Of a stretch of DNA of 64,000 bases, positions 1 to 64,000 are shown piece after piece. The position numbers and the translations under genes are program-made. Origin of the DNA: Streptococcus marmotae (lineage in GTDB: Bacteria; Bacillota; Bacilli; Lactobacillales; Streptococcaceae); the NCBI RefSeq assembly GCF_001623565.1, contig NZ_CP015196.1, positions 1,819,501 to 1,883,500 of the forward strand, given 5' to 3'. The notes under the pieces were generated by a model. The model saw only the letters and a program-made list of their open reading frames with translations. It made no database searches and was not told the DNA's origin. Within the stretch, counting starts at the first letter, position 1. The number at the start of each line of letters is the position of its first letter.

Positions 1-1
1 A

Positions 2-262
2 ATTGTCAGCCAACCGACCCGTGGTTTAGATGTTGGTGCGATTGAATATATTCGGAAACGCTTGATTGCTGAACGGGATAAGGGAAAAGCTGTTCTAGTT
101 GTCAGCTTTGAATTGGACGAAATTTTAGATGTGTCTGACCGTATTGCGGTTATTCACGATGGTGTGATTCATGGTATTGTCGATCCTGCCAAGACCAATA
201 AACAAGAATTAGGATTCTTAATGGCTGGTGGAAAACTTGAAAAGGAGGAAGCAAATGCCTAA
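2..262 (+). CDS. nupA: Nucleoside ABC importer, ATPase subunit (C-terminal part)
   Basis: Only the last 86 codons are inside the window; the gene enters from the left edge. The visible part reads QPTRGLDVGAIEYI, typical of the second ATPase half of the YufO/NupA (BMP-type) nucleoside importers, followed by a FELDEIL segment like the Walker B/D-loop surroundings and the regulatory tail. It overlaps the next gene by 8 bp, which is the usual order ATPase-permease-permease. In this family the protein powers uptake of purine and pyrimidine nucleosides at the membrane. The substrate-binding lipoprotein would lie upstream, outside the window. The symbol is assigned from family and order, not from a full-length comparison. 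Confidence 0.85.
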   Translation: MVSQPTRGLDVGAIEYIRKRLIAERDKGKAVLVVSFELDEILDVSDRIAVIHDGVIHGIVDPAKTNKQELGFLMAGGKLEKEEANA

Positions 263-1316
263 GAAGTTACAAAATATCACCCTTCCTTTGTTAGCAGTCG
301 TATCTGGATTGCTACTAGGAGCGATTATTATGCTGGTTTTCGGCTATGATCCACTTTGGGGTTATGAAGAATTATTCTATTCTGCCTTTGGTTCTGTCAA
401 ATCAATTGGTGAAATTTTCCGAGCGATGGCCCCCTTAATCTTTACAGCACTTGGATTTGCTGTTGCGAGCCGAGCAGGATTTTTTAACGTTGGTTTATCA
501 GGTCAAGCCCTTGTAGGTTGGGTATTTGCTGGCTGGTTTGCTCTCGAAAATCCAGATTTACCAAGACCTATCTTAATTCTTGCAACCATTGCCATTGCTA
601 TGATTGCAGGCGGAATTGCTGGTGCCATACCAGGTGTTTTACGGGCTTATCTGGGAACGAGTGAGGTTATTGTGACCATTATGATGAACTATATCTTACT
701 CTACTCTAGCAACTACATTATTCGCAATGTCTTTGCTTCTGATTTGATGAAGAACAAGGATTCGAGTATCAATATCTCTGCGAATGCTTCTTACCAAACA
801 GAATGGCTTCGTTCCTTAACAGATAATTCACGGATGAATATTGGTATTTTCTTTGCAATTATTGCGGTACTCCTTATTTGGTTCTTGTTGACCAAGACAA
901 CACTTGGTTTTGAAATCCGCTCTGTAGGATTGAATCCAACTGCTTCAGACTATGCAGGAATGTCAGCAAAACGAACCATTATTCTATCCATGATTATCTC
1001 AGGTGCTTTAGCGGGTCTTGGTGGAGCAGTGCAAGGACTTGGAACCTTCCAAAATGTCTATACGCAGGGTGGAAATTTGGACATTGGTTTTAACGGAATG
1101 TCTGTTGCCTTACTTGCTTCCAATTCACCACTGGGTATCCCATTAGCGGCCTTCTTGTTTGGTTTGTTATCAATTGGAGCGCCTGGTATGGTCAAAGCAC
1201 AAATTCCACCTGAATTGATTAATGTCGTGACGGCCTCTATCATCTTCTTTGTCGGTGTTAAATTTGTCTTTGAACAATTACTAAAACGGAACAAAAAAGC
1301 GAAAGGAGCTAACTAA
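255..1316 (+). CDS. nupB: Nucleoside ABC importer permease 1
   Basis: 353-residue integral membrane protein with about nine hydrophobic segments, of the YufP/NupB family (BPD_transp_2-type permeases). The motif region GLSGQALVGW and the loop EVIVTIMMNYI are characteristic of these permeases. I chose ATG 255 (MPKKLQ) because an AAAGGAGG ribosome site sits at 241-248; an upstream in-frame ATG at 228 lies inside the ATPase gene without such a site. The start overlaps the end of the ATPase gene by 8 bp, so translation is probably coupled. It forms the membrane channel together with the following permease. Confidence 0.92.
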   Translation: MPKKLQNITLPLLAVVSGLLLGAIIMLVFGYDPLWGYEELFYSAFGSVKSIGEIFRAMAPLIFTALGFAVASRAGFFNVGLSGQALVGWVFAGWFALENPDLPRPILILATIAIAMIAGGIAGAIPGVLRAYLGTSEVIVTIMMNYILLYSSNYIIRNVFASDLMKNKDSSINISANASYQTEWLRSLTDNSRMNIGIFFAIIAVLLIWFLLTKTTLGFEIRSVGLNPTASDYAGMSAKRTIILSMIISGALAGLGGAVQGLGTFQNVYTQGGNLDIGFNGMSVALLASNSPLGIPLAAFLFGLLSIGAPGMVKAQIPPELINVVTASIIFFVGVKFVFEQLLKRNKKAKGAN

Positions 1317-1317
1317 T

Positions 1318-2271
1318 ATGAATTTGACAATAGTAACGCTTTTAATTTCGCAGATGCTGATTTACTCAGCTCCATTGATTTTCACTAGTTTGGGTGGAGT
1401 ATTCTCAGAACGTGCAGGTGTCGTCAATGTGGGACTTGAAGGAATCATGGTGATTGGTGCCTTTGCTGGTGTTGTTTTCAATTTGGAATTTGCCAGCAGC
1501 TTTGGTAAAGCAACCCCACTTTTAGCTGTCTTAGTTGGTGGGATTGCAGGGCTACTTTTCTCCATTATTCACGCAGTAGCAACTATCAATTTTCGAGCAG
1601 ACCATGTCGTATCAGGTACAGTTTTGAACCTCTTAGCACCAGCCTTTTCAGTCTTTTTGGTTAAAGTGCTTTATAATAAAGGACAGACAGACAGTATTCC
1701 AGAATCTTTCGGAAAATTTTCATTCCCTGTGTTGGAAAAAATACCAGTGGTTGGTGATTTATTCTTTAAAAATACCAGTCTAATGGGATATGTAGCCATT
1801 GCTATGGCCTTTGTATCCTGGTTTGTTCTTTATAAGACGAAATTCGGATTGCGCCTACGTTCAGTAGGTGAACATCCTCAGGCGGCAGATACTTTGGGAA
1901 TCAATGTGTATACTATGCGTTATGCTGGTGTTCTTATCGCAGGTTTCCTTGGAGGAGTTGGAGGAGCTGTCAGCGCCCAAACCGTTAATATTAACTTTTC
2001 AGCAACCACAATTGTAGGTTCAGGTTTTATTGCCCTGGCAGCAGTTATCTTTGGTAAATGGAATCCAATTGGTGCTATGCTAGCCAGCCTATTCTTTGGC
2101 TTGTCACAGAGTTTATCTGTTATCGGTGGACAACTTCCTGGTTTATCACACGTACCAAATGTTTATCTGCAAATTGCACCATATTTTATTACAGTAGTGG
2201 CACTTGCAGCCTTCTTTGGAAAAGCAGTCGCGCCAAAAGCCGATGGTGTGAACTACATTAAATCGAAATAA
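1318..2271 (+). CDS. nupC: Nucleoside ABC importer permease 2
   Basis: 317-residue membrane protein, partner of the preceding permease, YufQ/NupC family. It begins 1 bp after the stop of nupB with a GGAG ribosome site inside the end of nupB. The segment FSERAGVVNVGLEGIMVIGAF near residues 29-48 is the family signature. The gene is followed directly by a hairpin terminator, so the importer operon ends here. Function as the second channel subunit is inferred from family and position. Confidence 0.92.
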   Translation: MNLTIVTLLISQMLIYSAPLIFTSLGGVFSERAGVVNVGLEGIMVIGAFAGVVFNLEFASSFGKATPLLAVLVGGIAGLLFSIIHAVATINFRADHVVSGTVLNLLAPAFSVFLVKVLYNKGQTDSIPESFGKFSFPVLEKIPVVGDLFFKNTSLMGYVAIAMAFVSWFVLYKTKFGLRLRSVGEHPQAADTLGINVYTMRYAGVLIAGFLGGVGGAVSAQTVNINFSATTIVGSGFIALAAVIFGKWNPIGAMLASLFFGLSQSLSVIGGQLPGLSHVPNVYLQIAPYFITVVALAAFFGKAVAPKADGVNYIKSK

Positions 2272-2280
2272 CAAGTTACA

Positions 2281-2317
2281 GGAGTTGAGTGTTTTGTTCA
2301 GCTCCTTATTATTTTTT
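2281..2317 (+). terminator. Terminator of the nucleoside importer operon
   Basis: GGAGTTGAG (2281-2289) pairs with TTCAGCTCC (2297-2305) with two G-T pairs, followed by a T-rich run to 2317. It lies 10 bp after the nupC stop. Confidence 0.8.
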
Positions 2318-2327
2318 CGAGAGCTGA

Positions 2328-2430
2328 TACTCTATAAAACGCAAAATCTGCTAGGCAATGGAGCCACGGGTAGAACTAGAGTTTAGGAAGATGAGTTAAC
2401 AGCTTCAAATTTTGATTTTTGATGAGTATG
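2328..2430 (-). repeat. Dispersed intergenic repeat, copy A
   Basis: About 100 bp. Read on the minus strand it aligns over its whole length with 37804-37904: shared blocks include CAAAAATCAAA, GTTAACTCA, AGTTCTA, TTGCCTAG and AGATTTT. A third, shorter and more diverged relative is at 15161-15217. It lies between two convergent operons and has no open reading frame of note. Confidence 0.7.
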
Positions 2431-2463
2431 AAAAAACCAGCTGTGTCGTTATGACATAGCTGG
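2431..2463 (-). terminator. Terminator of ldh
   Basis: CCAGCTGTGTC (2437-2447) pairs with GACATAGCTGG (2453-2463) around a 5-nt loop; on the minus strand it is followed by six T. It lies 27 bp beyond the ldh stop. Confidence 0.9.
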
Positions 2464-2489
2464 CTTAGCGTTTATTCATAGTTTTCAGA

Positions 2490-3556
<1,067 letters not shown>

Positions 3557-3620
3557 TTGTGAAAGGTTGTTTGAAAATGTTTACATTATAAGGCCCTGAC
3601 AAGAAAATTTCTTCACAATA

Positions 3621-3629
3621 TGTTATAAT
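3621..3629 (+). promoter_or_regulatory. gyrA promoter (extended -10)
   Basis: TGTTATAAT at 3621-3629, about 37 bp before the gyrA start. No good -35 is visible at 17 nt. Confidence 0.65.
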
Positions 3630-3665
3630 ATAGTAGATACTTTCAAGAGAAAAGAGACAGATTTA

Positions 3666-6113
3666 ATGCATGATAAAAATTTAGTAGATGTAAATCTGAC
3701 CAGCGAAATGAAGACCAGTTTCATTGACTATGCAATGAGCGTTATCGTAGCTCGGGCTCTTCCGGATGTACGTGATGGTCTAAAACCTGTTCATCGTCGA
3801 ATCTTGTACGGGATGAACGAATTGGGCATTACACCAGATAAGCCACACAAGAAATCGGCTCGTATTACCGGGGATGTCATGGGTAAATACCATCCACATG
3901 GGGACAGTGCGATTTATGAAGCCATGGTGCGGATGGCCCAGTGGTGGAGCTACCGGTATATGCTCGTAGATGGGCATGGAAACTTCGGTTCGATGGATGG
4001 CGATGGAGCAGCTGCACAGCGCTATACCGAGGCACGTATGAACAAAATCGCCTTGGAGATGTTGCGTGATATCAACAAGAATACCGTAAACTTTGCGGAC
4101 AACTATGATGCTAGTGAGCGTGAGCCTGAGGTCCTACCAGCACGTTTTCCAAATTTATTGGTTAATGGTACGACAGGTATTGCCGTTGGGATGGCGACAA
4201 ATATCCCGCCTCACAATCTAGGTGAGACGATTGAAGCAGTGAATCTGATTATTGATAATCCAGAAGCAACGACTCGGGAAATTATGGAAGTCTTGCCTGG
4301 TCCTGACTTTCCAACGGGTGCTTTGGTCATGGGGAAATCAGGCATTCACCGTGCTTATGAGACTGGAAAAGGATCAATTGTTCTTCGTTCCAGGACAGAA
4401 ATTGAAGAGTATGGCAATGGTCGTGAGCGCATCGTTGTGACAGAATTTCCTTATATGGTCAATAAGACCAAGGTTCATGAACATATTGTCCGTCTGGTTC
4501 AAGAAAAACGAATAGATGGAATTACAGCTGTTCGTGATGAGTCCAATCGCGAAGGAGTTCGTTTTGTAATCGAGGTCAGACGAGATGCATCAGCCAATGT
4601 CATCTTGAATAATCTTTTCAAATTGACCCAACTTCAGACTAATTTTAGTTTCAATATGTTGGCCATTCAAAATGGAGTACCGAAAATTCTTTCTGTTCGT
4701 CAAATTTTGGAAGCCTATGTTGAACACCAAAAAGAAGTTGTTACTCGCCGTACCCAGTTTGATAAAGAAAAGGCAGAAGCGCGTGCCCATATCTTAGAAG
4801 GATTGCTGATTGCCTTAGATCATATTGATGAAGTAATCAAGGTGATTCGTAATAGCGAAACAGATGCAGAAGCACAGGCAGAATTGATGGCACGCTTTGA
4901 GCTATCAGAGCGTCAGAGCCAAGCTATTCTTGATATGCGCCTTCGCCGTTTGACAGGCTTGGAACGCGATAAGATCCAATCAGAATACGATGATTTGATT
5001 GCCTTGATTGCTGATTTAGCAGATATTTTAGCCAAACCAGAGCGGGTTGTACAAATTATCAAAGATGAACTAGAAGAAATCAAGCGCAAATATGCAGATC
5101 CTCGTCGGACAGAGTTAATGGTAGGTGAAGTCCTATCCCTTGAAGATGAAGATTTAATTGAGGAAACAGATGTGTTAATTACCCTATCCAATCAAGGGTA
5201 TATTAAACGGCTTGCACAGGATGAATTTCATGCTCAAAAACGTGGAGGACGTGGTGTTCAGGGAACAGGGGTCAAAGATGATGACTTTGTTCGTGAATTG
5301 GTTTCTACTAGTACCCATGACCGTCTCCTCTTCTTTACCAACAAGGGGCGTGTCTATCGTCTAAAAGGCTATGAAATTCCTGAATACGGCCGCACAGCAA
5401 AGGGATTGCCGGTTGTAAATCTCTTGAAGTTAGAAGAAAATGAGTCGATTCAGACGATTATCAACGTTACCAAGGAGCAAGAAGAAGGACATTATCTCTT
5501 CTTTACTACTCGTCAAGGAATTGTCAAACGGACTAGCGTTGCTGAATTTGGCAATATCCGTCAAAATGGGTTGAAGGCTCTGAACTTAAAAGAAGATGAT
5601 GAATTGATTAACGTTTTCTTGACAGATGGGCAAACAGATGTTATCATGGGTTCTAAATTCGGTTATGCCGTCCGGTTCACAGAGACAGATGTTCGCAATA
5701 TGAGTCGCATAGCGACTGGTGTGCGGGGAATGCGGCTTCGTGAAGGGGATTGCTTAGTCGGAGCAGCAGTTGTCTCAGATGACCAAGAAGTTCTTGTGCT
5801 GACGGAAAATGGTTTTGGAAAACGAACACCAGCTTCAGAATACCCAACCAAAGGGCGTGGCGGTAAAGGAATTAAAACTGTTAAAGTTGCAGAGAAAAAT
5901 GGTTATCTAGCTGGCTTAACAACCATTTCAGGCGATGAAGATATTATGGTGATTACAGATACAGGAGTCATTATTCGGACAAACGTTGCCAACATCTCAC
6001 AGACAGGACGTGCAACCATGGGGGTAAAGGTCATGAGATTAGATAATGAGGCAAGTATTGTGACGTTTGCTTTGGTTGATGCTGCAGATTCTAAAGATTC
6101 AGAGGAAAATTAA
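3666..6113 (+). CDS. gyrA: DNA gyrase subunit A
   Basis: 815 residues. It is the breakage-reunion subunit of DNA gyrase, working with GyrB to introduce negative supercoils. The active tyrosine is Tyr120 in AQRYTEARM. The quinolone-determining region has Ser81 and Glu85, the sensitive wild-type residues, so no classical fluoroquinolone target change is seen. The C-terminal beta-pinwheel contains the GyrA box as QKRGGRG, close to the canonical QRRGGKG. The gene is followed 4 bp later by sortase A, the order known from other streptococci. Confidence 0.98.
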
Positions 6114-6117
6114 GATT

Positions 6118-6864
6118 ATGAGTAATCGTAGACGTTCTAGTAAGAAAAAGAAAAGCGGTATTTGGAGAAATTTATTAGCAGGTATGTTTTTCCTTATTGC
6201 AATCGCATTGATGTTCAATACTTCTATTCGCAACATGATTATTGCTTGGAATAGCAATCGCTACCAAGTTACTAAAGTGACAGAAGCAGATATCGAGAAG
6301 AACAAGCAGGCAGAAACAACTTTTGATTTTGAGCAGGTGCAATCCATCTCGACAGAAGCTGTTTTGAAAGCTCAATGGGAGTCCCAGCAACTCCCCGTCA
6401 TTGGTGGAATTGCGATTCCTGATTTAAATGTTAATCTCCCTATTTTTAAGGGTTTATCAAATGTTGCCTTGATGTATGGGGCAGGAACGATGAAAGAGAC
6501 CCAAGAAATGGGACAGGGGAATTATTCCTTAGCTAGTCATCATATTTTTGGAATAGCAGGAGCGAGTGAAACACTCTTTTCACCTCTTGAACGTGCACAG
6601 GAAGGTATGAAGATTTATTTGACAGATAAGCAAAATGTCTATACCTATGTTGTGACAAGTGTACAGTCGGTGACTCCTGAAAGTGTAGAGGTTATTGATG
6701 ATGTGGAAGGTCAAACAGAGATTACGCTTGTGACCTGTGAGGATTTAGAAGCCACCATGCGGACCATTGTCAAAGGAAAACTAGAAAGTAGTGTTCCTTA
6801 CAATGAGACACCAAAAGATATTTTGAAACATTTTGAGAAAAAATATAATCAGGTACAAATTTAA
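6118..6864 (+). CDS. srtA: Class A sortase
   Basis: 248-residue membrane-anchored transpeptidase that cuts LPXTG proteins between Thr and Gly and links them to the peptidoglycan cross bridge. A basic N-terminus (about 20 residues) is followed by one membrane segment; the catalytic domain has His142 in SLASHH, Cys207 in TLVTCED and Arg215. I take ATG 6118, 4 bp after gyrA; the frame is open further upstream but only inside gyrA. The LPNTG protein encoded at 45580-50529 is an expected substrate. A strong terminator follows. Confidence 0.97.
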
Positions 6865-6890
6865 AAAAGAAGGCAAATGCCTTCTTTTTT
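6863..6890. terminator. Terminator after gyrA-srtA
   Basis: AGAAGGC (6868-6874), loop AAAT, GCCTTCT (6879-6885), with an A run before and a T run after; it could work in both directions. Confidence 0.9.
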
Positions 6891-6917
6891 GCGAATAAAT
6901 ATAATGAGGAGGAAGAT

Positions 6918-7598
6918 ATGTATCAAATTATGTTTCAAGAAGAGTCACTATTACCACGGGAGCGTTTATTGGAAGTAGGCGCAGAAAGTCTTAGCAATCA
7001 AGAATTATTAGCCATTTTTATCCGAACGGGGACAAAAAAAGAGCCAGTTTCTATCCTATCAAATAATCTATTAGCCAAATTAGAAAATCTAGCTGCCTTA
7101 AGGGATTTGTCTATTGAAGAATTGCAAACATTAGCAGGCATTGGTCGTGTTAAAGCTGTAGAAATCAAGGCAATGATTGAGTTGGGACGGCGAATTAATC
7201 AGTCAGAAATTTTACTTCAAGATCGTGTGCTTGGAAGTGAGAAATTAGGGCGTAAAATGATGCAGGATATTGGCGATAAGAAGCAAGAACATCTAGTTGC
7301 TCTTTATCTTGACACACAAAATAAAATTATTAGCCAAAAGACTATTTTTATTGGTAGTGTAAATAAAAGTATTGCAGAACCAAGGGAGATTTTGCATTAT
7401 GCCGTAAAATGTATGGCTACATCGATTATTGTTGTACATAATCACCCTTCTGGGTCTGTGCAGCCGAGTAAAAACGATCTGGTATTTACTGAGACACTAA
7501 AAAAGTCCTGCGAGATGCTAGGACTTGTCTTACTTGATCATTTGATTGTGGCGAAATCAGCCTATTATAGTTTTCGTGAGGAAGGAGAGCTTTGTTAA
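6918..7598 (+). CDS. radC: RadC family JAB/MPN protein
   Basis: 226 residues. An N-terminal helix-hairpin-helix like region (about 1-75) is followed by a JAB/MPN metalloprotease-like domain with the metal motif HNHPSG plus a downstream Asp. RadC was once linked to DNA repair; its real role is unsettled. ATG 6918 is preceded by GAGGAGGAAG. The 3' end overlaps the convergent amidotransferase gene by 4 bp, and no terminator separates them. Confidence 0.95.
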
Positions 7599-8287
7599 AA
7601 TTCATTAACGAGGTAATCGAACAAAGCTTTTTCTTCGGTACGAGTAGAATAAAGAAGTTCTGGATGCCACTGTACGCCAAGGAAATGCGCTCTATCAGTC
7701 ATCATCGTTGCTTCGATAGTCCCATCTTCAGCTTGACCAATCACCTGTAAACCAGAAGCCAGTTGATCTAAGGCCTGTCTATGAAAAGAGTTAACCATCG
7801 GTTGTCTTCCATAGACAGTGGCCAGTGGATTTTCTTCTTGTAGGTAAATTGAGTGAACAGGTGTATGAGAAATGGTAGTTTGCCAATGATTTGGGATGGA
7901 TTGATGCAAGGTACCACCCATGGCAACATTAAAAAGTTGCATCCCACGACAAACACCAAATATTGGCTTCTGCTGTTTGATGGCTTCTTGAATCAAAGCA
8001 AGTTCAAAGTCATCACGCTGGCTATGATAATTGTCGCTGTCAATGGTCTGCTCTTGCCCATAGTAACTTGGAAGGACATTCTGTCCACCAGTCAAAATGA
8101 GCTTGTCAATCATGTTGATATAGCTTTGAGCCATATTAGCAGAGACAATTGGCAGGATGAGAGGGATTCCTCCAGCAGATTCGATTGCTTTGACAAAAGT
8201 GGTGGCAGCATAGGATAGAACTGGCTCAGTATCATCGGTTGTATTGAGAAATTCATTGGCTGAAATACCGATAATTGGCTTACTCAT
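7595..8287 (-). CDS. Class I glutamine amidotransferase (peptidase C26 type)
   Basis: 230 residues, of the PuuD/gamma-glutamyl hydrolase family. The nucleophile is Cys113 in FGVCRGMQ and the His-Glu pair is in GVQWHPELL near residue 210. Family members hydrolyse gamma-glutamyl bonds, for instance gamma-glutamyl-GABA; the substrate here cannot be told. It starts 4 bp after the stop of rex and is probably cotranscribed with it. Confidence 0.88.
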
Positions 8288-8291
8288 AACA

Positions 8292-8930
8292 TTATCCTTT
8301 TCTCATGAAATAAAGGAGGGTTTGTAATTCACTGGTCAAATCGACATACTGGACGACGACATCTTTTGGTACAGATAAGTTGACGGGTGAGAAACTCAAG
8401 ATTCCCTTAACACCAGCCGCGACCAAGACATTAGCAACTTCTTGGGCCTTGGTACTTGGTACGGTCAAGATAGCTGTTTGAGCGTTTGCTTCTTTTATCT
8501 TTTCTTCGATTTCTGAGATGCCATAGATTGGAACATTTTCATCAATTGTACCAACTGATGGGTGATTATCTGCTTCAAAAGCCATGACAATTTTCATTTT
8601 ATTCCGCTCATGGAAGCGATAATGCAGGAGTGCTCGCCCCATATTCCCGACCCCAACCAGCATCACATTGGTGATAGAATTATCATTCAAAATATCAGCG
8701 AAGAAATCCATTAATTTTTTGACATCGTACCCAAATCCACGGCGTCCTAATTCACCAAAGTAAGAAAAATCACGACGAACAGTAGCAGAATCAATACCGA
8801 TAGCTTCTGCAATTTCTTTGGAACTTGCTTTTTCAATATTTCCGGCATGAAATCGTTTGAATATGCGGTAATAGATTGATAAACGCTTAGCAGTGGCACG
8901 GGGAATAGGGGATTTTTTTTCGTTTTTCAC
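8292..8930 (-). CDS. rex: Redox-sensing transcriptional repressor Rex
   Basis: 212 residues. The N-terminal winged helix (about 1-80) has the recognition region [18 protein letters not shown]; the Rossmann domain follows with GVGNMGRAL. Rex binds DNA when NADH is low and represses fermentation and NADH-consuming genes. A TTTGTGA half-site (8974-8980) lies in its own upstream region, but the second half is poor. The terminator at 9003-9030 separates it from the upstream operon, so it has its own promoter in 8931-9002. Confidence 0.96.
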
Positions 8931-9002
8931 AATCTTTTACTCCTTTTAATTATTAATTCTATTTTAGTAAAAGTTTGTGAAAAATGCAACAGATTACACC
9001 AG

Positions 9003-9030
9003 AAAAAACAAGAAGAAATTCTTGTTTTTT
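9003..9030 (-). terminator. Terminator of the prs-desulfurase operon
   Basis: AAAAAACAAGAA (9003-9014), loop GAAA, TTCTTGTTTTTT (9019-9030). On the minus strand it touches the stop of the DUF4649 gene. Confidence 0.85.
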
Positions 9031-9244
9031 AGTGATTATTCGGGTCTATTGTTTTGAGATAACGATATAAATTGCCGATGGGTCCTTGATAACCTAAGTC
9101 TCGACCATCTTGAATGATTGAGTGTACTTTTAGGTGATCAGGAAGGGTCACGCAACCTGAAAAAGAGAGCAGTAGGTCCTCAAAGTTTTCAAAAGTTTGT
9201 GAGCGAATCTGCTGATAAGAATCTTGATAGCGCAGCTCAATCAT
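9029..9244 (-). CDS. Small conserved protein, DUF4649-like
   Basis: 71 residues, no signal or membrane segment. Sequence and position (last gene after the cysteine desulfurase and a DUF1831 protein) match the small DUF4649 proteins of streptococci. Its start overlaps the stop of the DUF1831 gene by 4 bp (ATGA type), so it is translationally coupled. Function unknown. Confidence 0.75.
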   Translation of the reverse strand: MIELRYQDSYQQIRSQTFENFEDLLLSFSGCVTLPDHLKVHSIIQDGRDLGYQGPIGNLYRYLKTIDPNNH

Positions 9245-9594
9245 GCTTTTGTACTTTCTTTTGTGAAAATATCTCGGTCAACTAAGCTATCCATAAGGAA
9301 GTAAAATTTTTCTTGGATAACGGTATTTCCACCTGCTTTAAAAATATCGACCAAATGTAGACCTGATTTGTCTGTAATATTGATTTTAAAACCAGTCAAA
9401 TCTTTATTGATAATAATTTTTAGAAGAAAGCCTTGATTAGAGTTGGGAATTTCTTCTAACATACGTGTTAATTGGTAATTACCAACCTGAGTCTGTTCAA
9501 ATGTATTGTCACGCAAGGTGTATTTTTTGATACCTGGGTGAATAGAGTAGGTATAGTCACAGTTTTTAAGCGTTACAGATGTTGTAAAAGCCAT
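9241..9594 (-). CDS. Conserved protein, DUF1831 family
   Basis: 117 residues. The pattern MAFTTSVTLKNCDYTYSIHPG at the start fits the DUF1831 family, which regularly sits beside a cysteine desulfurase in Lactobacillales. It overlaps the desulfurase stop by 1 bp and the DUF4649 gene by 4 bp. No catalytic motif is visible. A link to Fe-S or thiolation chemistry is inferred only from the constant neighbourhood. Confidence 0.8.
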   Translation of the reverse strand: MAFTTSVTLKNCDYTYSIHPGIKKYTLRDNTFEQTQVGNYQLTRMLEEIPNSNQGFLLKIIINKDLTGFKINITDKSGLHLVDIFKAGGNTVIQEKFYFLMDSLVDRDIFTKESTKA

Positions 9595-10715
9595 TAATAA
9601 ATGCCTCCGATAATTTCATGTAGTTTGTCGATGAGGAAGTCCACTTCCTCTTTGGTATTTTCAGGTGAGAAGCTAATCCGAATGGATTCCTTTAGGCGAT
9701 GTGAATCTTTTCCATATAGCGCTTCTAAGACATGGCTCTTTTGAATCACGCCAGCAGTACAGGCAGATCCGCTGGAAACAGCGATACCTGCGAGATCTAG
9801 GCGCATGAGCATTTGCTCATTAAGCTGATTGGGGAAACCGATGTTGACAACGTAGGGAAGTGTCGGTCCTGCTTCATTTAGATAATGATGAGAAGACGCC
9901 AAATTTTTTATCAGGTGATCTTTTAAAGCAGAGACGCTGTTGAAATGTTCTTCTAGCTGTTCTGTTTGTTCTTTTAAAGCTGTTGCCATAGCTGCAATTC
10001 CTGCCAGATTTTCTGTTCCTGCACGGTGTTGTTGCTCTTGACGTCCTCCGTGAATCAGAGAGTCAAAGTTAGGGATACGACTATAGAGGAAGCCTACCCC
10101 TTTTGGACCATGAAACTTATGGGCAGCAGCAGAGAGAAAATCGATTCCTAGTTGTTCCGGTGAAATGGCGACTTTTCCAATTGCTTGGACAGCATCTACA
10201 TGAAAAATAGCTTGATGTTGAGAAAGGATTTCGCCGATTTCTTTGATCGGTAGCAACAGTCCAGTCTCATTGTTGGCATACATGGCACTAACTAAAATAG
10301 TGTCTGGGCGCAGAGCTTCCTGCACCTGCTGGGCGGAAATTCTTTGATTGATAGGCTGAATATAGGTTACCTCAAAGCCAAACCGCTCCTGCAAATACTC
10401 CATGGTATGAAGGACAGCATGGTGCTCGATAGCGGTTGTAATGAGGTGTTTTCCCTTATGCTGATTTGCCAGTGCATAACCTTGGATAGCTAGGGTATCA
10501 GCTTCTGACCCCCCTGAGGTAAAAATGATCTGTTCCGGTTTGGCGTCTAGGATGTGAGCAATATCTGTTCGAGCTTGGCGGAGGATTGCGTTTGCTTTTC
10601 GTCCTGCCCAATGAATACTAGAGGAGTTACCATAGTATTCTGTTGCAATATCCATGAAGGTTTGAAGGGCAACTTTCGACAAGGAAGTGGTCGCTGCATT
10701 GTCTAAATAAATCAA
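9594..10715 (-). CDS. Cysteine desulfurase, NifS/IscS class
   Basis: 373 residues, PLP enzyme that takes sulfur from cysteine as an enzyme persulfide. PLP lysine is Lys200 in AAAHKFHGPKG, the active-site cysteine Cys319 in SSGSACTAG, and the N-terminus reads MIYLDNAATT. The active-site loop is of group I type. It lies 9 bp after prs. A second SUF-type desulfurase is normally present in streptococci, so this one more likely feeds tRNA thiolation or a special pathway; that is inference. Confidence 0.93.
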   Translation of the reverse strand: MIYLDNAATTSLSKVALQTFMDIATEYYGNSSSIHWAGRKANAILRQARTDIAHILDAKPEQIIFTSGGSEADTLAIQGYALANQHKGKHLITTAIEHHAVLHTMEYLQERFGFEVTYIQPINQRISAQQVQEALRPDTILVSAMYANNETGLLLPIKEIGEILSQHQAIFHVDAVQAIGKVAISPEQLGIDFLSAAAHKFHGPKGVGFLYSRIPNFDSLIHGGRQEQQHRAGTENLAGIAAMATALKEQTEQLEEHFNSVSALKDHLIKNLASSHHYLNEAGPTLPYVVNIGFPNQLNEQMLMRLDLAGIAVSSGSACTAGVIQKSHVLEALYGKDSHRLKESIRISFSPENTKEEVDFLIDKLHEIIGGIY

Positions 10716-10724
10716 GGAAATCTC

Positions 10725-11702
10725 CTAGTTTTCAGTATTTGGATTTGTAAAATCGAAGAGAGGACTGACTGGACGTCGTTCGTGAATGCGGATAATGGCG
10801 TCTGCAATCAATTCACTAGCGGTAATAAAAGCAATATTTTTTGGTAATTGTTCTTTGCTTACAACAGAATCTGTGACGAGTACTTCCTTGATTGGGGCTT
10901 GATCTAAGAGTTCTGCTGCAGTACCTGCAAATAACCCGTGACTTGCAACTGCATAAATCTCCGTTGCTCCGCCTTCTTGTACAATTCGAGCTGCTTCTGA
11001 GAAGGTACGACCAGTGTTTAAGATATCATCAATCAAGATAGCTGCTTTTCCAGCAACATCTCCGATAATATACCCTTCTGAACGATCGGCATCGTCTTGG
11101 GCATAGTCGATAATAGCAATTGAAGAATTGAGGTATTCTGCTAAGCTGCGAGCACGCTTGATACCAGAATTTTTAGGACTCACAATCACAACATCTTCAC
11201 CACACAGCCCTTTTTCCATATAATGCTCTGCAAATAGTGGGACAGTAAAGAGATTGTCGACTGGAATATCAAAGAAACCTTGTACCTGAACAGCATGTAA
11301 ATCAAGTGACAAGACACGATCCACACCTGCTTTGACCAGCATATTCGCAACGAGTTTTGCTGTAATTGGTTCACGAGGAGCAGCTGTACGATCCTGACGA
11401 GCATAGCCAAAATAAGGCATAACGACTGTAACAGAATGAGCACTTGCACGCTTACATGCATCCACCATAATCAATAATTCCCAAAGATGATTATTGACAG
11501 GATAGCTAGTTGATTGGATGATATAAACATCCACCCCACGGACACTTTCTTCGATATTGACTTGAATTTCTCCGTCTGAGAATTGTCGAGTTGACATTTT
11601 CCCAAGTGGAATTCCGGATGCTTCAGCAATTTTTTCAGCAATTGCACGGTTGGAATTCAAAGAAAATAGTTTAATTTGTTTATCACCATACGGTTGAACC
11701 AT
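10725..11702 (-). CDS. prs: Ribose-phosphate pyrophosphokinase
   Basis: 325 residues. It makes PRPP from ribose 5-phosphate and ATP for purine, pyrimidine, NAD, histidine and tryptophan synthesis. The PRPP-binding loop is in [19 protein letters not shown] and the flexible loop in [13 protein letters not shown]. The segment [12 protein letters not shown] has Val where many class I enzymes have Gly. It corresponds to the second prs gene of streptococci by its neighbours (desulfurase, CYTH protein, relQ). AAAGGAG lies 11 nt before the start. Confidence 0.95.
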
Positions 11703-11779
11703 GATCAGAAATACTCCTTTTATTCGATAGTTCTATTTTATCAGAAAATCCCAAAATTTTCAGTAAAGAAATAGATCAG

Positions 11780-12010
11780 CTTGAAGAAAAAGTCTTTTTA
11801 TTGCCACCATCCTCATGTGCTTTCGGACATCAGCGACTTCCTTCGGAGTAAAATAATCCAGTGGATTATTTTAGTCCGAGCCCAGAAACAAAGGAGCGAG
11901 GATAATCGATTTCAACGAAATCACGACTTTTGTCTCACTCCCACTTTTAGCACGGCGGAGGTGGCGGTATTGTGCTCGCTACGCTCGCAAATTTTCTAAC
12001 CTTAAAACTA
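11780..12010. repeat. Gene-free block with hairpin and repeat-like sequence
   Basis: The 400 bp between prs and the CYTH gene holds no gene. At 11844-11878 an almost perfect palindrome (CGGA-G-TAAAATAATCC, loop AGT, and its complement) is present. The block TTTTGTCTCACTCCCA at 11928-11943 recurs as TTTGTCTCACTCCCA at 37957-37971. This looks like a dispersed streptococcal intergenic repeat; its limits are approximate. Confidence 0.5.
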
Positions 12011-12101
12011 CAGAAAATTAAATATTATTGTAATGTTTTTCTGAATTGTGAGGTTTGTCTACATTCTGATAGATTTCTTTTGAATTCGTTGGTTTATGAA
12101 C

Positions 12102-12680
12102 TCAAGGCTTGCTCATCAGACAGGCAGCTGTCCGAGCAACCTTGCTTTTAGCGTATTTAAAGGCAATTTGTCGCTGTTTCAGATACTCCTCAAAAGCCAT
12201 TTTCCCTTGACTAGCATCCTCTACCTCGACTTCTAATTCATAGTCTGTCTGCTCAGCATAGCTATTTTCATCAAGAGCCATCAGCCCAATAGGAGTCACT
12301 TTTTCATAGCGTCTTGTCGTCAAATCTCCCCAAACAATCAACTCTTCAAGGGCAATTCCAGTTTGTGTGATGAGGTCCAAGATATCCCCTTCAGGTAGCT
12401 CTACCTTTTGAATCAGTTGATGAGCGTGTTCAAGTAGCAAGGCTTGGTTGTATTCCTGATTGCCGATGTCTTGTGGAATTTTAAGAGTCAATTCTGCTCG
12501 GTCTTCTAAGGTGCGAATTCGTAGGGAATAGTGGTGTTGACGTAGGCTAAAATCTGCTGTGTCAATATAATAGTTGGTTTGAAGGACAGGAGCAACATCT
12601 GTAAATTCTGTCTGTAATTGTTGAAATTCGGCTGCCGTCAGGAGCGTTTTGTATTCAATTTCTAAATGATTTTTTTTCAT
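12102..12680 (-). CDS. CYTH domain protein (triphosphatase family)
   Basis: 192 residues starting MKKNHLEIEYKTLL; the ExExK signature (EIEYK) that defines the CYTH fold is at the very start. Family members hydrolyse tripolyphosphate or thiamine triphosphate or act as class IV adenylate cyclase; here a phosphatase is likelier. I chose ATG 12680 with AAAAGG 9 nt upstream; the frame is open to 12749 but would run over the relQ promoter. It is divergent from relQ, the arrangement conserved in streptococci. Confidence 0.88.
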   Translation of the reverse strand: MKKNHLEIEYKTLLTAAEFQQLQTEFTDVAPVLQTNYYIDTADFSLRQHHYSLRIRTLEDRAELTLKIPQDIGNQEYNQALLLEHAHQLIQKVELPEGDILDLITQTGIALEELIVWGDLTTRRYEKVTPIGLMALDENSYAEQTDYELEVEVEDASQGKMAFEEYLKQRQIAFKYAKSKVARTAACLMSKP

Positions 12681-12699
12681 AGGATAAAACCTTTTCGTA

Positions 12700-12708
12700 T
12701 GGTATAAT
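12700..12708 (+). promoter_or_regulatory. relQ promoter (extended -10)
   Basis: TGGTATAAT at 12700-12708, about 55 bp before relQ. The opposite strand offers TATTAT at almost the same place for the CYTH gene, so the two promoters overlap. Confidence 0.7.
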
Positions 12709-12762
12709 AGTTCTTGTGTTATTCTATTACAAAAACTAGTATTTGACAAGAAAGGAGCAGGT

Positions 12763-13434
12763 ATGGAAATGAATTGGGAAGCCTTCCTAGACCCTTATAT
12801 TCAGGCGGTTGGGGAATTAAAAATTAAACTGCGCGGTGTTCGTAAACAATATAGAAAAGCAAATAAGCATTCACCGATTGAATTTGTGACAGGACGTGTG
12901 AAGCCGATTGAATCCATCAAGGAAAAGATGGCTCTACGCCATATTCAGCTTGAAAATTTGGCACAGGACATGCAAGACATCGCAGGATTACGAATCATGG
13001 TGCAATTTGTTGATGACGTAGAAGAAGTACTTGACATCCTACGGAAGCGAAAAGATATGCGAGTGGTCTATGAACGCGATTATATCAATAATATGAAATC
13101 ATCAGGCTACCGTTCCTACCACGTGGTGATTGAGTATCCAGTTGATACGATAAATGGAAATGAAACAGTACTAGCTGAGATTCAAATTCGCACCTTGTCC
13201 ATGAATTTTTGGGCAACGATTGAACATTCCTTAAACTATAAGTATAAGGGGAATTTTCCAGAAGAAATTAGGCAACGCTTGGAAATTACAGCTAAGATTG
13301 CTTATCAATTAGATGAGGAGATGCGCAAAATCCGCGATGACATTCAAGAAGCTCAGGCCTTATTTGACCCGGCCTACCGCAAGTTGAATGACGGAGTTGG
13401 AAACAGCGACGATACAGATGAAGAATACAGATAG
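12763..13434 (+). CDS. relQ: Small alarmone synthetase RelQ
   Basis: 223 residues, a synthetase-only (p)ppGpp enzyme without hydrolase, TGS or ACT domains. It transfers pyrophosphate from ATP to GDP or GTP. Motifs visible: [14 protein letters not shown] with the conserved Tyr/His region, and [17 protein letters not shown]. The C-terminal helices (about 190-223) serve tetramer formation in the family. AAAGGAG precedes ATG 12763; a second ATG 6 nt later is possible. It overlaps NAD kinase by 17 bp, so alarmone and NADP synthesis are coupled in one operon. Confidence 0.95.
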
Positions 13435-14236
13435 AAAAAAAATCGCCCTGCTCAGCAGTAAAAACCCAAAGAGCCAAGCTGTGATGAATGAGTTGTGGAC
13501 CAAATTAAAAGAAGCCCAATTTATTTTAACACCTAAAAATCCAGATATTGTTATTTCAATTGGGGGAGATGGGATGCTCTTATCTGCTTTTCATAAGTAC
13601 GAGGCAATGATGGATCGTGTTCGCTTTGTCGGCATTCATACAGGGCACCTTGGTTTTTATACGGATTATCGCGATTTTGAAGTTGATAAACTGATTGATA
13701 ATTTAAAATTAGACACAGGAGCTCGTGTTTCCTATCCGATTTTAACTGTACGAATTAAGCTGATGAATGGTCGAGATATTGTCATGCGGGCCTTGAATGA
13801 AGCGACTATTAAACGTTTATCAAAAACTATGGTTGCAGATGTTTTTATCAATAAAGTGCCTTTTGAGCGTTTCCGTGGTGATGGTATTTCGGTGTCAACT
13901 CCCACTGGTTCAACAGCCTACAATAAATCTTTAGGAGGAGCTATTTTGCACCCGACCATTGAAGCATTGCAGATTGCAGAAGTTGCCAGTCTGAACAATC
14001 GCGTCTATCGGACCTTGGGTTCTTCCATTGTTGTTCCTAAAAAGGACAAGATTATGATTGAGCCAAAACATGATGATCGCTATTCGGTATCGATTGACAA
14101 TCGGACCTTTGTTTATGATAATATTGATCGGATTGAATACCAGATTGACAATAGCAAAATTCATTTTCTAGCTACTCCGAGCCACACTAGCTTTTGGAAT
14201 CGTGTCAAAGATGCCTTTATTGGTGAGGTAGAGTAA
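13418..14236 (+). CDS. nadK: NAD kinase
   Basis: 272 residues. It phosphorylates NAD to NADP with ATP. GGDGMLL near residue 48 and [16 protein letters not shown] are the family motifs. The start MKNTDRKK at 13418 matches known streptococcal proteins; it lies 17 bp inside relQ. An earlier in-frame ATG at 13388 is less likely. It overlaps the pseudouridine synthase by 1 bp (TAATG). Confidence 0.95.
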
Positions 14237-15132
14237 TGCGCTTTGAATTCATTGTGGATCAACATGTAAAAATTAAGACATTTTTGAAAAAACATGATGT
14301 TTCAAAAGGACTATTAGCTAAAATCAAGTTCGAGGGTGGCGCAATTATTGTTAATGGAAAACCGCAGAATGCGACCTATTTACTGGATATTGGTGATCAT
14401 TTGAGTATCGATATTCCTAGCGAAGAAGATGTGACGGGAAGTTTGGAGCCAATTTCTCATCCCTTAGATATTGTCTATGAAGACGAGCATTTTATGGTTA
14501 TCAATAAACCAGCCGGATTTGCATCTATCCCAAGTATTCTGCATTCGTCAACCATTGCCAATTTTGTCAAGGGATATTATTTAGAACAAGGATATGAAAA
14601 TAAACAGGTGCATATCGTCACACGTCTCGACCGTGATACATCAGGTCTCATGCTCTTTGCTAAACACGGCTATGCACATGCAAGACTAGATAAACAATTA
14701 CAGGAAAAATTGATTCAAAAGCGTTATTTTGCCTTGGTTTATGGTAGCGGTCCATTAGAAGAAAAAGGGGAGATTATCGCCCCTATTGGCCGCCCAGAAG
14801 ATAGCATTATCACACGTTGTGTGATGCCGACTGGAAAGTATGCGCATACGTCCTATGAAGTCGTTCAGTCTTGGGGAGATATCCACTTAGTTGATATTCA
14901 GTTGCATACTGGAAGAACGCATCAGATCCGCGTTCATTTTGCGCATATTGGCTTTCCTTTATTGGGAGACGACCTGTATGGTGGCAGTATGGAGCATGGG
15001 ATAGAGCGGCAAGCATTACACTGTCATCGCATCGGATTTTTTAATCCGTTTTCAGAAAAAGAATTAATTTGTGAAAGCGATTTGACAAATGACTTTAAAA
15101 GCGTTATCATGAATTTGCAAAATAAAAATTAG
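14236..15132 (+). CDS. Pseudouridine synthase, RluA/RluD family
   Basis: 298 residues. The catalytic aspartate lies in VTRLDRDTSGLMLFAK. The N-terminal part (about 1-75) is a degenerate S4-like RNA-binding region. Substrate, 23S rRNA or tRNA, cannot be told. Start ATG overlaps the stop of NAD kinase. The gene is the last tightly packed one of the relQ operon; pta follows after 123 bp. Confidence 0.92.
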   Translation: MRFEFIVDQHVKIKTFLKKHDVSKGLLAKIKFEGGAIIVNGKPQNATYLLDIGDHLSIDIPSEEDVTGSLEPISHPLDIVYEDEHFMVINKPAGFASIPSILHSSTIANFVKGYYLEQGYENKQVHIVTRLDRDTSGLMLFAKHGYAHARLDKQLQEKLIQKRYFALVYGSGPLEEKGEIIAPIGRPEDSIITRCVMPTGKYAHTSYEVVQSWGDIHLVDIQLHTGRTHQIRVHFAHIGFPLLGDDLYGGSMEHGIERQALHCHRIGFFNPFSEKELICESDLTNDFKSVIMNLQNKN

Positions 15133-15160
15133 AAAGACACATAGCCTTTTGTTTGGATTT

Positions 15161-15217
15161 ATTACTGGGTAACATGACGCAGGCATAACTAGAGTTAAGC
15201 AAGACGTGTTAATGATG
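15161..15217 (-). repeat. Dispersed intergenic repeat, partial copy C
   Basis: The stretch ACTAGAGTTAAGCAAGACG with TGTTAATG matches, with changes, ACTAGAGTTTAGGAAGATG and AGTTAAC of copy A. It fills the gap between the pseudouridine synthase and pta. Confidence 0.45.
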
Positions 15218-15255
15218 TAATAAAGAAAATGAAAAGGGCTATAAAGGTTAAGAAA

Positions 15256-16251
15256 ATGGGAATTCGTTCACTATTTGGTTGTTTGCGTGAAAAAATTGTT
15301 GGAAAGCAAGTTAAAATTGTTTTTCCAGAAGGAAATGATGAGCGCGTGGTACGTGCAGCTGCACGGTTGAAATTTGAAGGATTGGTAGAACCAATTATTC
15401 TTGGAAATCCCGAAGAGGTAAGCACTTTACTGGCTGATATCGGTTTTGCAGATCCTCAATGCACTGTTATCAATCCGGAAGAGTATGCAGATTTCGAAGC
15501 GATGAAAGAGGCATTTGTAGAAGTTCGTAAGGGCAAGGCTACACTAGAAGATGCAGATAAGTTGTTACGAGATGTCAATTACTTTGGTGTCATGCTGGTG
15601 AAAATGGGCTTGGCAGATGGAATGGTATCTGGTGCGATTCATTCAACTGCTGATACAGTACGTCCAGCACTTCAAATCATCAAAACAAAGCCAGGTATTT
15701 CTCGTACATCAGGTGTCTTCTTGATGAACCGTGAAAATACCAGTGAGCGTTATGTCTTTGCTGATTGTGCAATCAATATTGACCCAACTGCTCAGGAATT
15801 AGCAGAAATTGCTGTCAATACAGCAGAAACAGCAGCTATTTTCGATATTGATCCTAAGGTTGCTATGCTCAGCTTCTCTACAAAAGGTAGCGGTAAAGCT
15901 CCACAAGTGGATAAGGTGGTTGAAGCAACGCGCATTGCGAAAGAGTTAGCACCGGATTTGGCTCTGGATGGAGAATTGCAATTTGATGCAGCTTTTGTGC
16001 CAGCTACAGCAGCGATTAAAGCTCCAGATAGTGATGTAGCAGGTCAAGCAAATGTCTTTGTTTTCCCAGACTTACAAGCAGGAAATATTGGCTATAAAAT
16101 TGCACAACGCTTGGGAATGTTTGATGCAATTGGTCCAATCTTGCAAGGTTTGAACATGCCAGTAAATGATTTGTCTCGCGGATCAAGTGCGGATGATATT
16201 TATAAATTGGCTATTATTACGGCTGCCCAGGCATTGGAAAATGAAAAGTAA
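15256..16251 (+). CDS. pta: Phosphate acetyltransferase
   Basis: 331 residues. It converts acetyl-CoA and phosphate to acetyl phosphate, which acetate kinase uses to make ATP. Family region: SGAIHSTADTVRPALQIIKT and LSFSTKGSG. Start MGIRSLFG at 15256 fits known streptococcal proteins and has AAAGG 8-12 nt upstream; the frame is open back to 15229. The end touches the ABC exporter gene (1 bp apart). Confidence 0.95.
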   Translation: MGIRSLFGCLREKIVGKQVKIVFPEGNDERVVRAAARLKFEGLVEPIILGNPEEVSTLLADIGFADPQCTVINPEEYADFEAMKEAFVEVRKGKATLEDADKLLRDVNYFGVMLVKMGLADGMVSGAIHSTADTVRPALQIIKTKPGISRTSGVFLMNRENTSERYVFADCAINIDPTAQELAEIAVNTAETAAIFDIDPKVAMLSFSTKGSGKAPQVDKVVEATRIAKELAPDLALDGELQFDAAFVPATAAIKAPDSDVAGQANVFVFPDLQAGNIGYKIAQRLGMFDAIGPILQGLNMPVNDLSRGSSADDIYKLAIITAAQALENEK

Positions 16252-16252
16252 G

Positions 16253-17983
16253 ATGAAGCCATTTATGAAGTATGTAAGAGGCTATGTGAAGGAAGCAATT
16301 TTAGCTCCCTTGTTTAAGCTCTTAGAAGCCTGCTTTGAGTTAGCAGTTCCTCTTATTATTGCTTTTATTATTGATACAGTTATTCCTCATAGCAATCACA
16401 GTCAGTTGATTGCTATGATTTTGTTATTGGTCCTTTTAGCAGTTATCGGTGTGATTGTGGCTGTTATTGCCCAATATTATTCCGCTAAAGCAGCAGTAGG
16501 CTACACCAAGGAATTGACAGAGGATTTGTACAAGAAAGTTCTTTCTTTACCTAAAGCGAGTCGTGATTTGCTATCAAGTGATAGTTTACTTACACGATTA
16601 TCGAGTGATACCTTACAGATTCAAACAGGAATCAATATCTTTTTACGCCTTTTCCTAAGAGCTCCAATTATTGTGTTTGGTTCCTTGATTATGGCTTTTT
16701 CTATCAGTCCGAGCTTGTCAGTTTATTTTCTGATGATGATTGCTCTCTTGTTCTTAATCGTATCGTTTGTTTCGGTTATGGCAAGCAAGTTTTATGCTTT
16801 AATGCGCAGTAGTTTGGATCAGTTGGTTGGGCAAGTTAGAGAGACACTTACGGGAATACGAGTAATTCGTGCTTTTGGACAAATCTTACGCGAAATCACC
16901 GTTTTTCAGCAGTTAAACCAGACCTATACTCGGGAACAGCTGACAGCCGGTTTTTGGTCGTCTTTTCTCTCACCAGCAACTTTTTTCGTTGTAAATGGAA
17001 CCTTGCTTGTTTTGATTGTCCAAGGAAGGTTGGCAGTTGGTCAGGGATTGTTAAATCAAGGAAAATTTGTGGCCTTAATCAATTATTTATCACAAATTTT
17101 GGTGGAATTAGTCAAAATGGTCATGGTCATTTCAACGCTAAATCAGAGTTTTATTAGCGCTGACCGGATAAACGAGGTATTTGAACAAGAATCAGAGGAT
17201 ATTGAACAACCTTTTTCTTATTCGAGTATTTCAACAGATTGGATTCTTGTTGCCCAAGATTTATCCTTTGCCTATCCGAAAGCAGCAGAAAATGCCTTGA
17301 CAGCCCTTTCTTTTCGTGCGAAAAAGGGAGAATTTTTGGGAATAATAGGGGGAACGGGTTCAGGAAAGTCTACTTTGGTTGATCTGTTGTTGCACCTCTA
17401 CCCAGTTGAGCATCAGCATCTTTCTCTCTTTAAATCAGATGGGCACTCGCCAGTTAACTTGAAAGAATGGCGAGAACAGTTTGCTTTGGTAGGACAACAA
17501 GCCCAACTCTTTAGTGGAACCATTCGTTCGAATCTCTTGCTGGGCAAGCAGTCTGCCTCTGAGGATGACCTATGGAAGGTCTTAGAAATGGCACAGGCCA
17601 AGGAGTTTGTACTTGAAAAGGGTGGTTTGGAAGCAAGCGTCGAAGCATTTGGACGCAACTTTTCCGGAGGCCAACGCCAGCGTCTGACCATTGCGCGGGC
17701 TCTTCTTCAACAAGCTCCTATTTTGGTGTTAGATGATGCAACATCAGCCTTGGACTATTTGACAGAAAGAAGATTATTGGATGCCATCAGTCATTTACCG
17801 GACAGATTGCTGATTATGATTTCTCAGCGGACAAACAGCCTAGCACAGGCAGATCAGATTTTGGTCTTAGATCAGGGAAGACAGGTTGGTTTAGGTCGCC
17901 ATGAGGACTTATTGGCAACTTGTGCCATCTATCAAGAAATCGACCAGTCTCAACATGGTCAGGAGGTGTCTCATGGGGTCTAA
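16253..17983 (+). CDS. ABC exporter half-transporter, degenerate-site subunit
   Basis: 576 residues: a six-helix membrane domain (about 1-300) and an ATPase domain. Walker A is GGTGSGKST and the signature FSGGQRQRL is intact, but Walker B reads ILVLDDATSALD with Asp in the place of the catalytic Glu, and the H-loop reads SQR instead of AHR. These are marks of the inactive-site subunit of heterodimeric exporters such as TM287/288 or BmrCD. The start may also be ATG 16241, inside pta. It overlaps its partner gene by 11 bp. Substrate unknown, likely drugs or lipids. Confidence 0.9.
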   Translation: MKPFMKYVRGYVKEAILAPLFKLLEACFELAVPLIIAFIIDTVIPHSNHSQLIAMILLLVLLAVIGVIVAVIAQYYSAKAAVGYTKELTEDLYKKVLSLPKASRDLLSSDSLLTRLSSDTLQIQTGINIFLRLFLRAPIIVFGSLIMAFSISPSLSVYFLMMIALLFLIVSFVSVMASKFYALMRSSLDQLVGQVRETLTGIRVIRAFGQILREITVFQQLNQTYTREQLTAGFWSSFLSPATFFVVNGTLLVLIVQGRLAVGQGLLNQGKFVALINYLSQILVELVKMVMVISTLNQSFISADRINEVFEQESEDIEQPFSYSSISTDWILVAQDLSFAYPKAAENALTALSFRAKKGEFLGIIGGTGSGKSTLVDLLLHLYPVEHQHLSLFKSDGHSPVNLKEWREQFALVGQQAQLFSGTIRSNLLLGKQSASEDDLWKVLEMAQAKEFVLEKGGLEASVEAFGRNFSGGQRQRLTIARALLQQAPILVLDDATSALDYLTERRLLDAISHLPDRLLIMISQRTNSLAQADQILVLDQGRQVGLGRHEDLLATCAIYQEIDQSQHGQEVSHGV

Positions 17984-19715
17984 TAGTAGTTTGAGACAAC
18001 TTGTGTCTCGTATGTTACGGCAACCTCTTCATCTTTCGTTGATTGTACTTGGTAGTCTCGTTCAAGTAATCTTATCGGTCTACCTACCTGTTTTAATCGG
18101 TCAAGCTGTTGATGCTGTTTTCATCAAGGGGAATTCAGCTTTCTTTAGCGATTTGCTGTTTAGCATGATTTTTGTGATTCTAACCAATACGCTTGTTCAA
18201 TTCTGTCTGCCACTTTTCATTAATCAATTGATTTTTCGTTTGATAAATGAATTGCGTCAAGAGGTGTATGAAAAAATGCATTCCCTGCCTTTAGCCTATC
18301 TTGATCGGCAGAGTATCGGAGATATGGTTGCTCGTATTTCGAGCGATAGTGAGCAATTAACCAATGGATTGACTATGATTTTCAGTCAATTTTTGCTTGG
18401 AATGATGACGATTTTCATGACGATTTTTAGTATGGCAAGGCTAGATCGAACCCTGATGATTCTGGTCGTTGTGCTGACTCCGTTGTCTCTATTTGTTGCT
18501 CGCTTTATTGCCCAAAAAAGCTATGGCTATTACCAGAAACAAACAGAGTCTCGTGGACAGCAGACCAAGTTGTTAGAAGAAAGCATTCGTCAGTTATCCT
18601 TGATTCAGTCCTTTAATGCCCAAGAGCAGTTTATGACACGGTTTGGGCATTCCAATCAGGCTTATGCCCGCTATTCGCAAGCAGCGATTTTTGCTTCTGC
18701 AACCAGTAATCCCACAACGCGTTTTATCAATGCTCTGATCTATGCTTTATTGGCTGGACTGGGTGCGCTTCGAATTATGACAGGAAATTTTACGGTAGGA
18801 GAGCTAACAACCTTTTTAAGTTACGCTAGTCAGTATACGAAGCCCTTTAATGATATTTCTTCTGTCTTATCCGAATTGCAGAGTGCCTTGGTCTGTGCGG
18901 AGCGACTCTTTGAGATTGTCAATCAAGAATCTCTACAGGATGAAAAGAAGCCCCCACTCCTAGAAGAAGCGGTAGCTGGTCAGATTCAATTTAAAGAGGT
19001 CGATTTTTCCTATCAGCCTGACCAGCCTTTGATTGAAGGCTTAAATATAACTGTCCCTGCTGGTGCTAGAGTTGCTATCGTAGGGCCTACTGGTGCAGGT
19101 AAGTCAACTGTCATCAATCTCTTGATGCGCTTCTATGAGGTGAATAAGGGGCAGATTTTATTGGATCAGGTGCCTATTTCACACTATAGCCGTGAAGAAT
19201 TTAGACGGCAGATTGGCATGGTGTTGCAGGAAACGTGGATTAAGTCAGCAACGATTCATGAAAATATTGCCTATGGTTATCCCGAGGTGACACGTGATGA
19301 AGTAGTAGCAGCAGCTAAGGCTGCGAATGCGGATTTCTTTATTCGTCAGCTACCTCAAGGTTACGATACGGAATTAACTGACGGCGGAGCTTCCCTTTCC
19401 CAAGGACAGCGACAGCTGTTATCCATTGCTCGCGTCTTTGTTCACTTGCCTAAAATTTTGATTTTAGATGAAGCGACATCCTCTATCGATACGCGGACAG
19501 AAATTCTCGTGCAACAGGCCTTTGAACGCTTGATGCAGGGTAGAACGAGTTTTATCATTGCCCATCGCCTATCGACCATTCAGTCGGCTGACCTGATTCT
19601 CGTTATGGTAGCTGGAAAAATCGTAGAGCAAGGAAATCACAAGCAGCTCATGCAGGCCAAAGGATTTTACTATCATATGCAAATGAGTCAAGAAGAGGGG
19701 GAGAAAAATTTGTAG
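17973..19715 (+). CDS. ABC exporter half-transporter, catalytic-site subunit
   Basis: 580 residues, membrane domain then ATPase with GPTGAGKST, canonical Walker B ILILDEATSSID and H-loop IIAHR; the signature reads LSQGQ. With the preceding protein it should form one heterodimer in the membrane. ATG 17973 is chosen because AGGAGG lies at 17961-17966; an earlier ATG at 17955 lies before this site. A terminator follows at 19861. Confidence 0.93.
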   Translation: MGSNSSLRQLVSRMLRQPLHLSLIVLGSLVQVILSVYLPVLIGQAVDAVFIKGNSAFFSDLLFSMIFVILTNTLVQFCLPLFINQLIFRLINELRQEVYEKMHSLPLAYLDRQSIGDMVARISSDSEQLTNGLTMIFSQFLLGMMTIFMTIFSMARLDRTLMILVVVLTPLSLFVARFIAQKSYGYYQKQTESRGQQTKLLEESIRQLSLIQSFNAQEQFMTRFGHSNQAYARYSQAAIFASATSNPTTRFINALIYALLAGLGALRIMTGNFTVGELTTFLSYASQYTKPFNDISSVLSELQSALVCAERLFEIVNQESLQDEKKPPLLEEAVAGQIQFKEVDFSYQPDQPLIEGLNITVPAGARVAIVGPTGAGKSTVINLLMRFYEVNKGQILLDQVPISHYSREEFRRQIGMVLQETWIKSATIHENIAYGYPEVTRDEVVAAAKAANADFFIRQLPQGYDTELTDGGASLSQGQRQLLSIARVFVHLPKILILDEATSSIDTRTEILVQQAFERLMQGRTSFIIAHRLSTIQSADLILVMVAGKIVEQGNHKQLMQAKGFYYHMQMSQEEGEKNL

Positions 19716-19860
19716 ACTAATTTTAAAATTTAAGAGTCAGATAGACCGCTTAATCAATATAAGGAGTGAAATTCAGCCGTGAGGTTGAAAACTCCATTTT
19801 GTCAATGGCTAGGCTGTCAGTGCCTACTTTCTTGACGATTGATGTAAAAATAGAGGTTCA

Positions 19861-19893
19861 TGAGGTTGGAGAGATGACTCCTACCTCATTTTT
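19861..19893 (+). terminator. Terminator after the ABC exporter
   Basis: TGAGGTTGGAG (19861-19871) pairs with CTCCTACCTCA (19878-19888) with one T-T mismatch, then T-rich sequence. The rest of 19716-19967 holds no gene that I can see. Confidence 0.75.
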
Positions 19894-19967
19894 ATAGACT
19901 TTGCTCATGTAGAGTAGGATACATCCATTTTCTCAAGCCTAGCTTTTGGAGAGAGTGGGAATGTTTG

Positions 19968-19976
19968 TGGTATACT
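19968..19976 (+). promoter_or_regulatory. mutY promoter, start codon 6 nt after the -10
   Basis: TGGTATACT, an extended -10, ends at 19976; the mutY ATG is at 19983. Transcription would begin at or next to the A of the start codon, so the mRNA may be leaderless. There is no ribosome site. Confidence 0.6.
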
Positions 19977-19982
19977 GGTCTT

Positions 19983-21140
19983 ATGATTGATTTGAAGAAA
20001 TACGGCATTGAAATGTGGCCACAAGAAAAGATAGTAGCCTTTCGCAAGGCCTTACTGGACTGGTATGATGAAAATAAGCGAGACCTGCCTTGGCGGCGTA
20101 CTAGAGATCCCTATGCTATTTGGGTGTCAGAAATTATGCTACAGCAAACACGTGTTGATACGGTCAGGCCTTATTATGAACGCTTTTTATATCACTTGCC
20201 GACTATACAGGATTTGGCATCTGCACCTGAAGAAGTTATTTTGAAACTTTGGGAAGGTTTGGGCTACTATTCACGAGTGCGCAATATGCAACAGGCTGCC
20301 CAGCAAATGGTGTCAGATTTTGAAGGCAGATTTCCTACCACATATGCAGACATTGCGAGTTTAAAAGGAATTGGTCCATATACTGCTGGAGCTATTGCCA
20401 GTATTGCCTTTGGCTTACCAGAACCAGCTGTGGATGGGAATGTCATGCGGGTTTTGAGTCGCTTGTTTGAGGTAGACCATGACATTGGGGTGCCTGCAAA
20501 CCGCAAGATTTTTCAGGCCATGATGGAAGAATTGATTGATCCAGAACGACCAGGGGACTTTAATCAGGCTCTGATGGATTTGGGGTCTGATATCGAATCT
20601 CCTACCAATCCTAGACCTGAAGAAAGTCCAGTTAAGGATTTCAGTGCGGCCTATCTCAACGGTACCATGGACAAATATCCGATTAAGGCACCTAAGAAAA
20701 AGCCAATTCCAGTCACCTATCAAGCCTTTATTATTCGCAATGAGAAAAATGAATTTTTGTTAGAGAAAAATCAAGGGACTAACTTATTGGCAGGATTTTG
20801 GTCTTTTCCTTTAGTGGAGAAAGATGAGGCAATTCCTCCGCAGCTCTCTCTTTTTGAAGTTGCAGAAGCTAGTCCGCAAGTAGATGTTAAACAGGAATTT
20901 CATAAAATCTACCCATTAGAAGTGGAGTGGCAGTCCGAAAGATTTGCACCTGTGCAACATATCTTTAGTCATCGCAAGTGGCAGATTGAATTACTAGAAG
21001 GAATCGCAATAGCAGGCTTTCTTCCAAAGAATCGGGAACTCCAGTGGATTTCAGTTGAGGATTTTCATCGCTATCCCTTTGCTAAACCACAGCAAAAAAT
21101 GTGGGATAGTTACTTGGCTGGAAAACAAAGCTTGACCTAA
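19983..21140 (+). CDS. mutY: Adenine DNA glycosylase MutY, lacking Fe-S cysteines
   Basis: 385 residues. It removes adenine mispaired with 8-oxoguanine. Catalytic residues are present: Glu50 in WVSEIMLQQTRV and Asp151 in AVDGNVMRV; the helix-hairpin-helix is at LKGIGPYTAGAIA. The C-terminal Nudix-like domain for 8-oxoG recognition is about 240-370. The four cluster ligands with spacing C-x6-C-x2-C-x5-C are replaced by Glu205, Pro212, Ser215 and Ser221, as in other streptococcal MutY proteins. Start MIDLKK agrees with known homologues. Confidence 0.95.
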   Translation: MIDLKKYGIEMWPQEKIVAFRKALLDWYDENKRDLPWRRTRDPYAIWVSEIMLQQTRVDTVRPYYERFLYHLPTIQDLASAPEEVILKLWEGLGYYSRVRNMQQAAQQMVSDFEGRFPTTYADIASLKGIGPYTAGAIASIAFGLPEPAVDGNVMRVLSRLFEVDHDIGVPANRKIFQAMMEELIDPERPGDFNQALMDLGSDIESPTNPRPEESPVKDFSAAYLNGTMDKYPIKAPKKKPIPVTYQAFIIRNEKNEFLLEKNQGTNLLAGFWSFPLVEKDEAIPPQLSLFEVAEASPQVDVKQEFHKIYPLEVEWQSERFAPVQHIFSHRKWQIELLEGIAIAGFLPKNRELQWISVEDFHRYPFAKPQQKMWDSYLAGKQSLT

Positions 21141-21191
21141 ATCATTGCAAAAAAATTTATATTAGAGCATATAAATACTTGAAAAATACCC

Positions 21192-21227
21192 TATAATATG
21201 ATATTTTATAAATAGAAAGCGTTTTCC
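21192..21227 (+). promoter_or_regulatory. Promoter -10 with CcpA-type cre site
   Basis: TATAAT at 21192-21197, then AGAAAGCGTTTTCC at 21214-21227, 12 of 14 positions of the cre pattern. It lies about 100 bp before the small secreted peptide gene, in a roadblock position. Confidence 0.45.
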
Positions 21228-21326
21228 TTTGCATGAAAATTATCTTCTGCGAGAATATCAGATGGTTTACTTGATAATATGATGACTTAATGTCTAGTTT
21301 GATTCATTTAGGTAGGAGTATTTAGT

Positions 21327-21515
21327 ATGAAAACGAAAAAAATTTTAATGATGTTAGCTTTTATTTCTCTATCTCTATTGATGAATATGAATGAAGTTCG
21401 TGCAGAAGAGATGATTGATCAGTATATTGATACAAATGCTCCCGGTGCGATCGCCATCCACTTAGGAAAATTTGTTAATAATCCAAAAACATCAATCATA
21501 TTTAGAAATAGGTGA
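21327..21515 (+). CDS. Small secreted peptide, unknown
   Basis: 62 residues: Met, basic start, hydrophobic stretch LMMLAFISLSLLMN and a signal-peptidase-like site around VRAEE near residue 26, leaving about 36 residues outside. GTAGGAG is 10 nt before the ATG. The stop overlaps the ribosome site of the following lipoprotein, so the two genes are coupled. I do not recognise the family. The reading frame changes near a run of five A at 21484-21488: with one A fewer the end would read KHQSYLEIGDTDEEN, more natural than KTSIIFRNR, so a frameshift is possible. Confidence 0.55.
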   Translation: MKTKKILMMLAFISLSLLMNMNEVRAEEMIDQYIDTNAPGAIAIHLGKFVNNPKTSIIFRNR

Positions 21516-21520
21516 TACTG

Positions 21521-22659
21521 ATGAGGAAAATTAATGTTCAATTCATCATTATGCTCTATCTACTTGTGATGGCTTCTGCATGTTTGCTAGGTTGCTCGTC
21601 TATCAAAAAAGACAGATTTTCCCTATCGTCTGATGCAGACTTTTATATCGTTGGCTATAAGGGAGTGAAGGGCTACCGTGTTCAGGATCAAAAGTGGGAA
21701 CAGGTATCAGATGCTAGGGTAGACATCGTGAGAGGTCAAATCAATAATGTAGTTCAAAGGGCTAATCTTGCGAACAGATACCTAGTCTTTTCTGAAGAAG
21801 GCCCTCCTCATGGTGTAATTGGTCGCATTATTTCCCTCGATTTTCAGACAGGTGAGATTGTATTTCATAAGACTAACGACTACGCCTTTTCTTCATCGGG
21901 TGTTTCTCCTAATTATTATTATTCCTCAGAAGCTACTACCGATGAAACATCTTTCGCATCTTTTGATAGCAATACAAGGAAGAGGAGTAAGTATATATTT
22001 GAAGAACCTATGATTGGGGAAATTTTTCAGTTGATGGGGATAAGATTTATCTTGCTGCTACAAATGTTCGTAGCGATGAGGATGGAAATTATTCTACTTA
22101 TCTCTATACTTTTTCTGTCAAAAATGACGGTGAAAATCAATTTGAGAGTAAAAGGTTACTGCCAGAGGATGAGGAAAAGACTTATTTTTATTCAAGTAGT
22201 ATCGCAAAGGGACCAGATGTCTATATTGCCGTTCCGGCATATAGGCTAAAGGCTACCAAGGAAAGACGATATAATGAGAGTGGTCTCTTTCATTATAATG
22301 CAGAGACGGGACAAGAGGACTGGATTGATTTACCAGAAATTTATCCCATAGAGTTGTTTGACCTGGGGCGTGATTATTGCGCTATTGTACATAGGACTGT
22401 GGCGCCACGATTCGGTTTTAGTCTTTTTAAGTTTCAAGATAAGACTTCTGAGTTTATTGATGTAGGTCAATTTGGCTTGGCGCTTGATAATGAAGGTACT
22501 ATCAGAGACATTCAGCAATTCAATGAGCATTCTGTGTTGGTCTTGGTCGATAATACTTTGGTGCTTTATGATTTTGTATCGAAACAACTTCTTTTTCAAG
22601 AAGATCTTGCAACGGATGGTGACCATCCTTTCCATATCTGGGTGAGGCGGGATAAGTAA
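21521..22659 (+). pseudogene. Frameshifted lipoprotein with beta-propeller-like C-terminus
   Basis: The first frame starts at ATG 21521 (AGGTGA ribosome site) with a lipobox LLGC, Cys25. It reads sensibly to EEP near 22008; the natural continuation YDWGNFSVDGDKIYLAAT is in another frame and runs to 22659. One base is missing in the codon before TAT (a CCT-TAT to CC-TAT change would explain it). The joined protein would be about 380 residues, secreted and lipid-anchored, with repeating short strands. Family not recognised. A real mutation or a sequencing error are both possible. Confidence 0.7.
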
Positions 22660-23081
22660 TTTTTACGCCTGAAATAAAGGAGGAACTATGAAATTTCTTT
22701 CTGGAGGATATAAATAGTTGAAAACGCTTTACAAAAATGATATGATAGGGGTGTGAAGAGGGGGTAGGATTAATAGGCTTACAATGTCTTCTTTGACTAG
22801 AAGACGTAAGAGGAAAAGTTCACCATGTTTTAACTATACACAGATTGGGTCTCCTTCTCAATCTCGCATTGCACAAATCAAGCTGCCCTATATTGATTAC
22901 ATGTGGTATGTATAAAGAATAATGAACGAACTGTAGTATTCGGTTTGTAATCGAAATAGATAAGTGTAGGTAGGTATGAATTTGTTAGGGTAGCTAGCTG
23001 AAACATATAATACATTATCTTATTTTTCCAAAATAATCACTTCCTTACTGGTGGACTTTTCCTGATTTTAAAGGTATAGCA
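22660..23081. other. Gene-poor stretch with one promoter and a 43-codon ORF
   Basis: About 420 bp without a clear gene. It has a 9-codon ORF at 22688 after AAAGGAGGA, a good promoter at 22718-22746, and an ORF of 43 codons at 22784-22915 beginning MSSLTRRRKRKSS and ending YIDYMWYV, without a convincing ribosome site. It may be a small RNA gene, a small protein, or the remains of a lost gene. Confidence 0.35.
22718..22746 (+). promoter_or_regulatory. Promoter without obvious gene, overlapping cre-like site
   Basis: TTGAAA (22718-22723), 17-nt spacer, TATGAT (22741-22746). The sequence TGAAAACGCTTTACA across the -35 resembles a cre site. Confidence 0.5.
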
Positions 23082-23106
23082 AAAAGAGGCGACTGCCTCT
23101 TTTTTG
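23082..23106. terminator. Terminator of pgm (bidirectional shape)
   Basis: AAAAAGAGGC (23082-23091), loop GACT, GCCTCTTTTT (23096-23105); ends next to the pgm stop. Confidence 0.9.
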
Positions 23107-23108
23107 TG

Positions 23109-24830
23109 TTATTTTTTTACAAATGCATTGATTTCTGCTTCAATAGCAGCGATTTTTGCTTCTGCATCAGCCATATCCGTTCCAACAGTTGCAATGTAGA
23201 ACTTGATTTTTGGCTCTGTTCCAGACGGACGAACTGCAAACCAAGAATCATCTGTTAAGGTGTATTTCAAGACATTGCTTGGCGGAGTTGTCAATGCTGA
23301 GACGTTACCTTCCTTATCAGTAGCTGTTTGTTTTTGGAAATCTTCTAAGAGGGCAATGGCTGTCTTGTTAAATTCTGTTGGAGCATTGCCACGGAATTTG
23401 TCCATAATCTTCTTGATTTCCGCTTTTCCGTCAACACCTGAGAGGGTGACAGAAATAGTTTTTTCTGCATAGTAGCCATATTCTTCAAAAATTTGGTTAA
23501 TGCCATCTGCCAAGGTCAAGCCTTTAGAGCGATAGTAGGCGGCGATTTCAGCAACAATTAGAACGGCTTGAATAGCATCTTTGTCACGCACAAATGGCTT
23601 GATAAGGTAGCCGAAGCTTTCCTCAAAACCAAATAGATAGGTATGGTTGTGTTTTTCTTCAAATTCTTGAATCTTTTCTGCGATAAATTTGAAACCAGTC
23701 AAGACATTGAACATAGTTGCGCCGTAGCTTTCTGCAATTTTGGTCACGAGTTCAGTTGACACAATTGATTTGGCTAGAGCTGCATTTGCTGGAAGGGTGC
23801 CAGCTTGTTTGTGGGCTTCCAAGATATATTTGGCAATGAGGGCTCCGATTTGGTTACCAGAAAGGTTGCGGTAGCTACCGTCTGCTTGGCGAATTTCAAC
23901 TCCGAGGCGGTCAGCATCTGGATCTGTTGCGACCAAGACATCTGCATCAACTTGACGGCCTAATTCTTCAGCAAGGGCAAAGGCAGATTGACTTTCTGGA
24001 TTCGGTGATTTGACGGTTGAGAAGTTTGGATCAGGATTTGCTTGACTTTCTACGACTTGGACAGATTCAAAACCTGCTTGGGCAAGGGCACGACGAGCCA
24101 GCATCTCACCTGTACCATGTAGCGGTGTAAAGACAATCTTCATATCGCGACCATATTCGTTGATGAGGTCTTGGTTGATATTGACATCTTTGATTTCTTT
24201 GAGGTACTCGCTATCGACTGCTTCACCGATAACTTCGATGAGATTGCGTTCTTTGGCAGCTTCCAAATCAGCTACAGCAATGGCAAATGGATCTGTGATA
24301 TCGCGAATATAGTCTGTAAGAGCATCTGCATCTGCAGGTGGCATTTGACCGCCATCTTCACCGTATACTTTATAACCGTTGTATGGAGCAGGGTTGTGAC
24401 TCGCCGTAATCATGATTCCAGCAACTGTTTGGAGATGACGGACTGCAAATGATAGTTCTGGTGTCGGCCGTAATTCTTCAAAAACATAGGCCTTGATGCC
24501 ATGTTCAGCAAGGACACGAGCTGCGTCAAAGGCAAATTCTTGAGAAAAGTGGCGAGAGTCATAGGCAATGGCAACACCTCTATCTTTGGCTTCTTGACCT
24601 TTTGATTCGATAAGGCGTGCCAAACCTTCTGTTGCTTGGCGTACGACATAAATGTTGATACGGTTGGTACCAGCTCCAATCAATCCACGCATACCAGCTG
24701 TTCCAAACTCAAGAGACGTATAAAAAGCATCTTCTTTGGTCTTTTCATCCATATTGCGCAAGTCTTCCTGTAGATAGTCAGGAAGCTCTGTATAGTTGAG
24801 CCAGGTTTGATATTGTTCTTGATAGGTCAT
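23109..24830 (-). CDS. pgm: Phosphoglucomutase (alpha-D-phosphohexomutase family)
   Basis: 573 residues. It interconverts glucose 1-phosphate and glucose 6-phosphate, feeding UDP-glucose for capsule, teichoic acid and glycolipids. Phosphoserine is Ser144 in TASHNP, the metal loop is ATDPDADRLG, the sugar loop GFEESFGYL, and the phosphate loop RPSGTEPKIKFY at the C-terminus. Its -10 TATAAT and a cre-like site directly downstream suggest control by CcpA. Confidence 0.97.
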   Translation of the reverse strand: MTYQEQYQTWLNYTELPDYLQEDLRNMDEKTKEDAFYTSLEFGTAGMRGLIGAGTNRINIYVVRQATEGLARLIESKGQEAKDRGVAIAYDSRHFSQEFAFDAARVLAEHGIKAYVFEELRPTPELSFAVRHLQTVAGIMITASHNPAPYNGYKVYGEDGGQMPPADADALTDYIRDITDPFAIAVADLEAAKERNLIEVIGEAVDSEYLKEIKDVNINQDLINEYGRDMKIVFTPLHGTGEMLARRALAQAGFESVQVVESQANPDPNFSTVKSPNPESQSAFALAEELGRQVDADVLVATDPDADRLGVEIRQADGSYRNLSGNQIGALIAKYILEAHKQAGTLPANAALAKSIVSTELVTKIAESYGATMFNVLTGFKFIAEKIQEFEEKHNHTYLFGFEESFGYLIKPFVRDKDAIQAVLIVAEIAAYYRSKGLTLADGINQIFEEYGYYAEKTISVTLSGVDGKAEIKKIMDKFRGNAPTEFNKTAIALLEDFQKQTATDKEGNVSALTTPPSNVLKYTLTDDSWFAVRPSGTEPKIKFYIATVGTDMADAEAKIAAIEAEINAFVKK

Positions 24831-24856
24831 TGTCAGTCTCCTTTTATAAGTATTCT

Positions 24857-24875
24857 ATTAAACGCTTTCATTATA
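24857..24875 (-). promoter_or_regulatory. pgm -10 and cre-like site
   Basis: On the minus strand TATAAT (24870-24875) runs into TGAAAGCGTTTAAT (24857-24870), 12 of 14 positions of the cre pattern, between -10 and start codon. Confidence 0.55.
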
Positions 24876-24918
24876 TCATTTTTGAAAAGAAAAAGCACGC
24901 TTTCACGTGATTTTCTGA

Positions 24919-25488
24919 TTATTTTTTCGCTTTTTGCAGAGTTGGTACAATAGCTGCTGTCAGAAAGGCTGCAATCAGCATTTCTGCAATCGAATTTGTC
25001 CCAATAATAGTTGCTAACATTGCTTGGATATTTCCATTATAGACAGATGAGAAGAGGAAAAAGATACTTCCAAGAACAAAGACAGTATTAGTTAATGAGC
25101 CGATAGCTCCAGAAATGAGAAGGCCTAGTCGCTTTTGTGATAAGCGATAGATAAAGTATGGCGTTACCCCAATCAATATACGTGGAAGGATAGCGACAAC
25201 CAAAGAATACCATTGCCCATTGGCAACAAAAGGAGAAAAAAGATAGCTGGTAGGTAAGAGCATAATCGTGTTATGGACCACACTCAAGATGCCCATCATT
25301 CCTCCTAAGGTTGCCCCAATTTTAGGACCATATAAAATGGAGGCTACAATGACTGGGATGTGGACAATCGTTGGTTTGATGGGGACTGGCAAGAGATTAA
25401 AAATGACAGAGCTGAGAATGTCAATCACAATCATTGTGGCAAAGAAAATAGCTAGGATTGCAACTTGAGTAGATTTAGTTCGTCTCAT
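24919..25488 (-). CDS. panT: ECF transporter S component, probably for pantothenate
   Basis: 189 residues with about six membrane segments. S components bind the vitamin and associate with the shared EcfT/EcfA module. The two preceding genes make CoA from pantothenate, so pantothenate is the likely ligand; this is inference from operon and family. Its start overlaps coaC by 14 bp. Confidence 0.85.
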   Translation of the reverse strand: MRRTKSTQVAILAIFFATMIVIDILSSVIFNLLPVPIKPTIVHIPVIVASILYGPKIGATLGGMMGILSVVHNTIMLLPTSYLFSPFVANGQWYSLVVAILPRILIGVTPYFIYRLSQKRLGLLISGAIGSLTNTVFVLGSIFFLFSSVYNGNIQAMLATIIGTNSIAEMLIAAFLTAAIVPTLQKAKK

Positions 25489-26023
25489 GGAGGGTATTAC
25501 TCACTTTCTCTAAAATAACATCACTATCTGCAAGGGCACCAACTCCGACATCACCACAAGCAAGTAAGGATTCTCTCGGTAAAATTTCTTCAAAGCCATA
25601 TGTCTGCAACCGTTTAAGATTTTCTTGGGTAGCAGGGTTGAGGTACATATTTGTATTCATAGCTGGCGCAATCAACTTGGGTGTGGTGCTAGGTAAGGCT
25701 AAGGCAACAGCAGTGACAATGTTGTCAGCAAAGCCATAGGAAAGCTTGGCAATCGTCTGTGCAGAAGCAGGTGCTACCAGAAAGACATCTGTTTGTTTGG
25801 CGATATCAATGTGCTTGATAGAGCTAGGATTTTCCTCCACCATCACATCTGTATGAACGAGATTTTTGGACAAAGACTGTAAAGTTAATGGCGTAATGAA
25901 TTGGGTAGCAGCTCTTGTCATTAGGACAGTGACCGAGTGGCCTAACTTTCCTAGTTGACTAGTCAAGTCTGCAGCTTTATAAGCAGATATAGAACCTGTA
26001 ACGGCTAGGGTAATACGAGCCAT
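25475..26023 (-). CDS. coaC: Phosphopantothenoylcysteine decarboxylase
   Basis: 182 residues, FMN enzyme of the HFCD family: 4'-phosphopantothenoylcysteine to 4'-phosphopantetheine. Catalytic His71 in IKHIDIAKQ, the substrate motif PAMNTNMY, and Cys156 in ACGDVG are present. It is separate from CoaB, as usual in streptococci. It lies 1 bp after coaB. Confidence 0.95.
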   Translation of the reverse strand: MARITLAVTGSISAYKAADLTSQLGKLGHSVTVLMTRAATQFITPLTLQSLSKNLVHTDVMVEENPSSIKHIDIAKQTDVFLVAPASAQTIAKLSYGFADNIVTAVALALPSTTPKLIAPAMNTNMYLNPATQENLKRLQTYGFEEILPRESLLACGDVGVGALADSDVILEKVSNTLHETN

Positions 26024-26024
26024 A

Positions 26025-26714
26025 TTATCTCCTTTTTTCCAATAGTTTTTCTATGATTAAATCAGCAATTTCTTCCTTAGTTTGGGCGGGGTAGGCATGT
26101 GTTTCGTCGACCAGATAGGCACCGTGTCTAGTCGGACTAATATCTGCTAAATCGTTGGCTAAGATGTAGTCTGCTTGATTTTTCATGAGGCTGGCACGGG
26201 CCACTTGAAAGAGTTCTTCCTTGGCAACATTGACTAAGAGTTTAAAGCCAATCAGCTGAATCTCAGGATTCCATTTTTTAATCACGGAGATCACCTTTGG
26301 TGTTTTTTTGAGAAAGAGGACTTGGTAGTCATCCTTTGATGAAATTTTTCCTTCAACATTGGTTTTCTCAAGTAAACTTTCGATCGGTTGTGTATTTTTC
26401 ACTTGGTCAAGACCGGTCATATAAACAGGGCTATAATCAGAGACTGCCATGCTATGGATGAGGACATCGTGAGTTGGTACAAGCTCTTCTAAGATCTGAG
26501 CAAGGCTAGCCACATCTGTAATCTCTACAATGGTTAAGTTGTCTGTTGGGCTAGGTTTTACGGCTGTTTTAGTGGTGACAAGGGTTACTTCCAATCCAGT
26601 TTTCAAGCATTTTTCTGCAATGATTTTTCCTAGATTTCCTGTCGCGTGGTTAGTAATAGAGCGGACACGGTCAATCGCTTCACTTGTTCCGCCAGAAGTA
26701 ATCAAGATTTTCAT
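26025..26714 (-). CDS. coaB: Phosphopantothenate-cysteine ligase, standalone
   Basis: 229 residues. It joins cysteine to phosphopantothenate. The N-terminus MKILITSGGTSEAIDRVRSITN holds the nucleotide-binding loop, and the later ILANDL and KTKEEIADLI regions fit the family. No CoaC domain is fused. A -35/-10 pair with perfect 17-nt spacing ends 6 nt before the ATG, so the message is probably leaderless; no ribosome site can be found. Confidence 0.94.
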   Translation of the reverse strand: MKILITSGGTSEAIDRVRSITNHATGNLGKIIAEKCLKTGLEVTLVTTKTAVKPSPTDNLTIVEITDVASLAQILEELVPTHDVLIHSMAVSDYSPVYMTGLDQVKNTQPIESLLEKTNVEGKISSKDDYQVLFLKKTPKVISVIKKWNPEIQLIGFKLLVNVAKEELFQVARASLMKNQADYILANDLADISPTRHGAYLVDETHAYPAQTKEEIADLIIEKLLEKRR

Positions 26715-26720
26715 GTTTTT

Positions 26721-26749
26721 ATTGTACTATAAAATTTACGCTAGGTAAA
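26721..26749 (-). promoter_or_regulatory. coaB promoter, start codon 6 nt after the -10
   Basis: On the minus strand TTTACC (26744-26749), 17-nt spacer, TACAAT (26721-26726), then 6 nt to ATG 26714. Confidence 0.6.
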
Positions 26750-26892
26750 GCGTTTGAAATGGTAGCGCTATAAGAAGATTTAAAGGATTTTTTTAGCTAT
26801 TCTGAATGGTATAAAATGGCCTTTCTTTAAAAGTGCAAAAACCGAATATTTATCGTAATATGGTAATAAAATGTGCGTTTTAGTTGAAATTC

Positions 26893-26901
26893 TGCTATAC
26901 T
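26893..26901 (+). promoter_or_regulatory. fhs promoter (extended -10)
   Basis: TGCTATACT at 26893-26901, 27 bp before the fhs start. Confidence 0.6.
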
Positions 26902-26928
26902 ATTTTCATTAACTAGATGGGAGTTACT

Positions 26929-28599
26929 ATGAAAACAGATATTGAAATTGCACAAGGTGTGGAGTTACAGCCGATTGTTGATGTGGTTGAAAAGGTCGGG
27001 ATTAGCTATGATGACTTGGAACTATACGGGAAATACAAGGCTAAATTATCCTTTGAAAAAATAGAAGCTGTCAAAGAAAATGAGCTTGGGAAACTGATTT
27101 TGGTAACAGCCATTAATCCAACGCCCGCAGGAGAAGGGAAGTCGACTGTGACAATCGGTCTAGCAGATGCACTTTCTAAGATTGGTCAGAAAACGATGAT
27201 TGCACTTCGTGAGCCGTCGCTCGGTCCTGTCATGGGAGTAAAAGGCGGAGCTGCTGGTGGTGGCTATGCACAGGTCTTGCCGATGGAGGATATTAACCTG
27301 CATTTTACAGGGGATATGCATGCGATTACCACCGCTAATAATGCTCTTTCTGCCCTGATTGACAACCATATTCATCAAGGAAATAGTTTGGGTCTTGATC
27401 AGCGTAGAATTATCTGGAAACGCGTGGTAGACTTGAATGATCGAGCACTTCGTAAGGTAACAGTCGGTCTGGGCGGTCCCTTGAACGGCATTCCACGTGA
27501 GGATGGATTTGATATTACGGTTGCCTCTGAAATCATGGCTATTCTTTGCTTGGCAACGGATTTAAAGGATTTGAAAGAGCGATTGGCGAATATTGTCATT
27601 GGTTACCGATTTGACCGCAGTCCAGTCTATGTTCGAGATTTGAAGGTTGAGGGTGCGCTCACCTTGATTTTGAAAGAAGCTCTAAAACCCAATCTTGTGC
27701 AGACGATTTATGGTACGCCTGCCTTTGTGCACGGAGGTCCCTTTGCCAATATTGCACATGGTTGCAATTCTGTTTTAGCGACTTCAACAGCGCTTCGTTT
27801 GGCAGATATTGTGGTAACAGAAGCAGGATTTGGGGCAGACCTTGGAGCAGAGAAGTTCCTTGACATTAAAACACCCAATCTCCCTAAAGCCCCTGATGCG
27901 GTTGTGATTGTGGCAACTCTCAGAGCACTTAAGATGCATGGCGGTGTAGCAAAAGAACATCTTTCAGAAGAAAATGTAGCAGCGGTGGAGGCGGGCTTTG
28001 CCAATCTCAAACGCCATGTTGAAAATATTCAAAAATATGGGGTTCCAGCAGTTGTTGCCATTAACGAATTTGTCACAGATACCCCAGCAGAAATTGCAAT
28101 TTTGAAAAAACTCTGCGCAGAAATAGGTGTGCCAGTCGAACTCGCCAGCGTCTGGGCAGATGGTGCAGCAGGTGGTGTGGACTTGGCTGAAACTCTCATT
28201 AACACGCTTGAAGCACAACCTGCCCAGTATAAACGCCTTTATCAGGCAGAGGATAGCTTGGAAACAAAAATTACGAAGATTGTGACAGAGATTTATGGCG
28301 GTAAGGGGCTTGTCTTTGAAAAGAAAGCCCGCACGCAATTGGGTGAATTTGCTAAGCACGGCTGGGACAAGTTGCCTGTTTGTATGGCCAAAACCCAGTA
28401 TAGTTTTTCAGATGATCCGACTGCTCTTGGTGCCCCTGAAAACTTTGACATCACGATTCGTGAATTCGTACCAAAACTGGGAGCAGGCTTCATTGTCGCT
28501 CTGACAGGAGATGTCATGACCATGCCAGGTCTACCGAAACTGCCTGCGGCTCTGAACATGGACGTGGCAGAAGACGGAACTGCAATTGGCCTCTTTTAA
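26929..28599 (+). CDS. fhs: Formate-tetrahydrofolate ligase
   Basis: 556 residues. It makes 10-formyl-THF from formate, THF and ATP, supplying one-carbon units for purines and formyl-methionine. The ATP loop is [11 protein letters not shown] (about residues 63-73). I take ATG 26929 (MKTDIEIAQ) with GGGAG 7 nt before it; an in-frame ATG 12 nt upstream lies on the ribosome site. Single gene with its own promoter and terminator. Confidence 0.97.
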
Positions 28600-28626
28600 A
28601 AGCCGTCACCAATCACATTTTATCGT

Positions 28627-28653
28627 AAAACTGGGGATTTTCTCCAGTTTTTT
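28627..28653 (+). terminator. Terminator of fhs
   Basis: AAAACTGG (28627-28634) pairs with CCAGTTTT (28644-28651), followed by T. The extended -10 TGGTATAAT of the next gene (28653-28661) starts where the T run ends. Confidence 0.85.
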
Positions 28654-28688
28654 GGTATAATACTTTAGATAAAGGAGGAAATAAAAAC

Positions 28689-29303
28689 ATGAAAAAGAAA
28701 TGGTTGAAAATAGCTCTTGTACTCAGCTTATCGGTCGGTGTATTGGCAGGCTGTCAGTCTATTCAGAACTGGTGGAAAAATACCAAGGCAGAGTGGATTG
28801 GACTAGATATGACAGTACGGACCTATGATGAAAATTCACAACTGATTGATCAAATGTCTGGGAAATCCTTATCCATTGCTCGAAATGAAGAGTTTGATTC
28901 GGTGGATAGTGAAGGAAATTCAAAGGGAGATAGTTCCGTTTTGAAAATCACCTTGGGCAAATATGAAATTGATCACGTGGGATCATCCTTGATTGCAGTA
29001 GAAGATGGCTTAGAAGATATTTTCTTGAAATACCAAAAGAATGCGACCGCAGACGATCAACAAGCAGCAGTTCCAATTCTCAATCGTATGGTTTCGAAAT
29101 TTAAAAACGACTTTACTGGAAAAGCAAAAGTTATTTTGATTCGTTCACAAAATGGGACACCGCTTGCGACCTATGCAGGAAATAAGGTTTCTTTATACGC
29201 TTCTGATGCACCAAAGACTTCAGAACTGTTGATTGACGGCAAACGCTTGATTATTTACCGCTGTGACTACACCATTTATGATAGGGAGTTGTTGGAGAGA
29301 TGA
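28689..29303 (+). CDS. Lipoprotein, DUF5052-like
   Basis: 204 residues with signal peptide and lipobox LAGC (Cys22), so it is lipid-anchored outside the membrane. The segment AEWIGLDMTVRTYDENSQLI and the rest resemble the DUF5052 lipoproteins of streptococci. AAAGGAGG lies 10 nt before the start. It overlaps the next gene by 4 bp. Function unknown. Confidence 0.8.
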   Translation: MKKKWLKIALVLSLSVGVLAGCQSIQNWWKNTKAEWIGLDMTVRTYDENSQLIDQMSGKSLSIARNEEFDSVDSEGNSKGDSSVLKITLGKYEIDHVGSSLIAVEDGLEDIFLKYQKNATADDQQAAVPILNRMVSKFKNDFTGKAKVILIRSQNGTPLATYAGNKVSLYASDAPKTSELLIDGKRLIIYRCDYTIYDRELLER

Positions 29304-29857
29304 GGCAAATCTATGCTTATGAAACAGAAAACGATTGGTTAGCAATTCAGCCAGTAACAGAAGTATTGATTGAAAAAGCTCAGGAATACCAAGATTACCT
29401 TGCGAATCATTTTGCCTTAAAAGAACCAGCTTTGTTTGTCGTTTGGACCAAGGCAGACTTTGCCAATCTGGTGTTTGGCAACCATGACTTACCTGCCTAT
29501 AACAATGGGACGCGGATAGTGATGTGTCCTGATAAGAAAGAGTGGAAAATCTTGTTTTTAAAGGCTTTTAAAGCGTATGAGTTGCCCCTACAATTAAGTC
29601 GGTATTACCAGTCGTTGCCAGACTATCAGATGCTACAGATATTTTTGCACGAAATCACTCACGATAGCGATCTCTTTGGTTCGGAATATGGTGATACGAG
29701 AGAAGATCTCTGGTTTGAGGAGGGGATGTGCGAGTACCTATCTTATCGCTATCTATTAAAAGAAGATGAATTGACAGAATTACGGGCTTTATTACAACAA
29801 CAGGTAGATTTCTTTAGCCCCATTTTTGGAAGATTCGAGCGATGTGAGCCTATATGA
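29300..29857 (+). CDS. HExxH metalloprotease-like protein, 3' end probably disrupted
   Basis: 185 residues, no signal peptide. HEITH at 117-121 and the downstream WFEEGMCEYLS (Glu at 140/141) have the layout of a zinc gluzincin. After about residue 175 the reading becomes FGRFERCEPI and stops; another frame from 29832 reads DSSDVSLYDWLMKEGKTC and stops at 29888. The second ending looks more protein-like, so an out-of-frame internal deletion or frameshift near 29830 is likely. Coupled to the lipoprotein gene by a 4-bp overlap. Function not known. Confidence 0.65.
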   Translation: MRQIYAYETENDWLAIQPVTEVLIEKAQEYQDYLANHFALKEPALFVVWTKADFANLVFGNHDLPAYNNGTRIVMCPDKKEWKILFLKAFKAYELPLQLSRYYQSLPDYQMLQIFLHEITHDSDLFGSEYGDTREDLWFEEGMCEYLSYRYLLKEDELTELRALLQQQVDFFSPIFGRFERCEPI

Positions 29858-29881
29858 CTGGTTGATGAAAGAAGGAAAAAC

Positions 29882-30379
29882 ATGTTAGTGATTCGTACTG
29901 CACAAGCAATCGATGCGGCAGCTATTCGAGCGATTTATGAACCTTATGTAGAGAAAACAGCCATTACCTTTGATTTGGAGGTACCTAGCAAAGAGGATTT
30001 CCAACGGAAAATAGAGCAGATAAACGAGCGTTTTCCCTTTCTCCTTGCTGAAGATGACGGGCAGGTCATGGGTTATGCCTATGCTTCGACTTACTACGAT
30101 AAAGCCGCTTACGATTGGACAGCAGAATTAACGATTTATCTAGACGAGGAAAAGCGTGGTTCAGGACTAGGAAGCGCTTTGTATGATGCCTTGGAAAGCG
30201 AATTGATCCAACGCGGTTTTAAGAACTTTGTAGCCTGCATTTCTCTGCCAAATGAGGCTAGTATTGCCTTTCATAAGAACCGTGGGTATGAGCAGGTGGC
30301 GCATTTTAAAAAGGTTGGTTACAAATTTGATAAATGGCACGATATTGTTTGGTTACAAAAAAGTTTATTGGAGGAATAA
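29882..30379 (+). CDS. GNAT acetyltransferase, phosphinothricin-acetyltransferase-like
   Basis: 165 residues. The acetyl-CoA loop is EEKRGSGLGSALYDALE, with ELTIYLDEE before it and ACISLPNEASIAFHKNRGYE after it, as in the Pat/MddA group that acetylates phosphinothricin or methionine derivatives. The real substrate here is unknown. GAAGGA lies 6 nt before ATG 29882. The gene is followed 2 bp later by the alkD-like gene. Confidence 0.88.
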   Translation: MLVIRTAQAIDAAAIRAIYEPYVEKTAITFDLEVPSKEDFQRKIEQINERFPFLLAEDDGQVMGYAYASTYYDKAAYDWTAELTIYLDEEKRGSGLGSALYDALESELIQRGFKNFVACISLPNEASIAFHKNRGYEQVAHFKKVGYKFDKWHDIVWLQKSLLEE

Positions 30380-30381
30380 GG

Positions 30382-31035
30382 ATGCGGGTAGAAGAACTTC
30401 AAGACCAATTGAAGGCAGTTGCGTCTGTCGAAGAGGCAGAGAAAATGGCGGCCTACCTTCGCAACCAATTTCCTTTTTTGGGGGTGAGAGCTAGCTTACG
30501 CAGGAAAATCAGCAAGGAATTTTTTAAGCCTTATCAGAAGAATCCTATTGATTGGAACTTTGTCGAGCAGGCCTGGGCTAATCCCTACCGTGAAATCCAT
30601 TATACAGCAATTGATTACCTGGCTATGAATAAAGGAAAGTTGACGCCTGAGGATTTGCCTCGCTTGAAAACCTTGATTACAACGCATTCATGGTGGGACT
30701 CAGTCGATGGATTGGATAAAATTGCGGGGGAGATTGCTTTTTCTTATCCCAAGGCCAAATCTGTTTTACTGGACTGGAGTGTTTCTGATAATATCTGGTT
30801 GCGCAGGGTTGCGATTGACCACCAACTATTGCGCAAGCAAAATACAGATACGGAGTTGTTAGAGCAAATAGTGGTCAATAACCTCGGTCAAACAGAGTTT
30901 TTCATCAATAAAGCGATTGGCTGGAGTTTACGCGATTATTCCAAAGTCAATCCAGCTTGGGTGAGGGACTTTATTGCCAAATATGAAGAGAAAATGGCAC
31001 CTCTCAGCATTCGTGAAGCAAGTAAGTATATATAA
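30382..31035 (+). CDS. DNA alkylation repair protein, AlkD family
   Basis: 217 residues of HEAT-like helical repeats. AlkD enzymes remove positively charged alkylated bases without base flipping. TWWDSVDGLDK-type region (HSWWDSVDGLD) and DNIWLRRVAIDHQL hold the aromatic and Asp residues of the active groove. ATG 30382 (MRVEELQ) follows GGAGGAATAAGG. After the stop the same frame remains open for 34 codons of unrelated sequence (see the remnant below). Confidence 0.9.
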   Translation: MRVEELQDQLKAVASVEEAEKMAAYLRNQFPFLGVRASLRRKISKEFFKPYQKNPIDWNFVEQAWANPYREIHYTAIDYLAMNKGKLTPEDLPRLKTLITTHSWWDSVDGLDKIAGEIAFSYPKAKSVLLDWSVSDNIWLRRVAIDHQLLRKQNTDTELLEQIVVNNLGQTEFFINKAIGWSLRDYSKVNPAWVRDFIAKYEEKMAPLSIREASKYI

Positions 31036-31140
31036 AACAGCAATATCTGCTATATTATTGGTAGCCCAAAAAAGATTCGCCAGAAAATTGAAAAAGATGC
31101 AGGAGATGTGGTGGAAGTCCTCATTCAGCTACTGGTATAG
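31036..31140 (+). pseudogene. Remnant of a DUF1905/YdeI-like protein
   Basis: 34 codons, open from directly after the AlkD stop to TAG 31138. The part CYIIGSPKKIRQKIEKDAGD resembles the C-terminal half of DUF1905 proteins (CYIIG..K.IR.K..K..GD pattern). No start or ribosome site; it is what remains of a gene. Confidence 0.5.
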
Positions 31141-31180
31141 CTGATAGAGACTGCTATTCATGAACAAAAGAAAGAAAAAT

Positions 31181-31208
31181 TTGCATTAGCGATAAAATCT
31201 GCTATAAT
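31181..31208 (+). promoter_or_regulatory. Promoter of the asd small RNA
   Basis: TTGCAT (31181-31186), 16-nt spacer, TATAAT (31203-31208) preceded by TGC. Confidence 0.75.
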
Positions 31209-31213
31209 AGAAC

Positions 31214-31348
31214 CATGCGATGAGCCGAATGTGGCAGTAACCACTTTCACGCTAGGGAGGTCAAAACGCAGGAGCGGACCTTGATAAGTTGTGTGAACCT
31301 GCTTATCACACGAAAGTGCCCCTGACCAGGAGAAATCCTGGTCTTTTT
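31214..31348 (+). ncRNA. asd RNA motif, structured small RNA
   Basis: About 135 nt between a strong promoter and a strong terminator (GACCAGGA, GAAA loop, TCCTGGTC, T run, 31324-31348), lying just before asd. Inner pairings include CACTTTC near 31242-31250 with GAAAGTG near 31313-31319, and GTGTGA/TCACAC around 31287-31312. Place and layout agree with the asd RNA motif described for Streptococcus and relatives, whose function is unknown. Whether it is a separate RNA or a leader of asd is open; the terminator suggests a separate RNA. Ends are predicted. Confidence 0.75.
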
Positions 31349-31458
31349 GTTTCTGCCTTTTCATCTTTTTATCGTAAACATCTTTTCATTTACTGAAAAA
31401 AAGTGTATAATAGCAAGCGTAGATAAATTTTTAGAAAATTCGAAAAAAGAGGTAGTTT

Positions 31459-32535
31459 ATGGGATATACAGTAGCTGTTGTTGGTGCAACTGGTGCAGTT
31501 GGTGCACAGATGATTCAGATGTTGGAAGAGTCAACCTTGCCGATTGACAAGGTACGGTATTTGGCATCTGCTCGTTCAGCTGGTAAGGTCTTGCAGTTCA
31601 AAGGACAAGATGTGACGATTGAAGAGACAACAGAAGATGCCTTTGAAGGTGTCGATATTGCCCTTTTCTCAGCAGGCGGTTCTACATCAGCTAAGTACGC
31701 ACCCTATGCCGTAAAAGCCGGAGCGGTTGTGGTGGACAATACCTCGTATTTCCGTCAAAATCCTGATGTGCCATTAGTAGTACCAGAAGTCAATGCGCAT
31801 GCATTAGATGCTCATAAAGGAATTATTGCTTGTCCAAACTGCTCTACCATTCAAATGATGGTAGCCTTAGAACCTGTTCGTCAAAAATGGGGCTTGGACC
31901 GCATTATCGTATCAACCTACCAAGCTGTTTCTGGAGCTGGTATGGGAGCGATTTTAGAAACACAGGCCCAACTTCGTGCAGTTTTAAATGATGGCGTAGC
32001 ACCAAAAGATGTAGAAGCGAATATCTTACCTTCTGGTGGTGATAAGAAGCATTATCCAATCGGATTTAACGCTCTTCCACAAATCGATGTCTTTACAGAC
32101 AATGATTACACCTACGAAGAGATGAAAATGACCAACGAGACCAAGAAAATTATGGAAGATGATAGCATTGCGGTTTCTGCGACTTGTGTGCGTATTCCAG
32201 TTTTATCGGCTCATTCAGAATCTGTTTATATTGAAACAAAAGAAGTAGCACCGATTGAGGAAGTCAAAGCAGCAATTGCAGCCTTTCCAGGTGCTGTATT
32301 AGAAGATGATGTCGCTCATCAGATTTACCCACAAGCCATCAATGCTGTTGGAAAACGTGAGACTTTTGTCGGTCGTATCCGTAAAGATTTGGATGCTGAA
32401 AAAGGAATTCATATGTGGGTTGTTTCAGATAATTTATTGAAGGGAGCGGCGTGGAACTCTGTTCAAATCGCTGAAACCCTACATGAACGTGGATTGGTTC
32501 GTCCAACGGAAGAAATTGTTTTTGAATTAAAATAA
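31459..32535 (+). CDS. asd: Aspartate-semialdehyde dehydrogenase
   Basis: 358 residues. It reduces aspartyl phosphate to aspartate semialdehyde, the branch to lysine/peptidoglycan precursors and threonine-methionine. NADP fold [12 protein letters not shown] at the start; catalytic Cys128 in [14 protein letters not shown] precedes the start. dapA follows after 28 bp, so the two form the lysine branch operon. Confidence 0.97.
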
Positions 32536-32563
32536 ATCAAATTTATCACTTAGGAGGAAAGCA

Positions 32564-33445
32564 ATGTCTTTAGAAGAATTGAGAAAAGCACGCATTATTA
32601 CGGCGCTTGTGACGCCTTTTCATGAGGATGGGAGTATCAACTTTAAGGCATTGCCTAAGTTGATTGAGCATTTACTTGCACACCATACGGAAGGGTTGAT
32701 TTTAGCTGGTACGACAGGAGAAAGTCCGACCTTAACCCATGAGGAAGAGTTGGAGTTGTTCGCAGAAGTACAGCGAATTGTTGCGGGTCGTGTGCCCTTG
32801 ATTGCGGGAATTGGAACCAACGATACACGGGATTCGATTGAGTTTGCACGTGAGGTTGCAGAATTTGGAGGTTTTGCTGCAGGGCTTGCAGTAACTCCCT
32901 ACTATAACAAGCCAACGCAAGAAGGGCTGTATCAGCATTACAAGGCTATTGCAGATGCTAGTAGTTTGCCCATCATGGTCTATAATGTCCCAGGGCGTAC
33001 AGTAGCAGGTTTGACTGTAGAAACTTCTCTACGCTTGGCTCAACATCCAAACATTATCGCGATTAAGGATTGTACAGGAGTAGCTACGATTTCCCATTTA
33101 GTTGAGAATGCCCCTGAAGACTTCTTGGTCTATACTGGTGAAGATGGGGAGGCTTTCCATGCCAAGGCTCTAGGAGCACAAGGTGTGATTAGCGTAGCAG
33201 CTCATACCAATGGAGATGATTTTTATGCCATGTTTGATGCCTTGGATAAGGGAAATGTAGCAGAGGCAGCAAGCATTCAGCGGAAATTATTGCCGAAAGT
33301 GGATGCTCTTTTCTCAACGACTAGTCCAGCTCCCCTAAAAGCTGTTCTCAATCATCAAGGATTTGAAGTAGGGCCACTTCGTTTGCCGCTGGTTTCTTGT
33401 ACAAAAGAAGAAGCAAAGGCAATTATCGCTGTTATGGAAAAATAG
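32564..33445 (+). CDS. dapA: 4-hydroxy-tetrahydrodipicolinate synthase
   Basis: 293 residues, TIM-barrel lyase condensing pyruvate with aspartate semialdehyde. Schiff-base Lys168 in IAIKDCTG, Tyr140 in VYNVPGR, and GTTGES near 49-54 are present. AGGAGG lies 8 nt upstream. It ends the asd-dapA unit with a terminator at 33454. Confidence 0.97.
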
Positions 33446-33453
33446 AAAATAGG

Positions 33454-33484
33454 AAACTCTGAAATGACCATTTTAGAGTTTTTC
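33454..33484 (+). terminator. Terminator of asd-dapA
   Basis: AAACTCTGAAAT pairs with ATTTTAGAGTTT (one G-T pair) in 33454-33481, followed by T. Confidence 0.85.
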
Positions 33485-33493
33485 TTCTTTCGA

Positions 33494-33524
33494 TTGACTT
33501 AGGGTAAGCACCAGCGTATATACT
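33494..33524 (+). promoter_or_regulatory. MerR-type promoter with 19-nt spacer
   Basis: TTGACT (33494-33499), 19-nt spacer, TATACT (33519-33524). An over-long spacer holding a GGT...ACC dyad (33502-33513) is the hallmark of promoters activated by MerR regulators. The merR gene starts 18 bp later. Confidence 0.65.
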
Positions 33525-33541
33525 AGAAATGAGGTGAGTAG

Positions 33542-33910
33542 ATGAATATTAAGAAGGCAAGTGAATTGTCTGGCTTGTCGAGCGATACCATTCGCTATTA
33601 TGAGAAAATTGGCTTAATTCCACCGATTCGGCGGACAAGTGCGGGTGTTCGTGATTTTAGCGAACAAGACTTGGCTGCTCTGGAATTTGTTCGTTGTTTT
33701 CGGAGTGCAGGGGTTTCGGTTGAGCGGTTGATTGAGTATATCAGCCTGTGTCAAGATGGGGAAGATGAGCATGTAGAGGAACGCCGTGCGATTTTAGTCG
33801 ACGAGCGTGAGAAATTGCAGAAGAAAGCGGATGAGTTATTAGCAGCGATCAGCAGATTGGACTATAAGATTAAACACTATAAGGCAATTATGCTGGAGAA
33901 GGCGAAATAA
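33542..33910 (+). CDS. MerR family regulator, NmlR/AdhR-like
   Basis: 122 residues: winged helix (KKASELSGLSSDTIRYYEKIGLIPP), then a coiled-coil dimer helix (about 75-120) and no large effector domain. A single Cys52 in VRCFRSAGV corresponds to the thiol used by NmlR-type sensors of aldehydes and thiol stress. It is followed 96 bp later by an ABC exporter pair, which may be its target; self-activation from the 19-nt spacer promoter is likely. These are inferences. Confidence 0.88.
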   Translation: MNIKKASELSGLSSDTIRYYEKIGLIPPIRRTSAGVRDFSEQDLAALEFVRCFRSAGVSVERLIEYISLCQDGEDEHVEERRAILVDEREKLQKKADELLAAISRLDYKIKHYKAIMLEKAK

Positions 33911-34006
33911 TTTGCGGAAGTGAGCAGTTGGCAATCTCTGAACAACGATTTTATCACTTGTTCATGGTATAATGGAAACTCCATTGTGTAAACAGAAAGG
34001 AAAAGA

Positions 34007-35740
34007 ATGTCGATTATAAAAAATCTCTGGTGGTTTTTTAAAGAGGAAAAACGGCGCTATGTCATTGGGATTGCTTCCCTGAGCTTGGTCGCTGTTTTAA
34101 ATTTGATTCCGCCAAAAATTATGGGGCATGTTATCGATGCCATTACACGGAAAAGTTTGACAGGAAGTGAACTTCTGCTTCAGCTTTTCTACCTAATTCT
34201 TGCAGCCTTTGCTATGTATGGCTTGCGCTATGTATGGCGGATGTATATTTTAGGGACTTCCTACCGCTTGGGTCAGCTTATTCGTTACCGTTTGTTTGAT
34301 CATTTCACTAAAATGTCCCCTTCCTTTTATCAGAAACATCGGACAGGGGATTTAATGGCCCATGCCACCAATGATATTAACTCCTTGACTCGATTGGCTG
34401 GAGGGGGTGTCATGTCAGCGGTTGACGCTTCAATTACAGCTTTGGTAACTCTAGTGACGATGTTTTTTACCATTTCTTGGCAAATGACCTTGATTGCCGT
34501 ACTTCCCTTGCCCTTTATGGCTTTAGCGACAAGCAAACTTGGTCGAAAGACTCATGAAGCAACCAAGGGTTCTCAAGCGGCTTTTTCGGAATTAAACAAC
34601 AAGGTGCAAGAAAGTGTGGCTGGTATCAAGGTGACCAAGTCTTTTGGTTATCAAGAGGATGAAATCACCGCTTTTCAAGAAATCAATGAAATGGCCTTCG
34701 TAAAAAATATGCGTACCATGAGCTATGATGTGCTTTTTGATCCTCTAGTGCTCTTGTTCATCGGAGGTTCCTATGTCTTGACGCTTGCGGTTGGAGCTCT
34801 CATGATTGCCCAAGGGCAGGTAACGATTGGCGATTTGGTAACCTTTGTAACCTATTTGGATATGCTGGTTTGGCCCTTGATGGCAATTGGTTTTCTATTT
34901 AATATTGCTCAGCGGGGGCATGTTTCCTACGATCGAATTCAAAAACTCTTAGATCAAGAATCGGACATTCAAAATCCAGAACATCCTGTTGAGAGGATCG
35001 CAAATGGTCGTCTGGTCTATGATGTGGACCAATTCAGCTACGAAGATGACCAAACCTTATCGGATATTCACTTCGTTTTGGAAAAAGGACAGACCTTGGG
35101 CTTAGTGGGGCAAACGGGTTCTGGGAAGTCAACCTTGATTAAATTGTTATTACGGGAGCAAGATGTTAATCAGGGAAAGATTACCTTAAATGGTCACGAT
35201 TTGCGTGATTATCGTTTGTCTGACCTTCGAAGTTTAATTGGTTATGTACCGCAAGATCAATTCTTATTTGCGACGACGATTTTAGAAAATGTCCGTTTTG
35301 GCAATCCTTCTCTTTCGCTAGCAGAAGTCGAAGCGGCAACCAAACTCTCCCAAGTGTATGAGGATATTGTCGCCATGCCCGACGGTTTTTCTACCCTGAT
35401 TGGTGAAAAAGGTGTGTCTTTATCAGGCGGTCAAAAGCAGCGACTTGCCATGAGTCGGGCCATGATTTTAGACCCAGATATTTTGATTTTAGACGATTCG
35501 TTATCAGCTGTTGATGCTAAAACGGAACATGCCATTATCGAAAATCTTAAAGAAACTAGACAGGCTAAAACGACGATTATCTCAGCTCATCGCTTGTCAG
35601 CCGTTGTCCATGCAGATTTGATTTTGGTGATGCAAAATGGACAGATTATTGAGAGTGGTCGTCATGAGGATTTACTGAATCAAGGTGGTTGGTATGCCCA
35701 GACCTATGCTTCTCAGCAGTTAGAAATGGAGGAGATTTGA
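34007..35740 (+). CDS. ABC exporter half-transporter, degenerate-site subunit
   Basis: 577 residues; six membrane helices (about 15-300), then ATPase with GQTGSGKST, intact signature LSGGQKQR and Walker B LILDDSLSAVD where Asp replaces the catalytic Glu. This is the pattern of the first subunit of heterodimeric multidrug exporters (LmrCD, BmrCD, EfrAB type). AAAGGAAAAG precedes ATG 34007. The partner gene begins 1 bp after the stop. Confidence 0.92.
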   Translation: MSIIKNLWWFFKEEKRRYVIGIASLSLVAVLNLIPPKIMGHVIDAITRKSLTGSELLLQLFYLILAAFAMYGLRYVWRMYILGTSYRLGQLIRYRLFDHFTKMSPSFYQKHRTGDLMAHATNDINSLTRLAGGGVMSAVDASITALVTLVTMFFTISWQMTLIAVLPLPFMALATSKLGRKTHEATKGSQAAFSELNNKVQESVAGIKVTKSFGYQEDEITAFQEINEMAFVKNMRTMSYDVLFDPLVLLFIGGSYVLTLAVGALMIAQGQVTIGDLVTFVTYLDMLVWPLMAIGFLFNIAQRGHVSYDRIQKLLDQESDIQNPEHPVERIANGRLVYDVDQFSYEDDQTLSDIHFVLEKGQTLGLVGQTGSGKSTLIKLLLREQDVNQGKITLNGHDLRDYRLSDLRSLIGYVPQDQFLFATTILENVRFGNPSLSLAEVEAATKLSQVYEDIVAMPDGFSTLIGEKGVSLSGGQKQRLAMSRAMILDPDILILDDSLSAVDAKTEHAIIENLKETRQAKTTIISAHRLSAVVHADLILVMQNGQIIESGRHEDLLNQGGWYAQTYASQQLEMEEI

Positions 35741-35741
35741 T

Positions 35742-37488
35742 ATGAAAAAGCCAAATCAATGGATGGTTTTGAAACGACTCTTGTCCTATCTGAAGCCCTA
35801 TAAGTGGCTAACAACTTTGGCTTTGGGTTTACTGTTATTGACAACGGTTGTGAAAAATAGTATTCCTCTGATTGCCTCTCATTTTATTGACCATTATTTA
35901 AGTAATGTTAATCAAACTGCGGTCTTACTCTTGGTAGGCTATTACATGATGTATGTCTTGCAGACAGTGATTCAATATTTTGGCAATCTCTTTTTTGCGA
36001 AGGTCTCTTATAGTATTGTCCGTGATATTCGCAGGGATGCGTTTTCGAATATGGAGCGCTTGGGGATGTCTTATTTTGACCGCACGCCTGCTGGCTCGAT
36101 TGTCTCACGGATTACCAATGATACAGAAGCCATTTCGGAGATGTTTTCTGGGATTTTATCGAGTTTTATTTCAGCTATTTTTATTTTTAGCGTCACCCTT
36201 TATACCATGCTGATGCTGGATATTCGTCTGACTGCTTTAGTGGCACTCTTGCTTCCCCTCATTTTTCTTTTGGTCAATCTCTATCGGAAAAAATCCGTTG
36301 CCGTTATTACAAAGACCAGAAGTCTTTTGAGTGACATCAACAGTAAATTGGCTGAAAGTATTGAAGGGATTCGGATTGTTCAAGCCTTTGGTCAGGAAGA
36401 ACGCTTGAAGGCTGAGTTTGAGGCAATCAATCAAGAGCATGTTGTCTATGCCAATCGTTCGATGGCCTTGGATAGTTTGTTTTTTGCGACCTGCTATGTC
36501 GTTGTTGAAACTCCTAGCTTATGCGCTCTTGATGGCCTATTTTGGCTTTCACGGCTTAGAGGTAGGCATTTCAGCTGGGCTCATGTATGCCTTTATCCAG
36601 TATGTCAATCGCCTGTTTGATCCTTTGATTGAGGTGACACAGAATTTTTCGACCTTGCAAACCTCTATGGTTTCGGCAGGGCGTGTCTTTGACTTAATTG
36701 ATGAAAGGAATTTTGAGCCGAAGCAAGAAAATAGTTCTGCTCAGATTAAACAAGGAATCATCGAATTTCGTGATGTATCTTTTTCTTATGATGGTAAGCG
36801 ACAGATTTTGGATGGTATTTCCTTTCAAGTGAAGGAAGGGGAGACGATTGCCTTTGTTGGTGCTACGGGTTCTGGAAAATCTTCCATTATCAATGTCCTC
36901 ATGCGTTTTTATGAATTTCAGTCTGGTCAGGTCTTGATTGATGGTCAGGACATTCGCCAATTTTCACAGACTGAATTGCGCAAGAAGATTGGGCTGGTCT
37001 TGCAAGATCCCTTCCTCTATCATGGAACGATTGAGTCCAATATCAAAATGCACCAAGAGCTTTCCGACGAAGAAGTACAATTTGCGGCAGAATTTGTTGA
37101 TGCAGATCAATTTATCCAGAAATTACCTGGTAAATACCAAGCCCCTGTTACAGAGCGCGGTAGTAGTTTTTCTACTGGTCAACGGCAATTGCTAGCCTTT
37201 GCTCGGACAGTTGCAAGTAAGCCAAAGATTTTGATTTTGGATGAAGCAACAGCCAACATTGACTCGGAAACAGAGCAGATTGTTCAACATTCGCTGGAGA
37301 AAATGCGGAAAGGTCGAACAACGATTGCGATCGCCCACCGCTTGTCCACTATCCAAGATGCCAACTGTATCTATGTGTTGGATAAGGGTAAGATTATCGA
37401 AAGTGGTAGACATGAGGAACTACTGGCAAAAGCTGGTGCCTATCATAAGATGTATCAATTACAGGCAGGAATGCTGGAGCAATCTTAG
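35742..37488 (+). pseudogene. ABC exporter half-transporter, frameshifted at a T6 run
   Basis: The reading from ATG 35742 gives a normal membrane domain to MALDSLFF (about residue 247) and then goes out of frame, stopping at 36620. The other frame continues with LRPAMSLLKLLAYALL, a full ATPase domain (GATGSGKSS, degenerate signature FSTGQ, Walker B LILDEATANID, H-loop IAHR) to 37488. One T too many in the six T at 36480-36485 explains the shift; with five T the protein would be 581 residues. It is the natural partner of the preceding gene. Loss of function, slippage or sequencing error are possible. Confidence 0.85.
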
Positions 37489-37630
37489 AACCTGTATTCA
37501 CAATTCAGCACTTCTATCTAAGGCTAGTTTTAAGCTACTCATCGTTCGTTTTTTTCCAAATACAGTCCGTATTCCTTCAAAAAACAACCTTGATTAGCGA
37601 AAAAAGCACTTCACTTGTGTATACAGGTTC
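37488..37630. mobile_element. MITE-like element with 16-bp terminal inverted repeats
   Basis: 143 bp bounded by GAACCTGTATTCACAA (37488-37503) and TTGTGTATACAGGTTC (37615-37630), complementary at 15 of 16 positions. TTA flanks both ends (37485-37487 is TTA, 37631-37633 is TTA), a possible target duplication. The first base is the last base of the TAG stop of the ABC gene. There is no ORF inside. The call rests on structure only. Confidence 0.55.
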
Positions 37631-37652
37631 TTAAAATATACCATTTCTATCC

Positions 37653-37710
37653 AAAAAAACGAATGCTTCCTCGAAATCTCATCGGTTTCTGGAAACATTC
37701 GTTTTTTTAT
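37653..37710. terminator. Strong bidirectional hairpin terminator
   Basis: AAAAAAACGAATG (37653-37665) is exactly complementary to CATTCGTTTTTTT (37696-37708); the inside folds further. It can end transcription of the ABC operon. Confidence 0.8.
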
Positions 37711-37803
37711 AGAGTAGTACAAACCAGACAGTCCTCGTTTTTTGATTTCCAATCTCAGGTATCAATCGTCTCTTCCCTGGCTGTTGATATGCGTTAAACT
37801 GTT

Positions 37804-37904
37804 AATACTCGTCAAAAATCAAAGTCTGACGTCGTTAACTCACCTTGCTGAACTTCAGTTCTAGCTACGATTTCGTTGCCTAGTCAGATTTTGATTTTTA
37901 TACG
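37804..37904 (+). repeat. Dispersed intergenic repeat, copy B
   Basis: About 100 bp, aligns with the reverse complement of 2328-2430. It begins AATACTCGTCAAAAATCAAA and ends GATTTTGATTTTTATACG. Together with the blocks above it fills the 550 bp between the ABC operon and the flavoprotein gene, where I see no coding sequence. Confidence 0.7.
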
Positions 37905-38006
37905 TAATCTTCCAGATTACATTATTTTGTGAGTGAGCGAGGCATGCTCATCGTGGTTTGTCTCACTCCCAGACGATTGATGTATTGTAACCCTTTTCAT
38001 CATTTG

Positions 38007-38015
38007 TGATATAAT
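38007..38015 (+). promoter_or_regulatory. Promoter of the flavoprotein-Mga unit (extended -10)
   Basis: TGATATAAT, with TTGTAA 19 nt further upstream (37985-37990); the gene starts 22 bp later. Confidence 0.55.
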
Positions 38016-38036
38016 AAGGAAAATGGAGGAAATGGT

Positions 38037-39377
38037 ATGAAAATCATAATCGTAGGTGCATCTTTTGCAGGAATGAGTGCTGCCTTGGAATGTCATCAAT
38101 TGTATCCAGATGCTGATATTTTATTAATTGATAAGGAAGAAGTGGTCGGTTACTTTCCAAATGTCTTAAATTGGCAGTTGAAGGGAGAAATGAAGGCAGC
38201 TGCAGAAGCACAAAGTGGATTGGTGAATCAGATTAAGCAAACGACAATTGATTTTCGCTTGGGAGCAGAACTGGTTCAGCTAGATGCAGAAGACCAGTCC
38301 ATTATCATTCGACAGGCAAAAACTAGGACAACAGAAGTTTATGATGCCCTTATTTTAGCTATGGGGGCAAGACAAGTATGGGACTTTCCAGATAAAGGCT
38401 TGGGAGAGCGGATCTTGTCTTCCAAGTATTTTTCAGATGCCCAAGAAAGCTGGCAAAAAATCGAAAAAGCCCAGTCTGTCATCATCATTGGCGGAGGGCA
38501 AATTGGCTTAGAAAGTGTAGAAGCCTTGAGTCAGTTGCCGCTGTCTGTTACACTTTTTGAAGCTGAAACTTCTCCCTTAGCCAAATATGTCGATGAGGAA
38601 TTGATGCTGGACATTGAAGCTGAATTAAGAAAGCGTCATGTGAAACTTCATGTAGGAGAAACAGTCGAAACAATCTGCTTAACAGAGGATGGGAGCAAGG
38701 TTCGTGTTGAAACCCTAAAAGGTCAGTACGAAGCGGATTACCTACTCTTGGCAACGAATTTCCAACCCAATACAGATTTGGTTTCTGATGTTTTAGACTG
38801 CAATCCGGATCAGACCATTCAAGTAGATGAGTATTTACAAACGAGTCAGCCTCATATTTTTGCGATTGGCGACTTGATTCAGTTGCCATTTGCCTTTTTT
38901 GGTCAGGCTTATCTTCCTCTGATTAACCATGCGATGTTAACTGGTCGACTGGTGGCCTATAATTTAGTGTCTCCCAAGCGCCCTCTAAAAGAAGTTCAAC
39001 GCATTGTTTCCAGTCATCTTTTTGGCTACAATATGACAAGTGTTGGTTTGACAGAAAGGCAAGCTCAACTTTGGACAGACGTGGATTCCGTCCTCATAAA
39101 AGCTCCCTATAGTCAATGGGAGACAGAAGAATTAACCTTCAAATTGATTGTCCAACGCTCGGATGGTCGACTGTTAGGCGGTCAACTCCTGTCGACTTCT
39201 CGTCACATTCAGCAGATGAATACCTTGGCCTTGGCTATTTCAAATGGGATGACAGCTCAGGACATGGTCGAGCAAAGTTGGCTCTGTTTGCCACGTTATA
39301 CCAATCTGGTTCCGATTGTCATCGAAGCCTGTCAACGCTACCTTCACCAAAAAGAGGAGGTGAGTCATGCAGATTGA
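38037..39377 (+). CDS. NADH-oxidase-like flavoprotein lacking the redox cysteine
   Basis: 446 residues of the FAD/NAD(P) disulfide oxidoreductase class (Nox/CoADR subfamily): FAD loop IVGASFAGMSAA, NAD loop IIIGGGQIGLESVEAL, and FAD-binding IFAIGDLIQL. Typical Nox proteins carry Cys42 in an FLSCG-like loop; the corresponding stretch here reads EVVGYFPNVLNWQ without any Cys. The reaction may therefore be different, for instance peroxide-forming oxidation. GGAGG precedes ATG 38037. It overlaps the Mga-like regulator by 11 bp. Confidence 0.85.
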   Translation: MKIIIVGASFAGMSAALECHQLYPDADILLIDKEEVVGYFPNVLNWQLKGEMKAAAEAQSGLVNQIKQTTIDFRLGAELVQLDAEDQSIIIRQAKTRTTEVYDALILAMGARQVWDFPDKGLGERILSSKYFSDAQESWQKIEKAQSVIIIGGGQIGLESVEALSQLPLSVTLFEAETSPLAKYVDEELMLDIEAELRKRHVKLHVGETVETICLTEDGSKVRVETLKGQYEADYLLLATNFQPNTDLVSDVLDCNPDQTIQVDEYLQTSQPHIFAIGDLIQLPFAFFGQAYLPLINHAMLTGRLVAYNLVSPKRPLKEVQRIVSSHLFGYNMTSVGLTERQAQLWTDVDSVLIKAPYSQWETEELTFKLIVQRSDGRLLGGQLLSTSRHIQQMNTLALAISNGMTAQDMVEQSWLCLPRYTNLVPIVIEACQRYLHQKEEVSHAD

Positions 39378-40842
39378 GGATCTTCTGGAAAAACGAGAGA
39401 GAGCCATTTATTTTCTGGTTCAGCGCTTGCGCAGTAGTCGATCCAGTTTACCATTAAAAGAAGTAAGCCAAGCCCTCCAGTTATCACGGCCAACCTTGAT
39501 TCGCTATATCGAATCCTTTGTAGCAGAAACGCATGATGAACACCTAGGAGTATCGTTGAAAGTTCAAGAGGAAGAAGTTGTCTATACCCGCTCCAACCAG
39601 TTAGTGTACGAGAACTGGCTTGCTCATCTTTGTCAATTTAGCACCAAGTACCAGATTTTACTCTATATTTTTGATCGTGAGGAATTTTCCATTCAAGCTC
39701 TAGCCCAGCATTTACTCATGAGTGAGGCGAGTTTGAATCGGCAATTGGCTGCACTGAATCATCTTTTACAGGATTTTCAAATCAGTATTCGTAATGGAAG
39801 ACTAAAAGGAAGCGAATTGCAAATTCGGTATTTTTACTATCAATTATTCTTACAGACCAAGGTGTTAAATGAGGTAAAACATCATTCTCTCTTTGCTCCT
39901 GCTTTTCGTTTTCTTCCCCTTTTTGAGCGGTTCTATGATTCGCACTTCAATTTCTTTCAAACCTTGCAACTGACTTTATGGCTAGGAATTTCACAGAGAC
40001 GAGGGAGATTGCAGGAAGTTGATTTTAAGGAGACTATTCAGCTGATGACACCTTATATGGAGCAGAAATGGTACAAAGAATTACGCCAATTTTCCCTAAC
40101 CCTCTCTCAATACCAATCGTCTACGATGCGAGAAGGAGAGGTGATGTCCCTTTTTGCTTTCTTGTTTAGTCAGTCGATTTTAGCGCCGCAGAAGATTGAG
40201 AGAATGCTGGCATTTGGTGGTCCGATTCGGGAGGCAACAACTTGGTCTTATCATACTATTCGTCAAGAGTTGGGGCAACATTTTCCAATTGATGAAAAAA
40301 TTCTCTACTATCTCAATCAGTTATTAGGCAGTTTGTATTTTTTCAAAGGATGTCTAAAAGAGCAGGTTTGGACGACAAAGCAGGAAGAATATGTGGCTAG
40401 GGCTTCTGACTTTTTGTCCGAGGTTCTTGAGCGATTTTATCAACCGCAATTTCCAACAATTACCTTTCAAAGTAAAGAGAAAGTGTATCCATTGGCCTCT
40501 CTGTTTTCCTATCTCAACCAAGTACGACCGGTTCTTGTTCGTATCGGTTTTCTTTCCTATCAATCGCCTATTTTAGCAGAGCCAATTTTATTTCAGCTCC
40601 AAAAAGAATTTGAACGCAAGTATGCTGTAGTGATTGAGCCTGTTGTAGAAGATAAAGCATATGACCTAGTGGTTTCAGATGGTCAAGAATGCGCAGTATC
40701 GTCTATTTATTATTTTCACCAGGGCTTGTACGAGCAAGACCTGATTACCCTGAAGGAAATGATTCAGACGATTCAACTGAGCAAAGAAAAGGTTGCAGGA
40801 AGTCGCATAGAAGAGCCTAACTTTCCAATGGAGAGGCGATAG
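39367..40842 (+). CDS. Mga-like transcriptional regulator
   Basis: 491 residues. Two N-terminal helix-turn-helix parts (about 20-60 with LKEVSQALQLSRPTLIRYIE and 95-130 with IQALAQHLLMSEASLNRQL), a central PRD-like helical region and a C-terminal EIIB-like part, the plan of Mga/AtxA regulators. It precedes the glycerol genes glpK-glpO-glpF, as in other streptococci, and may control them; this is inference. GAGGTGA in the preceding gene is its ribosome site. Confidence 0.85.
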   Translation: MQIEDLLEKRERAIYFLVQRLRSSRSSLPLKEVSQALQLSRPTLIRYIESFVAETHDEHLGVSLKVQEEEVVYTRSNQLVYENWLAHLCQFSTKYQILLYIFDREEFSIQALAQHLLMSEASLNRQLAALNHLLQDFQISIRNGRLKGSELQIRYFYYQLFLQTKVLNEVKHHSLFAPAFRFLPLFERFYDSHFNFFQTLQLTLWLGISQRRGRLQEVDFKETIQLMTPYMEQKWYKELRQFSLTLSQYQSSTMREGEVMSLFAFLFSQSILAPQKIERMLAFGGPIREATTWSYHTIRQELGQHFPIDEKILYYLNQLLGSLYFFKGCLKEQVWTTKQEEYVARASDFLSEVLERFYQPQFPTITFQSKEKVYPLASLFSYLNQVRPVLVRIGFLSYQSPILAEPILFQLQKEFERKYAVVIEPVVEDKAYDLVVSDGQECAVSSIYYFHQGLYEQDLITLKEMIQTIQLSKEKVAGSRIEEPNFPMERR

Positions 40843-40941
40843 AAGCTGAAATGAGGAAGGTTTAATCGCCTATATGATTTGTCGTATCAAAAATTTTTAC
40901 GAAATAAAATTTTTTGATAGGGTTTTTGGTAGAAAATAAGA

Positions 40942-40977
40942 TACAATAGGAGTAGAGAGAAAACGGAAGCGTTTTCA
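40942..40977 (+). promoter_or_regulatory. glpK -10 and cre site
   Basis: TACAAT (40942-40947) followed by CGGAAGCGTTTTCA (40964-40977), 13 of 14 positions of the cre pattern, just before glpK. Catabolite repression by CcpA is expected. Confidence 0.7.
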
Positions 40978-40986
40978 AAAAAGTAA

Positions 40987-42516
<1,530 letters not shown>

Positions 42517-42531
42517 AAAAGAGAGTACAAA

Positions 42532-44358
42532 ATGGAATTTTCAAAAGAAACAAGACGATTAGCCATTGAAAAAATGCAGGATAGACAGCTTGATCTGCTG
42601 GTTATCGGAGGCGGCATAACTGGTGCAGGTGTCGCTCTTCAAGCAGCGGCAAGTGGAATGGAGACAGCCTTAATCGAAATGCAAGATTTCGCTGAAGGGA
42701 CCAGTAGCCGTTCGACAAAATTGGTTCATGGTGGCTTGCGTTACTTGAAACAATTTGATGTGGAAGTTGTCTCGGATACGGTATCAGAACGTGCAGTTGT
42801 GCAACAAATTGCCCCTCACATTCCAAAACCAGACCCAATGCTTCTTCCCGTCTATGATGAAGAAGGTTCCACTTTTAGTATGTTCCGCCTAAAAGTTGCG
42901 ATGGACTTGTATGACCTCCTAGCAGGGGTGAACAATACAGACTTGGCGAACAAAGTCTTGACCAAAGAAGAGGTGTTAGAGCGTGAGCCTCACTTGAAAC
43001 AAGAAGGCCTTGTTGGTGGTGGTGTTTACCTTGACTTCCGCAATAACGATGCCCGTCTAGTTATTGAAAATATCAAACGTGCAGCTAAAGATGGAGCTTT
43101 GATTGCGAGCCGTGTCAAAGCAGAGCGCTTTATTAAGGATGAGAATGATAAGGTCGTAGGAATTGTAGCTCGTGACCTTTTGACAGATACCAGCTTTGAA
43201 ATTCGTGCCCGACTCGTTATCAATACAACTGGTCCATGGAGTGATGAAGTCCGCAATCTCGGTGATGAAGGTAGTGGTGTATTCCAGATGAGACCGACAA
43301 AAGGAGTGCATTTAGTTGTAGATAGTGCTCGCCTATCCGTTCCTCAACCAACCTACTTTGATACAGGAGAGGCAGACGGTCGTATGGTCTTTGTCCTTCC
43401 TCGTGAAAACAAGACCTACTTTGGAACAACGGATACAGATTACACAGGAGATTTGGCAAATCCAACGGTAACCCAAGAAGATGTTGACTACTTGCTTACC
43501 ATTGTCAATAATCGTTTCCCAGAAGCAAACTTAACCATTGACGATATTGAAAGTGGTTGGGCAGGACTCCGTCCATTATTGTCTGGAAATGGTGCTTCAG
43601 ACTACAATGGTGGAAACAATGGTAAATTGAGTGATGATAGTTTTAACACCCTGATTGATACGGTCAAAGCCTATCTTAATCATGAAAAATCACGCGATGA
43701 TGTCGAACACGATTTGACACAACTAGAAGGCAGCGTATCTGAAAAGATCTTGGATCCGTCAGCAGTTTCTCGTGGCTCATCGCTTGACCGTGATGATAAT
43801 GGTTTGTTGACCCTTGCAGGTGGAAAAATTACGGACTTCCGTAAAATGGCTGAAGGAGCACTTGAAAAAGTGGCAGAAATCCTTGAAACAGAGTACGGTC
43901 GCAAATTTAGGTTGATTAATTCAAAAACCTATCCTGTCTCAGGCGGAGAATTAAATCCAGCTAATGTAGCAGAAGAAATTGAACACTTGGCACAATTAGG
44001 TGTGAAAAAAGGCTTGCACTACGATGATGCGCTCTATCTTGCGAATTTATATGGTTCAAATGCACCGAAAGTCTTTGCCTTGAACCATAAAGTAGAAGCA
44101 GTTAGCCAGCTCAATCAGCGTGATTTATTGTCACTACATTATGCCATGAAAGAAGAAATGACCTTGACAGCTGTTGACTATCTTCTCCGTCGGACAAATT
44201 ATATGCTCTTTATGCGGGAGCAGTTGGATAGCATTGTCGATGATGTCCTTCTTGAAATGGCAGCCTACTACGACTGGTCTGAGGAAGAAAAAGTAGCACA
44301 ACGGGCCTTATTGGATGAAACTTTGGTCAAGAATGACTTGGCTTACTTGAAAAATTAG
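42532..44358 (+). CDS. glpO: Alpha-glycerophosphate oxidase
   Basis: 608 residues, FAD enzyme oxidising glycerol 3-phosphate with O2 to dihydroxyacetone phosphate and H2O2. FAD loop VIGGGITGAGVALQAA; GTSSRSTKLVHGGLRYLKQFD is the family motif. The length and the inserted region after GNGASDYNGG fit the streptococcal oxidase rather than the membrane dehydrogenase GlpD. It is an important source of peroxide and cytotoxicity in several streptococci. Confidence 0.96.
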   Translation: MEFSKETRRLAIEKMQDRQLDLLVIGGGITGAGVALQAAASGMETALIEMQDFAEGTSSRSTKLVHGGLRYLKQFDVEVVSDTVSERAVVQQIAPHIPKPDPMLLPVYDEEGSTFSMFRLKVAMDLYDLLAGVNNTDLANKVLTKEEVLEREPHLKQEGLVGGGVYLDFRNNDARLVIENIKRAAKDGALIASRVKAERFIKDENDKVVGIVARDLLTDTSFEIRARLVINTTGPWSDEVRNLGDEGSGVFQMRPTKGVHLVVDSARLSVPQPTYFDTGEADGRMVFVLPRENKTYFGTTDTDYTGDLANPTVTQEDVDYLLTIVNNRFPEANLTIDDIESGWAGLRPLLSGNGASDYNGGNNGKLSDDSFNTLIDTVKAYLNHEKSRDDVEHDLTQLEGSVSEKILDPSAVSRGSSLDRDDNGLLTLAGGKITDFRKMAEGALEKVAEILETEYGRKFRLINSKTYPVSGGELNPANVAEEIEHLAQLGVKKGLHYDDALYLANLYGSNAPKVFALNHKVEAVSQLNQRDLLSLHYAMKEEMTLTAVDYLLRRTNYMLFMREQLDSIVDDVLLEMAAYYDWSEEEKVAQRALLDETLVKNDLAYLKN

Positions 44359-44396
44359 GAAACTTTAATAAATAAACATAGAAAAGGAGCTATATT

Positions 44397-45104
44397 ATGG
44401 CAAAAGAATTATTAGGTGAAGTGATCGGGACAGCCTTACTGATCTTATTGGGGAATGGTGTTGTTGCAGGTGTGGTACTCGATAAGAGTAAGAGTAAAGA
44501 TGCTGGTTGGATTGTGATTACAATTGGTTGGGGGCTTGCAGTTGCAATGGCAGCCTTTGTGAGTGGTGTATTAGGCCCTGCTCACTTGAACCCTGCTGTA
44601 TCGATTGCAATGGCTTATGCAGGAAATCTTCCTTGGAGTTCAGTCCTTCCTTATATCGGTGCACAATTTATCGGAGCCTTTATCGGAAGTATCTTGGTGT
44701 ACTTGATGTACAAGGATCATTATGATGCTACAGAAGATACTGGAGCAGTGCTTGCGACTTTCTCTACAGGCCCTGCAATCCGCAACACTGTAAACAATAC
44801 AATCAGTGAAGCAATCGGTACTTTCGTTCTCGTACTTGGTTTGCTTGCTTTTGGTAATTACGATATGCCAGCCGGTCTTGGTACCTTGACTGTTGGAGCT
44901 TTGATTGTTTCCCTCGGAGTATCTCTTGGTGGTCCAACAGGATATGCCTTAAATCCAGCGCGTGACCTCGGACCTCGTATCATGCACGCTATTCTCCCAT
45001 TGAAGCACAAGGGCGATTCAGATTGGGGCTATGCACTTGTACCAGTTATTGGCCCAATCATCGGAGGTTTACTCGCAGCTATCTTTTATGGATTAGCGTT
45101 CTAA
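44397..45104 (+). CDS. glpF: Glycerol uptake facilitator
   Basis: 235 residues, six-helix aquaglyceroporin. The two NPA boxes are HLNPAVS (about residue 63) and ALNPARDLGPR (about residue 185). Passive entry of glycerol; GlpK traps it and GlpO oxidises it. AAAGGAG precedes the ATG. The terminator is in the repeated block at 45159-45210. Confidence 0.97.
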   Translation: MAKELLGEVIGTALLILLGNGVVAGVVLDKSKSKDAGWIVITIGWGLAVAMAAFVSGVLGPAHLNPAVSIAMAYAGNLPWSSVLPYIGAQFIGAFIGSILVYLMYKDHYDATEDTGAVLATFSTGPAIRNTVNNTISEAIGTFVLVLGLLAFGNYDMPAGLGTLTVGALIVSLGVSLGGPTGYALNPARDLGPRIMHAILPLKHKGDSDWGYALVPVIGPIIGGLLAAIFYGLAF

Positions 45105-45158
45105 AAATACAAATAGCAGTTATTCCTATGCTAAACTTTCTATCCAATAGCATCAAGT

Positions 45159-45210
45159 GAACAAGCCTATCACATTTTGTGGTAGGTTTGTTTTTTATAC
45201 TATACTAAAA
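45159..45210 (+). repeat. Direct repeat L with terminator of glpF
   Basis: 52 bp that recur at 50863-50914 with three or four differences. AACAAGCCTATCACA (45160-45174) pairs fully with TGTGGTAGGTTTGTT (45178-45192), then T: a terminator. Both copies have the same orientation and enclose the surface protein gene. After it, at 45220-45333, is a 37-codon ORF (MIEQIQSQLLARVYAIG...) without ribosome site, possibly a gene remnant; I see nothing else up to 45490. Confidence 0.8.
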
Positions 45211-45493
45211 ATAAAAACCATGATAGAGCAAATTCAATCTCAGTTACTTGCTCGTGTTTATGCTATTGGTTCAGATGCAATCAGAGTGTGCTTTATTCTG
45301 AAGCAGATTTTAGTAGGAAATGTCAGCTTGTAGACGAAAAAATTGATTAAAATTGTTCTAAATAGTAGACCTTTTGAAACGTACACTTATAAGGGAAAAG
45401 CGTACAAGATAGATTTCTTTCTTTTGAATCCTTAAATAGCTCTAAAAGTCCGATTTTACTGACTTTTTGCCTGTGTAGAGAACTCATTGTGAA

Positions 45494-45536
45494 TATAATA
45501 TCATTTTTATTTCAAAAAGCCTGCTTTTTGAAATAA
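45494..45536 (+). promoter_or_regulatory. Promoter -10 and 5'-end hairpin of the surface protein gene
   Basis: TATAAT at 45494-45499. TTATTTCAAAAAGC (45507-45520) and GCTTTTTGAAATAA (45523-45536) are exact complements separated by 2 nt. The hairpin would lie at the very 5' end of the mRNA, 44 nt before the start codon. It may protect the message or be an operator. Confidence 0.6.
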
Positions 45537-45579
45537 TGCCTTGTATCTAGTTGAATTCTACAATAGAAAGGAGAAAAAG

Positions 45580-48500
45580 ATGTTTTTTAGAAAAAAAGAT
45601 CGTTTTTCAATTCGGAAATTTAAGGTAGGAGTGGGTTCTGTTTTCCTAGGCTCAGTCCTTTTGGGTGCCCCAACTGTATATGCTGAGGAAACAGCGGTTG
45701 CTGTAAATTCAGATACAGAAGCAGTTGCAGCCACTACAGAACAGCCAGAGACAGCAACTGGAGCAAGCGAAACTCCAGCAACTATTGAAGAAAAGGTAGC
45801 TAAAGAAGTTTCAGCTAAACCAGAAGAAAATGCGGCTGCTGCTGTTGAAGAAAAAGCGGAGACTGGTAAAGCAGCAGAAGTCTTGACTGAAGAAGTAAAA
45901 CCAGAAAGTGTAGAGGTTCCATCAGTGGATTTAAGCGCTGAAAAAGCCACAGTAGTGAGCCGTATCAATGGTTATGAAAATTTGTCAGAAGAGCTAAAAG
46001 CAAGCTTTATCACATGGGTCAACGAAGTGACAGATGCTACAGCTCTCGAAGCCCTTGCTGACGAAGTAAGACGTGCCAACCGTCCAAAAGCACCAAGCAG
46101 AGAAGAAGCCTTTCCAAATCAAGGACAGTCTTTTAACAATCTAGGAACATCAGGCTTCCGTGAGACAGGAGTTACAACTCCTACCTCTCCGCTACTAGAA
46201 AATGCTGAGAAGATTCAAGCAGATAATCAGCCTAAAATTCAAAATGATTATAGTGTTACAGATCCAAAAACACCTAAGTACCTTGATCCAGTAGCAGGAC
46301 GTTATACCTATGCCAATATAGGCTACAAAGAAAACCCAAATTTGAAGTATATCCTATCTATTGATAGTGAAGCTCCAGCAACTGGAAATAAGCCTCCTCA
46401 TGTCTATGTAACTCCTGTTGATGCGGACGGAAAACCATTAGCAGAAGCATTTGTCGCAGATACGAATCAACAAGGATCTTCGAGCCCTTTTTCTGAGATT
46501 GATCCTAAAAACCCCACTGTCTCGGTGGGGAAAGATGGACAGATTACAATTTCTCCTGAAAAAGCAAGTGATAAAAGCCATAAAATTGGGATTGAGGAGA
46601 ACTTATTAGCGACAAATCGGACATCTGTTGTGCATCTAGATGAATCAGTTATCGGTGCGCCTGTTTATGATGAACAAGTGACCAAGTATGTAGAATATAA
46701 AACAAATAAACCATTGTTATCTGATTATACGCAATCTGGGTGGAGCGGGTTCAATTATACAACCGAACCATTTGATATTCCAGGATATAAATTAGTCTCT
46801 AAAAATGAGAATAAAGATGGGATTGTAACAGAGACGCCAACAATTCTTGCAGGGGATACTACTTATAAAAGATTGGTAGCACCATTAGGAAAAGGTCCGA
46901 TGACCATTTACCGTAAGGTTGTTTTCGATACAAATACTGGTCATGGTACTGCGACTATCTATGTAAGTCCAAAGAACGCTGATGACCCAGCAGATGCAGC
47001 GACACTACCAAGTGCAGAGGAGTTCTTTGCCAATATCAAAAAATACACAACTTTTGATCATAAATATTATGTATCAGAAGCAGACCTAAACGATCCTGAA
47101 TCGACCTATAATTTATATATCAATGAGGAGGCTAGCCAGAGATTTGCTAAAGATCCGAGCAAGTCACTTGATGAGCATAAGAAGGAAATAATTGCTTCGT
47201 ATTTTGCAACAACGACTTCATCTGATCGTGAGGCTTTCTACCATGCACCGATTGCTAAGAAAACAGCTTCTGCATTTAAGGAAGAAGGTTTTGAAAACGG
47301 CGAATATCTAGTGCATTCAGCTGTGAATGGTCGTCCGTTTGAGTTCGCTGGAGGTCCAAACGATCGTATACCTTTCTATGAACCATTGATCAATGCTCCA
47401 GGAAATGTGACTGGTATTGCGACTATCCGTAATGGTTGGAGACAATCGGATAGCGTTATTTACGAGTATGCGAAAATTGAAAAAGTTGAGGCAGAGTACT
47501 TCGTAGAAAATACAGATACTCACTTGTATCCAGAACTAGCGGATTATGACAAAGAAAATCCTACGAAAAAATTAGTCGCTGAAGACATTGACGGCAAGGA
47601 CTATTCAGATAAGGATGTTCCACCAACTTTGACAGACAAAGATGGTATTGTTTATGAATTAGTCGTTAAAGAAGGCAAGCCTGTCTTGAAAGATGGTTCA
47701 GCACCACAAGAGGGAATCATTGCCTATGGTGGCGGACAAGTCATCCAGTATCAATATGCTGCTAAAAAAGGTGGCGAAGTAGCTGCTCAGTATTATGTAG
47801 AAGGCACAACAACTCGTCTGTACCCAGAAGACAATACAGATAAGAGCGATACGGTTGTCAAAGCGAAAGACACACCTGTTGGAACGAAGTACGAAGATAC
47901 CCCGCCAACAACCTTGAAGGATAAAGACGGTGTTGTTTATGAATTGGTGACAAATCCTGACGGAACACCAAAAGTCAAGACAGAATCAGCTCCAACGACA
48001 GGTACGGTTACTGAAGAAAAACAAGTCATTCAGTATGAATATGCTGCTAAAAAAGGTAGTCAAGTTACAGTAGAATATGTGGATACTGAAGGAAAACCTA
48101 TCCATAAACCTGCAGAAGTAAAACCTAAAGATACGCCAGTTGGAACTTCGTATGATTCAGAGCCACAAAGAGAAAATACTATCAAAGACCCTGAAACTGG
48201 TAAGACCTATAAACTAGTGACCAAAGAAGGTAACTATCCAGTCGGAGATGTTGCCAAGGATGGGCACCTAGTAACCTCAAAACTTGGTACAGAAGGTGTT
48301 GATGAGCCAACTGGTCAAGTAGGTGAAACACCAAAAGTGATTACCTATGTCTATGAAGAAGTCAAAGGTGATGTCGTTGTCCTTTACCGTGTCAATGGTA
48401 CAGGCGAAGCTATCACAGGTGTCGGAAGCAATGGCGTGACGATTGGAAATGTCTCAACAGCAGATACTCAAGATAAGCAAGATGATGCGGATCGTACAGA

Positions 48501-50529
48501 GTGGGTAGGTGCTGTAATTGATACGCCTGCATCTTCAACAGGTTCAGACTATACAACGACTGATAATCGTCCAGATAAGATTACGACAAAAGACGGCAAA
48601 GTCTACAAACGCATCGAAAAAGTTGCTGGAGCTGAGGATGGTAAAGTTGTTGAGGGGACGACACGTATTGTCTACTATTATGAACTCCAAAAAGGTAATG
48701 TCGATGTAACCTATGTAGATACGGATGGAAAACCAATTGCACCAGCTAAAGAGGTTGCAAAAGAAGCCGATACAGGTACAAATTACAATACTAAAACGGA
48801 CGAATTAAAACCATCAACCATTACGACTGCTGACGGTAAGACTTATGAGCTCGTACCGGCAGGTGAATATGGAGTAGGTGACGTTGATAAGGATGGCCAC
48901 TTGGTAAGCTCTGCACCAGTTGGCGGTAAGGTCAAAGATGAAAATCAAACAGTTATCTATGTCTACAAAGAAGTCAAAGGTGATGTCGTTGTTCATTATA
49001 CAGACAAAGACGGCAATCCAATTTCTAAAGATGTGACAGATACACCAGAAACATCAACCGGTAAAGACTACGATACGAAAGACAACCGTCCGGAAGAAAT
49101 CAAAACTCCAGATGGTAAGACCTACAAACGTGTTCCAAACTTGACGAAAGGTGAGGAAGACGGTAAAGTCACACCAGGTACAACCGAAGTGACTTATGTC
49201 TACGAAGAAGTCAAAGGTGATGTCCTTGTCCACTATGTAGACGAATCTGGCAATCCAATCGCTAAAGATGAGACAGATACACCGTTAACATCAACTGGTA
49301 CAGTGTATGAAACCTTCGATCATAAACCAATCACCATCACAACAGCTGACGGCAAGACTTATGAGCTTGTACCAAGTAAGACTATCGGAGCTGAAAAAGG
49401 TAAGGTCGTTGAAGGTAGAACTGAAATTACTTATGTCTACAAAGAAGTTCCACCAACAGATACTCCAGAAAGATATATACCTTATATTCCAAAAGATCCT
49501 AAGAATCCAGTAGATCCAAATGATCCTCATGATCCAACGATCCCAGAGACAGGCGGAAAAATTCCAGAAGTACCGTACGATGAGACACCAGAAGATCCGA
49601 GTGATGATCCACGATTGCCAGAAGTTCCAGACTACATACCAGTAGATCCAAGCGATCCAACAAAACCATTACCAAAGGATCCAAATGGCGGCTATATTCC
49701 ACCAACTCCAGTAGATCCGAAAAAACCAACTCCAGTACCATATCTTCCAGCAGGTACAGTAACTGTTCACTATGTGAATGAAGAAGGTAAAGTGATTCAA
49801 AATCCAACAATTGATACACCAAAATCGCTAGTTGGAACGGATTACAATACCAATGAAAATGGTAGAGAAATTCCGAAAGAAATTACTGGTAAGGATGGTC
49901 TAGTCTATGAACTGGTGAAGGTGAAAGAAGGCGATAAGGAAATTGGTAAGGTTGTCAAAGGAAACACAGATGTTACCTATATTTATAAGTTGAAAGAAGG
50001 CGACCTTGAAGTCAACTATGTGGATGAAGCTGGCAATCCAGTAGCACCACAAGAAAACAGTAAAGGCAAACCGAACGATCCATATACAACAACTCCAAAA
50101 GAGATTGAAGGCTATGAATTGGTACGCGTAGAAGGTGACGAACCAAGCGGTCGCTACACAAATGGCCATAAGAAAGTAACCTACGTGTACAAGAAGAAAC
50201 CAACTACACCAGTACCTCCAGTAAGACCAGTTCCGCCGGTAACGCCACCAACAACACCGGTTCCACCAGTAACACCTCCAACAACTCCAGTACCACCAAC
50301 TCCAGGTAAACCAGTTGAGCCAAGTAAACCGGTAGAACCAAGCAAACCAGCTGAGCCAGCAACACCAGCCGCTCCAAGCACTCCTGCTCAACCAGTAGAA
50401 CCAGCGAAAGCGGAATTACCAAACACAGGTGATACTGCAGGAAATGTTGCATTTGCATACGGCGTTACCGCATTAGGAGTTGCGGCCTTACTTGGATTGG
50501 GCAAGAAAAAATCAGAGGATGAGAGCTAG
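45580..50529 (+). CDS. LPXTG-anchored surface protein with YSIRK signal and MucBP repeats
   Basis: 1649 residues. RFSIRKFKVGVGSVFLGSVLLG (about 7-28) is a YSIRK-type signal peptide, directing export to the septum. Next come an Ala/Glu-rich part (30-110), a three-helix GA-like segment (about 115-165), a unique region (about 170-635) and nine MucBP-like domains of 70-105 residues starting near 636, each ending VIxYxYxxxKG. A Pro-rich spacer (about 1290-1390) divides seven from two. The C-terminus has a Pro-rich wall region, LPNTG at 1613-1617, hydrophobic segment and charged tail. MucBP domains bind mucins in known proteins, so adhesion is likely. AAAGGAG decides ATG 45580. SrtA is encoded at 6118. 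Confidence 0.93.
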   Translation: MFFRKKDRFSIRKFKVGVGSVFLGSVLLGAPTVYAEETAVAVNSDTEAVAATTEQPETATGASETPATIEEKVAKEVSAKPEENAAAAVEEKAETGKAAEVLTEEVKPESVEVPSVDLSAEKATVVSRINGYENLSEELKASFITWVNEVTDATALEALADEVRRANRPKAPSREEAFPNQGQSFNNLGTSGFRETGVTTPTSPLLENAEKIQADNQPKIQNDYSVTDPKTPKYLDPVAGRYTYANIGYKENPNLKYILSIDSEAPATGNKPPHVYVTPVDADGKPLAEAFVADTNQQGSSSPFSEIDPKNPTVSVGKDGQITISPEKASDKSHKIGIEENLLATNRTSVVHLDESVIGAPVYDEQVTKYVEYKTNKPLLSDYTQSGWSGFNYTTEPFDIPGYKLVSKNENKDGIVTETPTILAGDTTYKRLVAPLGKGPMTIYRKVVFDTNTGHGTATIYVSPKNADDPADAATLPSAEEFFANIKKYTTFDHKYYVSEADLNDPESTYNLYINEEASQRFAKDPSKSLDEHKKEIIASYFATTTSSDREAFYHAPIAKKTASAFKEEGFENGEYLVHSAVNGRPFEFAGGPNDRIPFYEPLINAPGNVTGIATIRNGWRQSDSVIYEYAKIEKVEAEYFVENTDTHLYPELADYDKENPTKKLVAEDIDGKDYSDKDVPPTLTDKDGIVYELVVKEGKPVLKDGSAPQEGIIAYGGGQVIQYQYAAKKGGEVAAQYYVEGTTTRLYPEDNTDKSDTVVKAKDTPVGTKYEDTPPTTLKDKDGVVYELVTNPDGTPKVKTESAPTTGTVTEEKQVIQYEYAAKKGSQVTVEYVDTEGKPIHKPAEVKPKDTPVGTSYDSEPQRENTIKDPETGKTYKLVTKEGNYPVGDVAKDGHLVTSKLGTEGVDEPTGQVGETPKVITYVYEEVKGDVVVLYRVNGTGEAITGVGSNGVTIGNVSTADTQDKQDDADRTEWVGAVIDTPASSTGSDYTTTDNRPDKITTKDGKVYKRIEKVAGAEDGKVVEGTTRIVYYYELQKGNVDVTYVDTDGKPIAPAKEVAKEADTGTNYNTKTDELKPSTITTADGKTYELVPAGEYGVGDVDKDGHLVSSAPVGGKVKDENQTVIYVYKEVKGDVVVHYTDKDGNPISKDVTDTPETSTGKDYDTKDNRPEEIKTPDGKTYKRVPNLTKGEEDGKVTPGTTEVTYVYEEVKGDVLVHYVDESGNPIAKDETDTPLTSTGTVYETFDHKPITITTADGKTYELVPSKTIGAEKGKVVEGRTEITYVYKEVPPTDTPERYIPYIPKDPKNPVDPNDPHDPTIPETGGKIPEVPYDETPEDPSDDPRLPEVPDYIPVDPSDPTKPLPKDPNGGYIPPTPVDPKKPTPVPYLPAGTVTVHYVNEEGKVIQNPTIDTPKSLVGTDYNTNENGREIPKEITGKDGLVYELVKVKEGDKEIGKVVKGNTDVTYIYKLKEGDLEVNYVDEAGNPVAPQENSKGKPNDPYTTTPKEIEGYELVRVEGDEPSGRYTNGHKKVTYVYKKKPTTPVPPVRPVPPVTPPTTPVPPVTPPTTPVPPTPGKPVEPSKPVEPSKPAEPATPAAPSTPAQPVEPAKAELPNTGDTAGNVAFAYGVTALGVAALLGLGKKKSEDES
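47484..50196 (+). repeat. Tandem MucBP-type coding repeats
   Basis: Nine imperfect units start near 47484, 47776, 48058, 48367, 48688, 48973, 49210, 49756 and 49999. Units 6 and 7 are closest: both contain a YxDxxGNPIxKDxTDTP core. DNA similarity between units offers room for recombination and length variation. Confidence 0.8.
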
Positions 50530-50862
50530 TAATTCCAAAAACTAGAATTTCAATCATTTTTCGCACTGTTAGGAAGTACAGATGACGATGGCTCTGAGGG
50601 CGCATAATGCAGAAAATGAAAGGAGGAAAATAGCAAAAGTTGAAAGCTCAGGAATCTAGTTTGTGGTACGATAGTAGAACATTTACCTGTAAAAGATGTG
50701 TTCGAAAAGTCACGACCATTCAGGGGGAATTTGACCGTCGGTCTGTATTTTGCAGTGCTACTTGCAGTAGACGTTACTGGCGACATCCTGATAGACGACG
50801 TCAAACGAGTGAATGTGTCTCATGATTTTTGGAGAGAAGACAATTATCTAGTGTTATTAAGG
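50530..50862. other. Region after the surface protein, unassigned
   Basis: 330 bp with no recognised gene. One frame is open from 50644 to 50931, reading EHLPVKDVFEKSRPFRGNL and then VAVDVTGDILIDDVKRV-like sequence; GTG 50698 is its only early start and there is no ribosome site. It may be a remnant of a replaced gene. I cannot name a family. Confidence 0.3.
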
Positions 50863-50914
50863 GAACAAGCCTATCACATTTGTGGTAGGTTTGTTTTTCT
50901 ATACTACACTAAAA
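50863..50914 (+). repeat. Direct repeat R with terminator hairpin
   Basis: Second copy of the 45159-45210 block: GAACAAGCCTATCACATT, TGTGGTAGGTTTGTTTTT and the following CTATACTACACTAAAA. The stem is the same. Confidence 0.8.
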
Positions 50915-51042
50915 TAATTAGTTGTAGATGAATTGAGTATTCGAAAATCAGATTTATGAAAGATATTGTAGCAATAAAAGTACAGAATATTCTAAAAATA
51001 ATTATTATAAAGAAGCTTATCTATTGTTTATCTATGTTTTTA

Positions 51043-51079
51043 AAAAAGCGTTTACAAACATTCAATTGAATGTTAAAAT
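51043..51079 (+). promoter_or_regulatory. Promoter of the sulfur operon with palindromic operator and cre-like site
   Basis: TTTACA (51051-51056), 17-nt spacer, TAAAAT (51074-51079). The perfect palindrome AACATTCAATTGAATGTT occupies 51057-51074, exactly the spacer plus one base. The form ATTCA/TGAAT is typical for ArsR family operators. AAAAAGCGTTTACA at 51043-51056 resembles a cre site over the -35. Confidence 0.75.
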
Positions 51080-51117
51080 AAGATTGAAAAAAATATCACA
51101 AACTAAGGAGGTAGGAA

Positions 51118-52815
51118 ATGCATAAAAAATATATTGTCGTCGGTGGTGTTGCGGGAGGAGCTTCTGTAGCAGCTCGTCTCCGTCGAATCGATGAACAGGT
51201 TCCGATTCAAATCTATGACAAAGGATACGATGTCTCCTTTTCCAATTGCTGTCTGCCCAACTACTTTAGTGGAGAAGTTGCAGAGATCGAAAACTTGATT
51301 TTTTATAATCCAATGAGTTTGAAGCAGACTTATAACCTAGACGTTAAAGTCCGTCATGAAGTTATCAAAATCCTTTCAGATCAGCACAAGGTCGTAGTGA
51401 AAAATCTAGAAACTGGTGAGGAGTTTGAAGACAGCTATGATGCCTTGATTCTATCACCCGGAGCAAAAGCAATCTTGCCACGCTCTATTAAGGGAAATGA
51501 TAGCCCGCATGTGTTTAGCTTGAAAAATGTTTCCGATGTGCGTTCTATTGACCAGCATTTAACGGTTGAACAAGCAGAAGAAATTGTTGTTGTCGGTGGT
51601 GGTTTTATTGGTGTAGAAGTAGCAGAGTGCTTTAAAAAGACTGGGAAAACAGTCCATCTAGTAGAAGCAAGCTCACAAATCATGACACCTTTTGACGAGG
51701 ATATGGTCCAGATGTTACACAAGGAGCTTCTAGACAATGGTGTTGATCTTATCTTGGAAGATGCGGTAGAAGAAATTACAAAAGACACTGTCCGTCTTGC
51801 TAGCGGTAAAACTTTACCTGCTCAAGCAGTTATTATGGCAATTGGTGTGGCTCCAGATGTTGATTTTGCCGTTGAATCTGGTATTCAGTTGGGTGAAACA
51901 GGAGCGATTGCGGTTGATGCGACCTACCAGACCAATTTACCAGATGTCTATGCGATTGGAGATGCGATTGAAGTGACCAATCGTCAGACAGGCAAGAAAA
52001 TGCGCTTGCCGTTAGCGGGACCTGCCCAAAAGCAAGCACGAAATCTAGCAGATGCCCTAGCTGGTCAACCACAAGCAAATCGTGGAGTAATTGGTTCATC
52101 TTGTATCCGTGTTTTCGGCTTAAATGCAGCAGCTACTGGTCTCAATGAAAAGAGTTGCCAAGCTCAAGGTATTGATTATCGTGTTGCCCTCGTGATTCCA
52201 AATGACCGTGTTGGCTTAATGCCAGAGGCTTCGCCAATGCACTTCAAACTCGTTTATGAATACCCAACTGGTAAGGTACTCGGCGCCCAAGCTATTAGTA
52301 AGGGAAATCCAGTCAAGAATATTAATGTCATTGCGACCATTATCAGTATGGGTGGTTACTTGGAAGATTTGAAAGACTTGGAATTGTGTTATGCGCCTGC
52401 CTTTTCTACAGCGAAAGATGTCGTGAATTTTGCAGGGATTGTCGGCTTGAACTATTTACATGGTGCTTACGAACAAGTACCTGTTACAAGTGTCCGCAGC
52501 TTGGTTGAAAATGGAGAATTTATCCTTGATGTCCGTGGCAAAGCAGCTTTTGAAGCCTCACATATCAAGGGCGCTGTGAATATTCCTTTGGATGAAATTC
52601 GCGAGCGCTTAGATGAAATTCCAAAAGATAGACCAGTCTACATTCATTGCCGCACTTCTTGGAATAGTTACTATGCCATCTGTGCTTTAAAAGGCTACGG
52701 ATACGACAATATCATCAATATCCAAGGTTCTTTCCTGATGTTGAGCTATTATGAGTACTTTAAAGATCAGACGACGGGTCGTGAGCCGATTGTCACAGGC
52801 TATAATTTTAATTAG
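51118..52815 (+). CDS. cdr: CoA-disulfide reductase fused to rhodanese
   Basis: 565 residues. Flavoprotein part (about 1-450): FAD loop VVGGVAGGASVAARLRR, active Cys44 in SFSNCCLPNYFSG followed by an unusual second Cys45, NAD loop IVVVGGGFIGVEVAE. A rhodanese domain (about 470-555) has catalytic Cys511 in HCRTSWNSYYA. In this family (CoADR-RHD) the enzyme reduces CoA disulfide, CoA persulfide or polysulfide with NAD(P)H, and the rhodanese part carries sulfane sulfur. AAGGAGG precedes ATG. The next gene begins 2 bp after the stop. Confidence 0.93.
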   Translation: MHKKYIVVGGVAGGASVAARLRRIDEQVPIQIYDKGYDVSFSNCCLPNYFSGEVAEIENLIFYNPMSLKQTYNLDVKVRHEVIKILSDQHKVVVKNLETGEEFEDSYDALILSPGAKAILPRSIKGNDSPHVFSLKNVSDVRSIDQHLTVEQAEEIVVVGGGFIGVEVAECFKKTGKTVHLVEASSQIMTPFDEDMVQMLHKELLDNGVDLILEDAVEEITKDTVRLASGKTLPAQAVIMAIGVAPDVDFAVESGIQLGETGAIAVDATYQTNLPDVYAIGDAIEVTNRQTGKKMRLPLAGPAQKQARNLADALAGQPQANRGVIGSSCIRVFGLNAAATGLNEKSCQAQGIDYRVALVIPNDRVGLMPEASPMHFKLVYEYPTGKVLGAQAISKGNPVKNINVIATIISMGGYLEDLKDLELCYAPAFSTAKDVVNFAGIVGLNYLHGAYEQVPVTSVRSLVENGEFILDVRGKAAFEASHIKGAVNIPLDEIRERLDEIPKDRPVYIHCRTSWNSYYAICALKGYGYDNIINIQGSFLMLSYYEYFKDQTTGREPIVTGYNFN

Positions 52816-52817
52816 CT

Positions 52818-54134
52818 ATGTCTAAAGGATTGTCAAAATTAGATGTAAGTGCCCTCGTGATTGGCGCTGTGATTGGATGGGGGTCTTTCTACTTACCGGG
52901 AAATAAATTTTTACCAGAAGCAGGAGTAATCAATACGGCTATTGGATTTTTAGTCGGTGGTATTTTAATCTATGCCATTCAAGTAGCCTATCATACGATG
53001 ATGTTTCGACATCATGAGCAGGGAGGAGAATTTTCCTATACGCTGGTTCATCTCGGAAAGAAACATGGATTTGTCGTTGGTTGGGCACTTAGCTTTTGTT
53101 ACCTAACACTGATTTCCTTAAATGCAACAGCCGTTGTCTTGGTGCTTAGAGAAATCTTGGGGACTGTTTCCTATGGCTATCTCTACACGATTGCAGGCTA
53201 TCCTGTTTACCTATCAGAGATTGGCATAGGGATGGGCATTATCTATTTCTTTTACTGGATTAACAAGCGCGGTTTAGTCCTGTCGATGACCTTTCAAAAA
53301 ATCTTGATTCTCTGTTTGGTTGCGACGGTTGTTATCTTGAGTATATGGATGTTTTTCCATGGAAATAAGCAGCAGTTCTACGCGTCTTATGTCGCACATT
53401 ATCAGCTTGATTGGGCAGCTATTATCAGAGTGGTCGCCATTATCCCCTTCTTATTTGTTGGCTTTGATATTGTCCCTCAGGTGATGACGGATTTAGGCTT
53501 TTCCATCAAGGCGGCGACCAAGGTGACCCTGCTTGCGACAATGGTCGGTGTCTTGATTTATAACTTGTTAAATCTGATGACGGCTCTGGCCTATTCACCT
53601 ACTCAGGCCAAACACCTAGCCTGGGCAAGTGGCAGTGCAGTCTTGACCTATGCAGGCTGGTTAGGCTTTGGAGCTCTTTGTATCGCCTTGTTTGCAGCAG
53701 TTGTGGGCGGAATTAACGGCTTTCTAATCGCAAGTAGTCGGGTGGTGTCCTCGCTTGCTCTTTATGAGTTGCTGCCGAGTCGCTATGCACAACAAAATCG
53801 ACACCAAGTAGCGGAGCAGGCCTTGAAATTTGTATCGCTGATTGCAGCTTTGCTCTTATTTTTAGGGCGCGAGGTCATCTTGTATATTGTCGATTTATCA
53901 AGTCTCATGGCGGCAGTCACCTATGCCTATGTTTGCTTTATCAGCGCTAAACTGGCTAAAAGTCCAGTTGATAAACGATTGAGCCAGTTAGGTGTTGTTA
54001 TTAGTTTCTTCTTTATCGGATTACTTCTAGTACCAGGTTCTCCTAGTCAACTAGGCGGTATTTCGATGGGGATTTTAGTTGGTTGGATATTGCTAGGTTT
54101 CTTATACTTTAGAGTGACTAGCAATCGGAAATAA
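52818..54134 (+). CDS. APC superfamily transporter
   Basis: 438 residues with about 11-12 membrane segments; the first helix has the GAVIGWGSFYLPG motif typical of the APC amino acid transporters. It is wedged between CoA-disulfide reductase and a YeeE-like permease with hardly any gap, so it probably imports a sulfur-containing amino acid or related compound. That substrate is inference. No good ribosome site; translation is likely coupled to the preceding gene. Confidence 0.85.
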   Translation: MSKGLSKLDVSALVIGAVIGWGSFYLPGNKFLPEAGVINTAIGFLVGGILIYAIQVAYHTMMFRHHEQGGEFSYTLVHLGKKHGFVVGWALSFCYLTLISLNATAVVLVLREILGTVSYGYLYTIAGYPVYLSEIGIGMGIIYFFYWINKRGLVLSMTFQKILILCLVATVVILSIWMFFHGNKQQFYASYVAHYQLDWAAIIRVVAIIPFLFVGFDIVPQVMTDLGFSIKAATKVTLLATMVGVLIYNLLNLMTALAYSPTQAKHLAWASGSAVLTYAGWLGFGALCIALFAAVVGGINGFLIASSRVVSSLALYELLPSRYAQQNRHQVAEQALKFVSLIAALLLFLGREVILYIVDLSSLMAAVTYAYVCFISAKLAKSPVDKRLSQLGVVISFFFIGLLLVPGSPSQLGGISMGILVGWILLGFLYFRVTSNRK

Positions 54135-54153
54135 AAAATTTAGGAGAATAAAA

Positions 54154-55416
54154 ATGAAAAATATTGAGCGTATTACAGGGATAGTGGGGATCGTTGCTAT
54201 CCTGTTATTTGGGCACTATTATCTGTCATCAGACATGCTGTTTTTCCGCTTGGTCATCGGTGCTGGTTTAGGTTATACCTTGAGTAGAGGGTATACAGGC
54301 TTTGCAGGAAGTGTTAATCGTGCGTATCGAACAGGTTCTACACGTCTGATGCGGACGATGATGATGATGTTCTTTATTACCTGTCTGCTCAGCGCAGCTT
54401 TCTTATTCAATGTGGATGCTTCCACTTATGATTTATGGGTCAATCCAATTAACTGGGGCTTGTTGCTAGGAGGTATTCTCTTTGGTTTTGGGATGACTTT
54501 CTCATCTTGTTGTGCTTCAGGTGTATTGACCGATTTGGTGACAGCCCTTCCTAGAGGACTATTAACCTTGATTTTCTTCTGTTTGGGTGTCTTTATCGGC
54601 TTTCCTATTCAAAATAGCGCTTCTTGGATTCAAAAATCTTGGGTAACAAGTGAAACTGGTGAAAAACTCTACGGTGGAGTCTACTTGCCTGACCTTTTCA
54701 AATTTGATGGCTTAGATGGGTACTTAGGCGCTCTTGTTCTAACTGGTATCTTGTGTCTTCTTGTTATCTGGATGGCACATCGCTACGAAGCTCGTCGGAA
54801 GCAAGATGGGACTTATTCTGGCCATTTCGGTGAAAAAATCCAAGATATGGAAGTAAATGAAGTAGCAACTGAAGCACCTATAACTGTAGGAGATTGGTAT
54901 GATCGTCTATTTGTAAAAGCTTGGTCTTTACGTACAGCAGCAGTTGTATTAGCGATTCTTTTTACCCTATTGATGGGGATTACCAAGGCTGGTTGGGGTG
55001 CTAGCACACCTTACGGTCTATGGTTTGGACAAGTTTTACTCTTGTTTGGTGTTGATGCGTCCAGTCTTGCAAGCTTTACCTTGATGCCAGAAAAAGCCTT
55101 TACCACACCATTTTTAAACCATCCAATCAGTGTTCAAAACTTGGGAATTGTGTTTGGTACAATCATCTTCTTGCTAACCTCAGGTACCTTTACAAAAGTC
55201 TGCAAATCAGAATTACGGATTACAAAGAAACAAGCTTTCTTCTACATTTTAGGTGGTTTCCTGATGGGTTTTGGGACACGTCTGGCCAATGGATGTAATG
55301 TCGGAGCACTCTTTACACCGATTGCAAATTTCTCCCTATCTGGTTGGATATTTCTCATCTTCCTCGTGAGCGGTGGTATTTTGGGAAATATGGCTGCCAA
55401 AAAATGGAACGTATAG
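54154..55416 (+). CDS. YeeE/YedE family permease, TsuA-like thiosulfate transporter
   Basis: 420 residues, two repeated membrane halves. The conserved cysteines that handle thiosulfate in TsuA have counterparts: Cys119/Cys120 in FSSCCASGVLTD and Cys381 in LANGCNVGALF. TTAGGAG precedes the ATG. It likely brings thiosulfate or another sulfane sulfur ion into the cell, where the rhodanese-type enzymes of the operon can use it. A terminator follows, ending the operon. Confidence 0.88.
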   Translation: MKNIERITGIVGIVAILLFGHYYLSSDMLFFRLVIGAGLGYTLSRGYTGFAGSVNRAYRTGSTRLMRTMMMMFFITCLLSAAFLFNVDASTYDLWVNPINWGLLLGGILFGFGMTFSSCCASGVLTDLVTALPRGLLTLIFFCLGVFIGFPIQNSASWIQKSWVTSETGEKLYGGVYLPDLFKFDGLDGYLGALVLTGILCLLVIWMAHRYEARRKQDGTYSGHFGEKIQDMEVNEVATEAPITVGDWYDRLFVKAWSLRTAAVVLAILFTLLMGITKAGWGASTPYGLWFGQVLLLFGVDASSLASFTLMPEKAFTTPFLNHPISVQNLGIVFGTIIFLLTSGTFTKVCKSELRITKKQAFFYILGGFLMGFGTRLANGCNVGALFTPIANFSLSGWIFLIFLVSGGILGNMAAKKWNV

Positions 55417-55424
55417 ATAATTTG

Positions 55425-55458
55425 ACTCTTACTTCTGCAAGGAAGTGAGAGTTTTTTT
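55425..55458 (+). terminator. Terminator of the sulfur operon
   Basis: ACTCTTACTTC (55425-55435) pairs with GAAGTGAGAGT (55442-55452) with one T-G pair, then seven T. Confidence 0.85.
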
Positions 55459-55478
55459 CAATCAGATAGCAAAAGATA

Positions 55479-55501
55479 TGGTATAATCAATACTGTATAA
55501 T
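55479..55501 (+). promoter_or_regulatory. Promoter of the ArsR-rhodanese gene
   Basis: TGGTATAAT (55479-55487) and a second TATAAT (55496-55501) lie directly before ATG 55504; the leader would be about 10 nt or absent. Confidence 0.55.
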
Positions 55502-55503
55502 AA

Positions 55504-56178
55504 ATGGAAGAGAAAAGAGTAAGAGTTGTGTTAGATGACAGACAGTATATGGATCAGGTATTCAAAGAATATGTACGCATCGGGAAAGCCTTATCTAGCG
55601 AAAAACGTTTAGAACTATTACATCGCCTCATTCATGGGCCTAAATCCGTTGAGCAGCTCGCTAAGATGACAGATATGACGATTGCGAATACCTCTAGGCA
55701 CTTGCAAGTGTTAAAAGAGGCTAGTCTAGTGACATTAAAAAAAGATGGGAAATACGTTTGGTACAGCGTTTCATCAGAAATGGTAGAACGATTATTGCAA
55801 GATATTCACCAGATTAGTGAGGAGCAATCACCGATGCTGGGATTTATCGAACAGCAATTTATAGCGAGTGACGACCAGATAAAGACCATTGATTTAGCGG
55901 AAGCAAAAAATAAGGTCTTTGCTCGTCAGGCTCAGCTAGTGGATTTACGGTCCGAGGTGGAGTTTGAACTGGATCATGTTGAGGGGGCAGTCAATATTCC
56001 TTATGCTGTTTTGGAAGATAATTTAGAAAAATTGAATAAGGATAAGACTATTATCTTATATTGCAGAGGGATGTTTTGCACCTATGCGAACCAAGCTGCA
56101 GCTGTTTTAAATCGGAGTGGATATGAAGCTTATAGTGTTAACGGCACGCATTTTGACTGGAAGCGTGATGGTCAGTAG
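55504..56178 (+). CDS. ArsR family regulator fused to rhodanese
   Basis: 224 residues. Winged helix at about 25-100 (SSEKRLELLHRL, SVEQLAKMTDMTIANTSRHLQVLKEA), then a rhodanese domain (about 130-220) with active loop CRGMFCT, Cys187 and Cys192. A rhodanese attached to a DNA-binding domain can sense persulfide or polysulfide by modification of these cysteines. It lacks the cysteine metal site of classical ArsR proteins in the DNA-binding part. It is the obvious candidate for binding the palindrome at 51057. The start could also be GTG 55528. Confidence 0.9.
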   Translation: MEEKRVRVVLDDRQYMDQVFKEYVRIGKALSSEKRLELLHRLIHGPKSVEQLAKMTDMTIANTSRHLQVLKEASLVTLKKDGKYVWYSVSSEMVERLLQDIHQISEEQSPMLGFIEQQFIASDDQIKTIDLAEAKNKVFARQAQLVDLRSEVEFELDHVEGAVNIPYAVLEDNLEKLNKDKTIILYCRGMFCTYANQAAAVLNRSGYEAYSVNGTHFDWKRDGQ

Positions 56179-56260
56179 GCTGAAATAGCTACAAAGACTG
56201 CACAAAATCTAGTTTAGAATAGTCGCATTGTTCAGCCTTCTATTTCATTAAAATATAAAA

Positions 56261-56290
56261 AACTGTCTCAGCTGAAAAACTGAGGCAGTT
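56261..56290. terminator. Terminator between convergent ArsR-rhodanese and pepF genes
   Basis: AACTGTCTCAG (56261-56271) pairs with CTGAGGCAGTT (56280-56290) with one G-T pair; A-rich before and T-rich after, so it can serve both genes. Confidence 0.85.
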
Positions 56291-56297
56291 CTTGTTT

Positions 56298-58088
56298 TTA
56301 GACTAATTCTTCTAATTTATCAACCAAGGAACCTACATAGGCAATCGTCTCTTTCAACGGTTTGTCAGTTGACACATCCACACCAGCATGTTGAGCCAAT
56401 TCTTGAGCAGACAAGCTAGCACCTAATGAAAGGGTTTCAAGCCATTTTTCGACAACTGCTTCTGGATTTTCCTCAAGCTGTTTGGCCATGGCTGTACCAA
56501 TCGTGAGACCTGCTGAGTAGGTATACGGATAGAGGCCAATGTAGTAATGTGGCTGGCGCATCCAGATGAGCCCTGCATCTTCTCCGATTTCAAAGTCGTC
56601 GCCCCAGAAGGCCTTGATCACATCTAATTTAATTTGGCAGAGAATATCACCATTGAGGTATTCATCATTGTCCAAACGAGTGTAAACTTCTCGTTGGAAT
56701 GCTGCTTCCAATAGGTGAGTGACCATGTTGTGGAAATAGGTACGGCTAATCAACTCGCTGATGAGGTAGGCTTGGAAATCTGGATCTTGATTTTGTTTCA
56801 AGAGGGTATTGCAAGTCAAGACTTCATTTGCAGTAGAAGGAGCTTCGATAAAGTAGAGTGACGGATCATAGTTCAGAATACTTTGCTTTTTCGCTAATTG
56901 GAAATGACCTGCGTGCCCTAGTTCATGTGCAAGTACCAAGACCTCATTCATCAAGCCTGTCCAAGATAGGAGGATGTAAGAAGGTCCATCGTAAAGGGTT
57001 GCACAATAGCCACCAGTTGCTTTGCCTTCATTTTGAGCAAAGTCAATCCAGCGCTCATCAAAGGCCTGTTCAATCATCTTGACATAGTCCTCACCCAAGA
57101 TACCGAGACAGTCAATCAAGAATTGTTTGGATTCTTCTGGCGTAATCCGTTGGTTGAAATCTGAAGGAAGACTGATTTTTAAGTCTGCATGGGTAATTTT
57201 TTCAAGTCCATGTGCTTTGGCAACTAATTTGACATAGCGGCGCATGTGGGGTGCTAATTCGTTCATAATCACGTCAATTTGACGGTCAAATAAATCCCGC
57301 GAAACATTTTGACTGAACAATAGATAATCAATCGTTGAATCAAAACCACGTAATTTCGCTTCAATTTGTTCATTTTTGATGTGTGAGAGATAATCAGCAG
57401 CCGTTGTATTCTTATACTTACGAAGGGTAGAGTAAAAGCCTTCAGCTGCCTTGCGACGAAGCTCCGTATCATGACTAATTTCATAATCATTTTCAAAAAG
57501 CACATAGCTATTGCCGTATGTTTGACCATTTACCTCGATATCGTCAAAGGTCATATCTTCAAATTTTGTGGTCTCATAATTACGGTAAGGTTGGCCAAAT
57601 GTTGGAGCAAAATTCGCTAACAATTCTTCTTGCAATGGGTGTAATTGATGCGGTTTTTGTCGTAAAATATCGTTGATAAAACTAGTCCATTGTGGTTGAG
57701 CAGCGCTTACTTCCTGTAACAATGCTTCATCCAGTAGGGCAAGTTGGGTAGGTAAAAATGCGATTTTTGGAAAAGTTGAAGCAATGGTTACTTGGTATTC
57801 ATTGGCAAGCGAAGCCAGTTCAGGATTCATCTTGTCGACATCAAGATTTAAAAAGGCATAGTGGCTTAAATTACTATCGATAGCACGAAGCGTTTCATAT
57901 TCTTTAAGGGCCTTGATAATCACTTCAAGAGAAGTCAAGTTGTCTTTGTAGGCTTTTTCAAATTGTTCAACTTGCGTTTTGTAAGCAGCAAGACCCTCTT
58001 GGTAAGCCTGATGAGAAGGATACATTAGGGAAGTATCCCAAGTTAACTGCACGTCAATTTCTTGACGTTTTGGCATGGCATTTGTCAT
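56298..58088 (-). CDS. pepF: Oligoendopeptidase F
   Basis: 596 residues, M3 family zinc peptidase acting on peptides of about 7-17 residues in the cytoplasm. HExxH is in LAHELGHAGHF, with the third ligand Glu in FIEAPSTANEV shortly after. AAAGGAG precedes the start. The promoter has an extended -10 on the minus strand. Divergent from the ATP-cone gene. Confidence 0.96.
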   Translation of the reverse strand: MTNAMPKRQEIDVQLTWDTSLMYPSHQAYQEGLAAYKTQVEQFEKAYKDNLTSLEVIIKALKEYETLRAIDSNLSHYAFLNLDVDKMNPELASLANEYQVTIASTFPKIAFLPTQLALLDEALLQEVSAAQPQWTSFINDILRQKPHQLHPLQEELLANFAPTFGQPYRNYETTKFEDMTFDDIEVNGQTYGNSYVLFENDYEISHDTELRRKAAEGFYSTLRKYKNTTAADYLSHIKNEQIEAKLRGFDSTIDYLLFSQNVSRDLFDRQIDVIMNELAPHMRRYVKLVAKAHGLEKITHADLKISLPSDFNQRITPEESKQFLIDCLGILGEDYVKMIEQAFDERWIDFAQNEGKATGGYCATLYDGPSYILLSWTGLMNEVLVLAHELGHAGHFQLAKKQSILNYDPSLYFIEAPSTANEVLTCNTLLKQNQDPDFQAYLISELISRTYFHNMVTHLLEAAFQREVYTRLDNDEYLNGDILCQIKLDVIKAFWGDDFEIGEDAGLIWMRQPHYYIGLYPYTYSAGLTIGTAMAKQLEENPEAVVEKWLETLSLGASLSAQELAQHAGVDVSTDKPLKETIAYVGSLVDKLEELV

Positions 58089-58117
58089 TTCATTTCTCCT
58101 TTTTTTATATTGAAAAT

Positions 58118-58126
58118 ATTATACCA
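58118..58126 (-). promoter_or_regulatory. pepF promoter (extended -10)
   Basis: On the minus strand TGGTATAAT (58118-58126), 30 bp before the start. Confidence 0.65.
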
Positions 58127-58142
58127 TATTTAGGAAAAAAAC

Positions 58143-58171
58143 TTGACAAATTTCCATAATACTTGGATAAT
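58143..58171 (+). promoter_or_regulatory. Promoter of the ATP-cone gene
   Basis: TTGACA (58143-58148), 17-nt spacer, GATAAT (58166-58171). Confidence 0.8.
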
Positions 58172-58214
58172 AGGAGTAGATAAGGGTTTGAAAACCGTAA
58201 GAAAGGAGCTTTTT

Positions 58215-58553
58215 ATGCAAGTCATTAAACGTAGTGGGGAAGTCGTTGACTTTGATCCAGAAAAAATTTACCAAGCGATTATAAAAGCTGCTCGTACTGT
58301 CTATGTCATCGATGATACTTGGCGCCAAAATTTGGCTCAAGTCACTAAAAAAGTCGTTCTAGATTTGGAAGAAGCTCATACAGAGCGTCCAACCATCAGC
58401 ATGGTACAATCACAAGTTGAACACCGTTTGATTGATGCAGGCTATATTACTATTGCAGAGCACTATATTTCTTACCGCCTCCAGCGGGACCTTGAACGCA
58501 ATGGTTACGGAGACCGTATCAATGTACATCTGCGCTTTGAACAAGTACGATAA
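58215..58553 (+). CDS. Standalone ATP-cone domain protein
   Basis: 112 residues, nearly all one ATP-cone: VIKRSGEVVDFDPEKIYQAI at the N-terminus, then HTERPTISMVQSQVE and a basic end. This fold is the allosteric nucleotide-sensing part of ribonucleotide reductases and of NrdR, but here neither a reductase nor the NrdR zinc finger is attached. It may be a cut-down regulator acting on a reductase encoded elsewhere, which is inference. AAAGGAG decides ATG 58215 over an earlier in-frame ATG at 58143 on the promoter. Confidence 0.88.
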   Translation: MQVIKRSGEVVDFDPEKIYQAIIKAARTVYVIDDTWRQNLAQVTKKVVLDLEEAHTERPTISMVQSQVEHRLIDAGYITIAEHYISYRLQRDLERNGYGDRINVHLRFEQVR

Positions 58554-58591
58554 TCAAGAAAGCTATCTATCGATGGCTTTTTATTTTTTAC

Positions 58592-58661
58592 AAATTGAGC
58601 AAAAGACTTGCCAAGTTGATTTTCTTATGGTAAACTTGTTCTTGTAATTGATACAACAACA
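58592..58661 (+). promoter_or_regulatory. Promoter/operator 1 of the Rrf2 regulon (56-bp duplicated block)
   Basis: TTGCCA (58608-58613), 17-nt spacer, TAAACT (58631-58636, with TGG before it). Dyad TGTTCTTGTA (58637-58646) and TACAACAACA (58652-58661), 9 of 10 paired, 5-nt gap. The block 58592-58647 is repeated at 59493-59548 with two differences. Confidence 0.8.
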
Positions 58662-58675
58662 AAAAGGAGAACGTC

Positions 58676-59446
58676 ATGACAAAAGAATACGACAAAAAAT
58701 TTTCGGTATCTATTTTACTTTGGATGAGAGAGGACAAGCCTCGGAAAGAGGGAATGGACTATTGGTCTGGGCCACATTCACAGATTATTGCTGCCTCACC
58801 AGGGCTGTCAGAATACCGCCAACAACATCTTAGTGAAACCCAGCATAGTTTTTGGCCAAGTACAGCTGGTCTTGAAACAAGTATTTCACCTGACCGTCGA
58901 ATAGATGGCATTGCAGAAGTCACCTTTGACAATCTGTTGTCACCAGTTGCAGGTCGTCATCAAACAGCCTTAGCTTTTAAAGATGAAGTAAATGTCTTTC
59001 GTCGAACACTGATGCACATGGGTTTTCCCTTTTCATCCAGATGGTTTAAAACAGCTGAGCAGTCAGGTAGTCAGCTACGAGATGTCCTTTACATCCGTCG
59101 AAAAGAAGGGGTTAGCAGTGCTTCCTTTAAAAAATTTATCAACGACAGTTTAGCTCCTGAAATTTCAAAAGTAGCTGGAGTAACGGAAACACGCTCGCAA
59201 GTCTACATGCCTTGGAATGAGGCAACTTGGGATACACCAAATGTTGCGCATGACAATCCCAAAGCAGAACACTTACACGCCTCCATTATCATTGGTTTTA
59301 GAAATCAGGAAGCCAGAGAAGAATTTTACAAGACAGTTGCTCCTACACTAAACAATCAACTGATTTCCTATGCCTCAGCAGTTCATGCCTATCAAATTGA
59401 TCAGACCTTGACCTATGTTGAAAATGGGCAGAAGAGATCCCTGTAG
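58676..59446 (+). CDS. EthD/Dabb-like protein with two ferredoxin-like halves
   Basis: 256 residues. The first half (about 10-130) has the EthD pattern: LLWMREDKPRKEGMDYWSGP, HSQII and PGLSEYRQQH. The second half (about 135-250: YIRRKEGVSSASFKKFI and HASIIIGFRN) repeats this fold more loosely. Proteins of this superfamily include small oxygenases and proteins acting on quinone-like compounds. AAAGGAG precedes the ATG. Its promoter copies that of the Rrf2 gene, so it should belong to the same regulon. Exact activity unknown. Confidence 0.7.
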   Translation: MTKEYDKKFSVSILLWMREDKPRKEGMDYWSGPHSQIIAASPGLSEYRQQHLSETQHSFWPSTAGLETSISPDRRIDGIAEVTFDNLLSPVAGRHQTALAFKDEVNVFRRTLMHMGFPFSSRWFKTAEQSGSQLRDVLYIRRKEGVSSASFKKFINDSLAPEISKVAGVTETRSQVYMPWNEATWDTPNVAHDNPKAEHLHASIIIGFRNQEAREEFYKTVAPTLNNQLISYASAVHAYQIDQTLTYVENGQKRSL

Positions 59447-59492
59447 TTAATTTTCAGGAATTTTCTTGATAGATTACTCAATATTTTTGAAA

Positions 59493-59562
59493 AAATTGAG
59501 CAAAAGACTTGCCAAGTTGATTTCCTTATGTTAAACTTGTTCTTGTAACAAATACAAGAACA
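59493..59562 (+). promoter_or_regulatory. Promoter/operator 2 of the Rrf2 regulon
   Basis: TTGCCA (59509-59514), 17-nt spacer, TAAACT (59532-59537). The dyad TGTTCTTGTA (59538-59547) and TACAAGAACA (59553-59562) is perfect with a 5-nt gap and covers the expected start of transcription, right before the ribosome site of the Rrf2 gene: autoregulation. Confidence 0.85.
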
Positions 59563-59575
59563 GAAAGGAGGAACT

Positions 59576-60007
59576 ATGGATACAAAATTTTCTGTTGCAC
59601 TCCATATTTTAACCATGATTAGTGAAAGTAAGGAAGTCTTGAGTTCGCAGGCCTTGGCTGTGAGCGTTGGAACCAATGCAAGCTATATCCGTAAGGTCAT
59701 TGCGCTCTTGAAAAACGCAGGGCTAATTACGTCCCAGCAAGGTCGCTCAGGCTATCAGCTAAGCAAGAACCCTAAGGAAATATCCTTATTGGAGATTTAT
59801 TTGGCTACTCAGGAAGTAGACCATATCCGTCTTTTTCAAATTCATCAACATGCCAATCAAGACTGTCCAGTTGGTCAGCATATCGAGGGTGCAATGATTC
59901 CGATTTTTGCCAGTGTTGAAAAACAACTAGAAGAAGACTTGGCGCATCAAACCTTAGATAATGTGATTGAGAACCTTTACCAAACAGCTAAGAAAAGCCG
60001 TATCTGA
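59576..60007 (+). CDS. Rrf2 family transcriptional regulator
   Basis: 143 residues. Winged helix at 1-75 (SSQALAVSVGTNASYIRKVI, GLITSQQGRSGYQLSK), then a dimer helix. Only one cysteine, Cys97 in QDCPVGQHIEG; the three-Cys iron-sulfur site of IscR/NsrR is absent. It belongs to the YwnA/SaiR-like branch in which a single Cys can sense thiol-reactive compounds. AAAGGAGG precedes the start. Target sites are proposed at 58637, 59538 and 60038. Confidence 0.9.
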   Translation: MDTKFSVALHILTMISESKEVLSSQALAVSVGTNASYIRKVIALLKNAGLITSQQGRSGYQLSKNPKEISLLEIYLATQEVDHIRLFQIHQHANQDCPVGQHIEGAMIPIFASVEKQLEEDLAHQTLDNVIENLYQTAKKSRI

Positions 60008-60027
60008 CCTGTGTGTCAGATTTTCTT
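60002..60027 (+). terminator. Terminator of the Rrf2 gene
   Basis: ATCTGAC (60002-60008), loop CTGTGT, GTCAGAT (60015-60021), then T-rich. The stop codon is inside the stem. Confidence 0.7.
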
Positions 60028-60037
60028 AGACATCAGC

Positions 60038-60062
60038 TATACCTGTAATTGATACAAATACA
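60038..60062 (+). promoter_or_regulatory. Operator 3 of the Rrf2 regulon
   Basis: TATACCTGTA, 5-nt gap ATTGA, TACAAATACA: 7 of 10 paired, and its core TGTAATTGATACAA is identical to operator 1. It lies 28 bp before the MDR reductase gene. Confidence 0.65.
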
Positions 60063-60089
60063 AATAAAAAGAATAGAAAAGAGAAACAC

Positions 60090-61088
60090 ATGAAAGCAGC
60101 ACAACACACAACGTATGATAAAAAGAACATTACACTAACCGTAACTGACATTGCCAAACCGTCGATTACTAGCAACCAAGTTCTCATCAAGGTGACAGCA
60201 GCAGGAGTCAATCCGCTCGATAACATGATTTCACGGGGAGAAGTCAAGATGATTGTTCCTTATGAACTTCCACAAACAGCTGGAAATGAAGTGGTTGGCT
60301 TGGTAGAAGAAGTAGGAGCTCATGTGACGAAATTTGCAGTTGGAGACCGTGTTTTTGGTCGTCTTCCTCTCGATAACATCGGTGCTTTTGCGGAATACAT
60401 AGCGGTTGATGCTCAAGCCTTGGCTAAGGTACCAGATTATTTGACAGATGTGGAAGCAGCTGCGGTTCCGCTCACAGCATTGACCATTATGCAGGCCTTG
60501 GATTTGATGAAGGCACAGGCAGGTAAGACTATTTTCATCTCTGGAGGCACAGGGGGTGTTGGTGGTATGGCTATTCCAATCGCGAAAGCCAAAGGCTTAA
60601 CCGTCATCACTAATGGCGATGGAGCAAATGGGGAGCGCGTTTTGGCTCTAGGGGCAGATCGTTTCATTGACTACCAGAAAGAAGATTATACCAAGACGGT
60701 AAAAGATGTGGATTACGTTTTGGACACACTTGGCGGGGCAGAGACTGAAAAGCAAATGTCAATTATGAAAAAAGGTGGGCACTTGGTCTCCCTTCGAGCG
60801 ATGCCAAATGGGGACTTTGCCAAACGCATGAATTTACCAAAATGGAAGCAAATTTTATTACAACAAGCTGGACGTAAGTTTGATAAAATGGCAAACAAGT
60901 ACGGTGTTCACTATTATTTCATCTTTGTTGAAAGCAATGGGGAACAGCTACAAGAAGTCGCAGATCTTTTCAGCAAATTGCAAATTAAACCGTCTATCGA
61001 CACGGTCTATCCATTTGAGGAGGTAAATGCAGCACTCGATAAGGTCGCTAATGGTCGTTCACGCGGAAAAACAGTCCTTAGTTTTTAG
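60090..61088 (+). CDS. MDR superfamily NADP-dependent oxidoreductase (quinone/enone reductase type)
   Basis: 332 residues, zinc-free: GroES-like N-terminal domain (ITSNQVLIKVTAAGVNPLD), then Rossmann domain with ISGGTGGVGGMAIPIAKAKG near 145-165. The lack of the catalytic zinc ligands points to the quinone oxidoreductase/enoyl reductase group. First gene of a tight set with hydrolase, two SDRs and an OYE enzyme. Ribosome site AAAGAG is modest. Confidence 0.9.
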   Translation: MKAAQHTTYDKKNITLTVTDIAKPSITSNQVLIKVTAAGVNPLDNMISRGEVKMIVPYELPQTAGNEVVGLVEEVGAHVTKFAVGDRVFGRLPLDNIGAFAEYIAVDAQALAKVPDYLTDVEAAAVPLTALTIMQALDLMKAQAGKTIFISGGTGGVGGMAIPIAKAKGLTVITNGDGANGERVLALGADRFIDYQKEDYTKTVKDVDYVLDTLGGAETEKQMSIMKKGGHLVSLRAMPNGDFAKRMNLPKWKQILLQQAGRKFDKMANKYGVHYYFIFVESNGEQLQEVADLFSKLQIKPSIDTVYPFEEVNAALDKVANGRSRGKTVLSF

Positions 61089-61106
61089 AAAGGATAGGAG
61101 AATTAC

Positions 61107-61943
61107 ATGTCTTACATCACTACAAAAAATCAATACGTGACAGTCGCAGGCCAGCAGATTGCCTATCGTGAGCTTGGGAAAGGAAAGTCAGCTCTTCCCT
61201 TGGTCATGTTAGTGCATTTGGCAGCGACTTTGGATAATTGGGATCCCAAGTTACTGGATCTACTAGCTGAAAAACAGCATGTCATCGTAGTAGACCTTCC
61301 TGGTGTTGGAGCCAGTCAAGGAAAAGTGGCCCCGACTATACCAGGAATGGCAGAACAAGCAATTGAAATCTTCAAGGCATTAGGCCATGAGCGGATTAAC
61401 CTTCTTGGTCTATCTATGGGAGGTATGATTGCACAAGAAATTGTTCGCATCAAAGGTGGCATGGTCAATCGCTTAATCCTAGCTGGAACAGGTCCCCGTG
61501 GTGGACTTGAGATGGATAGGGTGACGGGCAAGACCTTTCGTTACATGCTAAAAGCAGGAATTGAGCGCATTGATCCCAAACGCTATATCTTCTATAATCA
61601 TGATGAAGAAGGAAAAATCGAAGCCAATAAGGTGTTAGGGCGTATGGGCATGAGAAGGGCTGAACATACAGACAAGGATATGAATATTCCTGGTTTCTTG
61701 ACCCAATTAAAGGCGATTAAGCGCTGGGGAAAGGCTGCTAAAGACGATATGCGCTATATTACCCAGCCTACACTGATTGTCAATGGGGAAAAGGATATGC
61801 AGGTTCCGACAGAAAATTCGTATGCCATGCATGAGAAGGTTGCAGGAAGTAAGTTAATTATTTATCCTAAGGCGGGGCACGGTTCTATCTTCCAATATGC
61901 AGATGAATTTTCCAAAGAATTGCTAGCATTTTTGGAGGCTTAG
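61107..61943 (+). CDS. Alpha/beta hydrolase
   Basis: 278 residues. Nucleophile Ser103 in GLSMGGM, acid Asp in NGEKDMQVP near residue 233, and His in KAGHGSIFQ near residue 257; oxyanion region LVHLAATLDNW. No signal peptide. TAGGAG before the start, 18 bp after the MDR gene. Could open lactones or esters produced by the redox enzymes; substrate unknown. Confidence 0.9.
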   Translation: MSYITTKNQYVTVAGQQIAYRELGKGKSALPLVMLVHLAATLDNWDPKLLDLLAEKQHVIVVDLPGVGASQGKVAPTIPGMAEQAIEIFKALGHERINLLGLSMGGMIAQEIVRIKGGMVNRLILAGTGPRGGLEMDRVTGKTFRYMLKAGIERIDPKRYIFYNHDEEGKIEANKVLGRMGMRRAEHTDKDMNIPGFLTQLKAIKRWGKAAKDDMRYITQPTLIVNGEKDMQVPTENSYAMHEKVAGSKLIIYPKAGHGSIFQYADEFSKELLAFLEA

Positions 61944-61944
61944 G

Positions 61945-62808
61945 ATGTCTAAAACCATTTTAATCACAGGTTCTACGGATGGAATTGGAAAGCATTTGGC
62001 TCTGAAATTAGCCAGTGAAGGACATGAAGTCATTCTCCACGGCCGAAATAGTGAAAAGCTACGTGTAGCCCTCAGTGATATTCAACTAAAAACTGGGAAT
62101 AAAAACATTCACGGCTACCTAGCTGACTTTTCAAAGCTAGCAGATGTTTATCGTTTTAGTGAGGAGATTCGCAGAGATTTTGACAAGATTGATGTCTTGT
62201 TCAATAATGCGGGAGCCTACTTTGGTGACGCCCGTGTGGCAACGGCAGAAAATATCGAGATGACCTTTATGCTGTCTGTCCAAGTTCCCTATATCTTGAC
62301 GACAGAGTTGCTGCCTTTGTTGGAACAAGCAGAGGCAGGTAGGGTCGTCCATACCTCTTCCTTTATGCACCATTTTGCCCAAAGCAAGGGCTTGGATTTT
62401 GGCTTAGAGAAGAGTTACTCCGCAGCCATGGCCTATAACAATGCCAAACTCTATACCATTTGGTTGGCGATTGCTCAGGCAGAAGCCCTAGAAAAGCAAG
62501 GGTCATCGGTTACGGTCAATGCCTATCATCCAGGCCTGATTGCGACCAATTTGGGAAATGACGGAGTCAAACGAAACCTTAAAAGTCGTATCCTGACTAG
62601 TTTGATGAAACCATTTTCTAAGGACTTAGACCAAGGGATTGAAACAGGTTACTACCTCACCCTCTCTCCTGAAGTTGCTACCGTATCAGGACGTTACTTT
62701 TCAGAAAAGAAGGTAGCCAAGGTTAGTCTGAAAGGCTATGATAGAGATAGAGGACAGGCACTTTTGAATTATTGTCGGGAAAAGCTCACCCTTTTTGAGG
62801 AGAATTGA
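61945..62808 (+). CDS. Short-chain dehydrogenase/reductase 1
   Basis: 287 residues. NADP loop TGSTDGIGKHLA, NNAG motif FNNAGAYFGD, catalytic Tyr-Lys in YNNAK with Ser before SSFMHH. It begins 1 bp after the hydrolase stop with GGAGG in the hydrolase end. It is a tandem paralogue of the next gene. Reaction is a carbonyl reduction of unknown substrate. Confidence 0.92.
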   Translation: MSKTILITGSTDGIGKHLALKLASEGHEVILHGRNSEKLRVALSDIQLKTGNKNIHGYLADFSKLADVYRFSEEIRRDFDKIDVLFNNAGAYFGDARVATAENIEMTFMLSVQVPYILTTELLPLLEQAEAGRVVHTSSFMHHFAQSKGLDFGLEKSYSAAMAYNNAKLYTIWLAIAQAEALEKQGSSVTVNAYHPGLIATNLGNDGVKRNLKSRILTSLMKPFSKDLDQGIETGYYLTLSPEVATVSGRYFSEKKVAKVSLKGYDRDRGQALLNYCREKLTLFEEN

Positions 62809-62809
62809 G

Positions 62810-63688
62810 ATGACTAAGACTATTTTAATCACAGGTTCGACGGACGGTATTGGTAGACATTTGGCTCTGACCTTGGCAAGAGCAGGACACGAGGTTATTC
62901 TTCATGGGCGTAACAAAGAAAAACTGCAAGAAACCTTGATGAGCCTTCAACAGGAAACTGGTAGCAACCTTCTACATGCTTATCGGGCTGATTTTTCTAA
63001 AATAGAGGAAGTCAAGCAGTTTAACAAAGCTATCCAGAGGGACTTTAAAAAGCTAGATATTCTCATCAATAATGCTGGGATATTTTCAGGTTCCAAACGG
63101 CAGGCTAATGAGGAGAATGTCGAACTGACTTTTATGGTGTCCGTCTTGGCTCCCTATATGATTATAAAGGATTTACAGACTTTGTTAGCAAGAACGGAAG
63201 CGGGTCGTATCATCAACACTTCTTCCTATATGCACCACTTTGCAGACACGACAGACTTAGATTTTGGTTTTGAGCGGGTGTACAGTCCCAAGTTAGCTTA
63301 CAATAATTCTAAACTATATATCATTTGGCTTAGCCGTTATTTTGCGGAACAGTTTGCTGATCAGAAACTGCCTATCACGGTCAATTCCTACCACCCAGGC
63401 TTAATTGCCACTAAGATGGTGACGGGGGGTGAACCAATCATAACCAAACAAGCTAACGCTAGTCAGTTAACAGAGGCTAAGAATCAGCCTAAAAGTGTGG
63501 AAGAAGGCATCAAAACCGGCTACTATTTAGCCCTATCAGCTGAAGTTGCTGACCAATCGGGATTTTACTTTGATGATTGTCAGGTCAAACCAGTCACCGA
63601 TCAGAGCTTTTCAACAGTCAGTTTGCAAAAGCTGCTTACCTACTGTGAAGACAAAATTTCTGTTTTTAAGGAGGCAAATCATGGATAA
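62810..63688 (+). CDS. Short-chain dehydrogenase/reductase 2
   Basis: 292 residues, very like SDR 1 along its whole length: TGSTDGIGRHLA, NNAGIFSGS, YNNSK. The two arose by tandem duplication. ATG 62810 follows GAGGAG, 1 bp after the stop of SDR 1; the frame is open 15 nt further up. It carries an extra short segment near residue 210 (QANASQLTEAKNQPKS). It overlaps the OYE gene by 8 bp. Confidence 0.92.
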   Translation: MTKTILITGSTDGIGRHLALTLARAGHEVILHGRNKEKLQETLMSLQQETGSNLLHAYRADFSKIEEVKQFNKAIQRDFKKLDILINNAGIFSGSKRQANEENVELTFMVSVLAPYMIIKDLQTLLARTEAGRIINTSSYMHHFADTTDLDFGFERVYSPKLAYNNSKLYIIWLSRYFAEQFADQKLPITVNSYHPGLIATKMVTGGEPIITKQANASQLTEAKNQPKSVEEGIKTGYYLALSAEVADQSGFYFDDCQVKPVTDQSFSTVSLQKLLTYCEDKISVFKEANHG

Positions 63689-64000
63689 ACTCCTGTTGGA
63701 ACCTCTCCAACTTCCAAATGGTCAGGTCTTAGAGAGCCGCTTTTTCAAATCAGCTATGAGTGAAACCATGGCTGACAAGCAACAAGCTCCCTCGGATGAC
63801 TTGATTGCTCTATACGATTACTGGGCCAAGCAGGGTATGGGCGTCCTAGTGACAGGTAATGTCATGGTGGATGGTCGCTATCTGGGAGAACCGGGCAATG
63901 TGGTCCTTGATTCAGACGCTCATTTGAATCAATTTCGAAAATGGGCAGCCGTTGGACAAAAAACCGGTGTCCCTATCTGGCTCCAACTTAATCACCCTGG
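63681..64000 (+). CDS. Old Yellow Enzyme family oxidoreductase (N-terminal part)
   Basis: 106 codons before the window ends. MDKLLLEPLQLPNGQVLESR and FFKSAMSE, VTGNVMVDGRYLGEPGN, and WLQLNHPG are the first strands and loops of FMN ene-reductases (NADH:flavin oxidoreductase type). These reduce activated double bonds in enones, maleimides and nitro compounds. AAGGAGG lies before ATG 63681. The rest is outside the window. Confidence 0.92.
   Translation, partial: MDKLLLEPLQLPNGQVLESRFFKSAMSETMADKQQAPSDDLIALYDYWAKQGMGVLVTGNVMVDGRYLGEPGNVVLDSDAHLNQFRKWAAVGQKTGVPIWLQLNHP

Follow-up and report, generated by a model that had tools for sequence, protein, structure and literature searches.

Organization of the locus

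Four genes and three shorter features make up the locus that we analysed near the end of a 64,000-nucleotide stretch of Streptococcus marmotae DNA (the window). Three of the genes form a head-to-tail run encoding a CoADR-rhodanese, an APC transporter and a YeeE-family permease; an ArsR-rhodanese gene lies downstream, all four being on the + strand:

51051..51079, + strand: likely sigma-70-type operon promoter (TTTACA, 17 bp, TAAAAT), 10/12 consensus matches
51057..51074, no strand: perfect 18-bp palindrome AACATTCAATTGAATGTT spanning the 17-bp promoter spacer, proposed ArsR-rhodanese operator
51118-52815, + strand: CoADR-rhodanese, 565 aa; Pfam Pyr_redox_2, Pyr_redox_dim and Rhodanese
52818-54134, + strand: APC permease, 438 aa, 2 bp after the reductase gene; Pfam AA_permease_2
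54154-55416, + strand: YeeE/Sulf_transp permease, 420 aa, 19 bp after the APC gene; Pfam Sulf_transp
55424-55453, + strand: terminator-like hairpin, then a T-run, between the YeeE gene and the regulator
55504-56178, + strand: predicted ArsR-rhodanese repressor, 224 aa, 87 bp past the YeeE gene; Pfam HTH_20/HTH_5 and Rhodanese

Coordinates and Pfam domains agree with the tight packing (gaps of 2 and 19 bp, then the ArsR-rhodanese gene) described in an earlier note on this DNA. That note had also given the operon its own regulator: the neighbouring gene very likely does control the operon, but it is probably a separate transcription unit rather than an operon member, given the terminator-like hairpin in front of it. 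The same gap holds a hairpin and T residues in all 11 streptococcal operons of this kind (by folding and by eye), the weakest being that of locus L034. Translation of the regulator might start at GTG 55528 instead of ATG 55504, since relatives do not share its first eight residues.

Distribution of the gene set

Of 12 streptococcal genomes with a close regulator, 11 show the four-gene order, more than chance would give; the remaining one, S. cuniculi WM131, carries the regulator and is missing the three genes. The 11 operon reductase genes are all different. Across 147 sampled Streptococcus genomes, the close regulator occurs in eight, seven of which have the reductase subtype (defined below), and at 80% identity or more this subtype is found in none of the 139 sampled genomes without a close regulator. 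The earlier suggestion of an unusual gene set for streptococci was therefore fair (subtype in 7/147), and the conservation of gene order and of the promoter palindrome (below) upholds the idea of a conserved sulfur-linked module. YeeE and APC genes adjoin the subtype in 7/7 cases, versus 0/23 for ordinary streptococcal CoADR-rhodaneses (those of 52 matches that had a locus, with 1.5 kb considered on each side).

Outside streptococci, the three genes stand together in G301, G662 and G1007; the three-gene module is older, and outside streptococci it is found without this regulator. More distantly, the subtype lies beside a YeeE gene in six of eight Bacillota loci examined at phylum level. Five of these eight have a taurine-like ABC transporter as partner and several carry exported rhodaneses; relative L175 has no adjoining YeeE, and L167 sits on a 3.3-kb contig, too short to judge its neighbours.

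A conserved palindrome in the likely operon promoter

Promoter-like matches are no more frequent across the region than in shuffled sequences, so the weight of the promoter call rests on conservation: the hexamer pair at 17-bp spacing was found again in 11/11 operons. The palindrome inside it has a single match in the window, where 0.02 copies of the exact 12-bp core and 0.12 of the 18-mer with up to three mismatches are expected by chance, and the exact core is the sole copy in the 2.32 Mb genome. The core recurs in 11/11 streptococcal operons (six with no mismatch, five with one), always within the spacer. The palindrome was not found in the stretch fetched from S. cuniculi, where the regulator occurs and the three genes are missing; nor was ATTCAA-N0-8-TTGAAT found in the fetched stretch of L138, one of two Bacilli loci (the other being L146) with the three genes and no ArsR-rhodanese. 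From these patterns, it is very likely that the ArsR-rhodanese controls the operon via the promoter palindrome.

A wider regulon was considered and rejected. The follow-up covered one-mismatch cores: all 21 others in the genome fall inside open frames read stop to stop (for six in one repeat array, this was tested on the first and deduced from coordinates for the remaining five), which suggests a repressor with one target in the genome.

A rhodanese-fused ArsR regulator

The N-terminal part of the regulator has the ArsR/SmtB winged-helix signature (NF033788, 69.8 bits, cut-off 55; the predicted structure matches CzrA, HlyU and SqrR). The cysteine pair of SqrR, BigR and SoxR is absent: the ArsR domain is cysteine-free in this protein and in 12 aligned sequences, and the BigR model NF040642 gives 40 bits, below its cut-off of 155. 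The only cysteines, C187 and C192, are both in the rhodanese loop CRGMFC. A CRGxxC loop is present in 35/35 relatives, 27 of which have no further cysteine (L036 was left out of this count). In a predicted structure of modest quality (mean pLDDT 75.2, pTM 0.51, from 12 sequences), the loop follows the rhodanese pattern, with a strand on one side and a helix on the other. Foldseek matched the two domains separately; the 50 matches listed have TM values of 0.38 or less by query length, and none of them therefore spans both domains.

The earlier note had proposed surveying the neighbourhoods of this family. Close regulators accompany the operon in 11 of 12 genomes; Lactobacillales relatives outside Streptococcus mostly have neighbours that we take to be thioredoxin-type (16 of 20 loci, from 21 matches, G287 being left out). 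These relatives share the domain order and CRGxxC loop, but they are only about 40% identical to the window regulator and have a different site: in 17/25 loci TTCAA-N8-TTGAA lies either in the 300 bp upstream of the regulator or immediately after it, where about 0.4 sites are expected from its density elsewhere in these loci, and is absent from that region in the other 8. A single operator common to the whole family was accordingly dismissed, and recognition of the proposed operator by the window regulator is not self-evident. Both motifs have CA and TG at -7/-6 and +6/+7 from the centre; these letters were set by the search pattern of one class, so we give the shared positions no weight.

The reductase and the two permeases

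The closest solved relatives of the reductase are 3icr (B. anthracis CoADR-RHD; residues 3-541, E 7.8e-126) and 8a56 (E. faecalis CoAPR; residues 4-541, E 4.2e-118), alignments that take in both the reductase fold and the C-terminal rhodanese. Its single flavin-proximal redox cysteine, the catalytic Cys44 in SFSNCCLP, and the rhodanese Cys511 are invariant in 7/7 aligned reductases. Scores fall short of the CoA-disulfide reductase equivalog cut-offs (TIGR03385, 410.1/578.8 bits; NF007123, 357.8/458; NF010037, 321.5/394): by sequence, the family assignment holds on fold and architecture, and the equivalog name does not. An extra cysteine, Cys45, at first made SFSNCCLP look characteristic of the streptococcal reductases. 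Most distant relatives have Ser or Ala at this position (SFSNCSLP, SFSNCALP, one SFSNCCLP), so the double cysteine was dropped as a hallmark and the subtype kept as SFSNCxLP. Elsewhere in the genome (G000), at C1:2.23 Mb, a CstR-like gene adjoins the gene for another CoA reductase, a TusA fusion, and the operon may thus be a functional partial duplicate.

The YeeE-family permease has a Sulf_transp domain (PF04143, 184.8 bits, cut-off 27). The earlier label "TsuA-like" is loose, since the two NCBIfam TsuA models score under cut-off (52.6/400 and 33.9/645 bits). Residues C120 and C381 align with C91 and C293, the indispensable cysteines of TsuA (PMC11582611), and G49 stands in place of TsuA C22. 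Canonical YeeE thiosulfate uptake needs YeeD (PMC11073785), and no YeeD/TsuB partner gene lies inside the operon. A TusA-family match over cut-off is found in 0/6 examined relatives with the operon and in one of eight genomes, the window's own, where it belongs to the other reductase fusion. The lack of a YeeD-type partner and of one of the three TsuA cysteines makes thiosulfate doubtful as cargo, and weakens the description of the permease as a thiosulfate-type importer. For the APC transporter, no PDB chain was matched by sequence at E <= 0.001. As a separate matter, YeeE relatives are absent from the plasmid collection at E <= 1e-20, and a plasmid origin was set aside.

A proposed model for sulfane-sulfur import and reduction

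We consider it moderately probable that the operon imports and reduces a sulfane-sulfur compound under an ArsR-rhodanese sensor. Gene set and order, conserved operator, terminator, cysteine pattern and co-occurrence are there in the sequences; transport direction and cargo, catalysis, repression and bridge chemistry are what we infer from them. The genes at 51118-55416 would form one transcription unit. The YeeE-family permease would import a sulfur species such as thiosulfate or polysulfide, and the APC transporter would move a related cargo. The rhodanese domain of the reductase would accept the sulfane sulfur and load it onto bound CoA; using NAD(P)H, the flavin site (Cys44) would then reduce the resulting CoA persulfide, yielding H2S and CoA and providing sulfide for amino acid synthesis, re-oxidizing NAD(P)H in fermentation or clearing excess persulfide. 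The ArsR-rhodanese would be expressed from a constitutive promoter of its own, occupy the palindrome between -35 and -10 and block RNA polymerase. A rise in sulfane sulfur would lead to persulfidation of C187, C192 would close a disulfide or polysulfide bridge and the repressor would leave the DNA.

The operon might instead serve in persulfide stress defence only, clearing endogenous or host-derived reactive sulfur while YeeE and APC export or balance it, with no role in nutrition or as a route to an electron acceptor. Such roles are described for CstR-CoAPR in E. faecalis (PMC9405070) and BigR-yeeE-yedE-pdo2 in A. baumannii (PMC7315123), and sensor control of a single target would fit. We nevertheless find this rather unlikely: a CstR-family gene already stands beside another CoADR-rhodanese in the window's genome, G117 and G124, which would make another stress system superfluous there (this CstR-linked system is missing in 4/7 streptococcal genomes tested); the taurine-like ABC importer and exported rhodaneses of distant relatives point to acquisition; and YeeE relatives of known direction are importers. 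Another reading is organosulfur uptake: APC would import a derivative of a sulfur amino acid, for example cystine, S-sulfocysteine or a taurine-like compound, sulfur would be freed from it and reduced, and YeeE would handle the inorganic by-product. This equally unlikely variant draws on partner exchange, APC being the partner in Bacilli (and G1007) where the taurine-like ABC importer partners 5/8 phylum-level relatives; against it, taurine-type models score below cut-off (225/304 bits, for the L172 transporter) and no APC relative with known cargo was found.

That the palindrome belongs to another repressor, the ArsR-rhodanese controlling something else and its linkage being incidental, would fit the different motif spacing relative to sites near other ArsR-rhodaneses and the probable separate transcription of the regulator, but it seems improbable since regulator and motif occur together in 11/11 operons, spread over four or more chromosomal contexts, and the genome has no further intergenic near-copy (one-mismatch cores). 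A selenium rather than sulfur role was rejected as very improbable: among NCBIfam models, the selenium-linked YedE/FdhT family NF033796 scores highest with the permease, but its 94.2 bits are far under the cut-off of 350, and selD is over cut-off in 0/9 module-bearing genomes (7/9 have weak sub-cut-off matches).

Relation to known systems

The component genes are of known kinds and their combination seems undescribed. Nearest to it come NSR and yeeE of Thermotoga and the cst-like operon of enterococci. In T. maritima, a fermenter, NAD(P)H-dependent reduction of polysulfide and thiosulfate by NSR is enhanced by CoA, and thiosulfate induces yeeE (PMC9431562); as in the model above, a YeeE permease and a flavin reductase linked to CoA serve cytoplasmic sulfane-sulfur reduction. 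There, however, NSR is of a different subtype and the NSR and yeeE genes lie apart, yeeE with dsrE/tusA homologues, and the description as available to us mentions neither ArsR-rhodanese nor APC (PMC9431562). The E. faecalis cst-like operon (CstR, RhdA, RhdB, CoAPR) also places a C-terminal-rhodanese reductase, CoAPR, which reduces CoA persulfide, under a sulfur-sensing repressor; CstR is of the CsoR family, whereas the window operon has an ArsR-rhodanese, the reductase is of the other subtype, and no YeeE or APC figures in the operon as described in the available text (PMC9405070).

On the regulatory side, A. baumannii BigR is an ArsR-family persulfide sensor over YeeE/YedE transport genes (yeeE-yedE-pdo2), as proposed here, but its cysteines (C34/C100) lie in the ArsR fold, it has no rhodanese, and the enzyme oxidizes persulfide instead of reducing it (PMC7315123, as far as available). 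Hyphomicrobium SoxT1A/SoxT1B with SoxR/sHdrR similarly ties YeeE-like importers to ArsR-type sulfane-sulfur repressors, in an alphaproteobacterial, oxidative system with three conserved permease cysteines and, in the portions accessible to us, no reductase (PMC11582611, PMC12423496). TsuA-TsuB (YeeE-YeeD) is a thiosulfate uptake system of the same permease family with two of three key cysteines aligning; it differs in the YeeD/TsuB partner, in C22 and in length, the window permease having 420 aa vs ~340 (PMC11073785).

A bolder proposal, which we regard as possible and put forward tentatively, is that ArsR-rhodaneses are a distinct class of sulfur sensor whose catalytic CRGxxC loop is itself the switch: it would take sulfane sulfur (thiosulfate, CoA persulfide, polysulfide) by sulfurtransferase chemistry and lock a C187-Sn-C192 bridge, an enzyme arrested mid-turnover. 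In streptococci, it would guard the YeeE-reductase module, a cytoplasmic route of sulfane-sulfur reduction and electron sink acquired as a block. More generally, the locus would suggest that some fermentative Bacillota reduce imported sulfane sulfur in the cytoplasm, for which the best evidence found so far comes from Thermotoga, and it would help to assign the SFSNCxLP subtype and its YeeE partner. The locus is compact and testable, with a single repressor, operator and genomic target and two cysteines, and could tie to a defined signal a family which, as far as our searches show, is widespread yet uncharacterized. ArsR-rhodanese relatives also occur in 196 records of the plasmid collection, every one at < 60% identity.

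A conserved sulfur module in S. marmotae

The gene block, in a 64-kb window at G000:C1:1819501-1883500, is a real, conserved and regulated sulfur module. The earlier note had read it as four genes, a CoADR-rhodanese (the reductase), an APC permease, a TsuA-like (YeeE-family) permease and an ArsR-rhodanese regulator, and this set is borne out:

51051-51079, promoter-like pair TTTACA-17-TAAAAT, before the CoADR-rhodanese gene
51057-51074, perfect 18-bp palindrome AACATTCAATTGAATGTT, the proposed operator, covering the 17-bp promoter spacer
51118-52815, + strand, CoADR-rhodanese gene
52818-54134, + strand, APC permease gene, 2 bp after the CoADR-rhodanese gene
54154-55416, + strand, YeeE-family permease gene, 19 bp after the APC gene
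55504-56178, + strand, ArsR-rhodanese gene, 87 bp after the YeeE gene

The regulator is annotated from an ATG at 55504, its first eight residues are not common to its relatives, and a GTG at 55528 offers an alternative start. Judged by titles and the beginnings of abstracts in the open-access literature (subscription papers mostly fall outside this scope), neither the gene set nor the regulator has been described, and a phrase search of the open-access literature found no mention of an ArsR-rhodanese fusion. The literature drawn on comprises PMC9405070, PMC12423496, PMC11073785, PMC11582611, PMC9918477, PMC12093946, PMC7969121, PMC9431562 and PMC7315123. Immediately upstream of the operon, 45541-50529 encodes a 1662-aa LPXTG-type surface protein that has repeated domains and starts with a signal sequence at its N-terminus.

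A single putative operator

The promoter call rests on conservation because the region has no excess of promoter-like matches over shuffles (9 against a shuffle mean of 14.1). The central 12 bp of the palindrome (the core) lie within a 17-bp spacer between similar hexamers in all 11 streptococcal operons, whose reductase genes all differ, and sit 41-46 bp upstream of the reductase start, being exact in six operons and carrying one mismatch in five. The exact core is found at a single place in G000, the window's 2.32-Mb genome; one-mismatch cores occur at 21 other places there, against 4 for a reversed control pattern, and all 21 fall within open frames, which fits a repressor with one target. 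One long open frame (G000:C1:1370367-1371563) holds a repeat array with a 237-bp period and a one-mismatch core in every copy.

The regulator appears to be a separate unit. By folding, a terminator-like hairpin with T residues behind it separates the YeeE gene from the regulator in 11/11 operons; the terminator scan proper covered the window. No core was seen upstream of the regulator gene, whether in the window, in the relatives L017 and L019-L022 (best 4-6 mismatches) or in L023 (best 3), so that, on sequence grounds, autoregulation through the 18-bp site is unlikely. Two-mismatch core matches are present in L018, a locus that lacks the operon.

Putative sensor cysteines in the rhodanese loop

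C187 and C192 are the only cysteines of the window's regulator; they sit together in its rhodanese loop, YCRGMFCTYAN, and we hypothesize that they could form a bridge that relieves repression. CRGxxC is found in 35/35 ArsR-rhodanese relatives (a count leaving out one locus), 27 of them without any further cysteine, and the additional cysteines of the other eight include none common to all. In contrast to SqrR and BigR, which have cysteines in the ArsR domain, none is found there among the 12 aligned ArsR-rhodaneses. A predicted structural model (mean pLDDT 75.2, pTM 0.51) places the CRGxxC loop after strand 182-186 and ahead of helix 193-204, where a rhodanese has its active site. One half of the model matches the folds of CzrA, HlyU and SqrR and the other those of rhodaneses including CoADR-RHD; among the best 50 matches listed, none spans both halves.

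More distant ArsR-rhodaneses (paralogues) occur in 25/395 Lactobacillales genomes and 15/80 genera. At 16 of 20 fetched paralogue loci, genes that we take, in part from BLAST to S. pseudopneumoniae genes, to be for thioredoxin, thioredoxin reductase or DsbA-like proteins lie within 5 kb, and TTCAA-N8-TTGAA sites are found near 17/25 paralogues, which together tie the family to thiol/sulfur redox. The window's genome has its own paralogue (L027:7940-8605, that is G000:C1:119954-120604), 1.3 Mb from a thioredoxin operon (L163:2564 onward) that has two TTCAA-N8-TTGAA sites upstream. On plasmids, ArsR-rhodanese relatives appear in 196 records at less than 60% identity, most often from Lactiplantibacillus and Leuconostoc.

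Distribution of the module

Among 147 sampled Streptococcus genomes, 11 carry an ArsR-rhodanese (E <= 1e-20): eight have the close type found in the window, S. marmotae having a paralogue as well, and three have just a 41-42% paralogue. The reductase, at 80% identity or more, is found in seven genomes, every one among the eight with the close type. Named operon carriers are S. cuniculi CCUG 65085, S. acidominimus, S. plurextorum, S. bovimastitidis and three strains filed as S. suis. The surroundings of the block differ, presumably comprising a lactonase-like gene, two kinds of ribosomal protein genes and, in the window, an oligopeptidase-like gene, which suggests that the block moved as a unit. 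In the eighth close-type carrier, S. cuniculi WM131, the place of the three-gene operon is taken by other small genes; there (L018:8475-15860) the regulator is retained and the many small genes are, guessed by eye, perhaps immunity genes. S. cuniculi CCUG 65085 has, where a contig ends (L029:7670-8479), a tandem duplication that takes in the start of a downstream gene and 28 residues from the end of the regulator; it may be an assembly artefact. Within the APC gene, 53030-54079 is 97-100% identical in DNA to G115 while the remainder of the block is at 76-97%, pointing to a recent exchange of this segment.

In wider samples, APC relatives are found in 6/295 genomes of the order (E <= 1e-50) and 4/348 of the class (E <= 1e-90). 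Two genomes from outside the genus, G301 and G662, have the order YeeE-reductase-APC, with no ArsR-rhodanese in the fetched stretch; the APC relative of G327 has no YeeE or reductase neighbours at its locus. Counting the window's genome, the reductase profile (E <= 1e-210) is matched in 9/348 genomes of the phylum. In six of the other eight a YeeE gene adjoins the reductase (five at 55-59% identity, one at 32%); L175 has none beside it and the L167 contig is too short to judge. An ABC transporter adjoins the reductase in five of the eight, judged from resemblance of sequence ends; the one scanned, at L172, is nearest to taurine/sulfonate importers, under the cut-offs (binding protein 225.4 of 304 bits). 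Double-rhodanese proteins with signal-like starts accompany four of the eight (three such proteins were scanned). In G1007, another member of the eight, YeeE, reductase and APC genes are all present. The locus L172:7356-15971, from an anaerobe-type genome, combines YeeE, reductase, the taurine-like ABC transporter and two double-rhodaneses with signal-like starts.

The reductases form a subtype with the signature SFSNCxLP, whereas SFANCGLP marks 23/23 ordinary streptococcal CoADR-rhodaneses examined, from 52 such matches; 7/7 subtype reductases have YeeE or APC no more than 1.5 kb away, vs 0/23 ordinary ones.

Candidate cargo and a second sulfur system

The proposal that the YeeE-family permease is a thiosulfate-type importer is doubtful: the two indispensable TsuA cysteines are kept, but the C22 position is Gly and the operon has no YeeD gene. 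A TusA-family match above cut-off in just one of eight genomes also counts against a plain thiosulfate importer. We infer the operon's cargo, its direction of transport, the catalysis by its reductase and its repression, and a related sulfur compound may be carried. The TusA match of the window's genome falls in the frame of an 825-aa CoADR-rhodanese fusion, which belongs to a second system (L142:6451-9275) where it adjoins a CsoR/CstR-family gene. CsoR-family matches occur in four of nine module-bearing genomes (G000, G117, G124 and G662), and in the first three no more than 0.5 kb separates the gene from an ordinary CoADR-rhodanese.
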